A DNA stretch of 41,133 nt. Source: Massilimicrobiota sp. An134 (lineage in GTDB: Bacteria; Bacillota_I; Bacilli_A; Erysipelotrichales; Coprobacillaceae). The translations under genes were made by a program, and so were the position numbers. A model generated the notes under the pieces. It did no database searches. It was given only the letters and a program-made list of their open reading frames with translations, and had not been told where the DNA came from. Shown here piece after piece: positions 1 through 41,133 of this stretch; position 1 is the first letter of the stretch, and every line of letters starts with the position of its first letter. The DNA lies in assembly GCF_002160815.1 (NCBI RefSeq), contig NZ_NFLH01000022.1, positions 1 to 41,133 of the forward strand, written 5' to 3'.

Positions 1-27
1 AAGGCATTCCTTACTTCTCATATCAAA

Positions 28-57
28 CATTGTTCATTCTCTAACAATGCTTAGAAT
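28..57 (+). promoter_or_regulatory. Possible hsp20 promoter with overlapping inverted repeat
   Basis: An inverted repeat CATTGTT-8 nt-AACAATG (28-49) lies just upstream of the small heat-shock gene. ATTGTT at 29-34 and TAGAAT at 52-57 are 17 bp apart and could be the -35 and -10. If so, the repeat covers the -35 and could be an operator. It is not a CIRCE element (no TTAGCACTC/GAGTGCTAA). The promoter call is weak because both hexamers are imperfect. Confidence 0.35.
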
Positions 58-78
58 TATTCATAAGAGGTGATATAT

Positions 79-522
79 ATGTTAATGCCTAGTATTTTTG
101 GAGAAAGTTTATTTGATGACTGGTTTGATGATTTAGATAAGGAATTCTTTGGAAAGAAGAATCCGTTATATGGAAAACATTCAAGAAATATGATGAAAAC
201 AGATGTACGTGAAACAGAAGGAACATATGAATTGGATGTGGATCTTCCAGGCTTCAAGAAAGAAGATGTGGAATTGTCATTTGACAATGGATATTTGACA
301 ATCTCAGCTAAAAAGAGCTTAAATAAAGATGAGAAGAATAAAGAAGGACAATATATCCGACAGGAAAGATATGCAGGAAGCATGAGTCGAAGCTTCTATG
401 TGGGAGAAAGTGTTCCACAGAGTGATATTAAAGCAAAATATGAAGATGGAGTCTTGAGAATATCAATACCAAAACAGGATATGAAAGTCATCGAAAACAA
501 CAATACAATTACGATTGAATAA
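79..522 (+). CDS. Small heat-shock protein, Hsp20/alpha-crystallin family
   Basis: A 147-residue ATP-independent holdase chaperone of the cytoplasm. The alpha-crystallin domain fills roughly residues 38-147, with the segment TYELDVDLPGFKKEDV and the late family signature YEDGVLRISIPK. The length is typical of bacterial Hsp20. I chose ATG at 79 because AAGAGG at 65-70 is well spaced from it; a GTG at 70 is in frame but lies inside that ribosome-binding site. The gene is a single unit, ended by a good terminator at 529-557. An inverted repeat upstream may be an operator. The family assignment is firm; which stress induces it cannot be read here. Confidence 0.95.
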   Translation: MLMPSIFGESLFDDWFDDLDKEFFGKKNPLYGKHSRNMMKTDVRETEGTYELDVDLPGFKKEDVELSFDNGYLTISAKKSLNKDEKNKEGQYIRQERYAGSMSRSFYVGESVPQSDIKAKYEDGVLRISIPKQDMKVIENNNTITIE

Positions 523-528
523 ATAGTC

Positions 529-557
529 AGGGTTCGAGAAATCGAACTCTTTTTTTG
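529..557 (+). terminator. Rho-independent terminator of hsp20
   Basis: A 9-bp stem (GGTTCGA/TCGAACT core) with a GAAA loop is followed by a run of seven T. It sits seven bases after the hsp20 stop. Confidence 0.9.
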
Positions 558-619
558 TAGACAATTCATGAAATTTCTTCTATTATAGAAAAGTCCTATA
601 AAAAAATGTAGAAGTATGC

Positions 620-625
620 TATAAT
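620..625 (+). promoter_or_regulatory. Probable -10 box of the pssA-psd operon
   Basis: A perfect TATAAT lies 35 bp before the pssA start. I do not see a good -35 at 16-18 bp upstream. Confidence 0.5.
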
Positions 626-659
626 ACAACCGTTAAAATAAAATGTGTGGGAGAAAGAT

Positions 660-1292
660 ATGATTGGTTTTTATAATTATACTGTCATATTAACTTATTT
701 AAGTTTGATAAGTGCTTTGTTTGGAACGCATTTGGCATTTAAAGGGAATTTTAGTGGAGCACTTATTTGCTTATTATTAAGTGGTGCTTTTGATTCTTTT
801 GATGGAATGGTAGCACGTACTAAAAAAGACAGAACAGAGGAAGAGAAAAAGTTTGGGATACAAATTGATTCATTAGCTGATATGTTTAGCTTTGGTATTT
901 TTCCAGCTATTATTGGATATACCATGATGGATTCTATTGTGTGTGGTGTAACTTGGTTATGGTTTTTTATTTTTGCGTTATATGCTTTATGTGCTATTAG
1001 TAGACTGGGATATTTTAATGTGGTTGAAGAAATGCGACAAAAAGAAACCACAGAAAAAAGAAAATACTATCAAGGTTTACCTGTCACAAGTGCAGCATTA
1101 ATCTTTCCAGCTATCTATTTATTAAGACATGTTTTGACAGCTGAGTTGACGTATAGTATATATGCATGGGTTATGTTTGTTGTCGCATGGGCATTTATTA
1201 TTAATTTTCAAGTAAGAAAACCTGGTTTAAAAGGCATTTTAGTTATGCTTGTTATGGGTATTTTGATTTGTACAGGATTGTTGATGTTATGA
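660..1292 (+). CDS. pssA: CDP-diacylglycerol--serine O-phosphatidyltransferase
   Basis: Membrane enzyme that joins CDP-diacylglycerol and serine to make phosphatidylserine, the precursor of phosphatidylethanolamine. The CDP-alcohol phosphotransferase signature is visible: D48-G49, A52-R53, then G66, D70 and D74, with a slightly longer gap than the textbook spacing. The rest is strongly hydrophobic, with several membrane segments. The 210-residue length fits the Gram-positive short PssA group. GGGAG at 649-653 supports ATG 660; a GTG at 645 is in frame but poorly placed. The stop overlaps the psd start in ATGA, and the neighbouring decarboxylase removes any doubt between serine and other alcohol acceptors. 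Confidence 0.93.
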   Translation: MIGFYNYTVILTYLSLISALFGTHLAFKGNFSGALICLLLSGAFDSFDGMVARTKKDRTEEEKKFGIQIDSLADMFSFGIFPAIIGYTMMDSIVCGVTWLWFFIFALYALCAISRLGYFNVVEEMRQKETTEKRKYYQGLPVTSAALIFPAIYLLRHVLTAELTYSIYAWVMFVVAWAFIINFQVRKPGLKGILVMLVMGILICTGLLML

Positions 1293-2149
1293 GAATATTT
1301 GACCGAAGTGGACAAGAACTCATTGTCAATCAAAGACAAAATCAATTATTAAAATTTTTATACAGTCATTTTTTAGGAAGATGTGCACTAAAAGTGTTAA
1401 CCCTTCCTTTTATTACCCACATTGGTGGCTGTTATATGAATAGTCGATTTTCAAAACGTAAGATACAGCCGTTTATTCAACAAAATCAAATTGATATGAG
1501 TCAATATGAAAAACAGGAATATAGCTGTTATAATGATTTTTTTACTAGAAAAATAAAAAAAGAAGCAAGACCTATTTGTATGGAACATGATCTTTTGATT
1601 GCACCTGCAGATTCTAAATTAACCTATTATCCAATTCATCAAGATACATATTTAACAATAAAGGATACCGTCTATTCTTTATCTGATTTATTGAAGAATC
1701 AATCGTTAGCTCAGGAATATGATGGTGGAACATGTCTGATTTTTAGGTTGACGGTAGACGACTATCATCGTTATTGTTATATTGATGATGGAACAAAAGA
1801 ACAGGATATTTATATACCTGGTATTTTTCATACTGTTAATCCTGTTGCGAATGATTATTACCCCATTTATAAACAGAATTCACGTTCATATTCGTTGTTA
1901 CATACACAACACTTTGGGGATGTTATTTATATGGAAGTAGGCGCAATGATGGTAGGAAAAATTGTGAATCATTCCAAGACATCATTTCAGCGCGGAGAAG
2001 AAAAAGGATATTTTGAATTTGGTGGATCAACAATAGTTGTTTTGTTTAAAAAAGATATAGTTGTTATAGATGAAGATATTATTAAAAACTCTCAAAATAA
2101 TGATGAAACACGTGTGCTTATGGGAGAGAAAATAGGAATAAAAAGATAA
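1289..2149 (+). CDS. psd: Phosphatidylserine decarboxylase
   Basis: Converts phosphatidylserine to phosphatidylethanolamine at the membrane. The 286-residue proenzyme carries FGGSTIVVLF near the C terminus; by family knowledge self-cleavage before Ser247 of G-G-S-T creates the pyruvoyl cofactor and splits the chain into beta and alpha subunits. The internal segment RLTVDDYHRYCYIDDG matches the conserved catalytic region. The start is the ATG in the ATGA overlap with pssA, which implies translational coupling. The 3' end is 12 bases from parA, so pssA-psd-parA-parB may be one transcript. Confidence 0.93.
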   Translation: MRIFDRSGQELIVNQRQNQLLKFLYSHFLGRCALKVLTLPFITHIGGCYMNSRFSKRKIQPFIQQNQIDMSQYEKQEYSCYNDFFTRKIKKEARPICMEHDLLIAPADSKLTYYPIHQDTYLTIKDTVYSLSDLLKNQSLAQEYDGGTCLIFRLTVDDYHRYCYIDDGTKEQDIYIPGIFHTVNPVANDYYPIYKQNSRSYSLLHTQHFGDVIYMEVGAMMVGKIVNHSKTSFQRGEEKGYFEFGGSTIVVLFKKDIVVIDEDIIKNSQNNDETRVLMGEKIGIKR

Positions 2150-2161
2150 GGAGGAAAGAAA

Positions 2162-2935
2162 ATGTCAAAGGTTATAGCTGTTACAAATCAAAAGGGTGGT
2201 GTTGGTAAAACAACAACAAGTGTTAATTTAAGTGCAGCTCTTGCATATATGGGTAAAAAAGTTTTATTAATTGATATTGATCCTCAGGCAAATGCGACAC
2301 AGGGATTAGGTGTTGATCGTGCATCTTTGGAATACACAATTTATGATGCTATCGCACAGCAAATGCCTATTCAAGATATTAGTATTCCTTCTGGTGTAGA
2401 TAACCTTGACATTGTTCCAGCAAATATTGATTTGGCTGGTGTTGAAATTGAACTTTCACAAGTCAAATCTGGAAGAGAACAAAGACTGAAAAAGGCATTA
2501 GGTGAATATAGAAATAAATACGATTATGTGATTATTGATTGTCCGCCGGCACTTGGTTTATTGAATACAAATGCTTTAACCGCTTCGGATTCTGTATTGA
2601 TTCCTGTACAGTGTGAATATTATGCCTTAGAAGGACTTACACAGTTGTTGAATACAATTTTATTAACACAAAAGGTTTTTAATGAAAACTTAACTATAGA
2701 AGGTGTTTTACTTACAATGTTGGATGCACGTACCAATTTAGGAGTGGAAGTTTCACAGGAAGTTAGAAAATACTTTAGAGAAAAAGTATATGATGTTGTG
2801 ATTCCTAGAAATATTAAATTGTCTGAAGCACCATCTGAAGGATTAAATATTTTTGATTATGATGCTCATTCTGAGGGCGCAAAAGCATATGCCAAATTGG
2901 CTAAGGAAGTGGTGAAACGAAATGGCCGCAAGTAA
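2162..2935 (+). CDS. parA: ParA/Soj chromosome-partitioning ATPase
   Basis: A 257-residue Walker-type ATPase that cooperates with ParB in chromosome origin segregation and, in spore formers, in initiation control. The deviant Walker A KGGVGKTT spans residues 11-18, followed by LLIDIDPQANAT and the Walker B stretch YVIIDCPPALGLL. A strong AAGGAGG precedes the ATG. It overlaps parB by 14 bp, the usual operon arrangement. Length and motifs fit chromosomal Soj proteins rather than plasmid ParA proteins with an N-terminal HTH. It lies next to phospholipid genes, not next to rsmG/mnmG as in Bacillus. Confidence 0.95.
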   Translation: MSKVIAVTNQKGGVGKTTTSVNLSAALAYMGKKVLLIDIDPQANATQGLGVDRASLEYTIYDAIAQQMPIQDISIPSGVDNLDIVPANIDLAGVEIELSQVKSGREQRLKKALGEYRNKYDYVIIDCPPALGLLNTNALTASDSVLIPVQCEYYALEGLTQLLNTILLTQKVFNENLTIEGVLLTMLDARTNLGVEVSQEVRKYFREKVYDVVIPRNIKLSEAPSEGLNIFDYDAHSEGAKAYAKLAKEVVKRNGRK

Positions 2936-3806
2936 AAAGAAAAAAAGTGGTTTAGGTAAAGGTTTAAATGAATTATTTCAAGGTGAAGATATTCAAACAA
3001 TGATTGATGCAATTGAGAAAAAACCATCTCAATTTGCACAAGTTCAGATTCCCATTGATCAGATTCGTCCTAATCCTTATCAACCTAGAAAACATTTTGA
3101 TGAAGAAAAATTGAATGAATTAGCACAATCTATCAAAGAACATGGGATTTTTCAGCCAATTATCTTAAAAGAAGCGATTCAAGGTTATGAAATTGTCGCT
3201 GGAGAAAGACGTTATCGTGCAGCTTCAATTGTTGGTTTAACAGAAGTTCCAGCTATTATCGTAGAATTTACAGATCAGCAAATGATGGAAATTGCATTGC
3301 TGGAAAATATTCAACGTGAAGATTTAAATGCAATTGAAGAAGCTCAAGCTTATCAGAATATGATGAAAAAGCTCAAATTAACGCAAGAAGAATTAGCAAA
3401 GCGTATTGGTAAGTCTAGAGCTCATGTAGCGAATACTGTTAGACTTTTAAAGATGCCTCAAAAATTACAGGACTATGTTTTAGAAGGCACACTCACAATG
3501 GGACATATCAAACCTTTAATTACTATTGATGAAAAGAAAGCTTTAGAAGTTGCAAAAAAAGCTATTGAACAACAATTATCTGTAAGAGAAGTTGAAGATA
3601 TTGTCAAAGGAATCAAGCTTCAAGAAGCAAGAAAGTCTAAACCTAAAGAAGTGAAACCTCAAGAATATGTTTATGTAGAAGGATTATTACGTAAAAAATA
3701 CCGTACAAAAATTAAAGTTGATGATCATACAATTACTTTGAAATATACAGATACTAAAGATTTAAATAGAATCTTAGAATTAATGGGAGTTATTGAAGAA
3801 TCATAA
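2922..3806 (+). CDS. parB: ParB/Spo0J family partition protein
   Basis: A 294-residue DNA-binding CTPase that loads at parS sites near the origin. The N-terminal ParB/Srx domain shows NPYQPRKHF and VAGERRYRAA (the GERRxR box), followed by a helix-turn-helix around LTQEELAKRIGKSRAHVANT and a C-terminal dimerisation region. It starts inside the end of parA. I searched for a TGTTTCACGTGAAACA-like parS in the window and found none close to consensus. The last roughly 90 bases occur again, degraded, at about 4,380-4,470. Confidence 0.95.
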   Translation: MAASKKKKSGLGKGLNELFQGEDIQTMIDAIEKKPSQFAQVQIPIDQIRPNPYQPRKHFDEEKLNELAQSIKEHGIFQPIILKEAIQGYEIVAGERRYRAASIVGLTEVPAIIVEFTDQQMMEIALLENIQREDLNAIEEAQAYQNMMKKLKLTQEELAKRIGKSRAHVANTVRLLKMPQKLQDYVLEGTLTMGHIKPLITIDEKKALEVAKKAIEQQLSVREVEDIVKGIKLQEARKSKPKEVKPQEYVYVEGLLRKKYRTKIKVDDHTITLKYTDTKDLNRILELMGVIEES

Positions 3807-3858
3807 GACTTAATATACTGAACATGAAATGACAATATAAAGACAAGTGGAGGTAAAA

Positions 3859-4322
3859 ATGAAAAAATATATTTTTTTATAAAGATTTGTTTCTTTATTG
3901 TTGTTATATCAGTGTCCATATATTTAAAAGAAAACGATTTATTAACATATATAGCTCCAATAGGTGCGTTCGATCAAACTAGCACGATTATTCAATTTAA
4001 TGAATTTTCAAATGTTCTGATAGGGAGTAGTTTGCTATTACTTGCTATATTCTTTGTTTATTATAGAATGAGTATACACTTATCGTATATTACATCATTA
4101 GATAAAACAGTCTTATTTTACTATATTATATATTTTATTATTATATTAATTACTAAATTCTCATTTTATGAATTTACTGCTGATATGGCCCAATTAACAT
4201 TTATGTTATCTTCTATCACATTTTTACAATCTCACTTTTTAAAAATATTACCTATTGGAATAATCATTTATATTCCAATAATATATTTATTTTTTATTCA
4301 AAAAAAAGATTGTAAGAGATGA
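3859..4322 (+). pseudogene. Small multi-TM membrane protein gene with an N-terminal -1 frameshift
   Basis: GTGGAGG at 3848-3854 precedes an ATG at 3859 that reads only MKKYIFL before TAA (3880-3882). The -1 frame then stays open to 4322 and gives a hydrophobic protein of about 150 residues with roughly four membrane segments. The first frame ends on T TTT TTA TAA, a canonical slippery heptamer in the correct phase with a stop directly behind it. A one-base gain in the A6 or T7 tract would also restore the frame. Without frameshifting, only a GTG at 3912 with no ribosome-binding site could start the long frame. I do not recognise the family. The neighbouring decayed parB copy favours a degenerating locus, but a recoded or phase-variable gene remains possible. 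Confidence 0.55.
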
Positions 4323-4379
4323 AAGAATCATGATGATAAGATGACTGACTTCAATGACATTATGTCAGAATGATTATTA

Positions 4380-4470
4380 ATCAGTTGATAATGATATGAT
4401 GACTTAAAATATACAGATACTCAAGATGAAAATAGAATCTGAGAATTCATTTGAATGATTGAAGAACATA
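4380..4470 (+). pseudogene. Decayed duplicate of the parB 3' end
   Basis: This stretch repeats the end of parB (about 3,715-3,806). The block AAATATACAGATACT is identical, and the following part to GAATCT/GAGAATT has only scattered changes, ending in GAAGAACATAA against GAAGAATCATAA. In-frame stops show it is not translated. The two copies flank the small disrupted membrane gene as direct repeats, which suggests the region arose by duplication or insertion at the parB terminus. Confidence 0.75.
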
Positions 4471-4497
4471 AAAACCTGTTCATATGAGCAGGTTTTT
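4470..4497. terminator. Bidirectional terminator between the parB side and the ABC operon
   Basis: The stem AAAACCTGTTC/GAGCAGGTTTT with an ATAT loop has an A run on the left and a T run on the right, so it can stop both converging transcripts. It overlaps the stop codon of the ABC ATPase gene on the minus strand. Confidence 0.85.
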
Positions 4498-5782
4498 ATT
4501 TCTTTTTCAATAGATCTTTGTGAGTTCTTTTATAATATTTTTGACGAGAATAATCATCAGGATATTGATGATAAGCTTCTTCGATATGTCGAGGATCAAT
4601 AACTTTAACATGATTTTGATGGAAGTAATCAATAATATGAATGAAATCATCTTTATTTTTTACTTTAAGTTTATATGTTCCTTGAGGGCTGACACAATCT
4701 AATAGAATATGAAAGACATATTCACTATATATACCAAAAATAACAAACTGTGCAGTTAAATCCATTCTGACTTCTTGAATATCCTTGAAATCAAACTCAA
4801 TATCATCATGATGAACATTCTGATAAGATATATGGGTACCATGAATATAAAGTGGTGTACTATTTTTTAAGATATTTTCATCACTTTTGAATCCATCCAA
4901 TACCATATAAACAGTTTGTCTGGATATAAATGCTTTATCTTGATTATCAACTTTGATTTTTTTAGTTGTAGGAGCAGGATTAGTAGATTGTAAAGGGCTT
5001 GTCTGATCAAATTCATAAAGCAATGTATCTTGATGAACGACTTGATTGATTTGGTCTAAAAACTCCCTTTGCGTTGCCTGATTTCTTTGAACAACAGCTT
5101 TAATACCACCATCATATAAATACATCATTGTTTTTCCATAACTGGCAATCATAGGATCGTGTGTCACTAAAACAATTGTTGTATCACGTTGATTGAGATG
5201 AGATAGAATTGTTAAAAGCTTATGAGAATTTTTAGAATCCAAATTACCTGTAGGTTCATCACAAAATAGAATTTCTGGTTCATTGACTAAAGCACGTGCA
5301 ATAGCGGTTCTCTGGCATTCACCACCTGAACATTCATGTGGGAATTTATCAAGAATACTTTCGATTTCTAAATCTTTCGCAAGAATTTTGATTCTATTTT
5401 CAATATCTTGACTCTTTTGATTACCTAGAATAATAGGAGCAGCAATGTTATCATAAATAGATAGATAAGGAATTAAGTTATGATTTTGAAAAACAAAACC
5501 TAATTTTTGATATCTAAATTCACATAAGTCATTTTTATGCATTTGAGAAATATACTGATTAAAGATTTGTATATCACCACGACTAGGTTGATCTAATGTT
5601 GATAAACAATTTAATAATGTACTCTTCCCAGAACCAGAAGGTCCCATAATACAGATAAAATCACCTTTTTGAAGTTGGAAATTGACATTATTTAAAGCAT
5701 AGATATTTTTTCCTCGTTTTAAGAATATATCCTGATCATATATTTTTGATATATTATTCGCCTCTATTAAGATATTTGACAT
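4496..5782 (-). CDS. ABC transporter ATP-binding protein with an extra C-terminal domain
   Basis: A 428-residue ATPase. Walker A GPSGSGKST is at residues 47-55, the signature CSGGE near 150 and Walker B ILFCDEPTGNLD near 170-180. The ATPase resembles the MacB/LolD/BceA group that pairs with FtsX-type permeases, and such a permease lies directly upstream, overlapping by 29 bp. After the usual roughly 230 residues comes about 200 extra residues: a low-complexity linker, then a beta-rich segment (about 275-405) ending in KNKDDFIHIIDYFHQ, which looks like a PH-like fold. That extension is unusual. The substrate is unknown; peptide antibiotic export or envelope stress sensing is only a guess from the family. 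Confidence 0.9.
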   Translation of the reverse strand: MSNILIEANNISKIYDQDIFLKRGKNIYALNNVNFQLQKGDFICIMGPSGSGKSTLLNCLSTLDQPSRGDIQIFNQYISQMHKNDLCEFRYQKLGFVFQNHNLIPYLSIYDNIAAPIILGNQKSQDIENRIKILAKDLEIESILDKFPHECSGGECQRTAIARALVNEPEILFCDEPTGNLDSKNSHKLLTILSHLNQRDTTIVLVTHDPMIASYGKTMMYLYDGGIKAVVQRNQATQREFLDQINQVVHQDTLLYEFDQTSPLQSTNPAPTTKKIKVDNQDKAFISRQTVYMVLDGFKSDENILKNSTPLYIHGTHISYQNVHHDDIEFDFKDIQEVRMDLTAQFVIFGIYSEYVFHILLDCVSPQGTYKLKVKNKDDFIHIIDYFHQNHVKVIDPRHIEEAYHQYPDDYSRQKYYKRTHKDLLKKK

Positions 5783-7091
5783 TGTTGATGACCTCCTTTA
5801 TACAGTGTCTTTCTTTCAAGATAATATAAATCATAAGCAAAGTATATAAAACCAAATATAAACATTCTAAACTATACATCACTTGGCTTGTGAGAAATTG
5901 ATGAGTGATAATATAATCCCCTAAAGAATAGATGTAAACAAATGGTATAAAGATAACTAATATAAGAAATAAAAGATTTTTAAATATAGAAATTTGAAAC
6001 AGTTTACTTGGACTATAACCTAAAGCATATTGTGTTGCGTAAATATGCATTATGGATTTGATATATAGTGAATACTTGATAATAAAACATAGTAACAACA
6101 TGATTAGCATCATAATAAAACACGGGATAATGAAGGGGGTTATATAACTCATGTCACCACTCATTAATACAAGGATAAACATTGTAGGTAAGACAATGGA
6201 ATGAATATTGGCAATAGAAACAAGCTGATTGGTTAAATCAATAAAGCTTGAAATGCTGTTGAATAAGAGTGGGTGATGAAGAAGTGTCGAGTGAAATAGA
6301 TCGAATAAAAGTGGAATGAAAGTATTAATAATGGAAGCAATAGAAGCAATAGATATTAGAAATAATGCAAAATAAATGAATTTATTTTCAAATAACGAAT
6401 CAGTCGCTAATGCATATAATGAGTAGAAAAAGATATGGAGAGTGAATAGGGATGAAATGATCTGACCGGTTGGAACCTTACGTTTTTGATCATGACGACT
6501 CATAGAAATCATATAAGGTGTCACTTTTTGCATATTCTTATGATTTATTGTTTCTATAATATGAGTATCAATCTCCGTAAACTGTTGAGCACTTATTGCT
6601 AAAATAAAGATCACAGTAAAGATTAAAAAGAAAGTATACAAGAAAAATGTATTTAAGAAATGATATTGGAAAATATAATTCATATGAATATGGATCAGAT
6701 AAATATTGATACCTTTCATAATCAAGATACCTAAAATGAATCCTAGAAAAAAAGCAATCAAAGACATGATACCATATTGAATTATCAGATAAAGAAATAA
6801 ATCTTTGGGTTTTCTTCCAAAAAGTAATAACATTGAAAATTCGTGTTTTTTATTTTGAATAAAATATTTCGCAACAAAAACACTCAATACAACTGCTATC
6901 ATTAAGGTTAAAAATGGAATAAAGGCAATTGCCCTGAATGTCATCCAGTCAATTTTTAAATCTAAACGCGAAAGATGATCATACATGGCAATAAAACAAA
7001 ATTCAAAAGAAGCTATCAATGTTAAGATACTTAATAAAAGTAAATAGTCTTTCTTTTGATGAATAACAATTTTTTTAATGAATGTAAGCAT
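5754..7091 (-). CDS. FtsX-like ABC transporter permease
   Basis: A 445-residue integral membrane protein with about eight to ten hydrophobic segments and no large extracellular domain that I can see. It begins MLTFIKKIVIHQKKDY, a short basic cytoplasmic start followed by the first membrane span, as in BceB/FtsX-type permeases. GAAGGG precedes the ATG on the minus strand. It overlaps the ATPase gene downstream, so the two form one transporter. No histidine kinase or response regulator sits beside it, unlike typical Bce modules. The assignment as permease is firm, the substrate is not known. Confidence 0.85.
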   Translation of the reverse strand: MLTFIKKIVIHQKKDYLLLLSILTLIASFEFCFIAMYDHLSRLDLKIDWMTFRAIAFIPFLTLMIAVVLSVFVAKYFIQNKKHEFSMLLLFGRKPKDLFLYLIIQYGIMSLIAFFLGFILGILIMKGINIYLIHIHMNYIFQYHFLNTFFLYTFFLIFTVIFILAISAQQFTEIDTHIIETINHKNMQKVTPYMISMSRHDQKRKVPTGQIISSLFTLHIFFYSLYALATDSLFENKFIYFALFLISIASIASIINTFIPLLFDLFHSTLLHHPLLFNSISSFIDLTNQLVSIANIHSIVLPTMFILVLMSGDMSYITPFIIPCFIMMLIMLLLCFIIKYSLYIKSIMHIYATQYALGYSPSKLFQISIFKNLLFLILVIFIPFVYIYSLGDYIITHQFLTSQVMYSLECLYLVLYTLLMIYIILKERHCIKEVINNVKYLNRGE

Positions 7092-7284
7092 ATGTTTTCC
7101 CTTCTTTCATTCTTATTAAACACTATAGAGTAACTACAAGGTCAAGAATTTTTATGAAAAAGTTCTCTTTCTACTAATATAATACACCTATACATAAATA
7201 ATTAAAATAATTTCTGCAATAATGAAATAAAAAAATAAATTGATTTTTTCTCTATCAAATATGGTTTTAAAAACTACATTTATA

Positions 7285-7313
7285 TTGACATTCCCATATA
7301 TATTTGTTAATTT
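7285..7313 (+). promoter_or_regulatory. Promoter of the degV-family gene
   Basis: A consensus -35 TTGACA (7285-7290) is followed after 17 bp by TAATTT (7308-7313), 35 bp before the start codon. A TATAAT-like box further on is too far from the -35. The rest of the 236-bp divergent gap (7,092-7,327) is very AT rich and shows nothing else. Confidence 0.65.
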
Positions 7314-7348
7314 ATAATTAAGAGATTATGGATACGAGGAGATTGGAT

Positions 7349-8182
7349 ATGAAGATTATTACGGATACGGGAGCTTTACTATCACCAAAGGAAGGAGAAA
7401 AAATAGGGGTTGATGTTCTTCCTTTAAATGTTATAGCTGATAAAAAGAGTTATAAAGAATATGTTGATGTGACAAGTCAGGAATTTTTAGATATTGTCAA
7501 AGAAGGGCATGTACCTAGTTCATCACAGCCTTCTATTGGTGAAACAATGGAATTATTTGAAAAATATCCAGAGGAAGACATTTTGGTTATTAATATGGCT
7601 GATGGATTATCAGGAACATATCAAAGTACAGTGAGTGCAAAAGAAAGTGTAGAGCATAGTGAAAATATTCATGTTATTAATTCTATGACTTTATGTGGAC
7701 CACAAAGGTACTTAGTAGAAAAAGCTGTTGCTTTAAGAGAACAGGGATTGGATATTCATCATATTATGAAAGAATTACATAAAAGCATTGCATGTGAAAA
7801 ATCATTTTTAATTCCTCAAGACTTTGGCTTTTTAAAACGTGGAGGACGCTTAACACCACTTGCAGCAACACTTGGTGGTATGTTGAAGATTACACCTATT
7901 ATGACAACTACAAAAGATGCTAAAAGATTAGAAAAATATGCTATGAAAAAGACTTTTAAAAGTGCTGTTAAAGAAATTATGAAAGCTTTCCAAGAATTAG
8001 GTGTGAATGAAGACTTTAAAATTTATGTGACACATGCAGGGGTTTTGAAACAGGCTCAAGATGTTGTCAAACAGTTACAGACTGTTTTTGAAAATACAGT
8101 CATTGAAATGTATGATCTTTCTCCTGTTTTTATAGCTCAAGGCGGACCAGGTTGTATTGCTGTTCAAGCGATTAGAAAATAA
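7349..8182 (+). CDS. DegV family fatty-acid-binding protein
   Basis: A 277-residue cytoplasmic protein of the DegV/FakB fold, which binds a fatty acid and in several Firmicutes presents it to the FakA kinase. It begins MKIITDTGALLS, the usual DegV opening, and contains PSSSQPSIGE and ADGLSGTYQS, the conserved ligand-contact regions, with FLKRGGRL near the middle. CGAGGAGA at 7335-7342 fits the ATG at 7349; an in-frame ATG at 7328 has no such site. No fakA gene is nearby. The gene stands alone between its promoter and a terminator. Confidence 0.92.
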   Translation: MKIITDTGALLSPKEGEKIGVDVLPLNVIADKKSYKEYVDVTSQEFLDIVKEGHVPSSSQPSIGETMELFEKYPEEDILVINMADGLSGTYQSTVSAKESVEHSENIHVINSMTLCGPQRYLVEKAVALREQGLDIHHIMKELHKSIACEKSFLIPQDFGFLKRGGRLTPLAATLGGMLKITPIMTTTKDAKRLEKYAMKKTFKSAVKEIMKAFQELGVNEDFKIYVTHAGVLKQAQDVVKQLQTVFENTVIEMYDLSPVFIAQGGPGCIAVQAIRK

Positions 8183-8189
8183 AGGAATA

Positions 8190-8223
8190 AGGCTGTTAAT
8201 AATGTCATTAACGGTCTTTTATT
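8190..8223 (+). terminator. Terminator of the degV-family gene
   Basis: A 10-bp stem GGCTGTTAAT/ATTAACGGTC with two G-U pairs that only hold on the plus strand, then CTTTTATTA. Confidence 0.75.
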
Positions 8224-8247
8224 ATATAATGAAAACGAGAGGTGATG

Positions 8248-10908
8248 ATGGTGAACTGTCAAGATATATTAGAGTTTCAAGGTGTTTGGAGAGATTATCA
8301 ACAAAGAGTATTGAATCAATTAGATATTTATAAAAAAGATCATAAAATTCATATTGTCGCTGCGCCTGGTTCAGGAAAAACGACTTTAGGTATTGAAATT
8401 ATCAGACGCGTTAATAACCCAGCATTAATTCTTGTACCAACAATTACTATTCGACAACAATGGGTGACAAGAATCAATGAAGCTTTTTTAAAAGCAGGAT
8501 TGAAAAGTGAGAAATATATATCACAGGATTTAAAACATCTTCGATTGATTAATGTTTCAACGTATCAATCTATTCATAGTGCCATGCGAAAGGTTAAAGA
8601 TCAAGAAGATGAAGAAAATGTAGATTATCAGGATTTTTCTTTAATTGAAGCTATAAAAGAAGCAGGAATAGAAACATTATGTTTAGATGAATGTCATCAT
8701 TTAAGAACTGAATGGTGGAAAGCGTTGGAGGATTTTAAAAAGCAAATCACTACTGTTTTTACAATTTCCTTAACTGCAACACCACCATATGATTCTTCCA
8801 TAGCCATGTGGACAAGATATTTAGATATGTGTGGAGACATTGACATAGAAATTACAGTACCTGAATTAGTCAAAGAAGGGAGTCTGTGTCCACATCAGGA
8901 TTATGTTTATTTTAATTATCCAACAGCTAAAGAAGAAGCAAAGATGAAAGAATTTCAAGATGATGTACAAAATGTTTTTTCATTTTTCATGCATCATCAA
9001 AAATTCCAACAGGCTATTTTATCACATCCATATGTAAGATCTATTCAAGATTTAGATAAAGCATTAGAAAATCCAGCGTATTTATCTTCTCTATTGATTT
9101 ACTTGGAAAGTCAACAACTCTCTTATCCAAGAGAATATTTAAAAATATTGGGAACAAAGAAGTTGGAGAAGATGTCTATAAAATGGATGGAAATTTTATT
9201 GCAGGGATTTTTCTTTGATGACAGGGATTCTTATACTATCAATGAGGAAGATTTTGAAGAGCTTTACAAATATGTCAAATCACATGGATTGATTGAGAAA
9301 AAGAAAGTTATTATGCAAGTTGATATTGCTTTTGAAAAGATGCTGATTTCTTCGGTTGGAAAATGTGAAAGTATTCGAGATATTGTATGCCATGAATACA
9401 AACATATGAATAGAGAGTTAAAATTATTAATTTTAACGGATTATATCAAAGGTGAATATGAAAAAGCTATTGGTGATGATACAATGAGTGTGCATGCTTT
9501 AGGGGTTCTTCCTTTCTTTGAAATGTTAAGAAGAGAAAGTATTCAACATCATCAACCATTTCATTTGGCAGTCTTATGTGGATCTATGATTATCATTCCT
9601 GCTTTTTTAAAAAATCAATTAAGACAACTTGTCTCACAACAAATAGAAATGACATTTCAGCCATTTAAGGCCATTGATGATTATGTTAAAGTGAATGTGA
9701 AAGGAAATCATCATGAAATCATAGAAGCAGTGAGTGATTTATTTGAACAGGAAGATATTCAAGTTTTAATTGGGACAAAGTCATTGCTTGGTGAAGGTTG
9801 GGATTCACCTTGCGTAAATACTTTAATTCTCGCAAGTTTTGTTGGTTCATTTATGTTAAGTAATCAAATGCGTGGAAGAGCCATTCGTACCTATCATAAA
9901 AATCCAGATAAAGTGAGTCATATCTGGCATCTTGTCTGTGTTCCTCCTCAAAAAGGAATTATCAATCATAGACAGGAGATCAATCAGACTGAAAGTGATT
10001 TTGAAAACTTGAGAAGAAGGATGGAACATTTCTTAGGCCTTCATTATGAAAAAGACTTTATTGAAAACGGTATTGAAAGATTGACTGCAATTCAGTATCC
10101 ATTAGATCGCTCACATATTAAAAAAACCAATCAAAAAATGTTGGAATTATCCTCTCAAAGAGAACAGTTAAAAGAAAGATGGGACCGTTCTTTAGCTATA
10201 TATGATAAAATTGAAGTTGTTGAAGAAGTAGACATGGAAGATCAAAATATGACAAGTGTCTTATTGTATGATGCGATTAGACATGTGTTATTCACTATAC
10301 TGAGTTTTGTACTTACAGGTATTTTGATATGTGTACTAGCAATGCTTTTACACATTCAAAGCAAGTCTATGATTTATGTTTTATTTTCTTGTATTTTCAT
10401 TGGTGTTGTGAGCGTGTTATGGAGATTAAAAAAAGTATTTACATGGATGAATCCTTTGAATCGTTTACAGTCTTTTGGTGATGGCATTTATCAGGCTATG
10501 TTAAATATGCATTTGTTTGAAATGTTAAATTGTCGTGTACAAACAGAATCACAAGCGGTTTTATACTCTATTTATTTAAGTGGAGGAACTGCTCATGATA
10601 AGGCTTTATTTGCAAAATGTGTGAATGAATTTTTTGATGAAATTGATAATCAACGCTATATCCTTTACAACAAACATCAAAGAAATAAGATGGATAGATA
10701 TTTTGTCGTTCCTGATATTTTTTCTAAACGTAAAGAAGATGCGATGATTTTTGCGCAGTGTATGCAGCCTTATATAGGAAAATATCAATTGATTTATACA
10801 AGAAATGAAGCAGGAAGAAAGATTTTGCTTCAAGGAAGAAAAGATGCTTTAGCTAATAGACAAAATAGACTCTTAACAAGAAAGAAAGTTAAAGGGGCTT
10901 TGGAATAG
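8248..10908 (+). CDS. Large SF2 DEAD/DEAH helicase with C-terminal membrane segments
   Basis: An 886-residue superfamily 2 helicase or translocase. Seen in order are a Q-like YQQRV, Walker A AAPGSGKTT near residue 44, motif II DECHH near 148, motif III SLTATPP, a long helical insert, then LLGEGWDSP and motif VI NQMRGRAIR. After about residue 680 there are two strong hydrophobic stretches separated by a short polar loop (HVLFTILSFVLTGILICVLA and MIYVLFSCIFIGVVSVLW) and a soluble tail of about 150 residues. Membrane anchoring is rare for this family. GAGAGG at 8237-8242 suggests ATG 8248 or the next GTG. It is a single gene; its substrate and role are unknown. Confidence 0.88.
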   Translation: MVNCQDILEFQGVWRDYQQRVLNQLDIYKKDHKIHIVAAPGSGKTTLGIEIIRRVNNPALILVPTITIRQQWVTRINEAFLKAGLKSEKYISQDLKHLRLINVSTYQSIHSAMRKVKDQEDEENVDYQDFSLIEAIKEAGIETLCLDECHHLRTEWWKALEDFKKQITTVFTISLTATPPYDSSIAMWTRYLDMCGDIDIEITVPELVKEGSLCPHQDYVYFNYPTAKEEAKMKEFQDDVQNVFSFFMHHQKFQQAILSHPYVRSIQDLDKALENPAYLSSLLIYLESQQLSYPREYLKILGTKKLEKMSIKWMEILLQGFFFDDRDSYTINEEDFEELYKYVKSHGLIEKKKVIMQVDIAFEKMLISSVGKCESIRDIVCHEYKHMNRELKLLILTDYIKGEYEKAIGDDTMSVHALGVLPFFEMLRRESIQHHQPFHLAVLCGSMIIIPAFLKNQLRQLVSQQIEMTFQPFKAIDDYVKVNVKGNHHEIIEAVSDLFEQEDIQVLIGTKSLLGEGWDSPCVNTLILASFVGSFMLSNQMRGRAIRTYHKNPDKVSHIWHLVCVPPQKGIINHRQEINQTESDFENLRRRMEHFLGLHYEKDFIENGIERLTAIQYPLDRSHIKKTNQKMLELSSQREQLKERWDRSLAIYDKIEVVEEVDMEDQNMTSVLLYDAIRHVLFTILSFVLTGILICVLAMLLHIQSKSMIYVLFSCIFIGVVSVLWRLKKVFTWMNPLNRLQSFGDGIYQAMLNMHLFEMLNCRVQTESQAVLYSIYLSGGTAHDKALFAKCVNEFFDEIDNQRYILYNKHQRNKMDRYFVVPDIFSKRKEDAMIFAQCMQPYIGKYQLIYTRNEAGRKILLQGRKDALANRQNRLLTRKKVKGALE

Positions 10909-10999
10909 ATTTATTTTGATGTCAATGCCTATATAAAATTTATTTCAGTGTTTGAAAATAAGAAGAAATCATCTGGTTTTGATTTAAGATTATTGGACT

Positions 11000-11025
11000 A
11001 TTGTTATTGTCAATAGTCCTTTATG
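11000..11025 (+). terminator. Hairpin between the helicase and DUF5684-like genes
   Basis: A perfect 9-bp stem GGACTATTG/CAATAGTCC is followed by only three T. It probably terminates helicase transcription. A TATAAT box directly behind it (about 11,029-11,034) could serve the next gene. Confidence 0.6.
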
Positions 11026-11051
11026 CTATAATAAGAAAAAAGGAGAGGATT

Positions 11052-11393
11052 ATGATGCAGGAATTTTCAAAGATATTTTTAACAGGTGGATTCATTATAT
11101 CATTAATAAGTATCATAGCGTGGTGGCAATTATTCAAAAAGGCTCATTTAAAAGGATGGTATGCCTTGATTCCAATTTATAATATTTATTCTTTTTGTAA
11201 GATGGTTACAAGCTCTGGATGGACAATGTTGATAGTCCTGATTCCTTTTATTAATATCATATTTATCATTTATCTCCTTATGAGATTATCTTATGCTTTT
11301 GGACATGGATTATTATTTGCCTTAGGATTATTTTTCTTTTACCCAATCTTTATTTTGATTTTAGCTTTTGGTCAGTCAAGATATATAGGTTAA
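11052..11393 (+). CDS. DUF5684-like small membrane protein
   Basis: A 113-residue protein with three to four membrane segments. It contains AWWQLFKKAHLKGWYALIPIYN followed by KMVTSSGW and ends LILAFGQSRYIG, the recognisable layout of DUF5684 proteins (lysine-glycine-tryptophan turn, IPIYN, then a terminal F-G-x-x-x-Y-G). AGGAG at 11041-11045 gives good spacing to ATG 11052. The biochemical function is unknown. In some relatives this domain is fused to signal peptidase, but no peptidase part is present here. Confidence 0.72.
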   Translation: MMQEFSKIFLTGGFIISLISIIAWWQLFKKAHLKGWYALIPIYNIYSFCKMVTSSGWTMLIVLIPFINIIFIIYLLMRLSYAFGHGLLFALGLFFFYPIFILILAFGQSRYIG

Positions 11394-11422
11394 AGACTTT
11401 CAAGTTATGAAAATGAATATGA

Positions 11423-12908
<1,486 letters not shown>

Positions 12909-12910
<2 letters not shown>

Positions 12911-12935
12911 AAAGACTGCTTAGGCAGTCTTTTGC
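12909..12935. terminator. Bidirectional terminator between bgl and capA
   Basis: AAAAGACTGC-TTAG-GCAGTCTTTT is a 10-bp stem with A and T flanks. It follows the GH1 stop and overlaps the last codons of the CapA gene on the other strand. Confidence 0.88.
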
Positions 12936-14080
12936 AATACGTGATCTGATAAGGATTGAGGAATGAGTTGTTGATAAGTTTCTTCAATCCATTTTTTTGT
13001 TAAACCATTTTGATAATGATAATGTGTTGTTTCATATTGAGATGTATATTGATCATAAGGAATCAGTTTAAAGTTTTCTAGATTTTGATCATAATAATTA
13101 ATGATTGGGATATAATCAATATTTTGAATAGAGAACTGATGATTTTCTTTAACGATATCCAATGATACCATCATAGAAACATTATAGGCATTTTTAAATT
13201 CTTGATGCGTACGATCAACAATAGGATCAGCACTGACAAAGTTACCAAGTGAATACATACAAAGTGTTTTATTGTTAATCCATTCCATAGTTTGTGAACA
13301 ATGTGGGTGATTACCTATAATAATATCTACTCCTAAATCACTTAATAACTTAGAAACATCTTCTTGTTGTTTCGATATTTCATAAGTAAATTCAGTTCCC
13401 CAATGCATCATTGCGATTAAAATATCACAGTTTTCTCTTGTTTGTGTGACTTCTTTCGTTAATAAATCTTTATATGCCTGTGTCATTTTTCGGTCACTAG
13501 GACGATTAAATAAAGCAACTTTGGCTTGATTTTCATCACTGACAATTTGATTTGTTGCATATGTATAAGATACAAAACCAAACTTTATTCCATGAATAGT
13601 CATATATTTTCCTTGATCTCTATCATCTTGATTATAGTAAGTTCCCACAGCTAAAATATCTTTTTCTTTTAAGAAATCAAGGGTATTATCAATGCCCTGA
13701 TTTCCTCGATCATTAGCGTGGTTATTAGCAGTTGAAACGACTTCTAAATCAAGCGATGCTACCTGTTTACCAATTTCACGAGAAGCATTAAAAGAATAGC
13801 CTGTCCCAGAAATGTTCAGTTCTTTACCACCAATAGGTGTTTCCAGATTAGCAATGGATAAATCATCATTTTGTAGATAAGGTCTTACCAAATCATAATA
13901 GCCTTTATCTTGGCTATCATCTTCGATCCAGTCATAATAAGGCTTCTCATATAATAAATCACCAATAAAATGACAGCTTACTGTGTTTTTTATTTCTTCT
14001 TTTTGAGGTTGTGTTTGTGGTTGCGGTTGACATCCAACAAGCAAAAGGACCAAACAAACAAATAATTTTATTTTTTTCAT
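12920..14080 (-). CDS. CapA-family lipoprotein (poly-gamma-glutamate capsule-like metallophosphatase fold)
   Basis: A 386-residue secreted lipoprotein. Residues 1-17 form a signal peptide ending in the lipobox LLVGC, followed by a Q/P-rich linker. The PGA_cap domain then shows IANLETPIGG, STANNHANDRG, AMMHWGTEFTYE and IIGNHPHCSQ, the conserved Asn/His-rich positions of CapA and related calcineurin-like proteins. No capB or capC genes are nearby, so capsule synthesis is not implied; many Firmicutes carry such orphan CapA lipoproteins of unknown role. The gene is monocistronic on the minus strand and divergent from the GNAT gene. Confidence 0.88.
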   Translation of the reverse strand: MKKIKLFVCLVLLLVGCQPQPQTQPQKEEIKNTVSCHFIGDLLYEKPYYDWIEDDSQDKGYYDLVRPYLQNDDLSIANLETPIGGKELNISGTGYSFNASREIGKQVASLDLEVVSTANNHANDRGNQGIDNTLDFLKEKDILAVGTYYNQDDRDQGKYMTIHGIKFGFVSYTYATNQIVSDENQAKVALFNRPSDRKMTQAYKDLLTKEVTQTRENCDILIAMMHWGTEFTYEISKQQEDVSKLLSDLGVDIIIGNHPHCSQTMEWINNKTLCMYSLGNFVSADPIVDRTHQEFKNAYNVSMMVSLDIVKENHQFSIQNIDYIPIINYYDQNLENFKLIPYDQYTSQYETTHYHYQNGLTKKWIEETYQQLIPQSLSDHVLQKTA

Positions 14081-14164
14081 GAAATCACCATAATGATTGT
14101 ATAATATTGTCGAAAGCTGTTCAATACCTATGATATAATAAAATATAGAGAAAAGAGGGTTTAT

Positions 14165-14584
14165 ATGATTGAAAAAGCAAGATTAGAAGATTGTGATGAG
14201 ATTTATGACTTAATGTGTATATTAGAAAATCAAAAATTGGATTATGATCATTTTAAACAAACTTATCACCAGGGAATCAATAGTAATGATGTGGTATATC
14301 TGGTTTATCGACAAGACAAAATATTAGGGTTTTTAAGCTTTCAGATTCATCGTTATTTACATCATAATCAAGATACAGGAGAAATTGTTGAACTGGTTGT
14401 TTTACCAGAAAGTCGAGGTCAGAGAATTGGCGGACAGTTATTACAGGCTATCGAAGCTAAGGCCAATGAATTGCGTTTAGAACAGATTGAATTATCAACA
14501 TCGACTTATAGAAAACAGGCGCATCACTTTTATGAACAAAATGATTATGAGATGTTGCATTATAACTATACAAAAAATTTATAG
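14165..14584 (+). CDS. GNAT family N-acetyltransferase
   Basis: A 139-residue protein with the GNAT fold. The acetyl-CoA pyrophosphate loop is VVLPESRGQRIGGQLL, preceded by the beta-4 strand GEIVELV, and the C-terminal part STSTYRKQAHHFYEQNDYE is the usual motif B region. The start has AGAGGG upstream, and a TATAAT box lies about 30 bp upstream. It is followed at once by a strong terminator, so it is transcribed alone. The acceptor cannot be predicted. Confidence 0.88.
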   Translation: MIEKARLEDCDEIYDLMCILENQKLDYDHFKQTYHQGINSNDVVYLVYRQDKILGFLSFQIHRYLHHNQDTGEIVELVVLPESRGQRIGGQLLQAIEAKANELRLEQIELSTSTYRKQAHHFYEQNDYEMLHYNYTKNL

Positions 14585-14608
14585 AACTATAAGATAGTTC
14601 TTTTTTTG
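14582..14608 (+). terminator. Terminator of the GNAT gene
   Basis: AGAACTAT-AAG-ATAGTTCT is followed by seven T. It separates this gene from the GntR operon promoter. Confidence 0.9.
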
Positions 14609-14613
14609 TATAT

Positions 14614-14660
14614 AACAGTATATAACAGTTGACAACAGTTTCATACTGTTATATACTGTT
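14614..14660 (+). promoter_or_regulatory. Promoter and operator of the GntR-ABC operon
   Basis: Two perfect 15-bp inverted arms, AACAGTATATAACAG (14614-14628) and its complement (14646-14660), enclose 17 bp. TTGACA (14629-14634) starts in that spacer, and TATACT (14652-14657), 17 bp later, lies inside the right arm. Another AACAGTT half-site lies between. Binding of the operon's own GntR-type regulator here would block RNA polymerase; autoregulation is inferred from the position. Confidence 0.85.
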
Positions 14661-14679
14661 TATGAACAGGAGGGAGAAA

Positions 14680-15051
14680 ATGAAAATTATTATTAATCAT
14701 TCTTTAATGACACCTATATATGAACAAGTTGTTGATCAGATTAAAACAATGATAAGAAAAGGAGAACTTAAAGAAAATGATCAGTTACCATCTGTTCGTA
14801 CTCTCTCAAAAGAGTTGAAAATAAGTGCCCTGACTGTCAAGAAAGCGTACGATAACTTGGAAGAAGAAGGGTTTGTAGTGACAGTTCATGGAAAAGGAAC
14901 ATATGTGAGTGCGAATAATCGTGAATTGTTATTGGAAGAACAAAAAAAGGAAATCGAAGCCGATTTGGAAATGGCCATTCAAAAAGGTAGAAGATGTGGA
15001 ATCAGTGATGAAGAATTAAAGAGTTTATTTGAGATGATTCTGGAGGGTTAA
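14680..15051 (+). CDS. GntR family regulator, YtrA subfamily
   Basis: A 123-residue transcription factor. The winged helix-turn-helix occupies residues 8-75 (TPIYEQVVDQIKTMIRKGEL, then QLPSVRTLSKELKIS and HGKGTYV). The short C-terminal tail of about 45 helical residues, with no ligand domain, is the hallmark of the YtrA group, which controls adjacent ABC transporters in response to cell-envelope stress. CAGGAGGGA precedes the ATG. The ABC ATPase starts two bases after its stop. The inverted repeat over the promoter is its likely operator. Confidence 0.92.
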   Translation: MKIIINHSLMTPIYEQVVDQIKTMIRKGELKENDQLPSVRTLSKELKISALTVKKAYDNLEEEGFVVTVHGKGTYVSANNRELLLEEQKKEIEADLEMAIQKGRRCGISDEELKSLFEMILEG

Positions 15052-15053
15052 TT

Positions 15054-15899
15054 ATGTTAAAGGTAAAACATTTAAAAAAGAATTATGCTTCATTTTCATT
15101 AGACTGTTCTTTAGAAGTCAAACCAGGTTATGTCACTGGCTTGATAGGACAAAATGGAGCTGGAAAGAGTACAACATTTAAAGCTATCTTAGGGTTAATT
15201 CAATGTGATGGAGGATCAATTGAAATATTTGGTCAATCTGCTTTGAATGAAGAGGATAAACAGTTATTAGGTGTTGTTTTATCGGATTCAGGTTTTAGTG
15301 GATATTTAACAATATCAGATATTATTCCTATATTAGAGAATTTATATAAACAATTTGATAAATCATTCTTCTTACGTATGGTGAATCAGTTTGAATTGCC
15401 TAAAAATAAGAAAATCAAAGAATTTTCTACAGGGATGAAAGCAAAATTGAAAATTATCGTTGCGATGAGTCATCAGGCTCAACTGTTGATTTTGGATGAA
15501 CCAACAGCGGGGCTAGATGTGATTGCGAGAGATGAATTGCTTGATATGATGAGAGATTATATGACAGAAGATGATCAAAGAGCTATTTTAATCAGTTCTC
15601 ATATTTCCAGTGATTTAGAAACACTCTGTGATGATGTCTATATGATTCATGATGGTCAAGTAATTATGCATGAAGATACGGATGTCTTATTAAGTGAGTA
15701 TGCTTTATTAAAGGTAGATGATCAACAATTTGAACAGTTGGATAAGGCGTATATCTTAAAATACAAAAAGGAAAGTTATGGTTATAGCTGTTTGACTCAT
15801 CAAAAACAATATTATAGAGAAAATTATCCTAATATTGTATTAGAAAATAGTCATATTGATGATGTGATGACAATGATGATTAGAGGTGAAAAATCATGA
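15054..15899 (+). CDS. ABC transporter ATP-binding protein
   Basis: A 281-residue ATPase with Walker A GQNGAGKST near residue 37, signature FSTGMKAKLKI near 125 and Walker B LLILDEPTAGLD. The C-terminal 60 residues are a short extension typical of ABC-2 type exporters of the YtrB/BcrA class. It is the second gene of the GntR operon and overlaps the permease by four bases (ATGA). The operon type is usually linked to antibiotic or envelope stress, but no substrate can be named. Confidence 0.92.
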   Translation: MLKVKHLKKNYASFSLDCSLEVKPGYVTGLIGQNGAGKSTTFKAILGLIQCDGGSIEIFGQSALNEEDKQLLGVVLSDSGFSGYLTISDIIPILENLYKQFDKSFFLRMVNQFELPKNKKIKEFSTGMKAKLKIIVAMSHQAQLLILDEPTAGLDVIARDELLDMMRDYMTEDDQRAILISSHISSDLETLCDDVYMIHDGQVIMHEDTDVLLSEYALLKVDDQQFEQLDKAYILKYKKESYGYSCLTHQKQYYRENYPNIVLENSHIDDVMTMMIRGEKS

Positions 15900-16549
15900 A
15901 AGGTTTATTGATTAAAGATTTTAAATTGATGTTGATGCAAAAGAGTTTCTTTATCATTATTATTGTTGTGGCAGGTTTGATATCAATCAGTTCGCAAGAT
16001 CCAACTTTTATGATTGGTTTTATAACATTTATACTATCATTATTTACCGTCAGTACAATTTCTTATGATGAATTTGATAATGGTTATCCATTCTTATTAA
16101 CACTTCCTTTTTCTAGAAAAACTTATGTTTTAGAAAAGTATGTTTATGGATTGATTTTAGGAACAGGAGCCTGGATAGTATCAGTGATGATATGTAGCTT
16201 GATGCTTATTGTTCAGGGGAAGCCTGTGACTTCAGATATGTTGATTGGAGCTTTCGTGATTTTACCGATGTTTCTTGTCATAGAATCATTGATGATACCT
16301 GTTCATCTGCGTTTTGGTGGAGAAAAAGGAAGATATGCTCTCATTGCTTGTGTAGGTGTCCTTGTTGTGATTGGATTTGTGGTTATGAAAATAGTGGAAA
16401 TCTTTCATATCGATGTTCTTCCATTGATTTTAGCTATTGATGCTTTAGGTCCAGTAATGTTTATGGTGATTCTTTTGATGATTGGATTTTTAATTATGTT
16501 GGTCTCTTTAAAAGTCAGTCTATCTATTATGAATAAAAAAGAATTCTAG
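15896..16549 (+). CDS. ABC-2 type transporter permease
   Basis: A 217-residue membrane protein with six hydrophobic segments and no obvious soluble domain. It begins MKGLLIKDFKLMLMQKSFF, the short amphipathic start usual in ABC-2 permeases, and contains YPFLLTLPFSRKTYVLEKY, the conserved cytoplasmic loop of the ABC2_membrane_5 family. It is translationally coupled to the ATPase through ATGA. With only one permease gene the complex is probably a homodimer of permeases with two ATPases. Confidence 0.88.
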   Translation: MKGLLIKDFKLMLMQKSFFIIIIVVAGLISISSQDPTFMIGFITFILSLFTVSTISYDEFDNGYPFLLTLPFSRKTYVLEKYVYGLILGTGAWIVSVMICSLMLIVQGKPVTSDMLIGAFVILPMFLVIESLMIPVHLRFGGEKGRYALIACVGVLVVIGFVVMKIVEIFHIDVLPLILAIDALGPVMFMVILLMIGFLIMLVSLKVSLSIMNKKEF

Positions 16550-16560
16550 GAGAATCATCA

Positions 16561-16680
16561 ATGGATTTTACAATACTCATGGTTGTGTTGCTTTTAGGGG
16601 TTGGGATACCGACGAGAAATAAGGCTATTCGAGCTTATCGTCAAAGGAAGAATCGAAAGAATAGAAAAAATGATCAATGA
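16561..16680 (+). CDS. Small single-span membrane protein, 39 residues
   Basis: A short gene after the ABC permease with AGGAGAATC upstream. It encodes one hydrophobic segment (MDFTILMVVLLLGVGIP) followed by a very basic tail rich in R, K and N. It lies only 11 bases after the permease stop, before the shared terminator, so it belongs to the operon. It could be an accessory subunit of the transporter or a stress peptide. No family is recognised. Confidence 0.6.
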   Translation: MDFTILMVVLLLGVGIPTRNKAIRAYRQRKNRKNRKNDQ

Positions 16681-16716
16681 AAAAAGATTATCAGTTTTTG
16701 AGGCTGATAATCTTTT
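16680..16716. terminator. Bidirectional terminator between the GntR-ABC operon and HAD gene
   Basis: AAAGATTATCAG and CTGATAATCTTT form a 12-bp stem around a 9-nt loop, with A and T runs on both sides. Confidence 0.9.
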
Positions 16717-16720
16717 ATGT

Positions 16721-17371
16721 TTATAAATTGTCAATATAATCAATCACTTGATGAAGTGAATCAAGAATACAAGTTGTTTTGTTAGCATAATCTTCATCAG
16801 GGTATTTCATATCTGGAATACAAATCACAGATATATGAGCGTTATGGGCTGCTTGTATACCTGCTTCACTATCTTCTAAGACAAGTGCTTCACTTGGCTG
16901 AACATTTAACTTTTGACAAGCGTTCAAGAAAACATCGGGAGCAGGTTTTCCATGTTCGACCTCATCACCACAGATCACATCATCAAAATAATTGAGAATG
17001 CCATTATCAGTTAATAAAGCATTGACTCTTTCACGACGACTTGAAGTAGCAATCATTGTTTTATAATGATGTTCCTTTAAATAAGTCAACAATTTCACAA
17101 GACCATCTTTTAATGGAACACCATCTCTTGCAAATTGTTCATCCATTAACTGATGTACCTTTTTCGCAACTTCTTCAATAGGAAAATCTTCGCCATATTG
17201 ATCAAACATAGCACGTCTTGTGGCTTCCATAGTACGCCCTAATAAAGTTGTATAAAACGCTTTTGTCATTTCTAAGTTCATCGTTTTTAAAACATCTTTA
17301 TAACATTGATAAGTGACATTTTCTGTATCAATCATTAATCCATCCATATCAAAAATAACCGCTTTTAACAT
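16721..17371 (-). CDS. HAD superfamily hydrolase, beta-phosphoglucomutase-like
   Basis: A 216-residue cytoplasmic phosphatase or phosphomutase. Motif I is DMDGLMIDTE (nucleophile Asp8 and acid/base Asp10), the helical cap follows, motif II is IATSSRRERV and motif III is LVLEDSEAGIQAA after HGKPAPDVF. The cap and motifs fit the subfamily IA phosphatases around beta-phosphoglucomutase and YhcW-type enzymes. GGAGG precedes the ATG on the minus strand. The natural substrate cannot be assigned; no sugar pathway gene is adjacent. Confidence 0.9.
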   Translation of the reverse strand: MLKAVIFDMDGLMIDTENVTYQCYKDVLKTMNLEMTKAFYTTLLGRTMEATRRAMFDQYGEDFPIEEVAKKVHQLMDEQFARDGVPLKDGLVKLLTYLKEHHYKTMIATSSRRERVNALLTDNGILNYFDDVICGDEVEHGKPAPDVFLNACQKLNVQPSEALVLEDSEAGIQAAHNAHISVICIPDMKYPDEDYANKTTCILDSLHQVIDYIDNL

Positions 17372-17454
17372 TTTTTATTCCTCCACTTTATATTGAGTAT
17401 AAGAAAATGATCTATCTGTGTCAATGAAAAAACAAAGATTATGACAAGATTATT

Positions 17455-17483
17455 TTGCTTATTTTAAATGTTTATATTATAAT
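17455..17483 (+). promoter_or_regulatory. Promoter of the prfA operon
   Basis: TTGCTT (17455-17460) and TATAAT (17478-17483) are separated by exactly 17 bp and lie 24 bp before the prfA start. Confidence 0.75.
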
Positions 17484-17506
17484 GGTAACGGTTTGGAGGT
17501 TAGAGT

Positions 17507-18583
17507 ATGAATAATATGATGGAAAGATTGGAAACAATCGCAAGAAGATATGAAGAATTAAATGAAATATTAATGGATCCAAGTATCGCAAATGATGTTC
17601 AAAAGATGACAGAAGCATCTAAAGAACAGGCAACTTTGGAAAATGCTTATCAGTTATATCAAGAATATAAAAAGGTTTTAGATGGAATTGAAGAAGCCAA
17701 AGAATTACTTAAAGAAAGTGATCCAGAAATTAAGGAAATGGCTGAATTGGAATTAAGTGAATTGGAAGAAAAGAAACCTCAAATTGAAGAAAAATTACAT
17801 TTAGAATTAATTCCTAAAGATCCAAATGATAATAAAAATGTTATTGTTGAAATTCGTGGAGCCGCTGGTGGAGATGAAGGGAATATCTTTGCAGGTGACT
17901 TATATAGAATGTATGTCAAATATGCAGAATCACAGGGATGGAAGATTGAAGTTTTGGAAGCTCAGGATAGTGAAGCTGGGGGCTATTCATTGATTTCCTT
18001 TATGATTAAAGGGGAAGGTGTTTATTCAAAATTGAAGTTTGAATCTGGTTCACATCGTGTACAACGTGTACCTAAAACAGAAACACAGGGACGTGTGCAT
18101 ACTTCTACAGCGACTGTGCTTGTGATGCCTGAAGCAGAAGAAGTTGATTTTGAATTAAATCCATCTGATTTAAGAATTGACACATATCGTGCATCAGGTG
18201 CAGGAGGACAGCATATTAATAAAACAGATTCAGCAGTACGTATTACACATATTCCAACAGGTGTTGTGACAACTTCACAGGATGGACGTAGTCAGCATGA
18301 CAACAGAGATAAAGCAATGCGTGCAATGCGTACAAAATTATATGAAATGAAATTACGTGAACAGGAAGAAGCAATTGGCAGTGAACGTCGTAGTAAGATT
18401 GGAACTGGAGATCGTAGCGAAAAGATCAGAACATATAACTATCCACAAAATCGTGTCACTGATCACCGTATTGGATTAACAATTCAGCAGTTAGACCGTA
18501 TTATGGAAGGGAAACTGGATGATATTATTGAAGCTTTGATGAATGAAGATCAAAGATTGAAACTTCTAGGAGAAGAACAATGA
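17507..18583 (+). CDS. prfA: Peptide chain release factor 1
   Basis: A 358-residue factor that recognises UAA and UAG and releases the finished peptide. The catalytic GGQ is at residues 233-235 in SGAGGQHINKTDSAV, and the codon-recognition tripeptide of RF1 is present as P189-K190-T191 in VQRVPKTETQGRVHTS. The absence of the RF2 SPF motif separates it from prfB. GGAGG at 17494-17498 supports the start. The last four bases overlap prmC, whose product methylates the GGQ glutamine, a conserved pairing. Confidence 0.97.
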   Translation: MNNMMERLETIARRYEELNEILMDPSIANDVQKMTEASKEQATLENAYQLYQEYKKVLDGIEEAKELLKESDPEIKEMAELELSELEEKKPQIEEKLHLELIPKDPNDNKNVIVEIRGAAGGDEGNIFAGDLYRMYVKYAESQGWKIEVLEAQDSEAGGYSLISFMIKGEGVYSKLKFESGSHRVQRVPKTETQGRVHTSTATVLVMPEAEEVDFELNPSDLRIDTYRASGAGGQHINKTDSAVRITHIPTGVVTTSQDGRSQHDNRDKAMRAMRTKLYEMKLREQEEAIGSERRSKIGTGDRSEKIRTYNYPQNRVTDHRIGLTIQQLDRIMEGKLDDIIEALMNEDQRLKLLGEEQ

Positions 18584-19434
18584 TTTTAAGAGAACTGATT
18601 CGTCAAAGTGAAGCCATGCTTGATGAAAAAGATAAAGACTGTAATGTTGCGAAAGTTCTGTTTTATCATTTGGCTCATAAAGAGCCTCATCAATTGTATC
18701 TGATGATGGATGAAGAAGTTGATGAAGAATTATTAAAACAGTTTCAGGATGGTATGCAAAGATATATGAATGGGGAACCTATTCAATATATTAATGGAAA
18801 AGAAAACTTTTTCTCTAGAGATTTTATAGTCAATGAAAATGTGTTGATACCACGTTATGAAACAGAAGAATTGGTAGAAAATATTCTTTATAAAATTGAT
18901 GATTATTTTGATGATTATTCATCTATTGATTTATGTGATGTAGGAACGGGTTCAGGAGCGATTGCGATTACTTTGGCATTAGAAGAACCAAAATTAAATG
19001 TCGTCGCAACAGATATCAGTGAAGAAGCATTAGAGGTCGCTAAAGCGAATGCCAGTGAATTAGATGCTCAAGTGACTTTTTATCAAGGGGATATGTTAGA
19101 GCCATTGATAGACCGTCAACAGAAGTTTGATATCTTTGTATCCAATCCACCTTATATTCCACAAGATCAGGAAATTGAAAGTGTTGTGAAAGATAATGAA
19201 CCCCATGTGGCTTTATTTGGTGGAAATGATGGTTTGTATTTTTATCGAAAGATCTTTAAAGATGTTCGTCATGTTTTAAAAGACCGTGCTTTACTTGCTT
19301 TTGAAATGGGATTTGATCAAAGAGAACTCATGTCACAGGCAGTAGAACAGTATTTTCCAGGTATTCCTTATGAAATTATCAAGGATATCAATGGAAAAGA
19401 TCGCATGTTGTTTATTTATTATCATTTGAGTTAA
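18580..19434 (+). CDS. prmC: Release factor glutamine methyltransferase
   Basis: A 284-residue SAM-dependent enzyme that N5-methylates the glutamine of the GGQ motif of release factors. The SAM loop DVGTGSGAIA is at residues 120-129 and the catalytic NPPY at 189-192. The N-terminal helical domain that grips the release factor is complete. It starts in the ATGA overlap with prfA. A small acetyltransferase gene follows five bases after its stop. Confidence 0.96.
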   Translation: MILRELIRQSEAMLDEKDKDCNVAKVLFYHLAHKEPHQLYLMMDEEVDEELLKQFQDGMQRYMNGEPIQYINGKENFFSRDFIVNENVLIPRYETEELVENILYKIDDYFDDYSSIDLCDVGTGSGAIAITLALEEPKLNVVATDISEEALEVAKANASELDAQVTFYQGDMLEPLIDRQQKFDIFVSNPPYIPQDQEIESVVKDNEPHVALFGGNDGLYFYRKIFKDVRHVLKDRALLAFEMGFDQRELMSQAVEQYFPGIPYEIIKDINGKDRMLFIYYHLS

Positions 19435-19438
19435 CATT

Positions 19439-19939
19439 ATGGAAAAGATTTTAGAAACATCAAGATTATACTTAAGACGTTTAGAAGTTACAGATGCTAT
19501 GCGTATGAGTGAGTATCGTCAAAAAAAGGAAGTCGCTTATTATCAATCATGGAAAAAGTATTCAGTAAAAGATGCAACAAAACGTATTCAGCAATGTTTA
19601 AAGTTAACAGATTTGAATCTACCAAAAACAAATTATCATCTAGCTATTATTTTAAAAGAAAATGATCAGATGATTGGTGATTTATTTGTAGATGTGGCTA
19701 ATGAAAAGTTTTTTGTTTTGGGATATACAATAGATAGTATTTATTGGTCTCAAGGTTATGGAAGTGAAATTGTGGAAGCTTTTTGTGTGTTTATGAAAGA
19801 ACAGTATCATTTTCAAAGAGTGATTTGTTATGTTTATAAGGATAATCAGCGTTCAAAACATTTGTTAAAAAAACTTGATTTTCAAAAGTTTGAAGAATCT
19901 TTCTTCTATCATGATGAAGGGTATGTCAAATATTTATAG
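19439..19939 (+). CDS. GNAT acetyltransferase, RimJ/RimL-like
   Basis: A 166-residue protein with the layout of the Acetyltransf_3 group: ETSRLYLRRLEVTDAMRMSE at the N terminus, YTIDSIYWSQGYGSEIVEAF as the acetyl-CoA loop, and VICYVYKDNQRSKHLLKKLDF near the end. It lies directly after prmC with little ribosome-binding site of its own, so coupled translation is likely. In the RimJ/RimL family the targets are protein N termini or small amines; the target here is unknown. Confidence 0.88.
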   Translation: MEKILETSRLYLRRLEVTDAMRMSEYRQKKEVAYYQSWKKYSVKDATKRIQQCLKLTDLNLPKTNYHLAIILKENDQMIGDLFVDVANEKFFVLGYTIDSIYWSQGYGSEIVEAFCVFMKEQYHFQRVICYVYKDNQRSKHLLKKLDFQKFEESFFYHDEGYVKYL

Positions 19940-20003
19940 CTCTATGTCAACAGCGATATGGATGCCTAGTTAAATGAGTAGCATATATTGCTTCAAATGA
20001 TTG

Positions 20004-20034
20004 AATGAGGACTAAATATCCTCATTTTTTTTAT
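20004..20034 (+). terminator. Terminator of the prfA-prmC-GNAT operon
   Basis: AATGAGGA-7 nt-TCCTCATT stem followed by T8. Confidence 0.9.
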
Positions 20035-20091
20035 TTTTCATATTTTTTCCATAAATTTATATTATAATAAAGAAAAATAGGAGGTGTTTAT

Positions 20092-20757
20092 ATGAAAGTC
20101 TTATTGGTTGAAGATGAAAAACTAATACGTCAGTTCATTGTAGAGTATTTTCAAAAACAGGGAGAAGAAGTTATTGAAGCGAGTGATGGATATGAAGGTT
20201 TATCATTATTAGATGATAGCTTTGATCTTGTTTTATTAGATATTATGATGCCTGGTATTGATGGTTATGAAGTTTGTAAACAGATTCGTCAAAAGAATGA
20301 TATTCCTATTTTATTTATTAGTGCTTTAAGTGATGATGATAATAAATTAAAAGGATATGATCTTGGTGCTGATGATTTTATATCTAAGCCATTTACACCT
20401 TCATTATTATATGCAAAATGTAATGCTTTATTAAAACGCTTTAAAAAAGATGAGCAGGGGATGATTATTGAAGAAGGAATCATCCGTATTAATGATGATA
20501 CGCATGAAGTTTATATTGATGGAGAAAAAGTATCTTTATCACATAAAGAATATCAGATGTTGATGTATTTTATTGATAATAAACGTAAAATTTTATCTAG
20601 AGATCAGCTTTTAGATCGTATCTGGGGTTATGATTATTATGGTGATCAGCGTATTGTTGATACTTATGTCAAAAAATTAAGAAAAAAATTAAAAGCAGCT
20701 TCAGTCTATATTCAAACGGTAGTCAAAATTGGCTATATGTTTGATTCTAAGGGGTAA
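20092..20757 (+). CDS. OmpR/PhoB-type response regulator
   Basis: A 221-residue two-component regulator. The receiver domain shows the acidic pair E7-D8, phospho-acceptor D50 in LVLLDIMMPG, and Lys in DDFISKPF. The winged-helix DNA-binding domain occupies about residues 125-220 (SHKEYQMLMYFIDNKRKILS, DQRIVDTYVKKLRKKL). AGGAGGTG precedes the ATG, and a TATAAT box lies about 24 bp upstream. The sensor kinase gene begins three bases after its stop. No dedicated target operon follows, so its regulon is not evident. Confidence 0.94.
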   Translation: MKVLLVEDEKLIRQFIVEYFQKQGEEVIEASDGYEGLSLLDDSFDLVLLDIMMPGIDGYEVCKQIRQKNDIPILFISALSDDDNKLKGYDLGADDFISKPFTPSLLYAKCNALLKRFKKDEQGMIIEEGIIRINDDTHEVYIDGEKVSLSHKEYQMLMYFIDNKRKILSRDQLLDRIWGYDYYGDQRIVDTYVKKLRKKLKAASVYIQTVVKIGYMFDSKG

Positions 20758-20760
20758 TCT

Positions 20761-22656
20761 ATGAGGAAATTAAACTTTAGTTTAGTTATCAAAATAGCCT
20801 GTATTATTTTATTAGCTTTTTTAGCAGTATTAGGTAATGAAATTCGTTTAGGGATTGAGCGCTATATTAAAAACACATTAGAAACTGATGCTGAAATAAC
20901 GATTCGTAACTTAGATAAGTTTGCCAAAAATTATGTTGAAAGAATTGCAGTGAATCCAGTTGATTTATCTTCCCAACAATTTTTAAGATTATATCATCAT
21001 GCGCTTTCTGGGGATTTAACGAAAGTCAAATGTTTGGTTGATGCTGATGGAAAGATTTTAGATATGTCTAGAGATGGGGTTGAAGGACCATCATTATCTT
21101 TGATAGTTGAAAAAGATGATACGAATTATTCTGTTGGTATTGATTTTTCTTCATTGAGTCAAAAAGATTTGGAAAAATTGGAGAAGGTCATTATACAACA
21201 TCAAAATTCACAATTAGATATATCTATTGATGTTCATATAGGCCAATATAATGAATTTAATGGTGAAATGAGAGATTTGGATTTTAAAGAAATAAAAGTC
21301 AACAATCAGACAGTTATTGAGCATCAGGTTGAAGGTGAAATAACACATATAGAAGGTGTTGCCAGTTCTTATATGAGTGCCAAGATGGAGCTGTTGTTTC
21401 CATATTCAGCAGATGGTTTATCATATTCTTCTAATTTAACACAAAAAGCAATGTTAACTGATTATCATGATGCTTTTAATGGATTAAAACAGCAAATTCA
21501 AAAAAATTTTGAACAATTTAAAGATTCAGGAAAAGAATTTAATTCATCAATTTATGATTATACACAATACTATTTGATTAATCCTTATGAATATAATGGT
21601 AAATATTATTCTACCATTATGATGCGATTAGAAGATTGGATCACACCTAATCAAACGCAAGAAGAAGTCACTGTAGATGCAGCAACAGTAGGTTATATTT
21701 TTATAACGCAGGAATATGAAAATCTACGTATGAAAAGTTTACAACAATTTATGTATGATAATTCATCAACATATATTTTAGCCATTGTTTTGATTATTAT
21801 TATGTGCTTTATTGTAGCTTATATGATTGTCCGTCCAATCAAACAATTAGAATTAGCTGCCTGGCGCATTTCTCGTAAGCAGTTTGAATATCCTATTGAT
21901 ACTTCACGACATGATGAACTTGGTGATTTGGCTAGAAGTGTTGATAAGATGAGTAAGGAATTAGAAAAAACAATCAATGATTTGCATCAGGAAATTGAAC
22001 GTGTTCAACAACTAGAGGTTGTCAGAAAAGAGTTCGTTTCTAATTTTACACATGAAATTAAAACACCACTAGGCATTATTAATGGTTTTAGTGAAATGGT
22101 TGAACTGGAACAGGATGAAAAGAAACGTAATGAATACATACAAATCATTCAAAATGAAACAAGACGCATTAATGAACTTGTTTTAGCTATGTTAGACTTA
22201 TCAAAACTAGAATCTCAAAATATGACATTGGATCTTGAAGAAGTAGATTTATTAGATATCGTTGATGAAGCTTTAGAATCAATGGCTTGTCTGTTTGAAG
22301 CACAGAAAGTTCATTTGAAAACTGATTTAGATTCTAGTATTATCCAAGCCGACCCTTTTAAGATAGGAATGGTTATTACAAATTATATAAGTAATGCTTT
22401 GCGTTATACAGAAGCAGGCGAAGAAGTCATTATTCATTTGGACGAACATTGCTTCTCGGTAGAAAATACAGGGGCCCATATCCCAGAAGAAGACATACAA
22501 AAAATCTGGCTCTCTTTTCATAAAGTTGATAAAGCCAGAAATGAAGGTGGAACTGGTTTGGGGTTAGCTATCTGTAAAGCTATATTGGAATTGCATCATT
22601 TTGAATATGGTGTTGAAAATACACCACAGGGTGTTCTCTTCTATTTTAAATATTAG
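20761..22656 (+). CDS. Two-component sensor histidine kinase
   Basis: A 631-residue membrane kinase. There is an N-terminal membrane span (about 8-26), a large extracellular sensor domain (about 30-335), a second span (338-357), HAMP (358-410), HisKA with H431 in NFTHEIKTPLG, and the ATPase domain with N box NYISNALRYT and G box GGTGLGLAICKA. It is coupled to the response regulator upstream. The sensor domain is not recognised; its size suggests a double-Cache or similar ligand sensor, which is only inferred from topology. The cognate signal is unknown. Confidence 0.94.
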   Translation: MRKLNFSLVIKIACIILLAFLAVLGNEIRLGIERYIKNTLETDAEITIRNLDKFAKNYVERIAVNPVDLSSQQFLRLYHHALSGDLTKVKCLVDADGKILDMSRDGVEGPSLSLIVEKDDTNYSVGIDFSSLSQKDLEKLEKVIIQHQNSQLDISIDVHIGQYNEFNGEMRDLDFKEIKVNNQTVIEHQVEGEITHIEGVASSYMSAKMELLFPYSADGLSYSSNLTQKAMLTDYHDAFNGLKQQIQKNFEQFKDSGKEFNSSIYDYTQYYLINPYEYNGKYYSTIMMRLEDWITPNQTQEEVTVDAATVGYIFITQEYENLRMKSLQQFMYDNSSTYILAIVLIIIMCFIVAYMIVRPIKQLELAAWRISRKQFEYPIDTSRHDELGDLARSVDKMSKELEKTINDLHQEIERVQQLEVVRKEFVSNFTHEIKTPLGIINGFSEMVELEQDEKKRNEYIQIIQNETRRINELVLAMLDLSKLESQNMTLDLEEVDLLDIVDEALESMACLFEAQKVHLKTDLDSSIIQADPFKIGMVITNYISNALRYTEAGEEVIIHLDEHCFSVENTGAHIPEEDIQKIWLSFHKVDKARNEGGTGLGLAICKAILELHHFEYGVENTPQGVLFYFKY

Positions 22657-22680
22657 TTCCCTTTAGGGGGAACTTTTCTT
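22654..22680. terminator. Terminator after the two-component operon
   Basis: AGTTCCC/GGGGAACT stem with a short loop and TTTT. It overlaps the end of the convergent YbaK-type gene and may serve both sides. Confidence 0.75.
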
Positions 22681-23140
22681 ATTGACAAACATCTATCCAG
22701 TCTTGAGGATGACAACACTCTTCTAATTCATGACAAGATAAACGAATCGCACTATGATCATTACCAGCAGCAGGATAGACGTATGCTAACTTTTGTAAAG
22801 AGATATCAAGATAAATTTGTACATTGTCTTTGACTACAAAAGGACATACACCACCAGGACTATGTCCAATATAGGATTCAACAAGTTCATTAGGAATCAT
22901 TTTTGCTTTTTTATGGAAGTATTGTTTATATTTTTTATTGTCAATTTTGGCATCACCAGCCATAACAATCAGCAAAGGTTGTTCATCTATTAAAAAAGAT
23001 AAAGTTTTAGCAATCTGTTGAGGTTGACATCCTAATGCTTTTGTGGCTAATTCAACAGTTGCGCTAGAATCCTTTAAATCAATAATACGATCTGCTAAAT
23101 GAAGCTGATGAAAATATGTTTGAACACGTTTATATGACAT
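22679..23140 (-). CDS. YbaK/ProX-type aminoacyl-tRNA deacylase
   Basis: A 153-residue trans-editing domain that hydrolyses mischarged tRNA, most often Cys- or Ala-tRNA(Pro). Conserved elements are QQIAKTLSFLIDEQPLLIVM, a GDAKID segment with the catalytic-region lysine-rich helix, the SPGGVCPF loop and YPAAGNDHSAIRLS. It starts with GGAGGTC upstream on the minus strand. It is free-standing, not fused to ProRS. Exact tRNA specificity (YbaK or ProX class) cannot be decided by eye. Confidence 0.88.
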   Translation of the reverse strand: MSYKRVQTYFHQLHLADRIIDLKDSSATVELATKALGCQPQQIAKTLSFLIDEQPLLIVMAGDAKIDNKKYKQYFHKKAKMIPNELVESYIGHSPGGVCPFVVKDNVQIYLDISLQKLAYVYPAAGNDHSAIRLSCHELEECCHPQDWIDVCQ

Positions 23141-23249
23141 AGTTATGACCTCCTTTGATTTCTCTCAGTTTTAGTATAATCTTTTGAATAGGATAAGTAA
23201 AATCTATAGAATGATGACTGTTTAAAAAAATAATGATTGTCTTTTAAAT

Positions 23250-23282
23250 ATGACAAATAATGCAAAAAGGAACCTCTATAAT
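23250..23282 (+). promoter_or_regulatory. Putative spoIIE promoter with a 21-bp spacer
   Basis: ATGACA (23250-23255) and a perfect TATAAT (23277-23282) are separated by 21 bp. By established knowledge the Bacillus spoIIE and spoIIG promoters have this abnormally long spacer and need Spo0A~P. TTGTC/GACAA arms at about 23,238-23,256 may be part of the Spo0A site, although no perfect TGTCGAA box is visible. Confidence 0.5.
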
Positions 23283-23302
23283 AATGGCAAGAGGTGGGAA
23301 AA

Positions 23303-25489
23303 ATGGAACTGATTCTTAGTCCTAGTCGTATGAAAAAGATTAGGTACCAATTTATTTTTTATATAACTTTAATTTCTTTTTTAATTTCTATTGTACATAT
23401 TTATTCAACATCATTATTATTTGCATTGCCTTTTTTTTATGTGTGCTTTATGTGTGGGTATCAGTCTATTATAGGTTATGCTATAGGGCTTGGTATAGGG
23501 GTTATATTCTTAGATGTTCCTTATGATGTTTTTGTGATAAGTGCTATATCTTTTGTTATTTTAGAATTCTGTTTACTGTTTCAATCCATGAAATCAAGAT
23601 ATGTGCCCTATCTTTTAACATTGATTGGAGGTATCTATTATGCTTATATTCAAATAGATTTACTTTCAACTTTATTACTCACTATTTTAACATATATCAA
23701 TACAATGATTTTTACATCTTTAACACCGATATTTATGCATGGCGAAGCTGAGCTTTTGACTCATGAAAGAATGAAAGCTTTAACAGTTGTAATTCTTATA
23801 TGTACAATGGGGTTATTGCCATATTCTCAAATGTCAACAATGATATTAATTCGTATTTTTATTTTAATTATGATTTATCATGAATGTTTAGATGATTTAT
23901 TGCCAGGATTATTTTATAGTGCTATGTTGATGCTGTTGATGGATCTAGGATATAAAGATGATATTTTATCTTTTTTACTACCCCTTTTCTTTTTCTATAT
24001 GATTCCTTGTCATAAAAAATCAACTATCGTCTCTCTATATTTTGTATCTCATCTTATTTTGCCATTCTTTTTAGATTTTCAATATACATATCATGGATTT
24101 ATTGTCGTTGCCAGTGGCTTGATTTTTTTCATCTTACCGATGCGTTTACATAAACCTGTGTTGTCTTCAAGTTATCAGGAAATGACTTTTAAACAACAAT
24201 TATCAAAACAGGTTGATTCTTTCTGTCATTTATTTGAACAGATGACAGCTCTGTTTACGAAAGCACCTGCACCTAATCGTTCTTTAGAATATGTGGGTTA
24301 TATTTATGAAGATATGTGTCAGAATTGTTCAAGTCAAACCACTTGCTTTCATAAAAAATATGGACCACATCGTTTAGTCAAATTAATGAATAAAGGATTA
24401 AAAGAAAGTTATAGTGAAGCTGATGAAGATTTTATTCATCAATATTGTTTAAATCCAGAAAAATATCTAGCTTTAGTACAGCAGTATCGTAAAGATTATC
24501 GGAAAATCAGACGAGTTCAGGAAGAATATAAAGTGATGAAAAATGATCTCTATCATCAATTTTCATTATTAAATCATGTTTTTCATCAATTTTCTCATCA
24601 ACTGGAAATTGGACATATTGAAGAAAAGCATATTTATGAACATATGGAAGGTTATCATTTTCAATTGGCACATCTTAAAAAATACTATGAATCACAATCA
24701 GTCTATTATTTAGAAATAGGGCTATATGATATGACTAGAGAAGAAATTGAAAATGAATTTATACCGATTCTTGAAGCTTATCTTAATGAAACATTGGATA
24801 TAGAAGTTATCAAAACACCCATGCATCAGTTAGGTTATACATATCTTGTTTTAAAACATCATACCCGTTATTTTATTCAATACGGAGTCTCACAATGTGC
24901 TAAAGAAAGTATTGCCTGTGGGGATAGTTATACGATTTTTTCTATGAATGAAAATGACTATTTTGCCTTGAGTGATGGTATGGGACAGGGACAAAAAGCA
25001 AGTGATGATTCAAGCTTGACATTAGATGTCATGAAACAGTTAATTACAAATGGCATTTCTTTAAATGATACCATTCAATCAGTGAATGCTTTATTAAAAA
25101 TTAAAAATCGTAATGATATGTTTACTACGGTTGATATGATAGAAATCAATCTGGTCAATGGAGTGACAACATTTATGAAATATGGGGCTTGTCCAACCTA
25201 TATTTTACGTGATCATGAAATCATAGAAGTAGAATCTAAAACGTTACCGATGGGTATTGTTTCACCACTTGAAACAATGATTCAAAAACAAACTTTGAAA
25301 GAAAATGATATGATTTTTATGGTAAGTGATGGTTTTTCAGGACATTTTAGAGAATTTTTAAAGGATAATGAATATTTGATTGGTGATGATCATCCTAAAG
25401 ATATTGCTCATTTATTTATGACATTGGCAAATGATGAACAAAGGAATGATGATATGACCATCATGGTTTTAAAAATATGTAAGCAATAA
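23303..25489 (+). CDS. spoIIE: SpoIIE-like stage II sporulation phosphatase
   Basis: A 728-residue membrane PP2C phosphatase that in spore formers dephosphorylates SpoIIAA and so activates sigma F in the forespore. The N-terminal third carries about ten hydrophobic segments. The central region has the Cys-rich YEDMCQNCSSQTTC typical of SpoIIE, and the C-terminal phosphatase shows YFALSDGMGQGQKASDDS and MKYGACPTYI with the acidic metal ligands. It is about 100 residues shorter than the Bacillus protein. GAGGTGGG fits ATG 23303. Its place just before tilS-hpt-ftsH repeats the Bacillus order and marks the organism as a likely endospore former. Confidence 0.93.
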   Translation: MELILSPSRMKKIRYQFIFYITLISFLISIVHIYSTSLLFALPFFYVCFMCGYQSIIGYAIGLGIGVIFLDVPYDVFVISAISFVILEFCLLFQSMKSRYVPYLLTLIGGIYYAYIQIDLLSTLLLTILTYINTMIFTSLTPIFMHGEAELLTHERMKALTVVILICTMGLLPYSQMSTMILIRIFILIMIYHECLDDLLPGLFYSAMLMLLMDLGYKDDILSFLLPLFFFYMIPCHKKSTIVSLYFVSHLILPFFLDFQYTYHGFIVVASGLIFFILPMRLHKPVLSSSYQEMTFKQQLSKQVDSFCHLFEQMTALFTKAPAPNRSLEYVGYIYEDMCQNCSSQTTCFHKKYGPHRLVKLMNKGLKESYSEADEDFIHQYCLNPEKYLALVQQYRKDYRKIRRVQEEYKVMKNDLYHQFSLLNHVFHQFSHQLEIGHIEEKHIYEHMEGYHFQLAHLKKYYESQSVYYLEIGLYDMTREEIENEFIPILEAYLNETLDIEVIKTPMHQLGYTYLVLKHHTRYFIQYGVSQCAKESIACGDSYTIFSMNENDYFALSDGMGQGQKASDDSSLTLDVMKQLITNGISLNDTIQSVNALLKIKNRNDMFTTVDMIEINLVNGVTTFMKYGACPTYILRDHEIIEVESKTLPMGIVSPLETMIQKQTLKENDMIFMVSDGFSGHFREFLKDNEYLIGDDHPKDIAHLFMTLANDEQRNDDMTIMVLKICKQ

Positions 25490-25512
25490 TCCCAAAATAT
25501 TGGGATTTTTGT
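25487..25512 (+). terminator. Terminator of spoIIE
   Basis: AATCCCAA-AATA-TTGGGATT stem followed by TTTG, before the tilS promoter region (TATAAT at about 25,533-25,540). Confidence 0.85.
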
Positions 25513-25559
25513 TTTGGAATTATCATTTCTTTGATATAATGTCCTCATGGAGTGATAGC

Positions 25560-26795
25560 ATGAATTTAGAGTTATTAGATCGTTCAAAATATTACGTGAT
25601 TGGTGTGTCTGGTGGATGCGATTCAATGTATCTTTTAGATACTTTAAGAAAGGAAGGGTATCATTTACTGGTTGCTCATGTGAATTATAATTATCGTCAT
25701 GATAGTTATATGGATTATGAGCTAGTCAGTGATTATTGTGCAATGTATGGAATTCCTTTCTATTATAAAGAATTTCATCCTCAAGATTATCATCAGGGTA
25801 ATTTTCAAAATCAGGCAAGAACGTTAAGATATAATTTTTATAAAGAAATCTATGATCTTTATCATGTTGATGGTGTGATTTTAGGTCATCATTTAGATGA
25901 TCATTTGGAAACTATTTATATGCAGTTATCCCATCATAATACGGTTCACTATTTAGGAATTAAACAGGAAACACATGTTCAAAATATGCGCATTATTAGA
26001 CCTTTAATGTGTCTATATAAAGAAGAAATCATTAAAAGATGTCAAGATGGGCATATTCCTTATCATGATGATTATACAAATTTTGAAACAGATTTTGAAA
26101 GAGATAAAGTTCGTAATACTGTTTTGAATCATTATACATTACAACAAAAAGAAGAACTTTTAAAAAAGGCTGAAGCACATAATCAAAGAATCAAAGAATT
26201 AGAGTTTAAAGTTCAAACCTATTACCAACAATATAAAACAGATGGCATTATTTACTATTATTATATTCCTAAAGAGTTAAGAGAAATCTTTCTTTATTTA
26301 ATTTTACGTGATGTGATGCCAACACAGTTAATTTCTTATTCTCTTATTCAGGAAATCAAGCATCAGATTGATAGTGTGAAACCAAATATTCAAATGAATT
26401 TACCAGTTAATTATCTGTTCATAAAAGAATACGATAATATCTACATCATTGATAAAGATAAAACCAAAGGCTATCATTTTGAATTTAGAGAATATATGCC
26501 TTTTGGTTGTGAGTATTTCCATTTATTAGATAGTGGTCATATCAATGAAGGGGTCTTTCTTGCCCCTGAAGATTATCCAATTACTATCCGTACAATGAAA
26601 GAAGGCGATAGCATTATGACATCTTCTGGAACAAAAAAACTCTCACGTCTATTTATAAATGCAAAAATTCCTGCTTTGAAAAGAAAAACATGGCCTGTTG
26701 TCGTGAATAAGGATGGAACTATTGTTTTAGTTCCACATATTGCAAAAAACATTGATTATTTGACTACAAAACCAAATGTATTTGTGATAAAATAA
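25560..26795 (+). CDS. tilS: tRNA(Ile)-lysidine synthase
   Basis: A 411-residue ATP-dependent enzyme that turns C34 of tRNA-Ile2 into lysidine so that it reads AUA. The PP-loop SGGCDS is at residues 17-22, followed by HHLDDHLET and RPLMCLYKEEI. The C-terminal TilS domain (IRTMKEGDSIM to the end, with TKKLSRLFINAKIP) is complete. GGAGTGAT just upstream supports ATG 25560. It heads the conserved tilS-hpt-ftsH operon. AUA codons are common in this AT-rich genome, so the gene should be essential. Confidence 0.95.
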   Translation: MNLELLDRSKYYVIGVSGGCDSMYLLDTLRKEGYHLLVAHVNYNYRHDSYMDYELVSDYCAMYGIPFYYKEFHPQDYHQGNFQNQARTLRYNFYKEIYDLYHVDGVILGHHLDDHLETIYMQLSHHNTVHYLGIKQETHVQNMRIIRPLMCLYKEEIIKRCQDGHIPYHDDYTNFETDFERDKVRNTVLNHYTLQQKEELLKKAEAHNQRIKELEFKVQTYYQQYKTDGIIYYYYIPKELREIFLYLILRDVMPTQLISYSLIQEIKHQIDSVKPNIQMNLPVNYLFIKEYDNIYIIDKDKTKGYHFEFREYMPFGCEYFHLLDSGHINEGVFLAPEDYPITIRTMKEGDSIMTSSGTKKLSRLFINAKIPALKRKTWPVVVNKDGTIVLVPHIAKNIDYLTTKPNVFVIK

Positions 26796-26822
26796 AAAGG
26801 CTTATTATAAGGAGTGAGAAGT

Positions 26823-27353
26823 ATGCATAAAGATGTTAAAGAGATTTTATATACTCAAGAAGAAATTGTTGAGAAGTGTAAAGAATTAGCAAAACAAATT
26901 ACAAATGATTATAATGATAAAGAAGTGATTCTGGTTGGTTTATTAAAAGGATCTGTTCCTTTTTTAGCGGAATTATCTAAATATATAGAATTAGATGTGA
27001 CATTTGATTATATGGATGTCAGCAGTTATGAAGGTGTTGAATCACGAACAATTACAATCAAGAAAGATTTGGATCAGGATGTCAAAGGTAAAGATATCTT
27101 ACTTGTAGAAGATATTCTAGATACCGGTAAAACATTAACAACAGTCAAAGCAATGCTTGAAGAACGTGGTGCAAATTCTGTTGAAATTGTTACAATGTTA
27201 GATAAAAAAGAAGGACGTACTTATCCAATTGAAGCAAAGTATGTAGGATTTGAAATTCCTAATGCATTTGTGATTGGATTTGGATTGGATTTTAATGAGA
27301 AATATCGTCAATTACCTTATGTAGGTATTTTAAAAGAAGAATGTTATCAGTAG
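26823..27353 (+). CDS. hpt: Hypoxanthine phosphoribosyltransferase
   Basis: A 176-residue purine-salvage enzyme making IMP or GMP from hypoxanthine or guanine and PRPP. The PRPP-binding loop is VEDILDTGKT at residues 95-104, and LKGSVPFLAEL near residue 41 is the pyrophosphate loop. AAGGAGTG at 26809-26816 supports ATG 26823; a GTG at 26814 overlaps that site. It lies between tilS and ftsH as in Bacillus, where the HprT-TilS pair also acts on ftsH transcription; whether that holds here is unknown. Confidence 0.95.
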   Translation: MHKDVKEILYTQEEIVEKCKELAKQITNDYNDKEVILVGLLKGSVPFLAELSKYIELDVTFDYMDVSSYEGVESRTITIKKDLDQDVKGKDILLVEDILDTGKTLTTVKAMLEERGANSVEIVTMLDKKEGRTYPIEAKYVGFEIPNAFVIGFGLDFNEKYRQLPYVGILKEECYQ

Positions 27354-27368
27354 TGAAAAGGAGATTAT

Positions 27369-29327
27369 ATGAACAATAAGAATAAGAGTTTAATAAAAGC
27401 CATATTGCCTTGGGTTCTTGTCATTATTTTATTGAGTTCATTAGTTCCATTATTAAATATGGGGCGTACAAATGAAGTGAACTATACTGAGTTTACGGAA
27501 ATTGTCAATAAAGAAAATGTAACTGAAGTATCTGTGATGCCTGGTATTTATGTGACAAGTGTAGAAGGACAATATACAAAGACTAAAGAAGGTCAAGAAG
27601 TCAATTATACATTTAAAACAAATGTTCCACAGACTGATCAGGAATTAGATTCTTTAATTCAGTTAATGGAAGATAAAGGTATTACAGTTGAAGTTTTAGA
27701 TGCAAAAAGTGAAAATATGTTGGTAGATACTTTATTAGGTTTACTTCCATATATTTTATTGATTGGTGTGATGTTTTTTGTAATGAGAAGTATTGGTGGT
27801 GGCGGGGGTGCCAATGCCAAAGCTTTCGATTTTGGAAACTCACGTGCGAAATTAGAGAAAGACAGCAAAACAAGATTTACAGATGTTGCTGGAGCAGATG
27901 AAGAAAAAGAAGAATTAAAAGAATTAGTAGATTTCTTGAAAAATCCAAAGAAATTTGCCAACATGGGGGCTAAAATTCCTAGAGGTGTATTACTTGTAGG
28001 GCCTCCAGGTACAGGTAAAACATTACTTGCAAGAGCAGTGGCTGGTGAAGCCAATGTACCTTTCTATTCTATTTCAGGTTCTGAATTCGTAGAAATGTTC
28101 GTTGGTGTTGGTGCTGGACGTGTGCGTGATATGTTTAAAAAAGCAAAACAAAATGCACCATGTATCATCTTCATTGATGAAATTGATGCTGTGGGGCGTC
28201 AAAGAGGAACTGGTGTCGGTGGTGGACATGATGAACGTGAACAGACATTGAACCAGTTGTTAGTTGAAATGGATGGATTTAGTGGTAATGAAGGTATTAT
28301 CATTTTAGCAGCAACAAACCGTGCTGATGTCTTAGACCCTGCATTACTTCGTCCAGGACGTTTTGATAGACAAATTCAAGTTGCAAACCCAGATAAAAAA
28401 GCGAGAGCTGAAATCTTACGTGTTCACGCACGTAATAAGAAATTTACAGATGATGTGAATTTTGATAACATTGCACAACGTACTCCTGGTTTCTCAGGTG
28501 CAGAGTTAGCTAACGTATTAAATGAAGCGGCTTTATTAGCGGTTCGTTTAGGACATAAACGTATTACTTTAGATGATGTTGATGAAGCGATTGACCGTGT
28601 TATTGGTGGACCAGCGAAAAAATCACGTAAGTATACAGAAAAAGAAAGAAAATTGGTTGCTTATCATGAAGCAGGACACGCAATTATTGGTTTAACTTTA
28701 GAGGATGCCAATAAAGTTCAAAAAGTCACAATTATTCCTAGAGGCCAAGCTGGTGGATATAACTTAATGACACCAAAAGAAGAAACATATTTCCAAACAA
28801 AATCACAGTTAATGGCAAGCATCACTGGATTCATGGGTGGACGTGTGGCTGAAGAAATCTTCTTTGGTGATGTCTCTTCTGGTGCGCATAATGATATTGA
28901 ACAGGCGACTCGTATTGCCAGATTAATGGTTACTGAATTAGGTATGTCTGATTTAGGACCAATTAAATATGATTCTGGTCATGATGCAGTATTCTTAGGT
29001 AGAGATTATTCATCTACAAGCAATACACATTCTGGTCAAATTGCTTATGAAATTGATCAGCAAGTTCGTAAGATTATTGATACTTGTTATGAACAATGTC
29101 GTCAGATTATCAATGAACAAAAAGATAAGTTAATTATTATTGCGAATGCTTTATTAGAGCATGAAACATTAAATAATGAACAAATTGAATCATTATATAA
29201 CACTGGACATATGTTAGAAATGGATAATGGTGTGGATGATGATGATCATCATGATCAAAACCCACCAGTAGAAGAAAAGAAAAGCACAGTGAATTTAGAT
29301 GATGATTTATTAGATGAAATGAAATAA
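27369..29327 (+). CDS. ftsH: ATP-dependent zinc metalloprotease FtsH
   Basis: A 652-residue membrane AAA+ protease that degrades misfolded membrane and regulatory proteins. Membrane spans lie at about 11-29 and 122-140, enclosing a short extracytoplasmic domain. Walker A GPPGTGKT is at 211-218, Walker B IIFIDEID near 267-273, the second region of homology contains [19 protein letters not shown], and the zinc site HEAGH is at 433-437. The tail is acidic with a His/Asp run. A hairpin follows its stop, before the small peptide gene and hslO. Confidence 0.97.
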
Positions 29328-29348
29328 GCACGTATGTGCTTATTTTTG
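29322..29348 (+). terminator. Hairpin between ftsH and hslO
   Basis: AATAAGCAC-GTAT-GTGCTTATT followed by TTTG, starting in the ftsH stop codon. As no strong promoter separates it from the next genes, it may act as a partial terminator that lowers hslO expression. Confidence 0.8.
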
Positions 29349-29363
29349 TAAGAGGAGATTACA

Positions 29364-29456
29364 ATGAAAAGAAGTACAATGAGTAAATTATTGGTTCTTA
29401 TTATTATTGCGTCTATGGTTATTCCGTTAATTGGTTACTTTGCGCTAGGAGGTTAA
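29364..29456 (+). CDS. Thirty-residue single-span membrane peptide between ftsH and hslO
   Basis: AGAGGAGATT precedes an ATG that opens a 30-codon frame: a basic start (MKRSTMSK) followed by one hydrophobic helix and a glycine end. Its stop overlaps the AGGAGG ribosome-binding site of hslO, so its translation would be tied to hslO. It might resemble the very small DUF4044-type peptides, but I am not confident. A role with FtsH is possible by position only. Confidence 0.6.
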   Translation: MKRSTMSKLLVLIIIASMVIPLIGYFALGG

Positions 29457-29459
29457 AAG

Positions 29460-30332
29460 ATGAAAGATTATTTAGTGAGAGGTTTAGTACAATCAAAAAA
29501 CTGTCGTGTATTTGCATGTACAACACAGCATTTATTAGAAACAGCAAGACAAAAGCATGACTTATGGCCAACAGCTTCAGCAGCTTTAGGACGTTTGATG
29601 TCAGCTACTTTGATGCTTGGAGCGATGAATAAAAATCATGAGAAAATGACTGTCACAATGAACGGTGGTGGATCTATTGGCACATTGATGGCATGTACAC
29701 ATAGTGATGGGAAAATTAAAGCTTTTGTTGGAAATCCACATGTTCATTATACTTATGAAGATACAGGTAAACTCGGTGTTGGTTTAGCTGTAGGGAATCA
29801 GGGAACTTTACAAGTGATTAAGGATATGGGATTAAAAGAACCATTTGTTGGGACTGTACCTATCCAAACTGGTGAAATTGGTGAAGATTTTTCTTATTAT
29901 TTTATGGTATCAGAACAGGTGCCATCTGTCGTTTCATTAGGTGTTCTTGTTGATACAACAAATGAAATCTTATCTAGTGGTGGATTTATTATCCAACTTT
30001 TACCTGAAGCCAGTGATGAAGATATTTCTTATATTGAAGATAAAATGAGAAATTTCCCAGCAGTTTCTGCTTTATTAAATGAAGGTCATACACCTGAAGA
30101 AATATTAAAAATGATTTTTGAAGATGTTGAAATATTAGATACGCAAGATTTATCTTTTGAATGTGATTGTTCAAAAGATAAAATGAGAAATGCATTAATG
30201 ACAGTAGGAAAAGATGAAATTCAAGCCATGATTGATGAAGATCATGGTTGCGAAATGACATGTCAGTTCTGTAATTCAAAGTATACTTTTAGTGAAGATG
30301 AATTAAAATCATTATTAGAGGATATCCAGTAG
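29460..30332 (+). CDS. hslO: Redox-regulated chaperone Hsp33
   Basis: A 290-residue holdase activated by oxidation. The N-terminal domain matches Hsp33 (TARQKHDLWPTASAALGRLM). The zinc redox switch is CDC at 235-237 and CQFC at 268-271, giving the usual CxC and CxxC pair; an extra Cys264 lies near it. AGGAGG at 29447-29452 sits within the end of the preceding small gene. The ftsH-hslO order is conserved in Firmicutes. Confidence 0.96.
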   Translation: MKDYLVRGLVQSKNCRVFACTTQHLLETARQKHDLWPTASAALGRLMSATLMLGAMNKNHEKMTVTMNGGGSIGTLMACTHSDGKIKAFVGNPHVHYTYEDTGKLGVGLAVGNQGTLQVIKDMGLKEPFVGTVPIQTGEIGEDFSYYFMVSEQVPSVVSLGVLVDTTNEILSSGGFIIQLLPEASDEDISYIEDKMRNFPAVSALLNEGHTPEEILKMIFEDVEILDTQDLSFECDCSKDKMRNALMTVGKDEIQAMIDEDHGCEMTCQFCNSKYTFSEDELKSLLEDIQ

Positions 30333-30347
30333 GATATTCTTTTTTTG
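30318..30347 (+). terminator. Terminator of hslO
   Basis: A 10-bp stem with GGATATCC-AGTA-GGATATTC at its core, followed by T7. It overlaps the end of the gene. Confidence 0.85.
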
Positions 30348-30505
30348 TTGTGAAATCATAGAGTGTTTTATGTATATAAAAACTTTTAAGATAATGATTT
30401 GTCAGAGGATGAAAAGAAATGATTGTATGATGTATTCATGATATAATTGTATTGTAAAAATATAATTTATCATGAAAATGCGTTATGAGAAAGTGAGATG
30501 AAAAT

Positions 30506-31030
30506 ATGGGAAATGGTATTATCATTTATCAATCAAAGTATGGATCAACAAAAAAATATGTCAATTGGTTAATTGAAGAAACTCAATTTGATTATATAGA
30601 AACACCACATGCGAAGATAAAAGATATAGAAAAATATAATACAATTGTTTTGTGTGGTGGTATCTATGCTTCTGGTATAGCAGGTTTATCATTTCTTAGA
30701 AAAAACTATCAATTATTAAAAAATAAAAAAATAGCTATACTTTGTGTTGGCGCATCACCATTTGACAAGAAAGCATTTAATGAAGTAAAAGCACATAATC
30801 TTAAAGAAGATTTAAAAAATGTACCAACATTTTATGCGAGAGGTGCCTGGGATGAAGAAAAAATGTCATTGAAAGATAGAACTTTATGCAAAATGTTACA
30901 AAAGGCTATAGCAAAAAAAGATCCTAGCACTTATGAACCTTGGATGAAAGCACTCATGAGTGCAGTAGGAGAAAAATGTGATTGGACTGATAAGGAATAT
31001 CTAAGACCATTATTGGATTATATTCAATAG
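30506..31030 (+). CDS. Flavodoxin-domain protein
   Basis: A 174-residue protein. The N terminus IIIYQSKYGSTKKYVNWL is the FMN phosphate-binding loop of flavodoxins, and IVLCGGIYASGIAGLSFL matches the loop seen in the Flavodoxin_5/HemG-like group. The C-terminal third is longer than in simple flavodoxins and helical. It is not a full HemG in context: no haem genes are near. It probably carries electrons or acts as a quinone/flavin reductase. The 173-bp gap before it has AT-rich promoter-like boxes (TATAAT near 30,460) but nothing else. Confidence 0.82.
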   Translation: MGNGIIIYQSKYGSTKKYVNWLIEETQFDYIETPHAKIKDIEKYNTIVLCGGIYASGIAGLSFLRKNYQLLKNKKIAILCVGASPFDKKAFNEVKAHNLKEDLKNVPTFYARGAWDEEKMSLKDRTLCKMLQKAIAKKDPSTYEPWMKALMSAVGEKCDWTDKEYLRPLLDYIQ

Positions 31031-31060
31031 AAATAATCGTTTATAGAGGTGATGAAGAAT

Positions 31061-31600
31061 ATGACAAGATATGTTGCCTTATTGAGAGGAATCAATGTAA
31101 GTGGAAAAAATAAAGTCTCTATGCCAGCATTGAAAGAAGGCTTTGAACAACTTGCGTTTGAAGATGTTAAGACTTATCTTAATAGTGGAAATGTTATTTT
31201 TTCTAGTCACGAAGATAATATAAAGAAGTTGACAAATCAAATTGAACTCATGATTCACAATCAGTTTCGTTTAGACATTTCTGTTTTTGTTATATCAAAA
31301 CAAGATCTTCTAGATATTTTACACAATTCACCTCAATGGTGGGGCAATAATAACAAAGATATTTATGATAATCTTATTTTTATTATACCACCAGCAAAAT
31401 TCTTGGATGTCTATAATGAAATAGGGGAACAAAAAAAAGAATTAGAAAAGATAGAGAATTATAAAGAAGTGATATTTTGGTCTTTTAGTCGTAAAGATTA
31501 TCAAAAAACAAATTGGTGGTCTAAGACAGCAAGTGCAAATATCAGTGCAAAACTAACGATAAGAATAGCAAATACAGTCAGAAAAATAGCCAATATGTAA
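31061..31600 (+). CDS. DUF1697 family protein
   Basis: A 179-residue protein that begins TRYVALLRGINVSGKNKVSM and continues with VKTYLNSGNVIFSS, the strongly conserved opening of DUF1697. The tail also fits (YDNLIFIIPP, WSKTASANISAKLTIRIANT). The function of the family is not established. AGAGGTGAT upstream allows ATG 31061 or ATG 31052; I prefer the first because the protein family usually starts there. It is 30 bases after the flavodoxin gene and may share its transcript. Confidence 0.9.
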   Translation: MTRYVALLRGINVSGKNKVSMPALKEGFEQLAFEDVKTYLNSGNVIFSSHEDNIKKLTNQIELMIHNQFRLDISVFVISKQDLLDILHNSPQWWGNNNKDIYDNLIFIIPPAKFLDVYNEIGEQKKELEKIENYKEVIFWSFSRKDYQKTNWWSKTASANISAKLTIRIANTVRKIANM

Positions 31601-31658
31601 TCACTTTTCAAATAATGGAATAAAATGAAAAGTTATATAGATAAAGATAAATTGTTAT

Positions 31659-31698
31659 AAAAAAAGAAGGCACAAGGGGAAGGTGCCTTCTCTTTTTT
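31659..31698. terminator. Terminator between DUF1697 and NUDIX genes
   Basis: AGAAGGCAC and GTGCCTTCT pair around a 9-nt purine loop, with A6 on the left and T6 on the right, so it may act in both directions. Confidence 0.88.
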
Positions 31699-31728
31699 GG
31701 GGTTTACCAATATTAGGAATATAACTTT

Positions 31729-31787
31729 GATAACTTACATCTATTTTATATTGGGGAGGAAAAATAGAGGGGAAAGTGTAAGTTATC
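31729..31787. repeat. Long interrupted inverted repeat before the NUDIX stop
   Basis: GATAACTTACA (31729-31739) pairs perfectly with TGTAAGTTATC (31777-31787), and inside it TCTATTTT (31740-31747) pairs with AAAATAGA (31761-31768). The unpaired part is a 13-nt loop and an 8-nt GGGGAAAG bulge on one side. There is no T run, so it is not a simple terminator. It overlaps the 3' end of the NUDIX gene. Confidence 0.75.
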
Positions 31788-32229
31788 TGTTTATATGGTT
31801 GACAGATCTTTTATTTTTATTCAAATAAAATTCAATAAATTTGAGTGAGGGTAAATAAATATTTTTAGGTAACTCATTTAATGAAAACCAGCACCATTCA
31901 TCTTGTTTATCAGGTTCCATAACTTGGAGCTTACCATCATATTTTTTAGCCACAACATGAATCGTTACAAAATGTTTATCTTTTTGAAAATCATCAACAA
32001 CATTAACAATATGTAAATCATCAATATGAAGATTTGTTTCTTCTTTGACTTCTCTTTTGGCACATTCATATATTGTTTCATCAAATTCCTGTTTGCCACC
32101 TGGTAGACACCAGCAATCAGGTTGATAGATACCACCTGTATCTTCATAATGAGCATTTCTATGTCCCATGAGTATTTGATTATCGTGAATAATCATAACA
32201 CCTACACCCACTTTTATGTGTTTTTCCAT
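31783..32229 (-). CDS. NUDIX hydrolase
   Basis: A 148-residue pyrophosphohydrolase. The NUDIX box is GGKQEFDETIYECAKREVKEET, fitting G-x5-E-x7-R-E-x2-E-E. The upstream strand GVGVMIIHDNQILMGHRNA and the WCLPGG loop are also typical. It resembles MutT-like enzymes cleaning oxidised or damaged nucleotides, but the substrate is open. GAGGTGATC fits the ATG at 32229; a longer upstream reading frame has no ribosome-binding site and runs through a hairpin. Confidence 0.92.
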   Translation of the reverse strand: MEKHIKVGVGVMIIHDNQILMGHRNAHYEDTGGIYQPDCWCLPGGKQEFDETIYECAKREVKEETNLHIDDLHIVNVVDDFQKDKHFVTIHVVAKKYDGKLQVMEPDKQDEWCWFSLNELPKNIYLPSLKFIEFYLNKNKRSVNHINR

Positions 32230-32257
32230 CTTGATCACCTCAATCATCATTATAACA

Positions 32258-32295
32258 AAAAAATACGATTCTTTTGATGAGAATCGCATTTGTTT
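32258..32295 (-). terminator. Terminator-like hairpin in the NUDIX leader
   Basis: On the minus strand GCGATTC-9 nt-GAATCGT is followed by A and T7, and only then comes a TATAAT-like box before the NUDIX gene. It is placed as an attenuator for any transcript starting further upstream, or stops antisense transcripts from the dusB side. Confidence 0.55.
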
Positions 32296-32401
32296 ATTAC
32301 TAACAATGTATTTTGAATGGGAGAGGGAAAATATTACATTGCCAATGGAAAATTTATTTTTTTATCGCCTCCTATGTTTTATACTATATCAAGTATTTGT
32401 C

Positions 32402-32429
32402 TTTGTATTTTCAAGAAAGTATGTTATAT
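32402..32429 (+). promoter_or_regulatory. Putative dusB promoter
   Basis: TTGTAT and TATATT (32424-32429) lie about 16 bp apart. A start site seven bases on would fall at an in-frame ATG (32436), so the transcript could be leaderless or nearly so. Confidence 0.4.
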
Positions 32430-32447
32430 TGTGTTATGGTGAAAAAA

Positions 32448-33443
32448 ATGAAAATTGGAAATATAGAAATTAAAAATAGAATTATTATGGCGCCTATGGC
32501 GGGTATCACAAATGTTGCGTTTAGAAAGATTATTAAAGAATTTGGAGCTGGGCTAGTCGTTAGTGAAATGGTTAGTGATAAAGCCTTATGTTATGGTAAT
32601 CAAAAAACGATTGAAATGTTGACGATTGATGAAGATGAACATCCAGTCAGTATACAGATATTTGGTGGGGATGTAGATTCCATGGTCAAAGCAGCCAAGT
32701 TTGTAGATGAACATTCCAACTGTGATATTATTGATATTAATATGGGATGTCCTGTTCAGAAAGTTTTAAAAGCTCATGCTGGAAGTTATTTATTGCAGTA
32801 TCCAGATTTGGTTTATGATATTGTTAAAAATGTGGTGGAAGCTGTCAGTAAGCCAGTGACTGTTAAGATACGTATTGGTTATGACTTTGATTCTATTAAC
32901 TGTGTAGAAATTGCAAAATTGATTGAAAAAGCAGGAGCGAGCGCTATTGCTGTACATGGAAGAACACGTTCACAAATGTATGAAGGTCATGCTAACTGGG
33001 ACTATATCAGACAGGTGAAAGAAGCTGTCTCTATTCCCGTTATTGGTAATGGAGATGTCAAAACGGCTCAAGATGCAAAACGTATGTTGGAAGAAACAGG
33101 TTGTGATGCTGTGATGGTTGGAAGAGCAGCACTTGGGAATCCATGGGTTATTCAACAGATGGTTGCTTATGTTGAAAATGGAGTTTTATTAGAAGAACCA
33201 ACAATGGATGAAAAACTCAATCAATGCTTATCACATGCTAAAAGATTAATGAGTGTTGAGGGCGAAAAAAATGCCATGAGACAAATGCGAGGGCACGCTC
33301 CATGGTATATCAAAGGTTTAAAATCAGCAAGTGCTATTAAGAATCATCTTTCTAAAGTCAATACATATAATGAATTAGAAGAGATTATAGAAAAATATCG
33401 TATTTATTTACATACAGGTGATAAAGCAGTTTTTGAGGAATGA
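32448..33443 (+). CDS. dusB: tRNA dihydrouridine synthase
   Basis: A 331-residue FMN enzyme reducing uridines in tRNA. The TIM-barrel landmarks are APMAGITNVAFR, INMGCPVQKV (catalytic Cys), AIAVHGRTRSQMYEG, VIGNGDV and VGRAALGNPWV, and the helical C-terminal domain is complete. I start at ATG 32448 (MKIGNIEIKNRIIMAPMAG), the usual family beginning; ATG 32436 is the alternative, and longer starts are implausible. In Firmicutes dusB is normally followed by lysS; here lysS is missing and only a 3' fragment survives at 39.6 kb on the other strand. Confidence 0.95.
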   Translation: MKIGNIEIKNRIIMAPMAGITNVAFRKIIKEFGAGLVVSEMVSDKALCYGNQKTIEMLTIDEDEHPVSIQIFGGDVDSMVKAAKFVDEHSNCDIIDINMGCPVQKVLKAHAGSYLLQYPDLVYDIVKNVVEAVSKPVTVKIRIGYDFDSINCVEIAKLIEKAGASAIAVHGRTRSQMYEGHANWDYIRQVKEAVSIPVIGNGDVKTAQDAKRMLEETGCDAVMVGRAALGNPWVIQQMVAYVENGVLLEEPTMDEKLNQCLSHAKRLMSVEGEKNAMRQMRGHAPWYIKGLKSASAIKNHLSKVNTYNELEEIIEKYRIYLHTGDKAVFEE

Positions 33444-33457
33444 TAGGGGAAAACACT

Positions 33458-34437
33458 ATGGGGAAATTAAAAAAGAAATTATTTTACCAATTTTAGGTAT
33501 ATTTGTTATTGTGTGCATTATAGGTGTTATTTTATGGAATAGGCAAGATTTTCATTTAATCAAAGATACATTAACTTTGGAATATGGAGAAACTTTACCA
33601 AATCAATTTGATGATTTTATTGAGACTAATGGTGATATTGAAAATATTGAATATAGTAGTCAAGATATAGATGATTTTGAAGAAGTATTAGATGTTGGAG
33701 ATTATACAATTGATTTTCAATTGGGAAATAAAAAAGAAACTTTATATATTTCAGTAGAAGATACGACGTCACCTCGATTACAATTACGAGAAGAAGTAAC
33801 TGCTTTACAAAATCATACTATTGATTATGAAGAATGCCTATCTATACAGGATTTATCGGAATATGAGACTACCATTATTGATGATGATGTCAATTACAAT
33901 ACACCAGGAAAATATGTTGCGAAAGCTATAGTTAAAGATGAATATCAAAATCAATCAACAATAGATATACCTGTTACGATTGAAGAAGTAACTTTGAAAG
34001 CTTCAAATGCGTCAATGACTTTGAAACCAAATGAAACACAGACATTAAAAGTAACGACAAATAGTCATCATGCAATTACATATGCATCAAGCAATCCAGA
34101 TGTTGTGACTGTAGATGAAGCAGGTCATATATCTGCTTTAAAAGCAGGAACTGCAACAATAAGTGCTAGTGTTGATGGACATACCCAAACATGTCATATT
34201 ACAGTTCCTTCTACACAAAAGAAATCAACAACATCATCTCATCATACAACACATCACTCTTCTACAAATGGAACAACACAATCATCAAATAATTATGTAG
34301 GAGAAACAGTTTATATAACAAAAACAGGTGAAAAATATCATCGCGATGGTTGTCGTTATTTAAGAAGAAGTCAGATTGCTATTTCATTAAGTGATACAAA
34401 GAATCGTGGATATACAGCATGTAGTGTATGTTTCTAA
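33458..34437 (+). CDS. Membrane-anchored Big2 protein with a C-terminal Cys motif; needs a -1 frameshift
   Basis: TAGGGGA at 33444-33450 precedes ATG 33458, but this frame ends after 12 codons. At its codons 4-6 is TTA AAA AAG, which contains A AAA AAG in phase; a -1 slip there joins MGKLKK to EIILPILGIFVIV and an open frame to 34437, giving about 326 residues. The product has one N-terminal membrane span, two beta-rich extracellular regions, a Big2 Ig-like domain (about 190-265), a Ser/Thr/His linker, and a C-terminal domain YHRDGCRYL...ACSVCF with paired cysteines, found at the ends of various secreted proteins. The intact frame argues for function. GTG 33418 inside dusB is a less likely unshifted start. 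Confidence 0.75.
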
Positions 34438-34463
34438 ATATAAAAGTGATATAAATATATGAA

Positions 34464-34490
34464 AAAGAAATGCGAACATTTCTTTTTTTT
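34464..34490. terminator. Bidirectional terminator between the Big2 and LytTR genes
   Basis: AAAGAAATG-CGAA-CATTTCTTT is a 9-bp stem with a tetraloop, an A run before it and T8 through it and behind. Confidence 0.88.
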
Positions 34491-34492
34491 CT

Positions 34493-35113
34493 TTATTTCA
34501 ATTGTGATTTATATTTTTGACCAATAGGTAGGCATGTATGAGAGTTCATATAAACATAGGTAGAGGTCTTTTTTTGAATATAAGCCTTATTAATAATGTA
34601 TGATTTATGAATTTGAATAAATCCTAATGGTTTTAACTTCCTTAATATTTGTGATAGTTTTTCTCTTACTTTAAATGTTGCGCTTTCGGTATGAATGAAT
34701 ACATAATGTCCATAAGATTCAATGTATTCAATTCTTTGTGAGTTAATTCTAATAGTTTGATAACCGGATTTAAAATTTAATATTGTCCCTAAACCACGTT
34801 CTTTATATTGTAGAATTTCTATTAAATGAATAATGTCTTTTTCAATATGTGAAAGCCTAACAAAAGTTAAAGGGTTGTATTCTAATAATTCAAACATATA
34901 TTCTCCATTTTCAATTAAGAATATAAAATCTAAATGATAAAAAGATAATGTCTCCATTTCTTTAATATCTTGAATTGAGCGAATTTGTTTGATAAAGATG
35001 GCATTGACTAAATGGTTATTATATTGAATATAGGTTATGTTTTGAAAGTATGTGTTAAAATATCTTTTGAGTATTTGAGTATATTGAACTTCACACTGTA
35101 AAATAATATTCAC
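34493..35113 (-). CDS. LytTR-domain regulator with a degenerate receiver
   Basis: A 206-residue DNA-binding protein. The LytTR domain is at about 105-206 (IRINSQRIEYIESYGHYVFI, FKVREKLSQILRKL, GFIQIHKSYIIN). The N-terminal half has the length of a receiver, but I see no clear DD pair or phospho-acceptor (FYHLDFIFLIENGEYMFELL occupies that place), so phosphorylation is doubtful. It shares one base with the end of the membrane-protein gene upstream, which suggests a two-gene control unit. LytTR proteins often regulate bacteriocins, virulence or their own membrane partners. Confidence 0.88.
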   Translation of the reverse strand: MNIILQCEVQYTQILKRYFNTYFQNITYIQYNNHLVNAIFIKQIRSIQDIKEMETLSFYHLDFIFLIENGEYMFELLEYNPLTFVRLSHIEKDIIHLIEILQYKERGLGTILNFKSGYQTIRINSQRIEYIESYGHYVFIHTESATFKVREKLSQILRKLKPLGFIQIHKSYIINKAYIQKKTSTYVYMNSHTCLPIGQKYKSQLK

Positions 35114-35739
35114 TATTTTATTTTCTCCTTTTCAAGTGATTCAATGTATTCCTGAAATTGATAACTATTTGTACTTAACACAGACCTCAAATTGTATTTA
35201 TCAACGATTTCAATATGTTGCTGTTCTAATAATTGTAGTGCTTGTTCATAATCACCTTTTTCTATCTGATTAATGCTTGTCGGGAAAATGGTAAAAACAG
35301 AACCATCATGCATTAAAAAAGTCATTTTTAATCTATAACCTTTCTGTGCCCATCCTGCGAATTGGGTAATATAAGATAGATTAACTTTTAAAATTTGATT
35401 TGCTTTCATAGAAGTGTTGGGAATGGCTTTTTTGTTTTTTAAAATACGAAAGACTTCGACAAGCTGATTCAAAAATCCTTTAGCGTGGTAATAATTAACA
35501 CTTTGCATGGTAAACTCTAAAGTTTCATAGGAACCAATAATAGGTGTTAGAAATAACATAGTTAAAATATATATAAAAAAAGAAAAGATATAGTTATTGA
35601 TAAGTGGTAAATTTGTATAAAGGTGAAAGATATTAAAAAATCCAACAGCAGTCAATAAGCCAAAAACAGATAAATATATCCAACTGAAAACAATTCCTTT
35701 TCTTGACATTCTTTCTCCAATGGTAACTTTCTTATCCAT
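35113..35739 (-). CDS. Membrane protein partnered with the LytTR regulator
   Basis: A 208-residue protein of no recognised family. Two or three membrane spans lie in residues 17-75 (GIVFSWIYLSVFGLLTAVGF, IFSFFIYILTMLFLTPIIG), followed by a cytoplasmic part of about 130 residues that looks alpha/beta, possibly PH-like (YRLKMTFLMHDGSVFTIFP). A strong AAGGAGG precedes the ATG. It is the first gene of a two-gene operon with the LytTR protein, so a membrane anchor, sensor or inhibitor of that regulator is plausible, as in LytTR regulatory systems. It is not a histidine kinase. Confidence 0.7.
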   Translation of the reverse strand: MDKKVTIGERMSRKGIVFSWIYLSVFGLLTAVGFFNIFHLYTNLPLINNYIFSFFIYILTMLFLTPIIGSYETLEFTMQSVNYYHAKGFLNQLVEVFRILKNKKAIPNTSMKANQILKVNLSYITQFAGWAQKGYRLKMTFLMHDGSVFTIFPTSINQIEKGDYEQALQLLEQQHIEIVDKYNLRSVLSTNSYQFQEYIESLEKEKIK

Positions 35740-35901
35740 AGATTGTAGCCTCCTTACACCTTCATTATATTTTATAGAGTGTTTTAATGAATAGATTAGG
35801 CATGAACAGGACTTGAGATGTCATGAAAAATATTTTTAAGTTATATGCAATAATTGAGTACGTGGATATATCATTAATAAAACTGAAAAGAATAATTCTT
35901 A

Positions 35902-36219
35902 TTATTTTGAATATTTTCTTCTTATAAAAGCTTCATAGATTCCTATGACAATAAACATTCCAGGTATAGTAGTGAAAATAGCTATGCGAAGAACAATTGT
36001 TTGATCTAAAATAACACCTTCTAAAACAAAAATAAGTCCATAAATAAATAATAATAATGCAGTTGCATGATTATGTGCAGTGACATCTGATATGTTTTTA
36101 GCGAGTAATGGACGTGTATTATGATAAATTGTTAAAGGTTTTTTAGATATATAATGATAAATTGCAGAAATTATTATGATGAATCCAATAATAATGACTA
36201 AATATTTTTCATTGCTCAT
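35902..36219 (-). CDS. Small three-span membrane protein
   Basis: A 105-residue hydrophobic protein with three predicted membrane spans and a basic end (IRRKYSK). GGAGGAATA on the minus strand supports ATG 36219; an earlier ATG at 36234 lies directly before that site. The segment KPLTIYHNTRPLLAKNISDVTAHN between spans one and two is polar and might be conserved, but I do not recognise the family. It is about 50 bases downstream of the truncated GH1 gene on the same strand. Confidence 0.7.
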   Translation of the reverse strand: MSNEKYLVIIIGFIIIISAIYHYISKKPLTIYHNTRPLLAKNISDVTAHNHATALLLFIYGLIFVLEGVILDQTIVLRIAIFTTIPGMFIVIGIYEAFIRRKYSK

Positions 36220-36271
36220 ATTATATTCCTCCATGATTGTTTTTTTTCATCTATTATTATATCATATTTGA

Positions 36272-36727
36272 CTATAGGAGAAAATGACGTGAATTGAAAT
36301 CTATTATTTTTCTATTTCTCCATGAATCATATTTATGAATCAGATGTAACGGAACATCAAAATGATTAATTATTATTAAGGGTTCAATATGATATTTTAA
36401 ACATTCAACAACAATATTTTCATCGCCATGAGGAAAGATTCTTGACCAACAAATAGAAAAACGATAAACATTAAAGCCTATTTGTGCAAGTATGGTAATT
36501 TCTTCTTTATAATGATGATAACCATCAATAGCATATCTTGAAGGATATCTCTGATCTTTTAATATTTCTGGATCTAAGGCATCAGATGCGACAGGAGAAT
36601 GATTTTCCTTAGCAGGAATAAAATCTACATTAGATAAACTTCTATTTTTTTCTAAATAAGCTCCTTCATATTGACTAGTAGCAGTTGTTCCACACCATAA
36701 GAAATTTTTTGGAAATTGATTCATCAT
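36272..36727 (-). pseudogene. Truncated GH1 6-phospho-beta-glucosidase
   Basis: The 151 codons begin like a full GH1 enzyme (NQFPKNFLWCGTTATSQYEGA) and continue to VYRFSICWSRIFPHGDEN. About 15 residues around the usual [10 protein letters not shown] are missing, and the sequence then resumes at VVECLKYHIEPLIIINHFDV. It stops soon after WRNRKIIDF, before both catalytic glutamates. So it has an internal in-frame deletion and has lost roughly two thirds of its length. It still has a ribosome-binding site and a strong upstream promoter with a leader. The intact relative is at 11,471-12,910. Confidence 0.88.
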
Positions 36728-36760
36728 TTTTTCCCTTCATTTTGTGATTATTCATGAGTA

Positions 36761-36856
36761 TAAAAAATGCACTCAGTTATAAAACCGAGCGCACTCGACA
36801 TCTTATCGACCTTGCAATTGCGACTGCATGACCTCCGATGACTGATAATTGTATGC
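36761..36856 (-). ncRNA. Leader or small RNA with its own promoter and terminator
   Basis: On the minus strand a start near 36,856 would give about 96 nt ending in a 9-bp hairpin (36,768-36,793) with T6. Two of its pairs are G-U and become A-C on the plus strand, so the structure belongs to the minus RNA. Inside lies GGAGG followed two bases later by an eight-codon frame (MQSQLQGR) and GC-rich blocks unlike the surroundings. It lies ahead of the truncated GH1 gene, so it may be an attenuator leader. It does not match the LicT/BglG RAT sequence as I know it. Confidence 0.55.
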
Positions 36857-36862
36857 TTTCAT

Positions 36863-36891
36863 ACAATAATATGTTATGTTTTTATTGTCAA
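36863..36891 (-). promoter_or_regulatory. Promoter of the minus-strand leader RNA
   Basis: On the minus strand a consensus TTGACA (36886-36891) is followed after 17 bp by TATTGT (36863-36868). Confidence 0.7.
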
Positions 36892-36892
36892 G

Positions 36893-37057
36893 CTATTTTC
36901 TACGATCTTTGAAAAACCCAATTAAAATCAAAGTAATGCCAAGAATGGCAAGCGGAATATAAATTTTATTAGGAATATGATAAACAAGTCTATCTATTCC
37001 AGAGATTAAAATATAAATTATTATTCCAACACTTATAAAAATGTTTCTATCTTTCAT
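36893..37057 (-). CDS. Two-span membrane peptide of 54 residues
   Basis: Starting at MKDRNIFISVGIIIYILIS, it has two hydrophobic helices separated by GIDRLVYHIPNK and ends FFKDRRK. GTGAGG lies seven bases before the ATG. It is 30 bases downstream of the P-loop kinase gene on the same strand. Its family is not recognised; the layout resembles many small uncharacterised Firmicutes membrane proteins. Confidence 0.6.
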   Translation of the reverse strand: MKDRNIFISVGIIIYILISGIDRLVYHIPNKIYIPLAILGITLILIGFFKDRRK

Positions 37058-37087
37058 AGCCTCACACTTCTTTAAATTAGAATTTGT

Positions 37088-37633
37088 CTAAAATAGTAAA
37101 ACCAAACCGCTTGCAACCATTTCCCTTACTGCGGAAACAGTATCACTAATTGAGTGCGTGGTTGTGTCTATGACATTTGATTCATAGATTCCTAAATTGG
37201 AAAATTGCTCCCACATTGTTTCTACCAATTCAATATTTGTGTCTCTATCCAGCTTCGCTCTTTCCGTAGCTCGTTTCAAAGTTTCTTCCTTACTGGCTCT
37301 TAAAATAATATAGTGTACCTCATAATGTTCACGGACAAGATTTTGCCACGGTTCTAAAAACCACGGTCCGATAATGCCGTCTACAATAACATCATATCCC
37401 CCACGAGCGTATCGTTTTGCCGCATCTAAAAAAGCTTCAATAACAACTAAATTTTGCTCATTTGACTCTGGCAAATGCGGTGGAATTGCCCCTTTACTCA
37501 AATAATGATAAAAGTCATCTGTGTGCATATGCACGGACTTTTCCAAATCTGATTCTTTTGCAACAATAGATGCCGTTGTAGTTTTCCCTGTCCCCGGCGA
37601 ACCTGTGATTACAATAATTCTACCTAGGTTCAT
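37088..37633 (-). CDS. P-loop kinase-like ATP-binding protein
   Basis: A 181-residue nucleotide-binding protein. Walker A is GSPGTGKTT at residues 11-19, and DDFYHYLSKGAIPPHLPESN resembles the substrate loop of the AAA_33/chloramphenicol-phosphotransferase-like kinases. RATERAKLDRD is a likely lid with arginines. It could phosphorylate a small molecule such as a nucleoside, shikimate-like compound or antibiotic; the sequence does not say which. Its GC content and codon use (many GCC, ACG, CGG) are clearly higher than in the neighbouring genes, so recent horizontal transfer is likely. Confidence 0.82.
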   Translation of the reverse strand: MNLGRIIVITGSPGTGKTTTASIVAKESDLEKSVHMHTDDFYHYLSKGAIPPHLPESNEQNLVVIEAFLDAAKRYARGGYDVIVDGIIGPWFLEPWQNLVREHYEVHYIILRASKEETLKRATERAKLDRDTNIELVETMWEQFSNLGIYESNVIDTTTHSISDTVSAVREMVASGLVLLF

Positions 37634-37662
37634 CTATGTTTCACCTCCACAAATTCCAATTT

Positions 37663-38154
37663 TCAAACCATCTTACTCATTATTAAAGCAATAATTAAAG
37701 CAATTATTGCAAATCCAACTATGGTTCCCAGCCATTTGACTATTTTCATTTTTGTAGGAATATAAGGTTTTAATTCTTCTGTATTGGGTATATCCCACGC
37801 TTTTGTATGTTCTATCCAATACCAGTCAACAAAAAATCTATCAAATAGTCCCATTATATACATTATAAATAAACTTTGAATAAAAATATTTCCAAACTCT
37901 TTTGCATCATTTATATAGCAAACCATTAATGGCACTAGAATAAAACAAGGTAAGTATAAAACTATAATTGATATAATGGTTTGTTTCTTTATTTCTTTTT
38001 GAGTAGTATATCCTAATTTTATTGCTTTTTCTTGAACATTCTTTTCGTAAAATACAGTAAATTTTTCAGGACCATTTGCTATACCAATAACACAAAACAT
38101 TAAAAGTATAAAACATAATACTATACCTTCCATTAGTAACATTAGAATTAACAT
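37663..38154 (-). CDS. Four-span membrane protein of unknown function
   Basis: About 163 residues with membrane spans near both ends and in the middle. The loop DRFFVDWYWIEHTKAWDIPNTEELKPY is aromatic and charged and looks conserved, with Asp, His and Glu that could bind metal or act in catalysis. The ATG at 38154 is chosen because the frame upstream starts only with TTG. I do not recognise the family. It is 30 bases upstream of the kinase gene on the same strand and directly follows the MazG-like remnant. Confidence 0.7.
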   Translation of the reverse strand: MLILMLLMEGIVLCFILLMFCVIGIANGPEKFTVFYEKNVQEKAIKLGYTTQKEIKKQTIISIIVLYLPCFILVPLMVCYINDAKEFGNIFIQSLFIMYIMGLFDRFFVDWYWIEHTKAWDIPNTEELKPYIPTKMKIVKWLGTIVGFAIIALIIALIMSKMV

Positions 38155-38182
38155 TAAAATCAACTCGCTTTCAAATTCAAAT

Positions 38183-38508
38183 TTACCAACGTGTCATATT
38201 TTTCTTAAACTTATTTGTATAAGAGTGTTTTAATTCATCTGTAGTTATTCCATAATAAAGAAGAACATCATTATAATACATAAGAACATCAGCAAGTTCT
38301 TCAATAAGTTTTTCTCTCAAAATGCTATCTGAAACAGCCTTTTCACTACCGTTTTTTTGATGATATCAATGACTTCTCCAATTTCACCAATCATCCAAAG
38401 TCATTTATTTTGTCCTACTTCAGGAGATATCTGTTCCTATTTATCTTTATATTTATCTTGCAATTCTTTTTGCATTGCTAACATCTCATTTATTCCAAAA
38501 TCTACCAT
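38183..38508 (-). pseudogene. MazG-like nucleotide pyrophosphohydrolase remnant
   Basis: GGAGG lies upstream of an ATG (38508) that reads MVDFGINEMLAMQKELQDKY, then hits TAG where Trp is expected (KDK*EQISPEVGQNK) and TGA where Leu is expected. It continues WMIGEIGEVIDIIKK, changes frame near a poly-A stretch, and goes on to LREKLIEELADVLMYYNDVL and NKFKKNMTRW. The EIGEVID and EELADVL segments are the metal-binding helices of MazG/dCTPase-type enzymes. Two nonsense codons and one frameshift show that the gene is dead. Confidence 0.85.
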
Positions 38509-38536
38509 AAAAAACCTCCGTAATATATTTTAGTCA

Positions 38537-38827
38537 TTATTGTTCACCTCTTGGTGCTTGTTCTGTATTATGAAAAGTAATAGTTATCACCATACGATAA
38601 TCACAATCTACTTTTCTAAAATCTGAATATTCTAATGAATCATTTGGCATATCATCTTCTATATCCCCAACAACGCCTTGAGTTAAAGCTGTTTTAGAAA
38701 TATAATTGATCGTACTTAACGTTGAAGACTCATTTTCAGTATTATTGTCCGATTTTTTTGGACTTGTACATCCTATCAATAAAAGCATACATAAAATTAA
38801 TAATAGAATCTTTTTTATAAGAATCAA
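38537..38827 (-). CDS. Small lipoprotein
   Basis: About 96 residues. A signal peptide with lipobox LLLIGC at about 15-20 is followed by a Ser/Asn/Thr linker and a domain of about 60 residues (ISKTALTQGVVGDIEDDMPN to FHNTEQAPRGEQ) that I do not recognise. No ATG is available at the right place; TTG 38827 after AAGGAAAGAAAGG is the most credible start, which is unusual. The C terminus may be truncated, since related small lipoproteins usually have a longer beta domain. The region around it is decaying. Confidence 0.55.
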   Translation of the reverse strand: MILIKKILLLILCMLLLIGCTSPKKSDNNTENESSTLSTINYISKTALTQGVVGDIEDDMPNDSLEYSDFRKVDCDYRMVITITFHNTEQAPRGEQ

Positions 38828-39280
38828 CCTTTCTTTCCTTACTATTATTTTATCAATGATAATAATAATAATCAAAATAAACAAATCTTATAAAAATTTT
38901 AATATGAGTTTTCATTCTTTTTTTATCTGAATAAAATTATAAAAAAGCTAATCTTTTGAAAAAAGAAGAATAGCATAAATTTATGAATACCGTTGATGAT
39001 GAATATAAAAGGGATATTGATATTATTAAGAATAACGTTACTTAAAACTCCATGCTCAAATGGAGCTATTGAGCTATCTGGTAGATTGGTAGAAAAATAA
39101 AAAAAGAGATATGCGATTATTTTCAACAAGAGAGATTGAATCAAGATTATTATTTATAAAAATCAAATCTATATCTCTATAGCTACATTTAGAAGATGGT
39201 TTAATGAAGATGCAGAAAAACTCTTGATGGCTATATCTCTCATATGTGAGCGAAAGAGTACAGATGAAGTGTTTTTTTGA
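38828..39280. other. AT-rich gap without a recognised gene
   Basis: About 450 bases. Short frames exist on both strands, but none has a convincing ribosome-binding site or recognisable family. A plus-strand frame at about 38,980 reads MNTVDDEYKRDIDIIKN, then stops. I see no terminal repeats. It is probably decayed sequence upstream of the toxin locus. Confidence 0.5.
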
Positions 39281-39308
39281 TTGTGAAATATCTTGCATTT
39301 GATATAAT
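39281..39308 (+). promoter_or_regulatory. Toxin mRNA promoter of the Fst-like locus
   Basis: TTGTGA (39281-39286) and a perfect TATAAT (39303-39308) are 16 bp apart, giving a start near 39,315 and an mRNA of about 185 nt to the terminator at 39,500. Confidence 0.7.
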
Positions 39309-39323
39309 ATGATTGTTATCGTT

Positions 39324-39341
39324 CCTCCTCTTGAAGGGAGG
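39324..39341 (+). promoter_or_regulatory. Hairpin sequestering the toxin Shine-Dalgarno
   Basis: CCTCC (39324-39328) pairs with GGAGG (39337-39341), the ribosome-binding site of the toxin, with an extra T-G pair inside. This 5' stem-loop should delay translation until the antitoxin RNA has had time to bind, as known for Fst RNA I. Confidence 0.75.
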
Positions 39342-39348
39342 TGGTTCA

Positions 39349-39429
39349 ATGTTATCTGATTTAATAGTTGCTGTCATGGCAGGATTAATGGTATATTACA
39401 TATGCAAATGGTTAGACAGTTACTTTTAA
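39349..39429 (+). CDS. Fst-like type I toxin peptide
   Basis: A 26-residue peptide: a short polar start (MLSDL), one hydrophobic helix and the tail CKWLDSYF. The WLD after the helix is the landmark of Fst/Ldr-type membrane toxins. GGGAGG lies seven bases before the ATG and is held in a hairpin. The 17 bp from 39347, covering the start codon, recur at 39,511-39,527 with one mismatch. A bidirectional terminator follows at 39,467. By family knowledge such peptides insert in the membrane and stop growth when the antisense RNA is lost. Function is inferred from architecture. Confidence 0.78.
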   Translation: MLSDLIVAVMAGLMVYYICKWLDSYF

Positions 39430-39466
39430 CGATAACTAGCCTAGTGTTAAGTTCACTCTAAAAACT

Positions 39467-39500
39467 AAAAAAGGTAAGGAGTCACGATCCTTACCTTTTT
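39467..39500. terminator. Bidirectional terminator shared by toxin and antitoxin RNAs
   Basis: AAAAAGGTAAGGA-7 nt-TCCTTACCTTTTT is a perfect 13-bp stem with A and T runs, able to end both converging transcripts. Confidence 0.92.
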
Positions 39501-39510
39501 GCATTTGGTA

Positions 39511-39527
39511 CAATGCTATCTGATTTA
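39511..39527 (+). repeat. Direct repeat of the toxin start region
   Basis: CAATGCTATCTGATTTA matches CAATGTTATCTGATTTA at 39,347-39,363 at 16 of 17 positions. It corresponds to the DRa/DRb arrangement of the Fst system. Confidence 0.85.
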
Positions 39528-39534
39528 CAAGCAG

Positions 39535-39563
39535 ATTATAACATCTAACCTGCCTAATTTCAA
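39535..39563 (-). promoter_or_regulatory. Antitoxin RNA promoter
   Basis: On the minus strand TTGAAA (39558-39563) and a perfect TATAAT (39535-39540) are separated by exactly 17 bp. It is the best-spaced promoter of the locus, in keeping with a more abundant, less stable antitoxin. Confidence 0.85.
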
Positions 39564-39606
39564 GTATATCTACATTTTAGCTATTTATACATTTTTGATT
39601 TTATCA

Positions 39607-39789
<183 letters not shown>

Positions 39790-39883
39790 TTACGTGTTTT
39801 TGTGTGATAATGAATATAGAAAAAAGGTGGGATTTGTAGGTTTTATATTTAATCACTTTGTTTTGCATACTACATAGATATTT

Positions 39884-40525
39884 TTATTTATTAAGCCAGT
39901 TATTCATACCATGCAGAATAGCAACTGGAACAAAGGAATCAAATGAATCATACATAAGTTGATTAATGATATGTGAAATCAATTGAGCTTGAACTTCAAC
40001 TAAAAAGAATGCTTTAATAGCATGAAGCCCATACCTATAGCAATACATTGGAAGATGCATGAAAGCACATAATAAACCTACAACTAAATATCTCATAAAA
40101 GTGTTTTTAATAGGAAACTTTTTGCCTATAAAACCTCTAAATAATATTTCTTCTCCCAATCCCACAGCAAATATTTGATACAATAGATTTGGAATAGAAG
40201 CTAACGGTGTATAATTATTGTAAATATAATATCTTCTAAAGAACTGATATGCTATAAAGAAACAAGTCAAAATAGCCATATATATGATTTCTTTCTTTTT
40301 GTATTTTCTGATACCAAGTTCTTCAAGTCCACCCTTTTTGTATGATATATAGATAGGTAAAAATATGCCTATTAGATATAGTGTTGCTATGGAAAACCAT
40401 ATTGTTCTCAAATATATATATTCTATAAGAGTGCATACTATTAGTGCTATACACAATATAAAACTCTGTTTTATATAACTCATATTAATAAAATATTGTC
40501 CTACTTTTTTCAATTTTAAATTCAT
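39884..40525 (-). CDS. CPBP family intramembrane glutamic protease
   Basis: A 213-residue membrane protein with about six to seven spans. The CPBP (Abi/CAAX-like) motifs are GEEILFRGF with E125, E126 and R130, FMH at 156-157 and a late HGMNNW, giving the usual Glu-Glu-Arg, His and His/Asn catalytic layout. GGAGGGAGA on the minus strand supports ATG 40525. In Firmicutes such proteins often give bacteriocin self-immunity or process membrane peptides. No bacteriocin operon is seen, but the Fst-like peptide lies 450 bp downstream, so a link is only a thought. Confidence 0.88.
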   Translation of the reverse strand: MNLKLKKVGQYFINMSYIKQSFILCIALIVCTLIEYIYLRTIWFSIATLYLIGIFLPIYISYKKGGLEELGIRKYKKKEIIYMAILTCFFIAYQFFRRYYIYNNYTPLASIPNLLYQIFAVGLGEEILFRGFIGKKFPIKNTFMRYLVVGLLCAFMHLPMYCYRYGLHAIKAFFLVEVQAQLISHIINQLMYDSFDSFVPVAILHGMNNWLNK

Positions 40526-40614
40526 ACATCTCCCTCCAAACATATCTTTTTGTAACTCATATCATATAAATTCTTTTTGCAAGATTTTAATCATATTTGA
40601 ATTATAAAACAAAA

Positions 40615-40656
40615 AAATAAATATAATATAGCGGAGTCGCTATATTATATTTATTT
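40615..40656. repeat. Perfect 19-bp stem-loop
   Basis: AAATAAATATAATATAGCG (40615-40633) and its exact complement (40638-40656) enclose GAGT. A run of A precedes it. It is a terminator-like or element-end palindrome upstream of the CPBP gene; it could end minus-strand transcription coming from beyond the window. Confidence 0.85.
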
Positions 40657-41133
40657 AGTGTGTGTCAGTCATGACATGAATTAAGTTGAAAATAAACCAA
40701 CAACAGATAGTTATTACCAAGTGTAGTAAACCAGAAGTCGTTGACATTGATGTTGAGGATGAAGTTACTTTAATAAACTGATGTAAAAGGTAAAGAAAAA
40801 CTAAGACAATAAATCAGAACGTTATGAAAGAAACAGAATTTGTGAATTATTCTAGGAGGTCTTGTGGACGAGGTATCCTAGTAAACTGATAATAGTCTCA
40901 ACGAAAAAATTACAACAAAAAGTCATGATACTAAAGAACAGAAGTTATAAAGATAGTCTAAGAAGTCACGGGGTTTTCCAAAACGAATAAGTTTTACGGG
41001 AAATCTCTTTTTTGGTTTTCTCTTATGCTGGTTTAAAATCACGGGAAATTCTATAATGGTATTATCAGGATATATCTTCTGAAATCTATAGAAAGAAAAA
41101 AAGATGAAACCCTCCCGACCAAAGTTGAGTCTC
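40657..41133. other. Terminal stretch without an intact gene
   Basis: About 480 bases with stops in all frames. A plus-strand run reads KPEVVDIDVEDEVTLIN between stops, and isolated AGGAGG-like and GACGAGG words occur, which looks like decayed coding sequence, perhaps from a mobile element. I cannot name a family. The GC content near 40,960-41,050 is somewhat higher than upstream. Confidence 0.4.

Follow-up and report, generated by a model that had tools for sequence, protein, structure and literature searches.

A probable out-of-frame poly(A) allele of a conserved surface-protein gene in Massilimicrobiota sp. An134

In the 41,133-nt stretch of Massilimicrobiota sp. An134 DNA analyzed here (hereafter the window), an ATG with a good ribosome-binding site opens a frame that ends after only 12 residues (ATG GGG AAA TTA AAA AAG AAA TTA TTT TAC CAA TTT TAG), and within it an A AAA AAG heptamer lies in phase. 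A –1 shift at this heptamer leads into a frame that stays open for 320 codons and gives MGKLKK-EIILPILG..., a product of 326 residues. This raises the question of whether the heptamer is a recoding signal through which the long protein is made, or whether a single gene has been broken by an indel. The initial annotation had described the ATG with its ribosome-binding site and short frame, the in-phase heptamer and the size of the shifted product, and all of these are confirmed, coordinates and residue count included (Table 1).

Table 1. Features at the dus–surface-protein locus (window coordinates)
Feature	Position	Strand	Basis and remarks
dus (tRNA-dihydrouridine synthase)	32400..33443	+	Pfam PF01207, E=4.8e-106; upstream neighbor of the surface-protein gene
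In-frame upstream extension from GTG 33418 (also TTG 33433)	33418..33457	+	Alternative start, judged unlikely
Shine-Dalgarno-like AGGGG of ATG 33458	33446..33450	+	Sequence; AGGG kept in 4/4 aligned genomes
12-codon short frame	33458..33496	+	Conserved ATG start, stop TAG 33494-33496; the same ATG opens the intact 326-aa L035 orthologue
A6G tract/in-phase A AAA AAG	33469..33475	+	Alignments with congeners: 1 base missing about here; blastn gap 33472/33477
–1-frame body	33475..34437	+	TM helix, Ig-like domains, Big2, Ser/Thr/His linker, C-terminal His/Cys domain (YHRDGCRYL...CSVC)
Intrinsic terminator GAAATGCGAACATTTCTTTTTTTT	34466..34491	+	Probable; read directly from the sequence

The ATG lies 14 bases beyond the stop of dus, with which the gene is probably co-transcribed, and this gene order is kept in three congeners (L035, L036, and L037). 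The dus stop comes one codon earlier here than in the congeners, which creates an ATGA overlap (33440-33443) with an extra ATG at 33440 whose frame is the broken frame of ATG 33458. The terminator is not listed by a consensus scan applying a 3-GC-pair rule. Further downstream, on the minus strand (34493-35739), a gene for a LytTR-domain DNA-binding protein adjoins one for a 208-aa membrane-like protein without a Pfam match. A 151-aa piece of a glycosyl hydrolase family 1 gene (36272-36727, minus strand; profile positions 2-141 of 453) is apparently a remnant, and an intact GH1-like gene occurs at 11447-12910.

The long frame has the properties of a genuine gene. Off-frame stops occur at 9-11% per codon in the neighboring genes, so that about 320 open codons point to real coding sequence; the off-frame stop frequency of about 10%, together with the existence of full-length orthologues, rules out a chance ORF. 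Its product matches the Pfam models Big_2 (2e-9) and Big-like (1e-10), and an AlphaFold2 model (mean pLDDT 79.6) shows a TM-type helix at residues 14-40 followed by β domains. The protein is thus predicted to be a membrane-anchored Ig-like/Big2 surface protein with a C-terminal His/Cys motif domain, and the earlier description of the –1 frame as a complete membrane-anchored Big2 protein holds, given these matches, the helix and the full-length orthologues. The Foldseek matches are generic Ig-like or cadherin-like multidomain proteins with low TM-scores, internalin K among them, and are uninformative on function; a PDB sequence search with the His/Cys domain returned nothing convincing. This domain (34305-34434), with the pattern VYITKTG.KYHR.GCRYL..S...SL..A...GY.AC..C, has no matching model in Pfam or NCBIfam. 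It recurs, mostly at 60-80% identity, in proteins from Coriobacteriia, Clostridia, and some viral contigs (L038-L050, L116-L119) that differ outside it. The scan of viral contigs recovered relatives of the C-terminal domain only and no orthologue of the surface-protein gene. The surface protein is 76-84% identical to its relatives, as against 78-99% for the products of most neighboring genes, i.e., it is faster-evolving.

Comparison with homologues, which the initial annotation had proposed as a check, bears directly on the origin of the two frames. In all three congeners compared, viz., two MAGs (L035 and L036) and M. timonensis An13 (L037), each the single genome of its species, dus precedes the gene, the start is the ATG seen here, with its AGGG Shine-Dalgarno element, and a single frame runs through the heptamer region (N termini MGKLIKKIII in L035 and MGKLIKRIIV in L036 and L037); an in-phase A AAA AAG is missing from each of them. 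An in-frame allele hence exists in close relatives: the L035 orthologue is whole and exactly as long as the shifted window product, and the N-terminal frame is intact in L036 and L037. In the more distant relatives L005-L007 the ORF likewise stays in one frame, and its product has a lysine-rich tail and a TM helix. Aligned with the congeners, the window lacks one base between TTA and ATTATT, and blastn against the relatives places a single 1-nt gap at 33472-33477. The aligned tract is not identical among the relatives (TTAATTAAAAAAATT in L035, TTAATTAAGAGAATA in An13), so that we can only infer the exact base lost and an A7 ancestor.

We propose that the window strain probably carries a recent and potentially revertible OFF allele, in which a 1-nt poly(A) contraction has disrupted a conserved, genus-level surface-protein gene. 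The contraction would have occurred at codons 5-7, where the tract is rich in A, and would most simply be a step from A7 to A6 by replication slippage, leaving an A6 of out-of-frame length at codons 4-6, in the 5′ coding region. The conserved ATG would thereby be thrown out of frame, with translation ending after the 12-residue peptide and the surface protein being OFF or nearly so. Since the break lies in a poly(A) tract, slippage of the same kind could restore the frame, as happens in Listeria inlA. A little product may possibly arise at a low level from leaky slippage, whether ribosomal or transcriptional, for which no programming would be needed. The allele looks like an ordinary, easily reversed slip and not a special programmed frameshift. 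Against a contraction, A6 is short for a contingency locus, and no A7 allele was seen among the genomes compared, all of which belong to other species.

The selective history of the gene constrains the age of the break. On the branch leading to the window lineage, a Nei-Gojobori three-point estimate over 311 codons gives dN 0.071, dS 0.400, and dN/dS 0.18, which shows that purifying selection acted on the protein over most of the period since divergence and that it was translated during nearly its whole history. With a ratio this low, the break would be either recent relative to the species divergence or a sequencing error, unless it is tolerated via leakage. Together with the lack of any further stop, the ratio rules out an old pseudogene. 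It also bears out the earlier suggestion that the gene is probably used, for its history rather than for the present allele.

The same gene is damaged elsewhere in the genus. Among about 21 window genes compared with the orthologous contigs of G002 and G003 (not all being covered in both), it is the only one with an uncompensated internal frame break. The An13 orthologue carries an independent +1 close to the Ser/Thr/His linker, within an A9 tract (L037:3781-3791), which splits it into ORFs of 270 and 88 aa; an A9 tract is of a length associated with transcriptional slippage. In L036, codon 36 is an in-frame TAA, surrounded by clustered substitutions that are possibly MAG errors, and in G004 dus is present without the surface-protein gene behind it. 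The An13 break, the L036 stop, and the absence in G004 suggest a dispensable, lesion-prone gene, and the pattern fits repeated inactivation for which A tracts are hot spots. The initial annotation had left the choice between slippage and A-tract phase variation: a change in poly(A) length is the best supported of these, by both the homologues and the An13 break, and a programmed frameshift is not supported.

Two different A-tract frameshifts in one gene of two species, absent from the other genes compared, in conjunction with a surface-exposed, faster-evolving product, might be taken to mark a surface antigen of Massilimicrobiota that has evolved phase variation (as a contingency locus) through several switching A tracts. 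This would be a sub-case of the OFF-allele reading, with the consequence that the probabilities we attach to the readings sum past one. We regard it as rather unlikely, as neither the positions nor the lengths of the tracts are conserved, the A6 is short, no within-species variation is seen with one genome per species, and the data would be explained just as well if a dispensable gene were simply decaying. Quite unlikely, too, is a genus-wide surface antigen whose expression switches through A tracts that drift in position from species to species (at the 5′ end, as A6, in the window strain and near the linker, as A9, in An13), for which leaky slippage would provide a low basal level.

That the real gene is intact, its A tract having been misread in sequencing or misassembled, we consider quite unlikely. 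Comparable genes of the contig have no other frame break, and those compared give no sign of a generally error-prone assembly. Six-base tracts are rarely miscalled by Illumina (the platform used for this genome may differ), which would also count against an error. Nevertheless, the lesion is a single 1-nt homopolymer indel in a gene otherwise under purifying selection, and the authors of the GeneTack survey attribute unclustered frame breaks mostly to indels or sequencing errors and expect unclustered, BLAST-validated singletons to be mostly the latter (PMC3711429). As for An13, it probably comes from a chicken-caecum isolate series reported as sequenced on Illumina NextSeq (PMC6069880).

Programmed or otherwise productive –1 ribosomal frameshifting at the A AAA AAG, which would give the full-length MGKLKKEIIL..., is very unlikely, and we reject it as the main reading for want of conservation and structure. 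The heptamer is in phase and of a type that ranks among the most slippery in E. coli (PMC4066793, PMC5009743), the only tRNA-Lys genes among the tRNA genes and loci scanned have the anticodon UUU, as in E. coli, which makes some slippage at AAG plausible, and the downstream frame is intact and bears the mark of past purifying selection. However, the dnaX-type signal proposed earlier is not conserved: all three congeners read through from the same ATG in frame 0 without the heptamer. Nor was a stimulatory structure found downstream, where pseudoknot-free folds do not exceed those of shuffles in strength (z = 0.45 over 101 nt, 0.11 over 61 nt); a weak fold at the start codon, obtained with a 49-nt segment (z = –3.4) out of three segments folded, covers the Shine-Dalgarno and start region and is no downstream stimulator. 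Of the sequence hallmarks of dnaX-type sites, the in-phase X XXY YYZ heptamer is found, and neither a downstream stem-loop nor conservation of the site or frame transition among orthologues accompanies it. The Shine-Dalgarno element used for initiation ends 18 nt upstream of the heptamer, against a spacing of about 10 nt in dnaX. The relatives make the same single protein without a shift, so that no regulatory gain from frameshifting is evident.

The mere presence of the heptamer is likewise of little weight, since its in-phase frequency in ordinary genes is about that expected by chance: the window holds 57 AAAAAAG against 26.9 expected from dinucleotide shuffles, and 39 of its ordinary genes hold 6 in-phase A AAA AAG against 4.4 ± 1.9 from codon shuffles, one of them at codon 7 of the ABC-transporter gene at 15054. 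In E. coli coding sequence, likewise, A_AAA_AAG is only moderately counter-selected (PMC5009743). Transcriptional slippage (PTR) has been tied to A tracts of >7 or T tracts of >8 (PMC3711429); the A6 of the window falls below this, and the A9 of An13, elsewhere in the gene, would qualify.

Translation from the in-frame GTG 33418, which the initial annotation had named as an outcome that would overturn its reading, or from TTG 33433, either overlapping the end of dus, is very improbable and is rejected: a shift-free ORF of 339 aa is open from the GTG, but neither codon has a Shine-Dalgarno element, the GTG is GGA or GGG in the relatives, which use the ATG with its AGGG, and the proteins of the congeners contain nothing that corresponds to the extension.

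The locus illustrates how a plain indel can account for a broken frame with a conspicuous in-phase slippery heptamer when homologues are brought into the alignment. In addition, it draws attention to a surface-protein gene, from a genus of the chicken gut, in which A tracts have been the site of repeated breaks although the sequence still bears the mark of purifying selection; the gene is therefore an inexpensive candidate for tests of phase variation in commensals. With E. coli dnaX, it shares the in-phase A AAA AAG and the finding of tRNA-Lys UUU alone, but lacks a Shine-Dalgarno element at the dnaX spacing, a downstream stem-loop, conservation, and a second functional product. With Bacillus subtilis swrA, which undergoes poly(A) phase variation (as cited in PMC2831843), it shares a 5′ poly(A) frameshift near nt 20-27, although switching has been observed in swrA and one allele is seen here. 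More generally, poly(A) tracts are enriched at the 5′ ends of prokaryotic genes, and in Listeria monocytogenes inlA an A7 tract is in frame, A6 leads to a stop after 8 aa, and reversion from A6 to A7 occurs at ~1000× the point-mutation rate (PMC2831843). For inlA, A7 alleles and measured reversion are on record, whereas the present gene is represented by a single allele and encodes an unrelated protein. Yet both are surface-protein genes with an early out-of-frame A6 that yields a short peptide (12 aa here, 8 aa in inlA), an intact downstream frame, and in-frame alleles in relatives, and the window allele is a close formal parallel of inlA.

Follow-up and report, generated by a model that had tools for sequence, protein, structure and literature searches.

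A conserved leader-RNA family of gut bacteria, most likely a transcriptional ON riboswitch, with a probably stranded copy in Massilimicrobiota

Described leader RNAs and the Massilimicrobiota locus

The known systems closest to the leader analyzed here are the guanidine-IV riboswitch (GGAM-1, the mepA leader) and its orphan variant Gd4v. Excerpts of three publications (PMC9788692, PMC7736828, PMC11611296) describe both as acting by terminator control with ON logic in front of MATE and GNAT genes. According to the same excerpts, SugE is the gene most commonly associated with guanidine-IV, whose second hairpin extends into the terminator, and more than half of the Gd4v RNAs, which are gut-enriched, precede a PRK07324 transaminase. 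The conserved bases in the second loop of guanidine-IV are G66, U67 and G72 in L. lactis and G71, U72 and G77 in C. botulinum (excerpts of PMC7736828 and PMC11611296); the spacing G-U-N4-G used below was derived from these two published constructs. Our leader resembles guanidine-IV in having two hairpins, a possible loop–loop contact, an intrinsic terminator, a putative ON logic and, in some members, MATE or GNAT genes downstream. With Gd4v it shares a gut association, occurrence in Bacillota and Bacteroidota, MATE/GNAT genes and the lack of an assigned ligand.

The leader lies in a 41,133-nt stretch of Massilimicrobiota sp. An134 DNA (contig NZ_NFLH01000022.1), hereafter the window. Its parts, several of them defined by a 77-row alignment of relatives, are as follows.

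36863..36891, minus strand: sigma-70-type promoter TTGACA-17-TATTGT (sequence scan; such sites are also enriched upstream of the family)
36837..36840, minus strand: 5' strand of helix P1, CAUC (100% of P1 cells paired in the 77-row alignment)
36833..36836, minus strand: 5' side of the internal loop, GGAG, near-invariant in the 77-row alignment and lying within GGAGG
36813..36828, minus strand: apical hairpin UGCAGU-CGCA-AUUGCA (loop L1, family consensus CGYA; both-sided changes at all 6 pairs)
36803..36807, minus strand: 3' side of the internal loop, GAUAA (GGAUAA or GGAGAA in many relatives of the 77-row alignment)
36799..36802, minus strand: 3' strand of P1, GAUG (covariation; part of the terminator arm in 4 Bacteroidales leaders)
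36786..36797, minus strand: hairpin P2, CGAG-UGCG-CUCG (loop L2, UGMG), with the 5' arm of the terminator overlapping its 3' strand
36765..36796, minus strand: intrinsic terminator hairpin of 14 pairs followed by a U-tract, alternative to P2 (folding, terminator finder)
36272..36727, minus strand: truncated GH1 gene of 151 aa, unlike the usual cargo of the family (positions 2-141 of 453 in profile PF00232)

An initial annotation of this DNA had placed a strong promoter and a strand-specific terminator ahead of a dead GH1 gene, and these elements were all recovered. The promoter, with TTGACA at 36891-36886, a 17-nt spacer and TATTGT at 36868-36863 on the minus strand, carries 10 of 12 consensus bases and is the top promoter-like site within 36000-37700. 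The same interval holds two terminator-like sites where 0.5 would be expected (sd 0.6). Of the two, the strong site (36796-36765, minus) is the 14-pair hairpin with its T-run, and no site was reported on the plus strand there. The transcript of roughly 96 nt ends in this hairpin as proposed and folds at -30 kcal/mol (z -3.59), a value equaled by 1 of 200 shuffles and not reached by the other 199. It also contains the described GGAGG and 8-codon frame (ATG CAG TCG CAA TTG CAA GGT CGA TAA). The GH1 ORF corresponds to about the first third of the profile and is indeed truncated.

The element had not been recognized as a known riboswitch, and Rfam 15 agreed, giving no gathering-level match across the whole window. 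The best sub-threshold match spanning the whole element was the GibS sRNA (RF04182), which scored 34 bits where gathering requires 115. Across 15 loci of relatives, the sole gathering-level hits were pemK and c-di-GMP-I; these lie in L047 and away from its element (1721-1739). The family is undescribed in the literature searched, including excerpts of PMC11109978, PMC8632094 and PMC11477304; most subscription papers, preprints and supplements fell outside the scope of that search.

The leader family and its conserved structure

A DNA search of 60 relatives produced a single clear homologue, in genome G030, with 86-88% identity; the same genome gave the sole other match among 43 genomes of the family. 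Its element is located about 40 nt upstream of an intact MATE gene, and the differences between its stem and that of the window are paired changes. A covariance model built from these two sequences (R1) was run on 315 genomes of the order and had matches in 19 of them at E<=0.1. Reading of the sequences judged 13 of the 20 matches listed to be real and 7 to be chance. The real ones share a block GUCAYCGGAGG, a hairpin with a CGNA loop, and a block AAGRUGUCGRGUGMGCYCGG.

When named genomes were scanned for exact matches to a pattern of the 3' block alone, at least 118 stretches were found, of which 80 were taken as loci; these contain 83 pattern matches. The 5' block (TCAYCGGAG), which is outside the pattern, was present within 120 nt upstream in 73 of the 83 matches listed (0 mismatches in 61, 1 mismatch in 12). 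The remaining ten comprise three with too short an upstream sequence (L050, L081, L102) and seven that look like chance; L104 from Actinocorallia, a one-mismatch case, was also chance-like and was dropped. Most sources of the matches listed are gut Bacillota, and several are Bacteroidales. A profile lacking the window row still detected the window (E 8.4e-14), and removing a further 6 rows with at least 80% identity changed this value to 1e-12; the reversed window gave no match with the leave-one-out profile. A second model (R2), run on 392 genomes of the phylum, had matches in 11 genomes including the window's own, all at E <1e-7, and 6 of these 11 loci were ones that the strict sequence expression did not display. 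The window RNA belongs to a family of conserved leader RNAs. Carriage by phages or plasmids was considered and rejected: all 4 matches in viral contigs were missing the 5' block, and the plasmid search returned no match to the element.

The 77-row alignment omits rows containing N (L047, L083), identical rows, L104 and the plus-strand L120, as well as four relatives from the R1 search (L030, L038, L040, L045) that are duplicates or near-duplicates. It contains four helices, namely P1, a short inner helix, the apical hairpin and P2, in which 93.6% of cells are paired. The covariation score of 0.535 exceeded the 0.209 of shuffles and the 0.090 or less of slid versions, and cells changed on both sides numbered 295 against 100. 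The P1 column pair 8-85 is U-A in 66 rows and C-G in 11, the P2 column pair 91-98 is A-U in 39, G-C in 36 and G-U in 2, and all 6 pairs of the apical hairpin vary on both sides. Since P1, P2 and the loops vary little, much of this support comes from the apical hairpin and a few other pairs. Loss of the paired bases had been named beforehand as a finding that would count against the RNA; the pairs are kept and covary. The window element stands above chance because homologous leaders with compensatory changes occur elsewhere.

Near-invariant positions are the internal loop, GGAG opposite (G)GAUAA, and the loops CGYA and UGMG; for the 3' block, part of this uniformity is built in, since the scan pattern fixes that block. 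A contact between the CGYA and UGMG loops may exist: 91.2% of its cells are pairable, a figure that shuffles match, and 0 changes are both-sided. The third bases of the two loops are strongly associated, with CGCA/UGCG in 37 rows and CGUA/UGAG in 23.

A larger subtype (L037, L042, L047, L058, L071 and others) has an extra hairpin within hairpin 1, GGGGAUCGUA...UGCAGGCCGCC, and the loops CGUA/UGAG; a GNAT gene is downstream in most of the members read. In L062, two copies of the element (5816-5897 and 6046-6109, minus strand) stand in tandem about 230 nt apart ahead of a single ABC transporter gene, a possible tandem switch. The idea that the aptamer mimics the 23S rRNA peptidyl-transferase centre was discarded, as the best match of the window was reached by 245 of 500 shuffles and that of the consensus by 115 of 500; the mean similarity of the 77 rows lay above 20 shuffle sets, the rows being related to one another.

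Competing folds and downstream genes

The terminator hairpin of the initial annotation is in fact one of two alternative folds, and the conserved portion is the aptamer-like fold upstream of it (36841-36786). The 5' arm of the best terminator takes up the P2 3' strand in 67 of 78 leaders; P2 and the terminator are mutually exclusive because that arm contains the strand. In four others, all Bacteroidales (L098, L107, L118, L124), it takes up the P1 3' strand, bringing the leaders with a predicted overlap to 71 of 78; a simple terminator finder gave no overlap with either strand in the other 7. The energy model forms P2 in 73 of 78 aptamers folded alone versus 7 of 78 full leaders, and forcing P1 and P2 together in the full leader costs 10.8 kcal/mol on average. 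L124 shows no such cost and no switch in this model. In the 75 nt upstream of the aptamer, 27 of 78 leaders have a promoter-like site scoring at least 10/12, compared with 2 of 150 control segments.

Riboswitches are generally recognized by a covarying aptamer in the 5' leaders of functionally coherent genes together with an expression platform that excludes the aptamer. The first is present in this family, and the folding calculations predict the second. We favor, as the probable reading, that the leaders of this family act as ON switches through transcription attenuation, most likely as riboswitches for a putative toxic small molecule, and that the window carries a probably stranded copy. 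The polymerase would first transcribe the aptamer, that is P1, the GGAG/GAUAA internal loop and the CGYA apical hairpin, and then P2 with its UGMG loop. When no ligand is present, the next strand would capture the P2 3' strand, the terminator would form and transcription would stop. When ligand is bound, the aptamer would retain P2 and block the terminator, allowing transcription of the efflux or acetyltransferase gene; the CGYA–UGMG contact could perhaps lock the ligand-bound aptamer.

Downstream proteins were taken from 75 places, 5 of which gave no ORF, with the gene behind the two L062 elements counted once; a few of the automatically picked ORFs are probably wrong. The resulting 69 proteins span 19 matched Pfam families and include 22 MATE proteins, at least 18 GNAT proteins (18 in the main family), 13 proteins with an ABC membrane domain (exporters) and 7 cytidylate-kinase-like proteins. 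GH1, SMR/SugE (PF00893) and aminotransferase proteins each account for 0 of the 69. Where the kinase loci were read, the kinase gene shares an operon with MATE: it is followed directly by a MATE gene in L101, L116, L093 and L096, and in L100 by one more gene and then a MATE-like ORF. Among solved structures the kinase matches 3hdt and 3fdi, one of them described as a putative kinase and the other as uncharacterized, and the GNAT protein matches two chains named SAKe, over short stretches only. Elsewhere (L033, L064, L120, L125, L038/L078) the element precedes an ORF of about 42-47 codons encoding a basic, coil-like protein, and the product in L033 had no Pfam match.

For the window copy, the closest aptamers are those of L086 (90%) and then L108, L089, L029 and L006 (84%), all of them upstream of ABC or MATE genes where the protein start is legible. 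We infer that the copy in the window, which now stands ahead of the GH1 remnant, has lost its usual cargo. The aptamer, terminator and promoter persist there while the next gene is a GH1 fragment, so the copy is probably stranded. The GH1 gene has its own ribosome-binding-like site. GH1 proteins occur in 40 of 43 genomes of the family, which makes their distribution uninformative about the RNA. The earlier proposal of a cis-regulatory RNA left over from the glucosidase gene is upheld for its cis-regulatory part; an ancestral role at a glucosidase gene finds no support in the downstream count of relatives. Elsewhere on the minus strand of the window, a 59-aa ORF (39607-39786) looks by eye like the C terminus of a class II aminoacyl-tRNA synthetase; taken with the GH1 remnant, it suggests that this region is decaying. 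A P-loop kinase-like gene (37088-37633) with AAA_18 and chloramphenicol phosphotransferase-like matches lies upstream of the element, likewise on the minus strand.

Alternative readings and biological meaning

The shared terminator control with putative ON logic, the MATE and GNAT genes and, for Gd4v, the gut enrichment could mean that the element is a divergent guanidine-IV riboswitch or a Gd4v variant, with hairpin 1 in kissing contact with the hairpin 2 loop. Three differences count against this. The G-U-N4-G second loop is missing from the aligned 3' block (columns 82-101); the second hairpin of guanidine-IV is the terminator itself, whereas here P2 excludes the terminator; and neither the SugE typical of guanidine-IV nor the transaminase typical of Gd4v appears among the 69 downstream proteins. 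SugE searches matched 2 of 59 and 1 of 149 genomes, one match being a 271-aa protein atypical for SugE, and 0 proteins in the window's genome; because SugE is nearly absent from the genomes searched, they offered no real guanidine-IV leader as a control. With the element set apart from these systems by their published descriptions rather than by alignments, we consider such a relation unlikely.

GH1 genes of Bacillota are often under the control of BglG/LicT antiterminators. The GH1 gene of the window is of this class, and the conserved loops could serve as a protein site, so that a repressor or antiterminator protein binding the internal loop might run the attenuator. The leaders, however, precede several gene classes in two phyla with no common adjacent regulator noticed, conserve about 55 nt with the loops included, and in no relative precede GH1. 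A protein-dependent leader is accordingly rather improbable.

The leader-peptide attenuator suggested initially would depend on ribosome stalling at the GGAGG and 8-codon frame, induced by ribosome-targeting drugs. The window does have GGAGG plus an ATG, efflux and acetyltransferase cargo would suit such inducers, and an ABC-transporter-like ORF after the kinase in L100 was read by eye as ABC-F. But among 77 relatives only 8 have an ATG no more than 14 nt from GGAG, the 8-codon frame lacks conservation, and substitutions in the apical stem, which would have to be translated, are paired; this proposal now looks very improbable. An independent trans-acting small RNA, also suggested initially, or a chance promoter plus hairpin is hardly credible for a family whose members sit in 5' leaders with a conserved, covarying structure, even if the window copy, fronting a broken gene, could still produce the ~96-nt RNA and may now yield only this short terminated transcript.

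Returning to the riboswitch, a bolder version would make the family a new orphan class, spread horizontally among gut Bacillota and Bacteroidales, that responds to an antibiotic or a toxic compound of the gut by activating MATE/ABC/GNAT detoxification, with two phyla using two terminators on one aptamer (capture of P2 or of P1). We regard this version as evenly poised between right and wrong. Should the riboswitch reading hold, an RNA sensor absent from present catalogues stands upstream of multidrug exporters and acetyltransferases in common gut bacteria. Its length of about 60-95 nt would make the RNA tractable for ligand screening, and the ligand would reveal the purpose and the inducers of these pumps in the gut.
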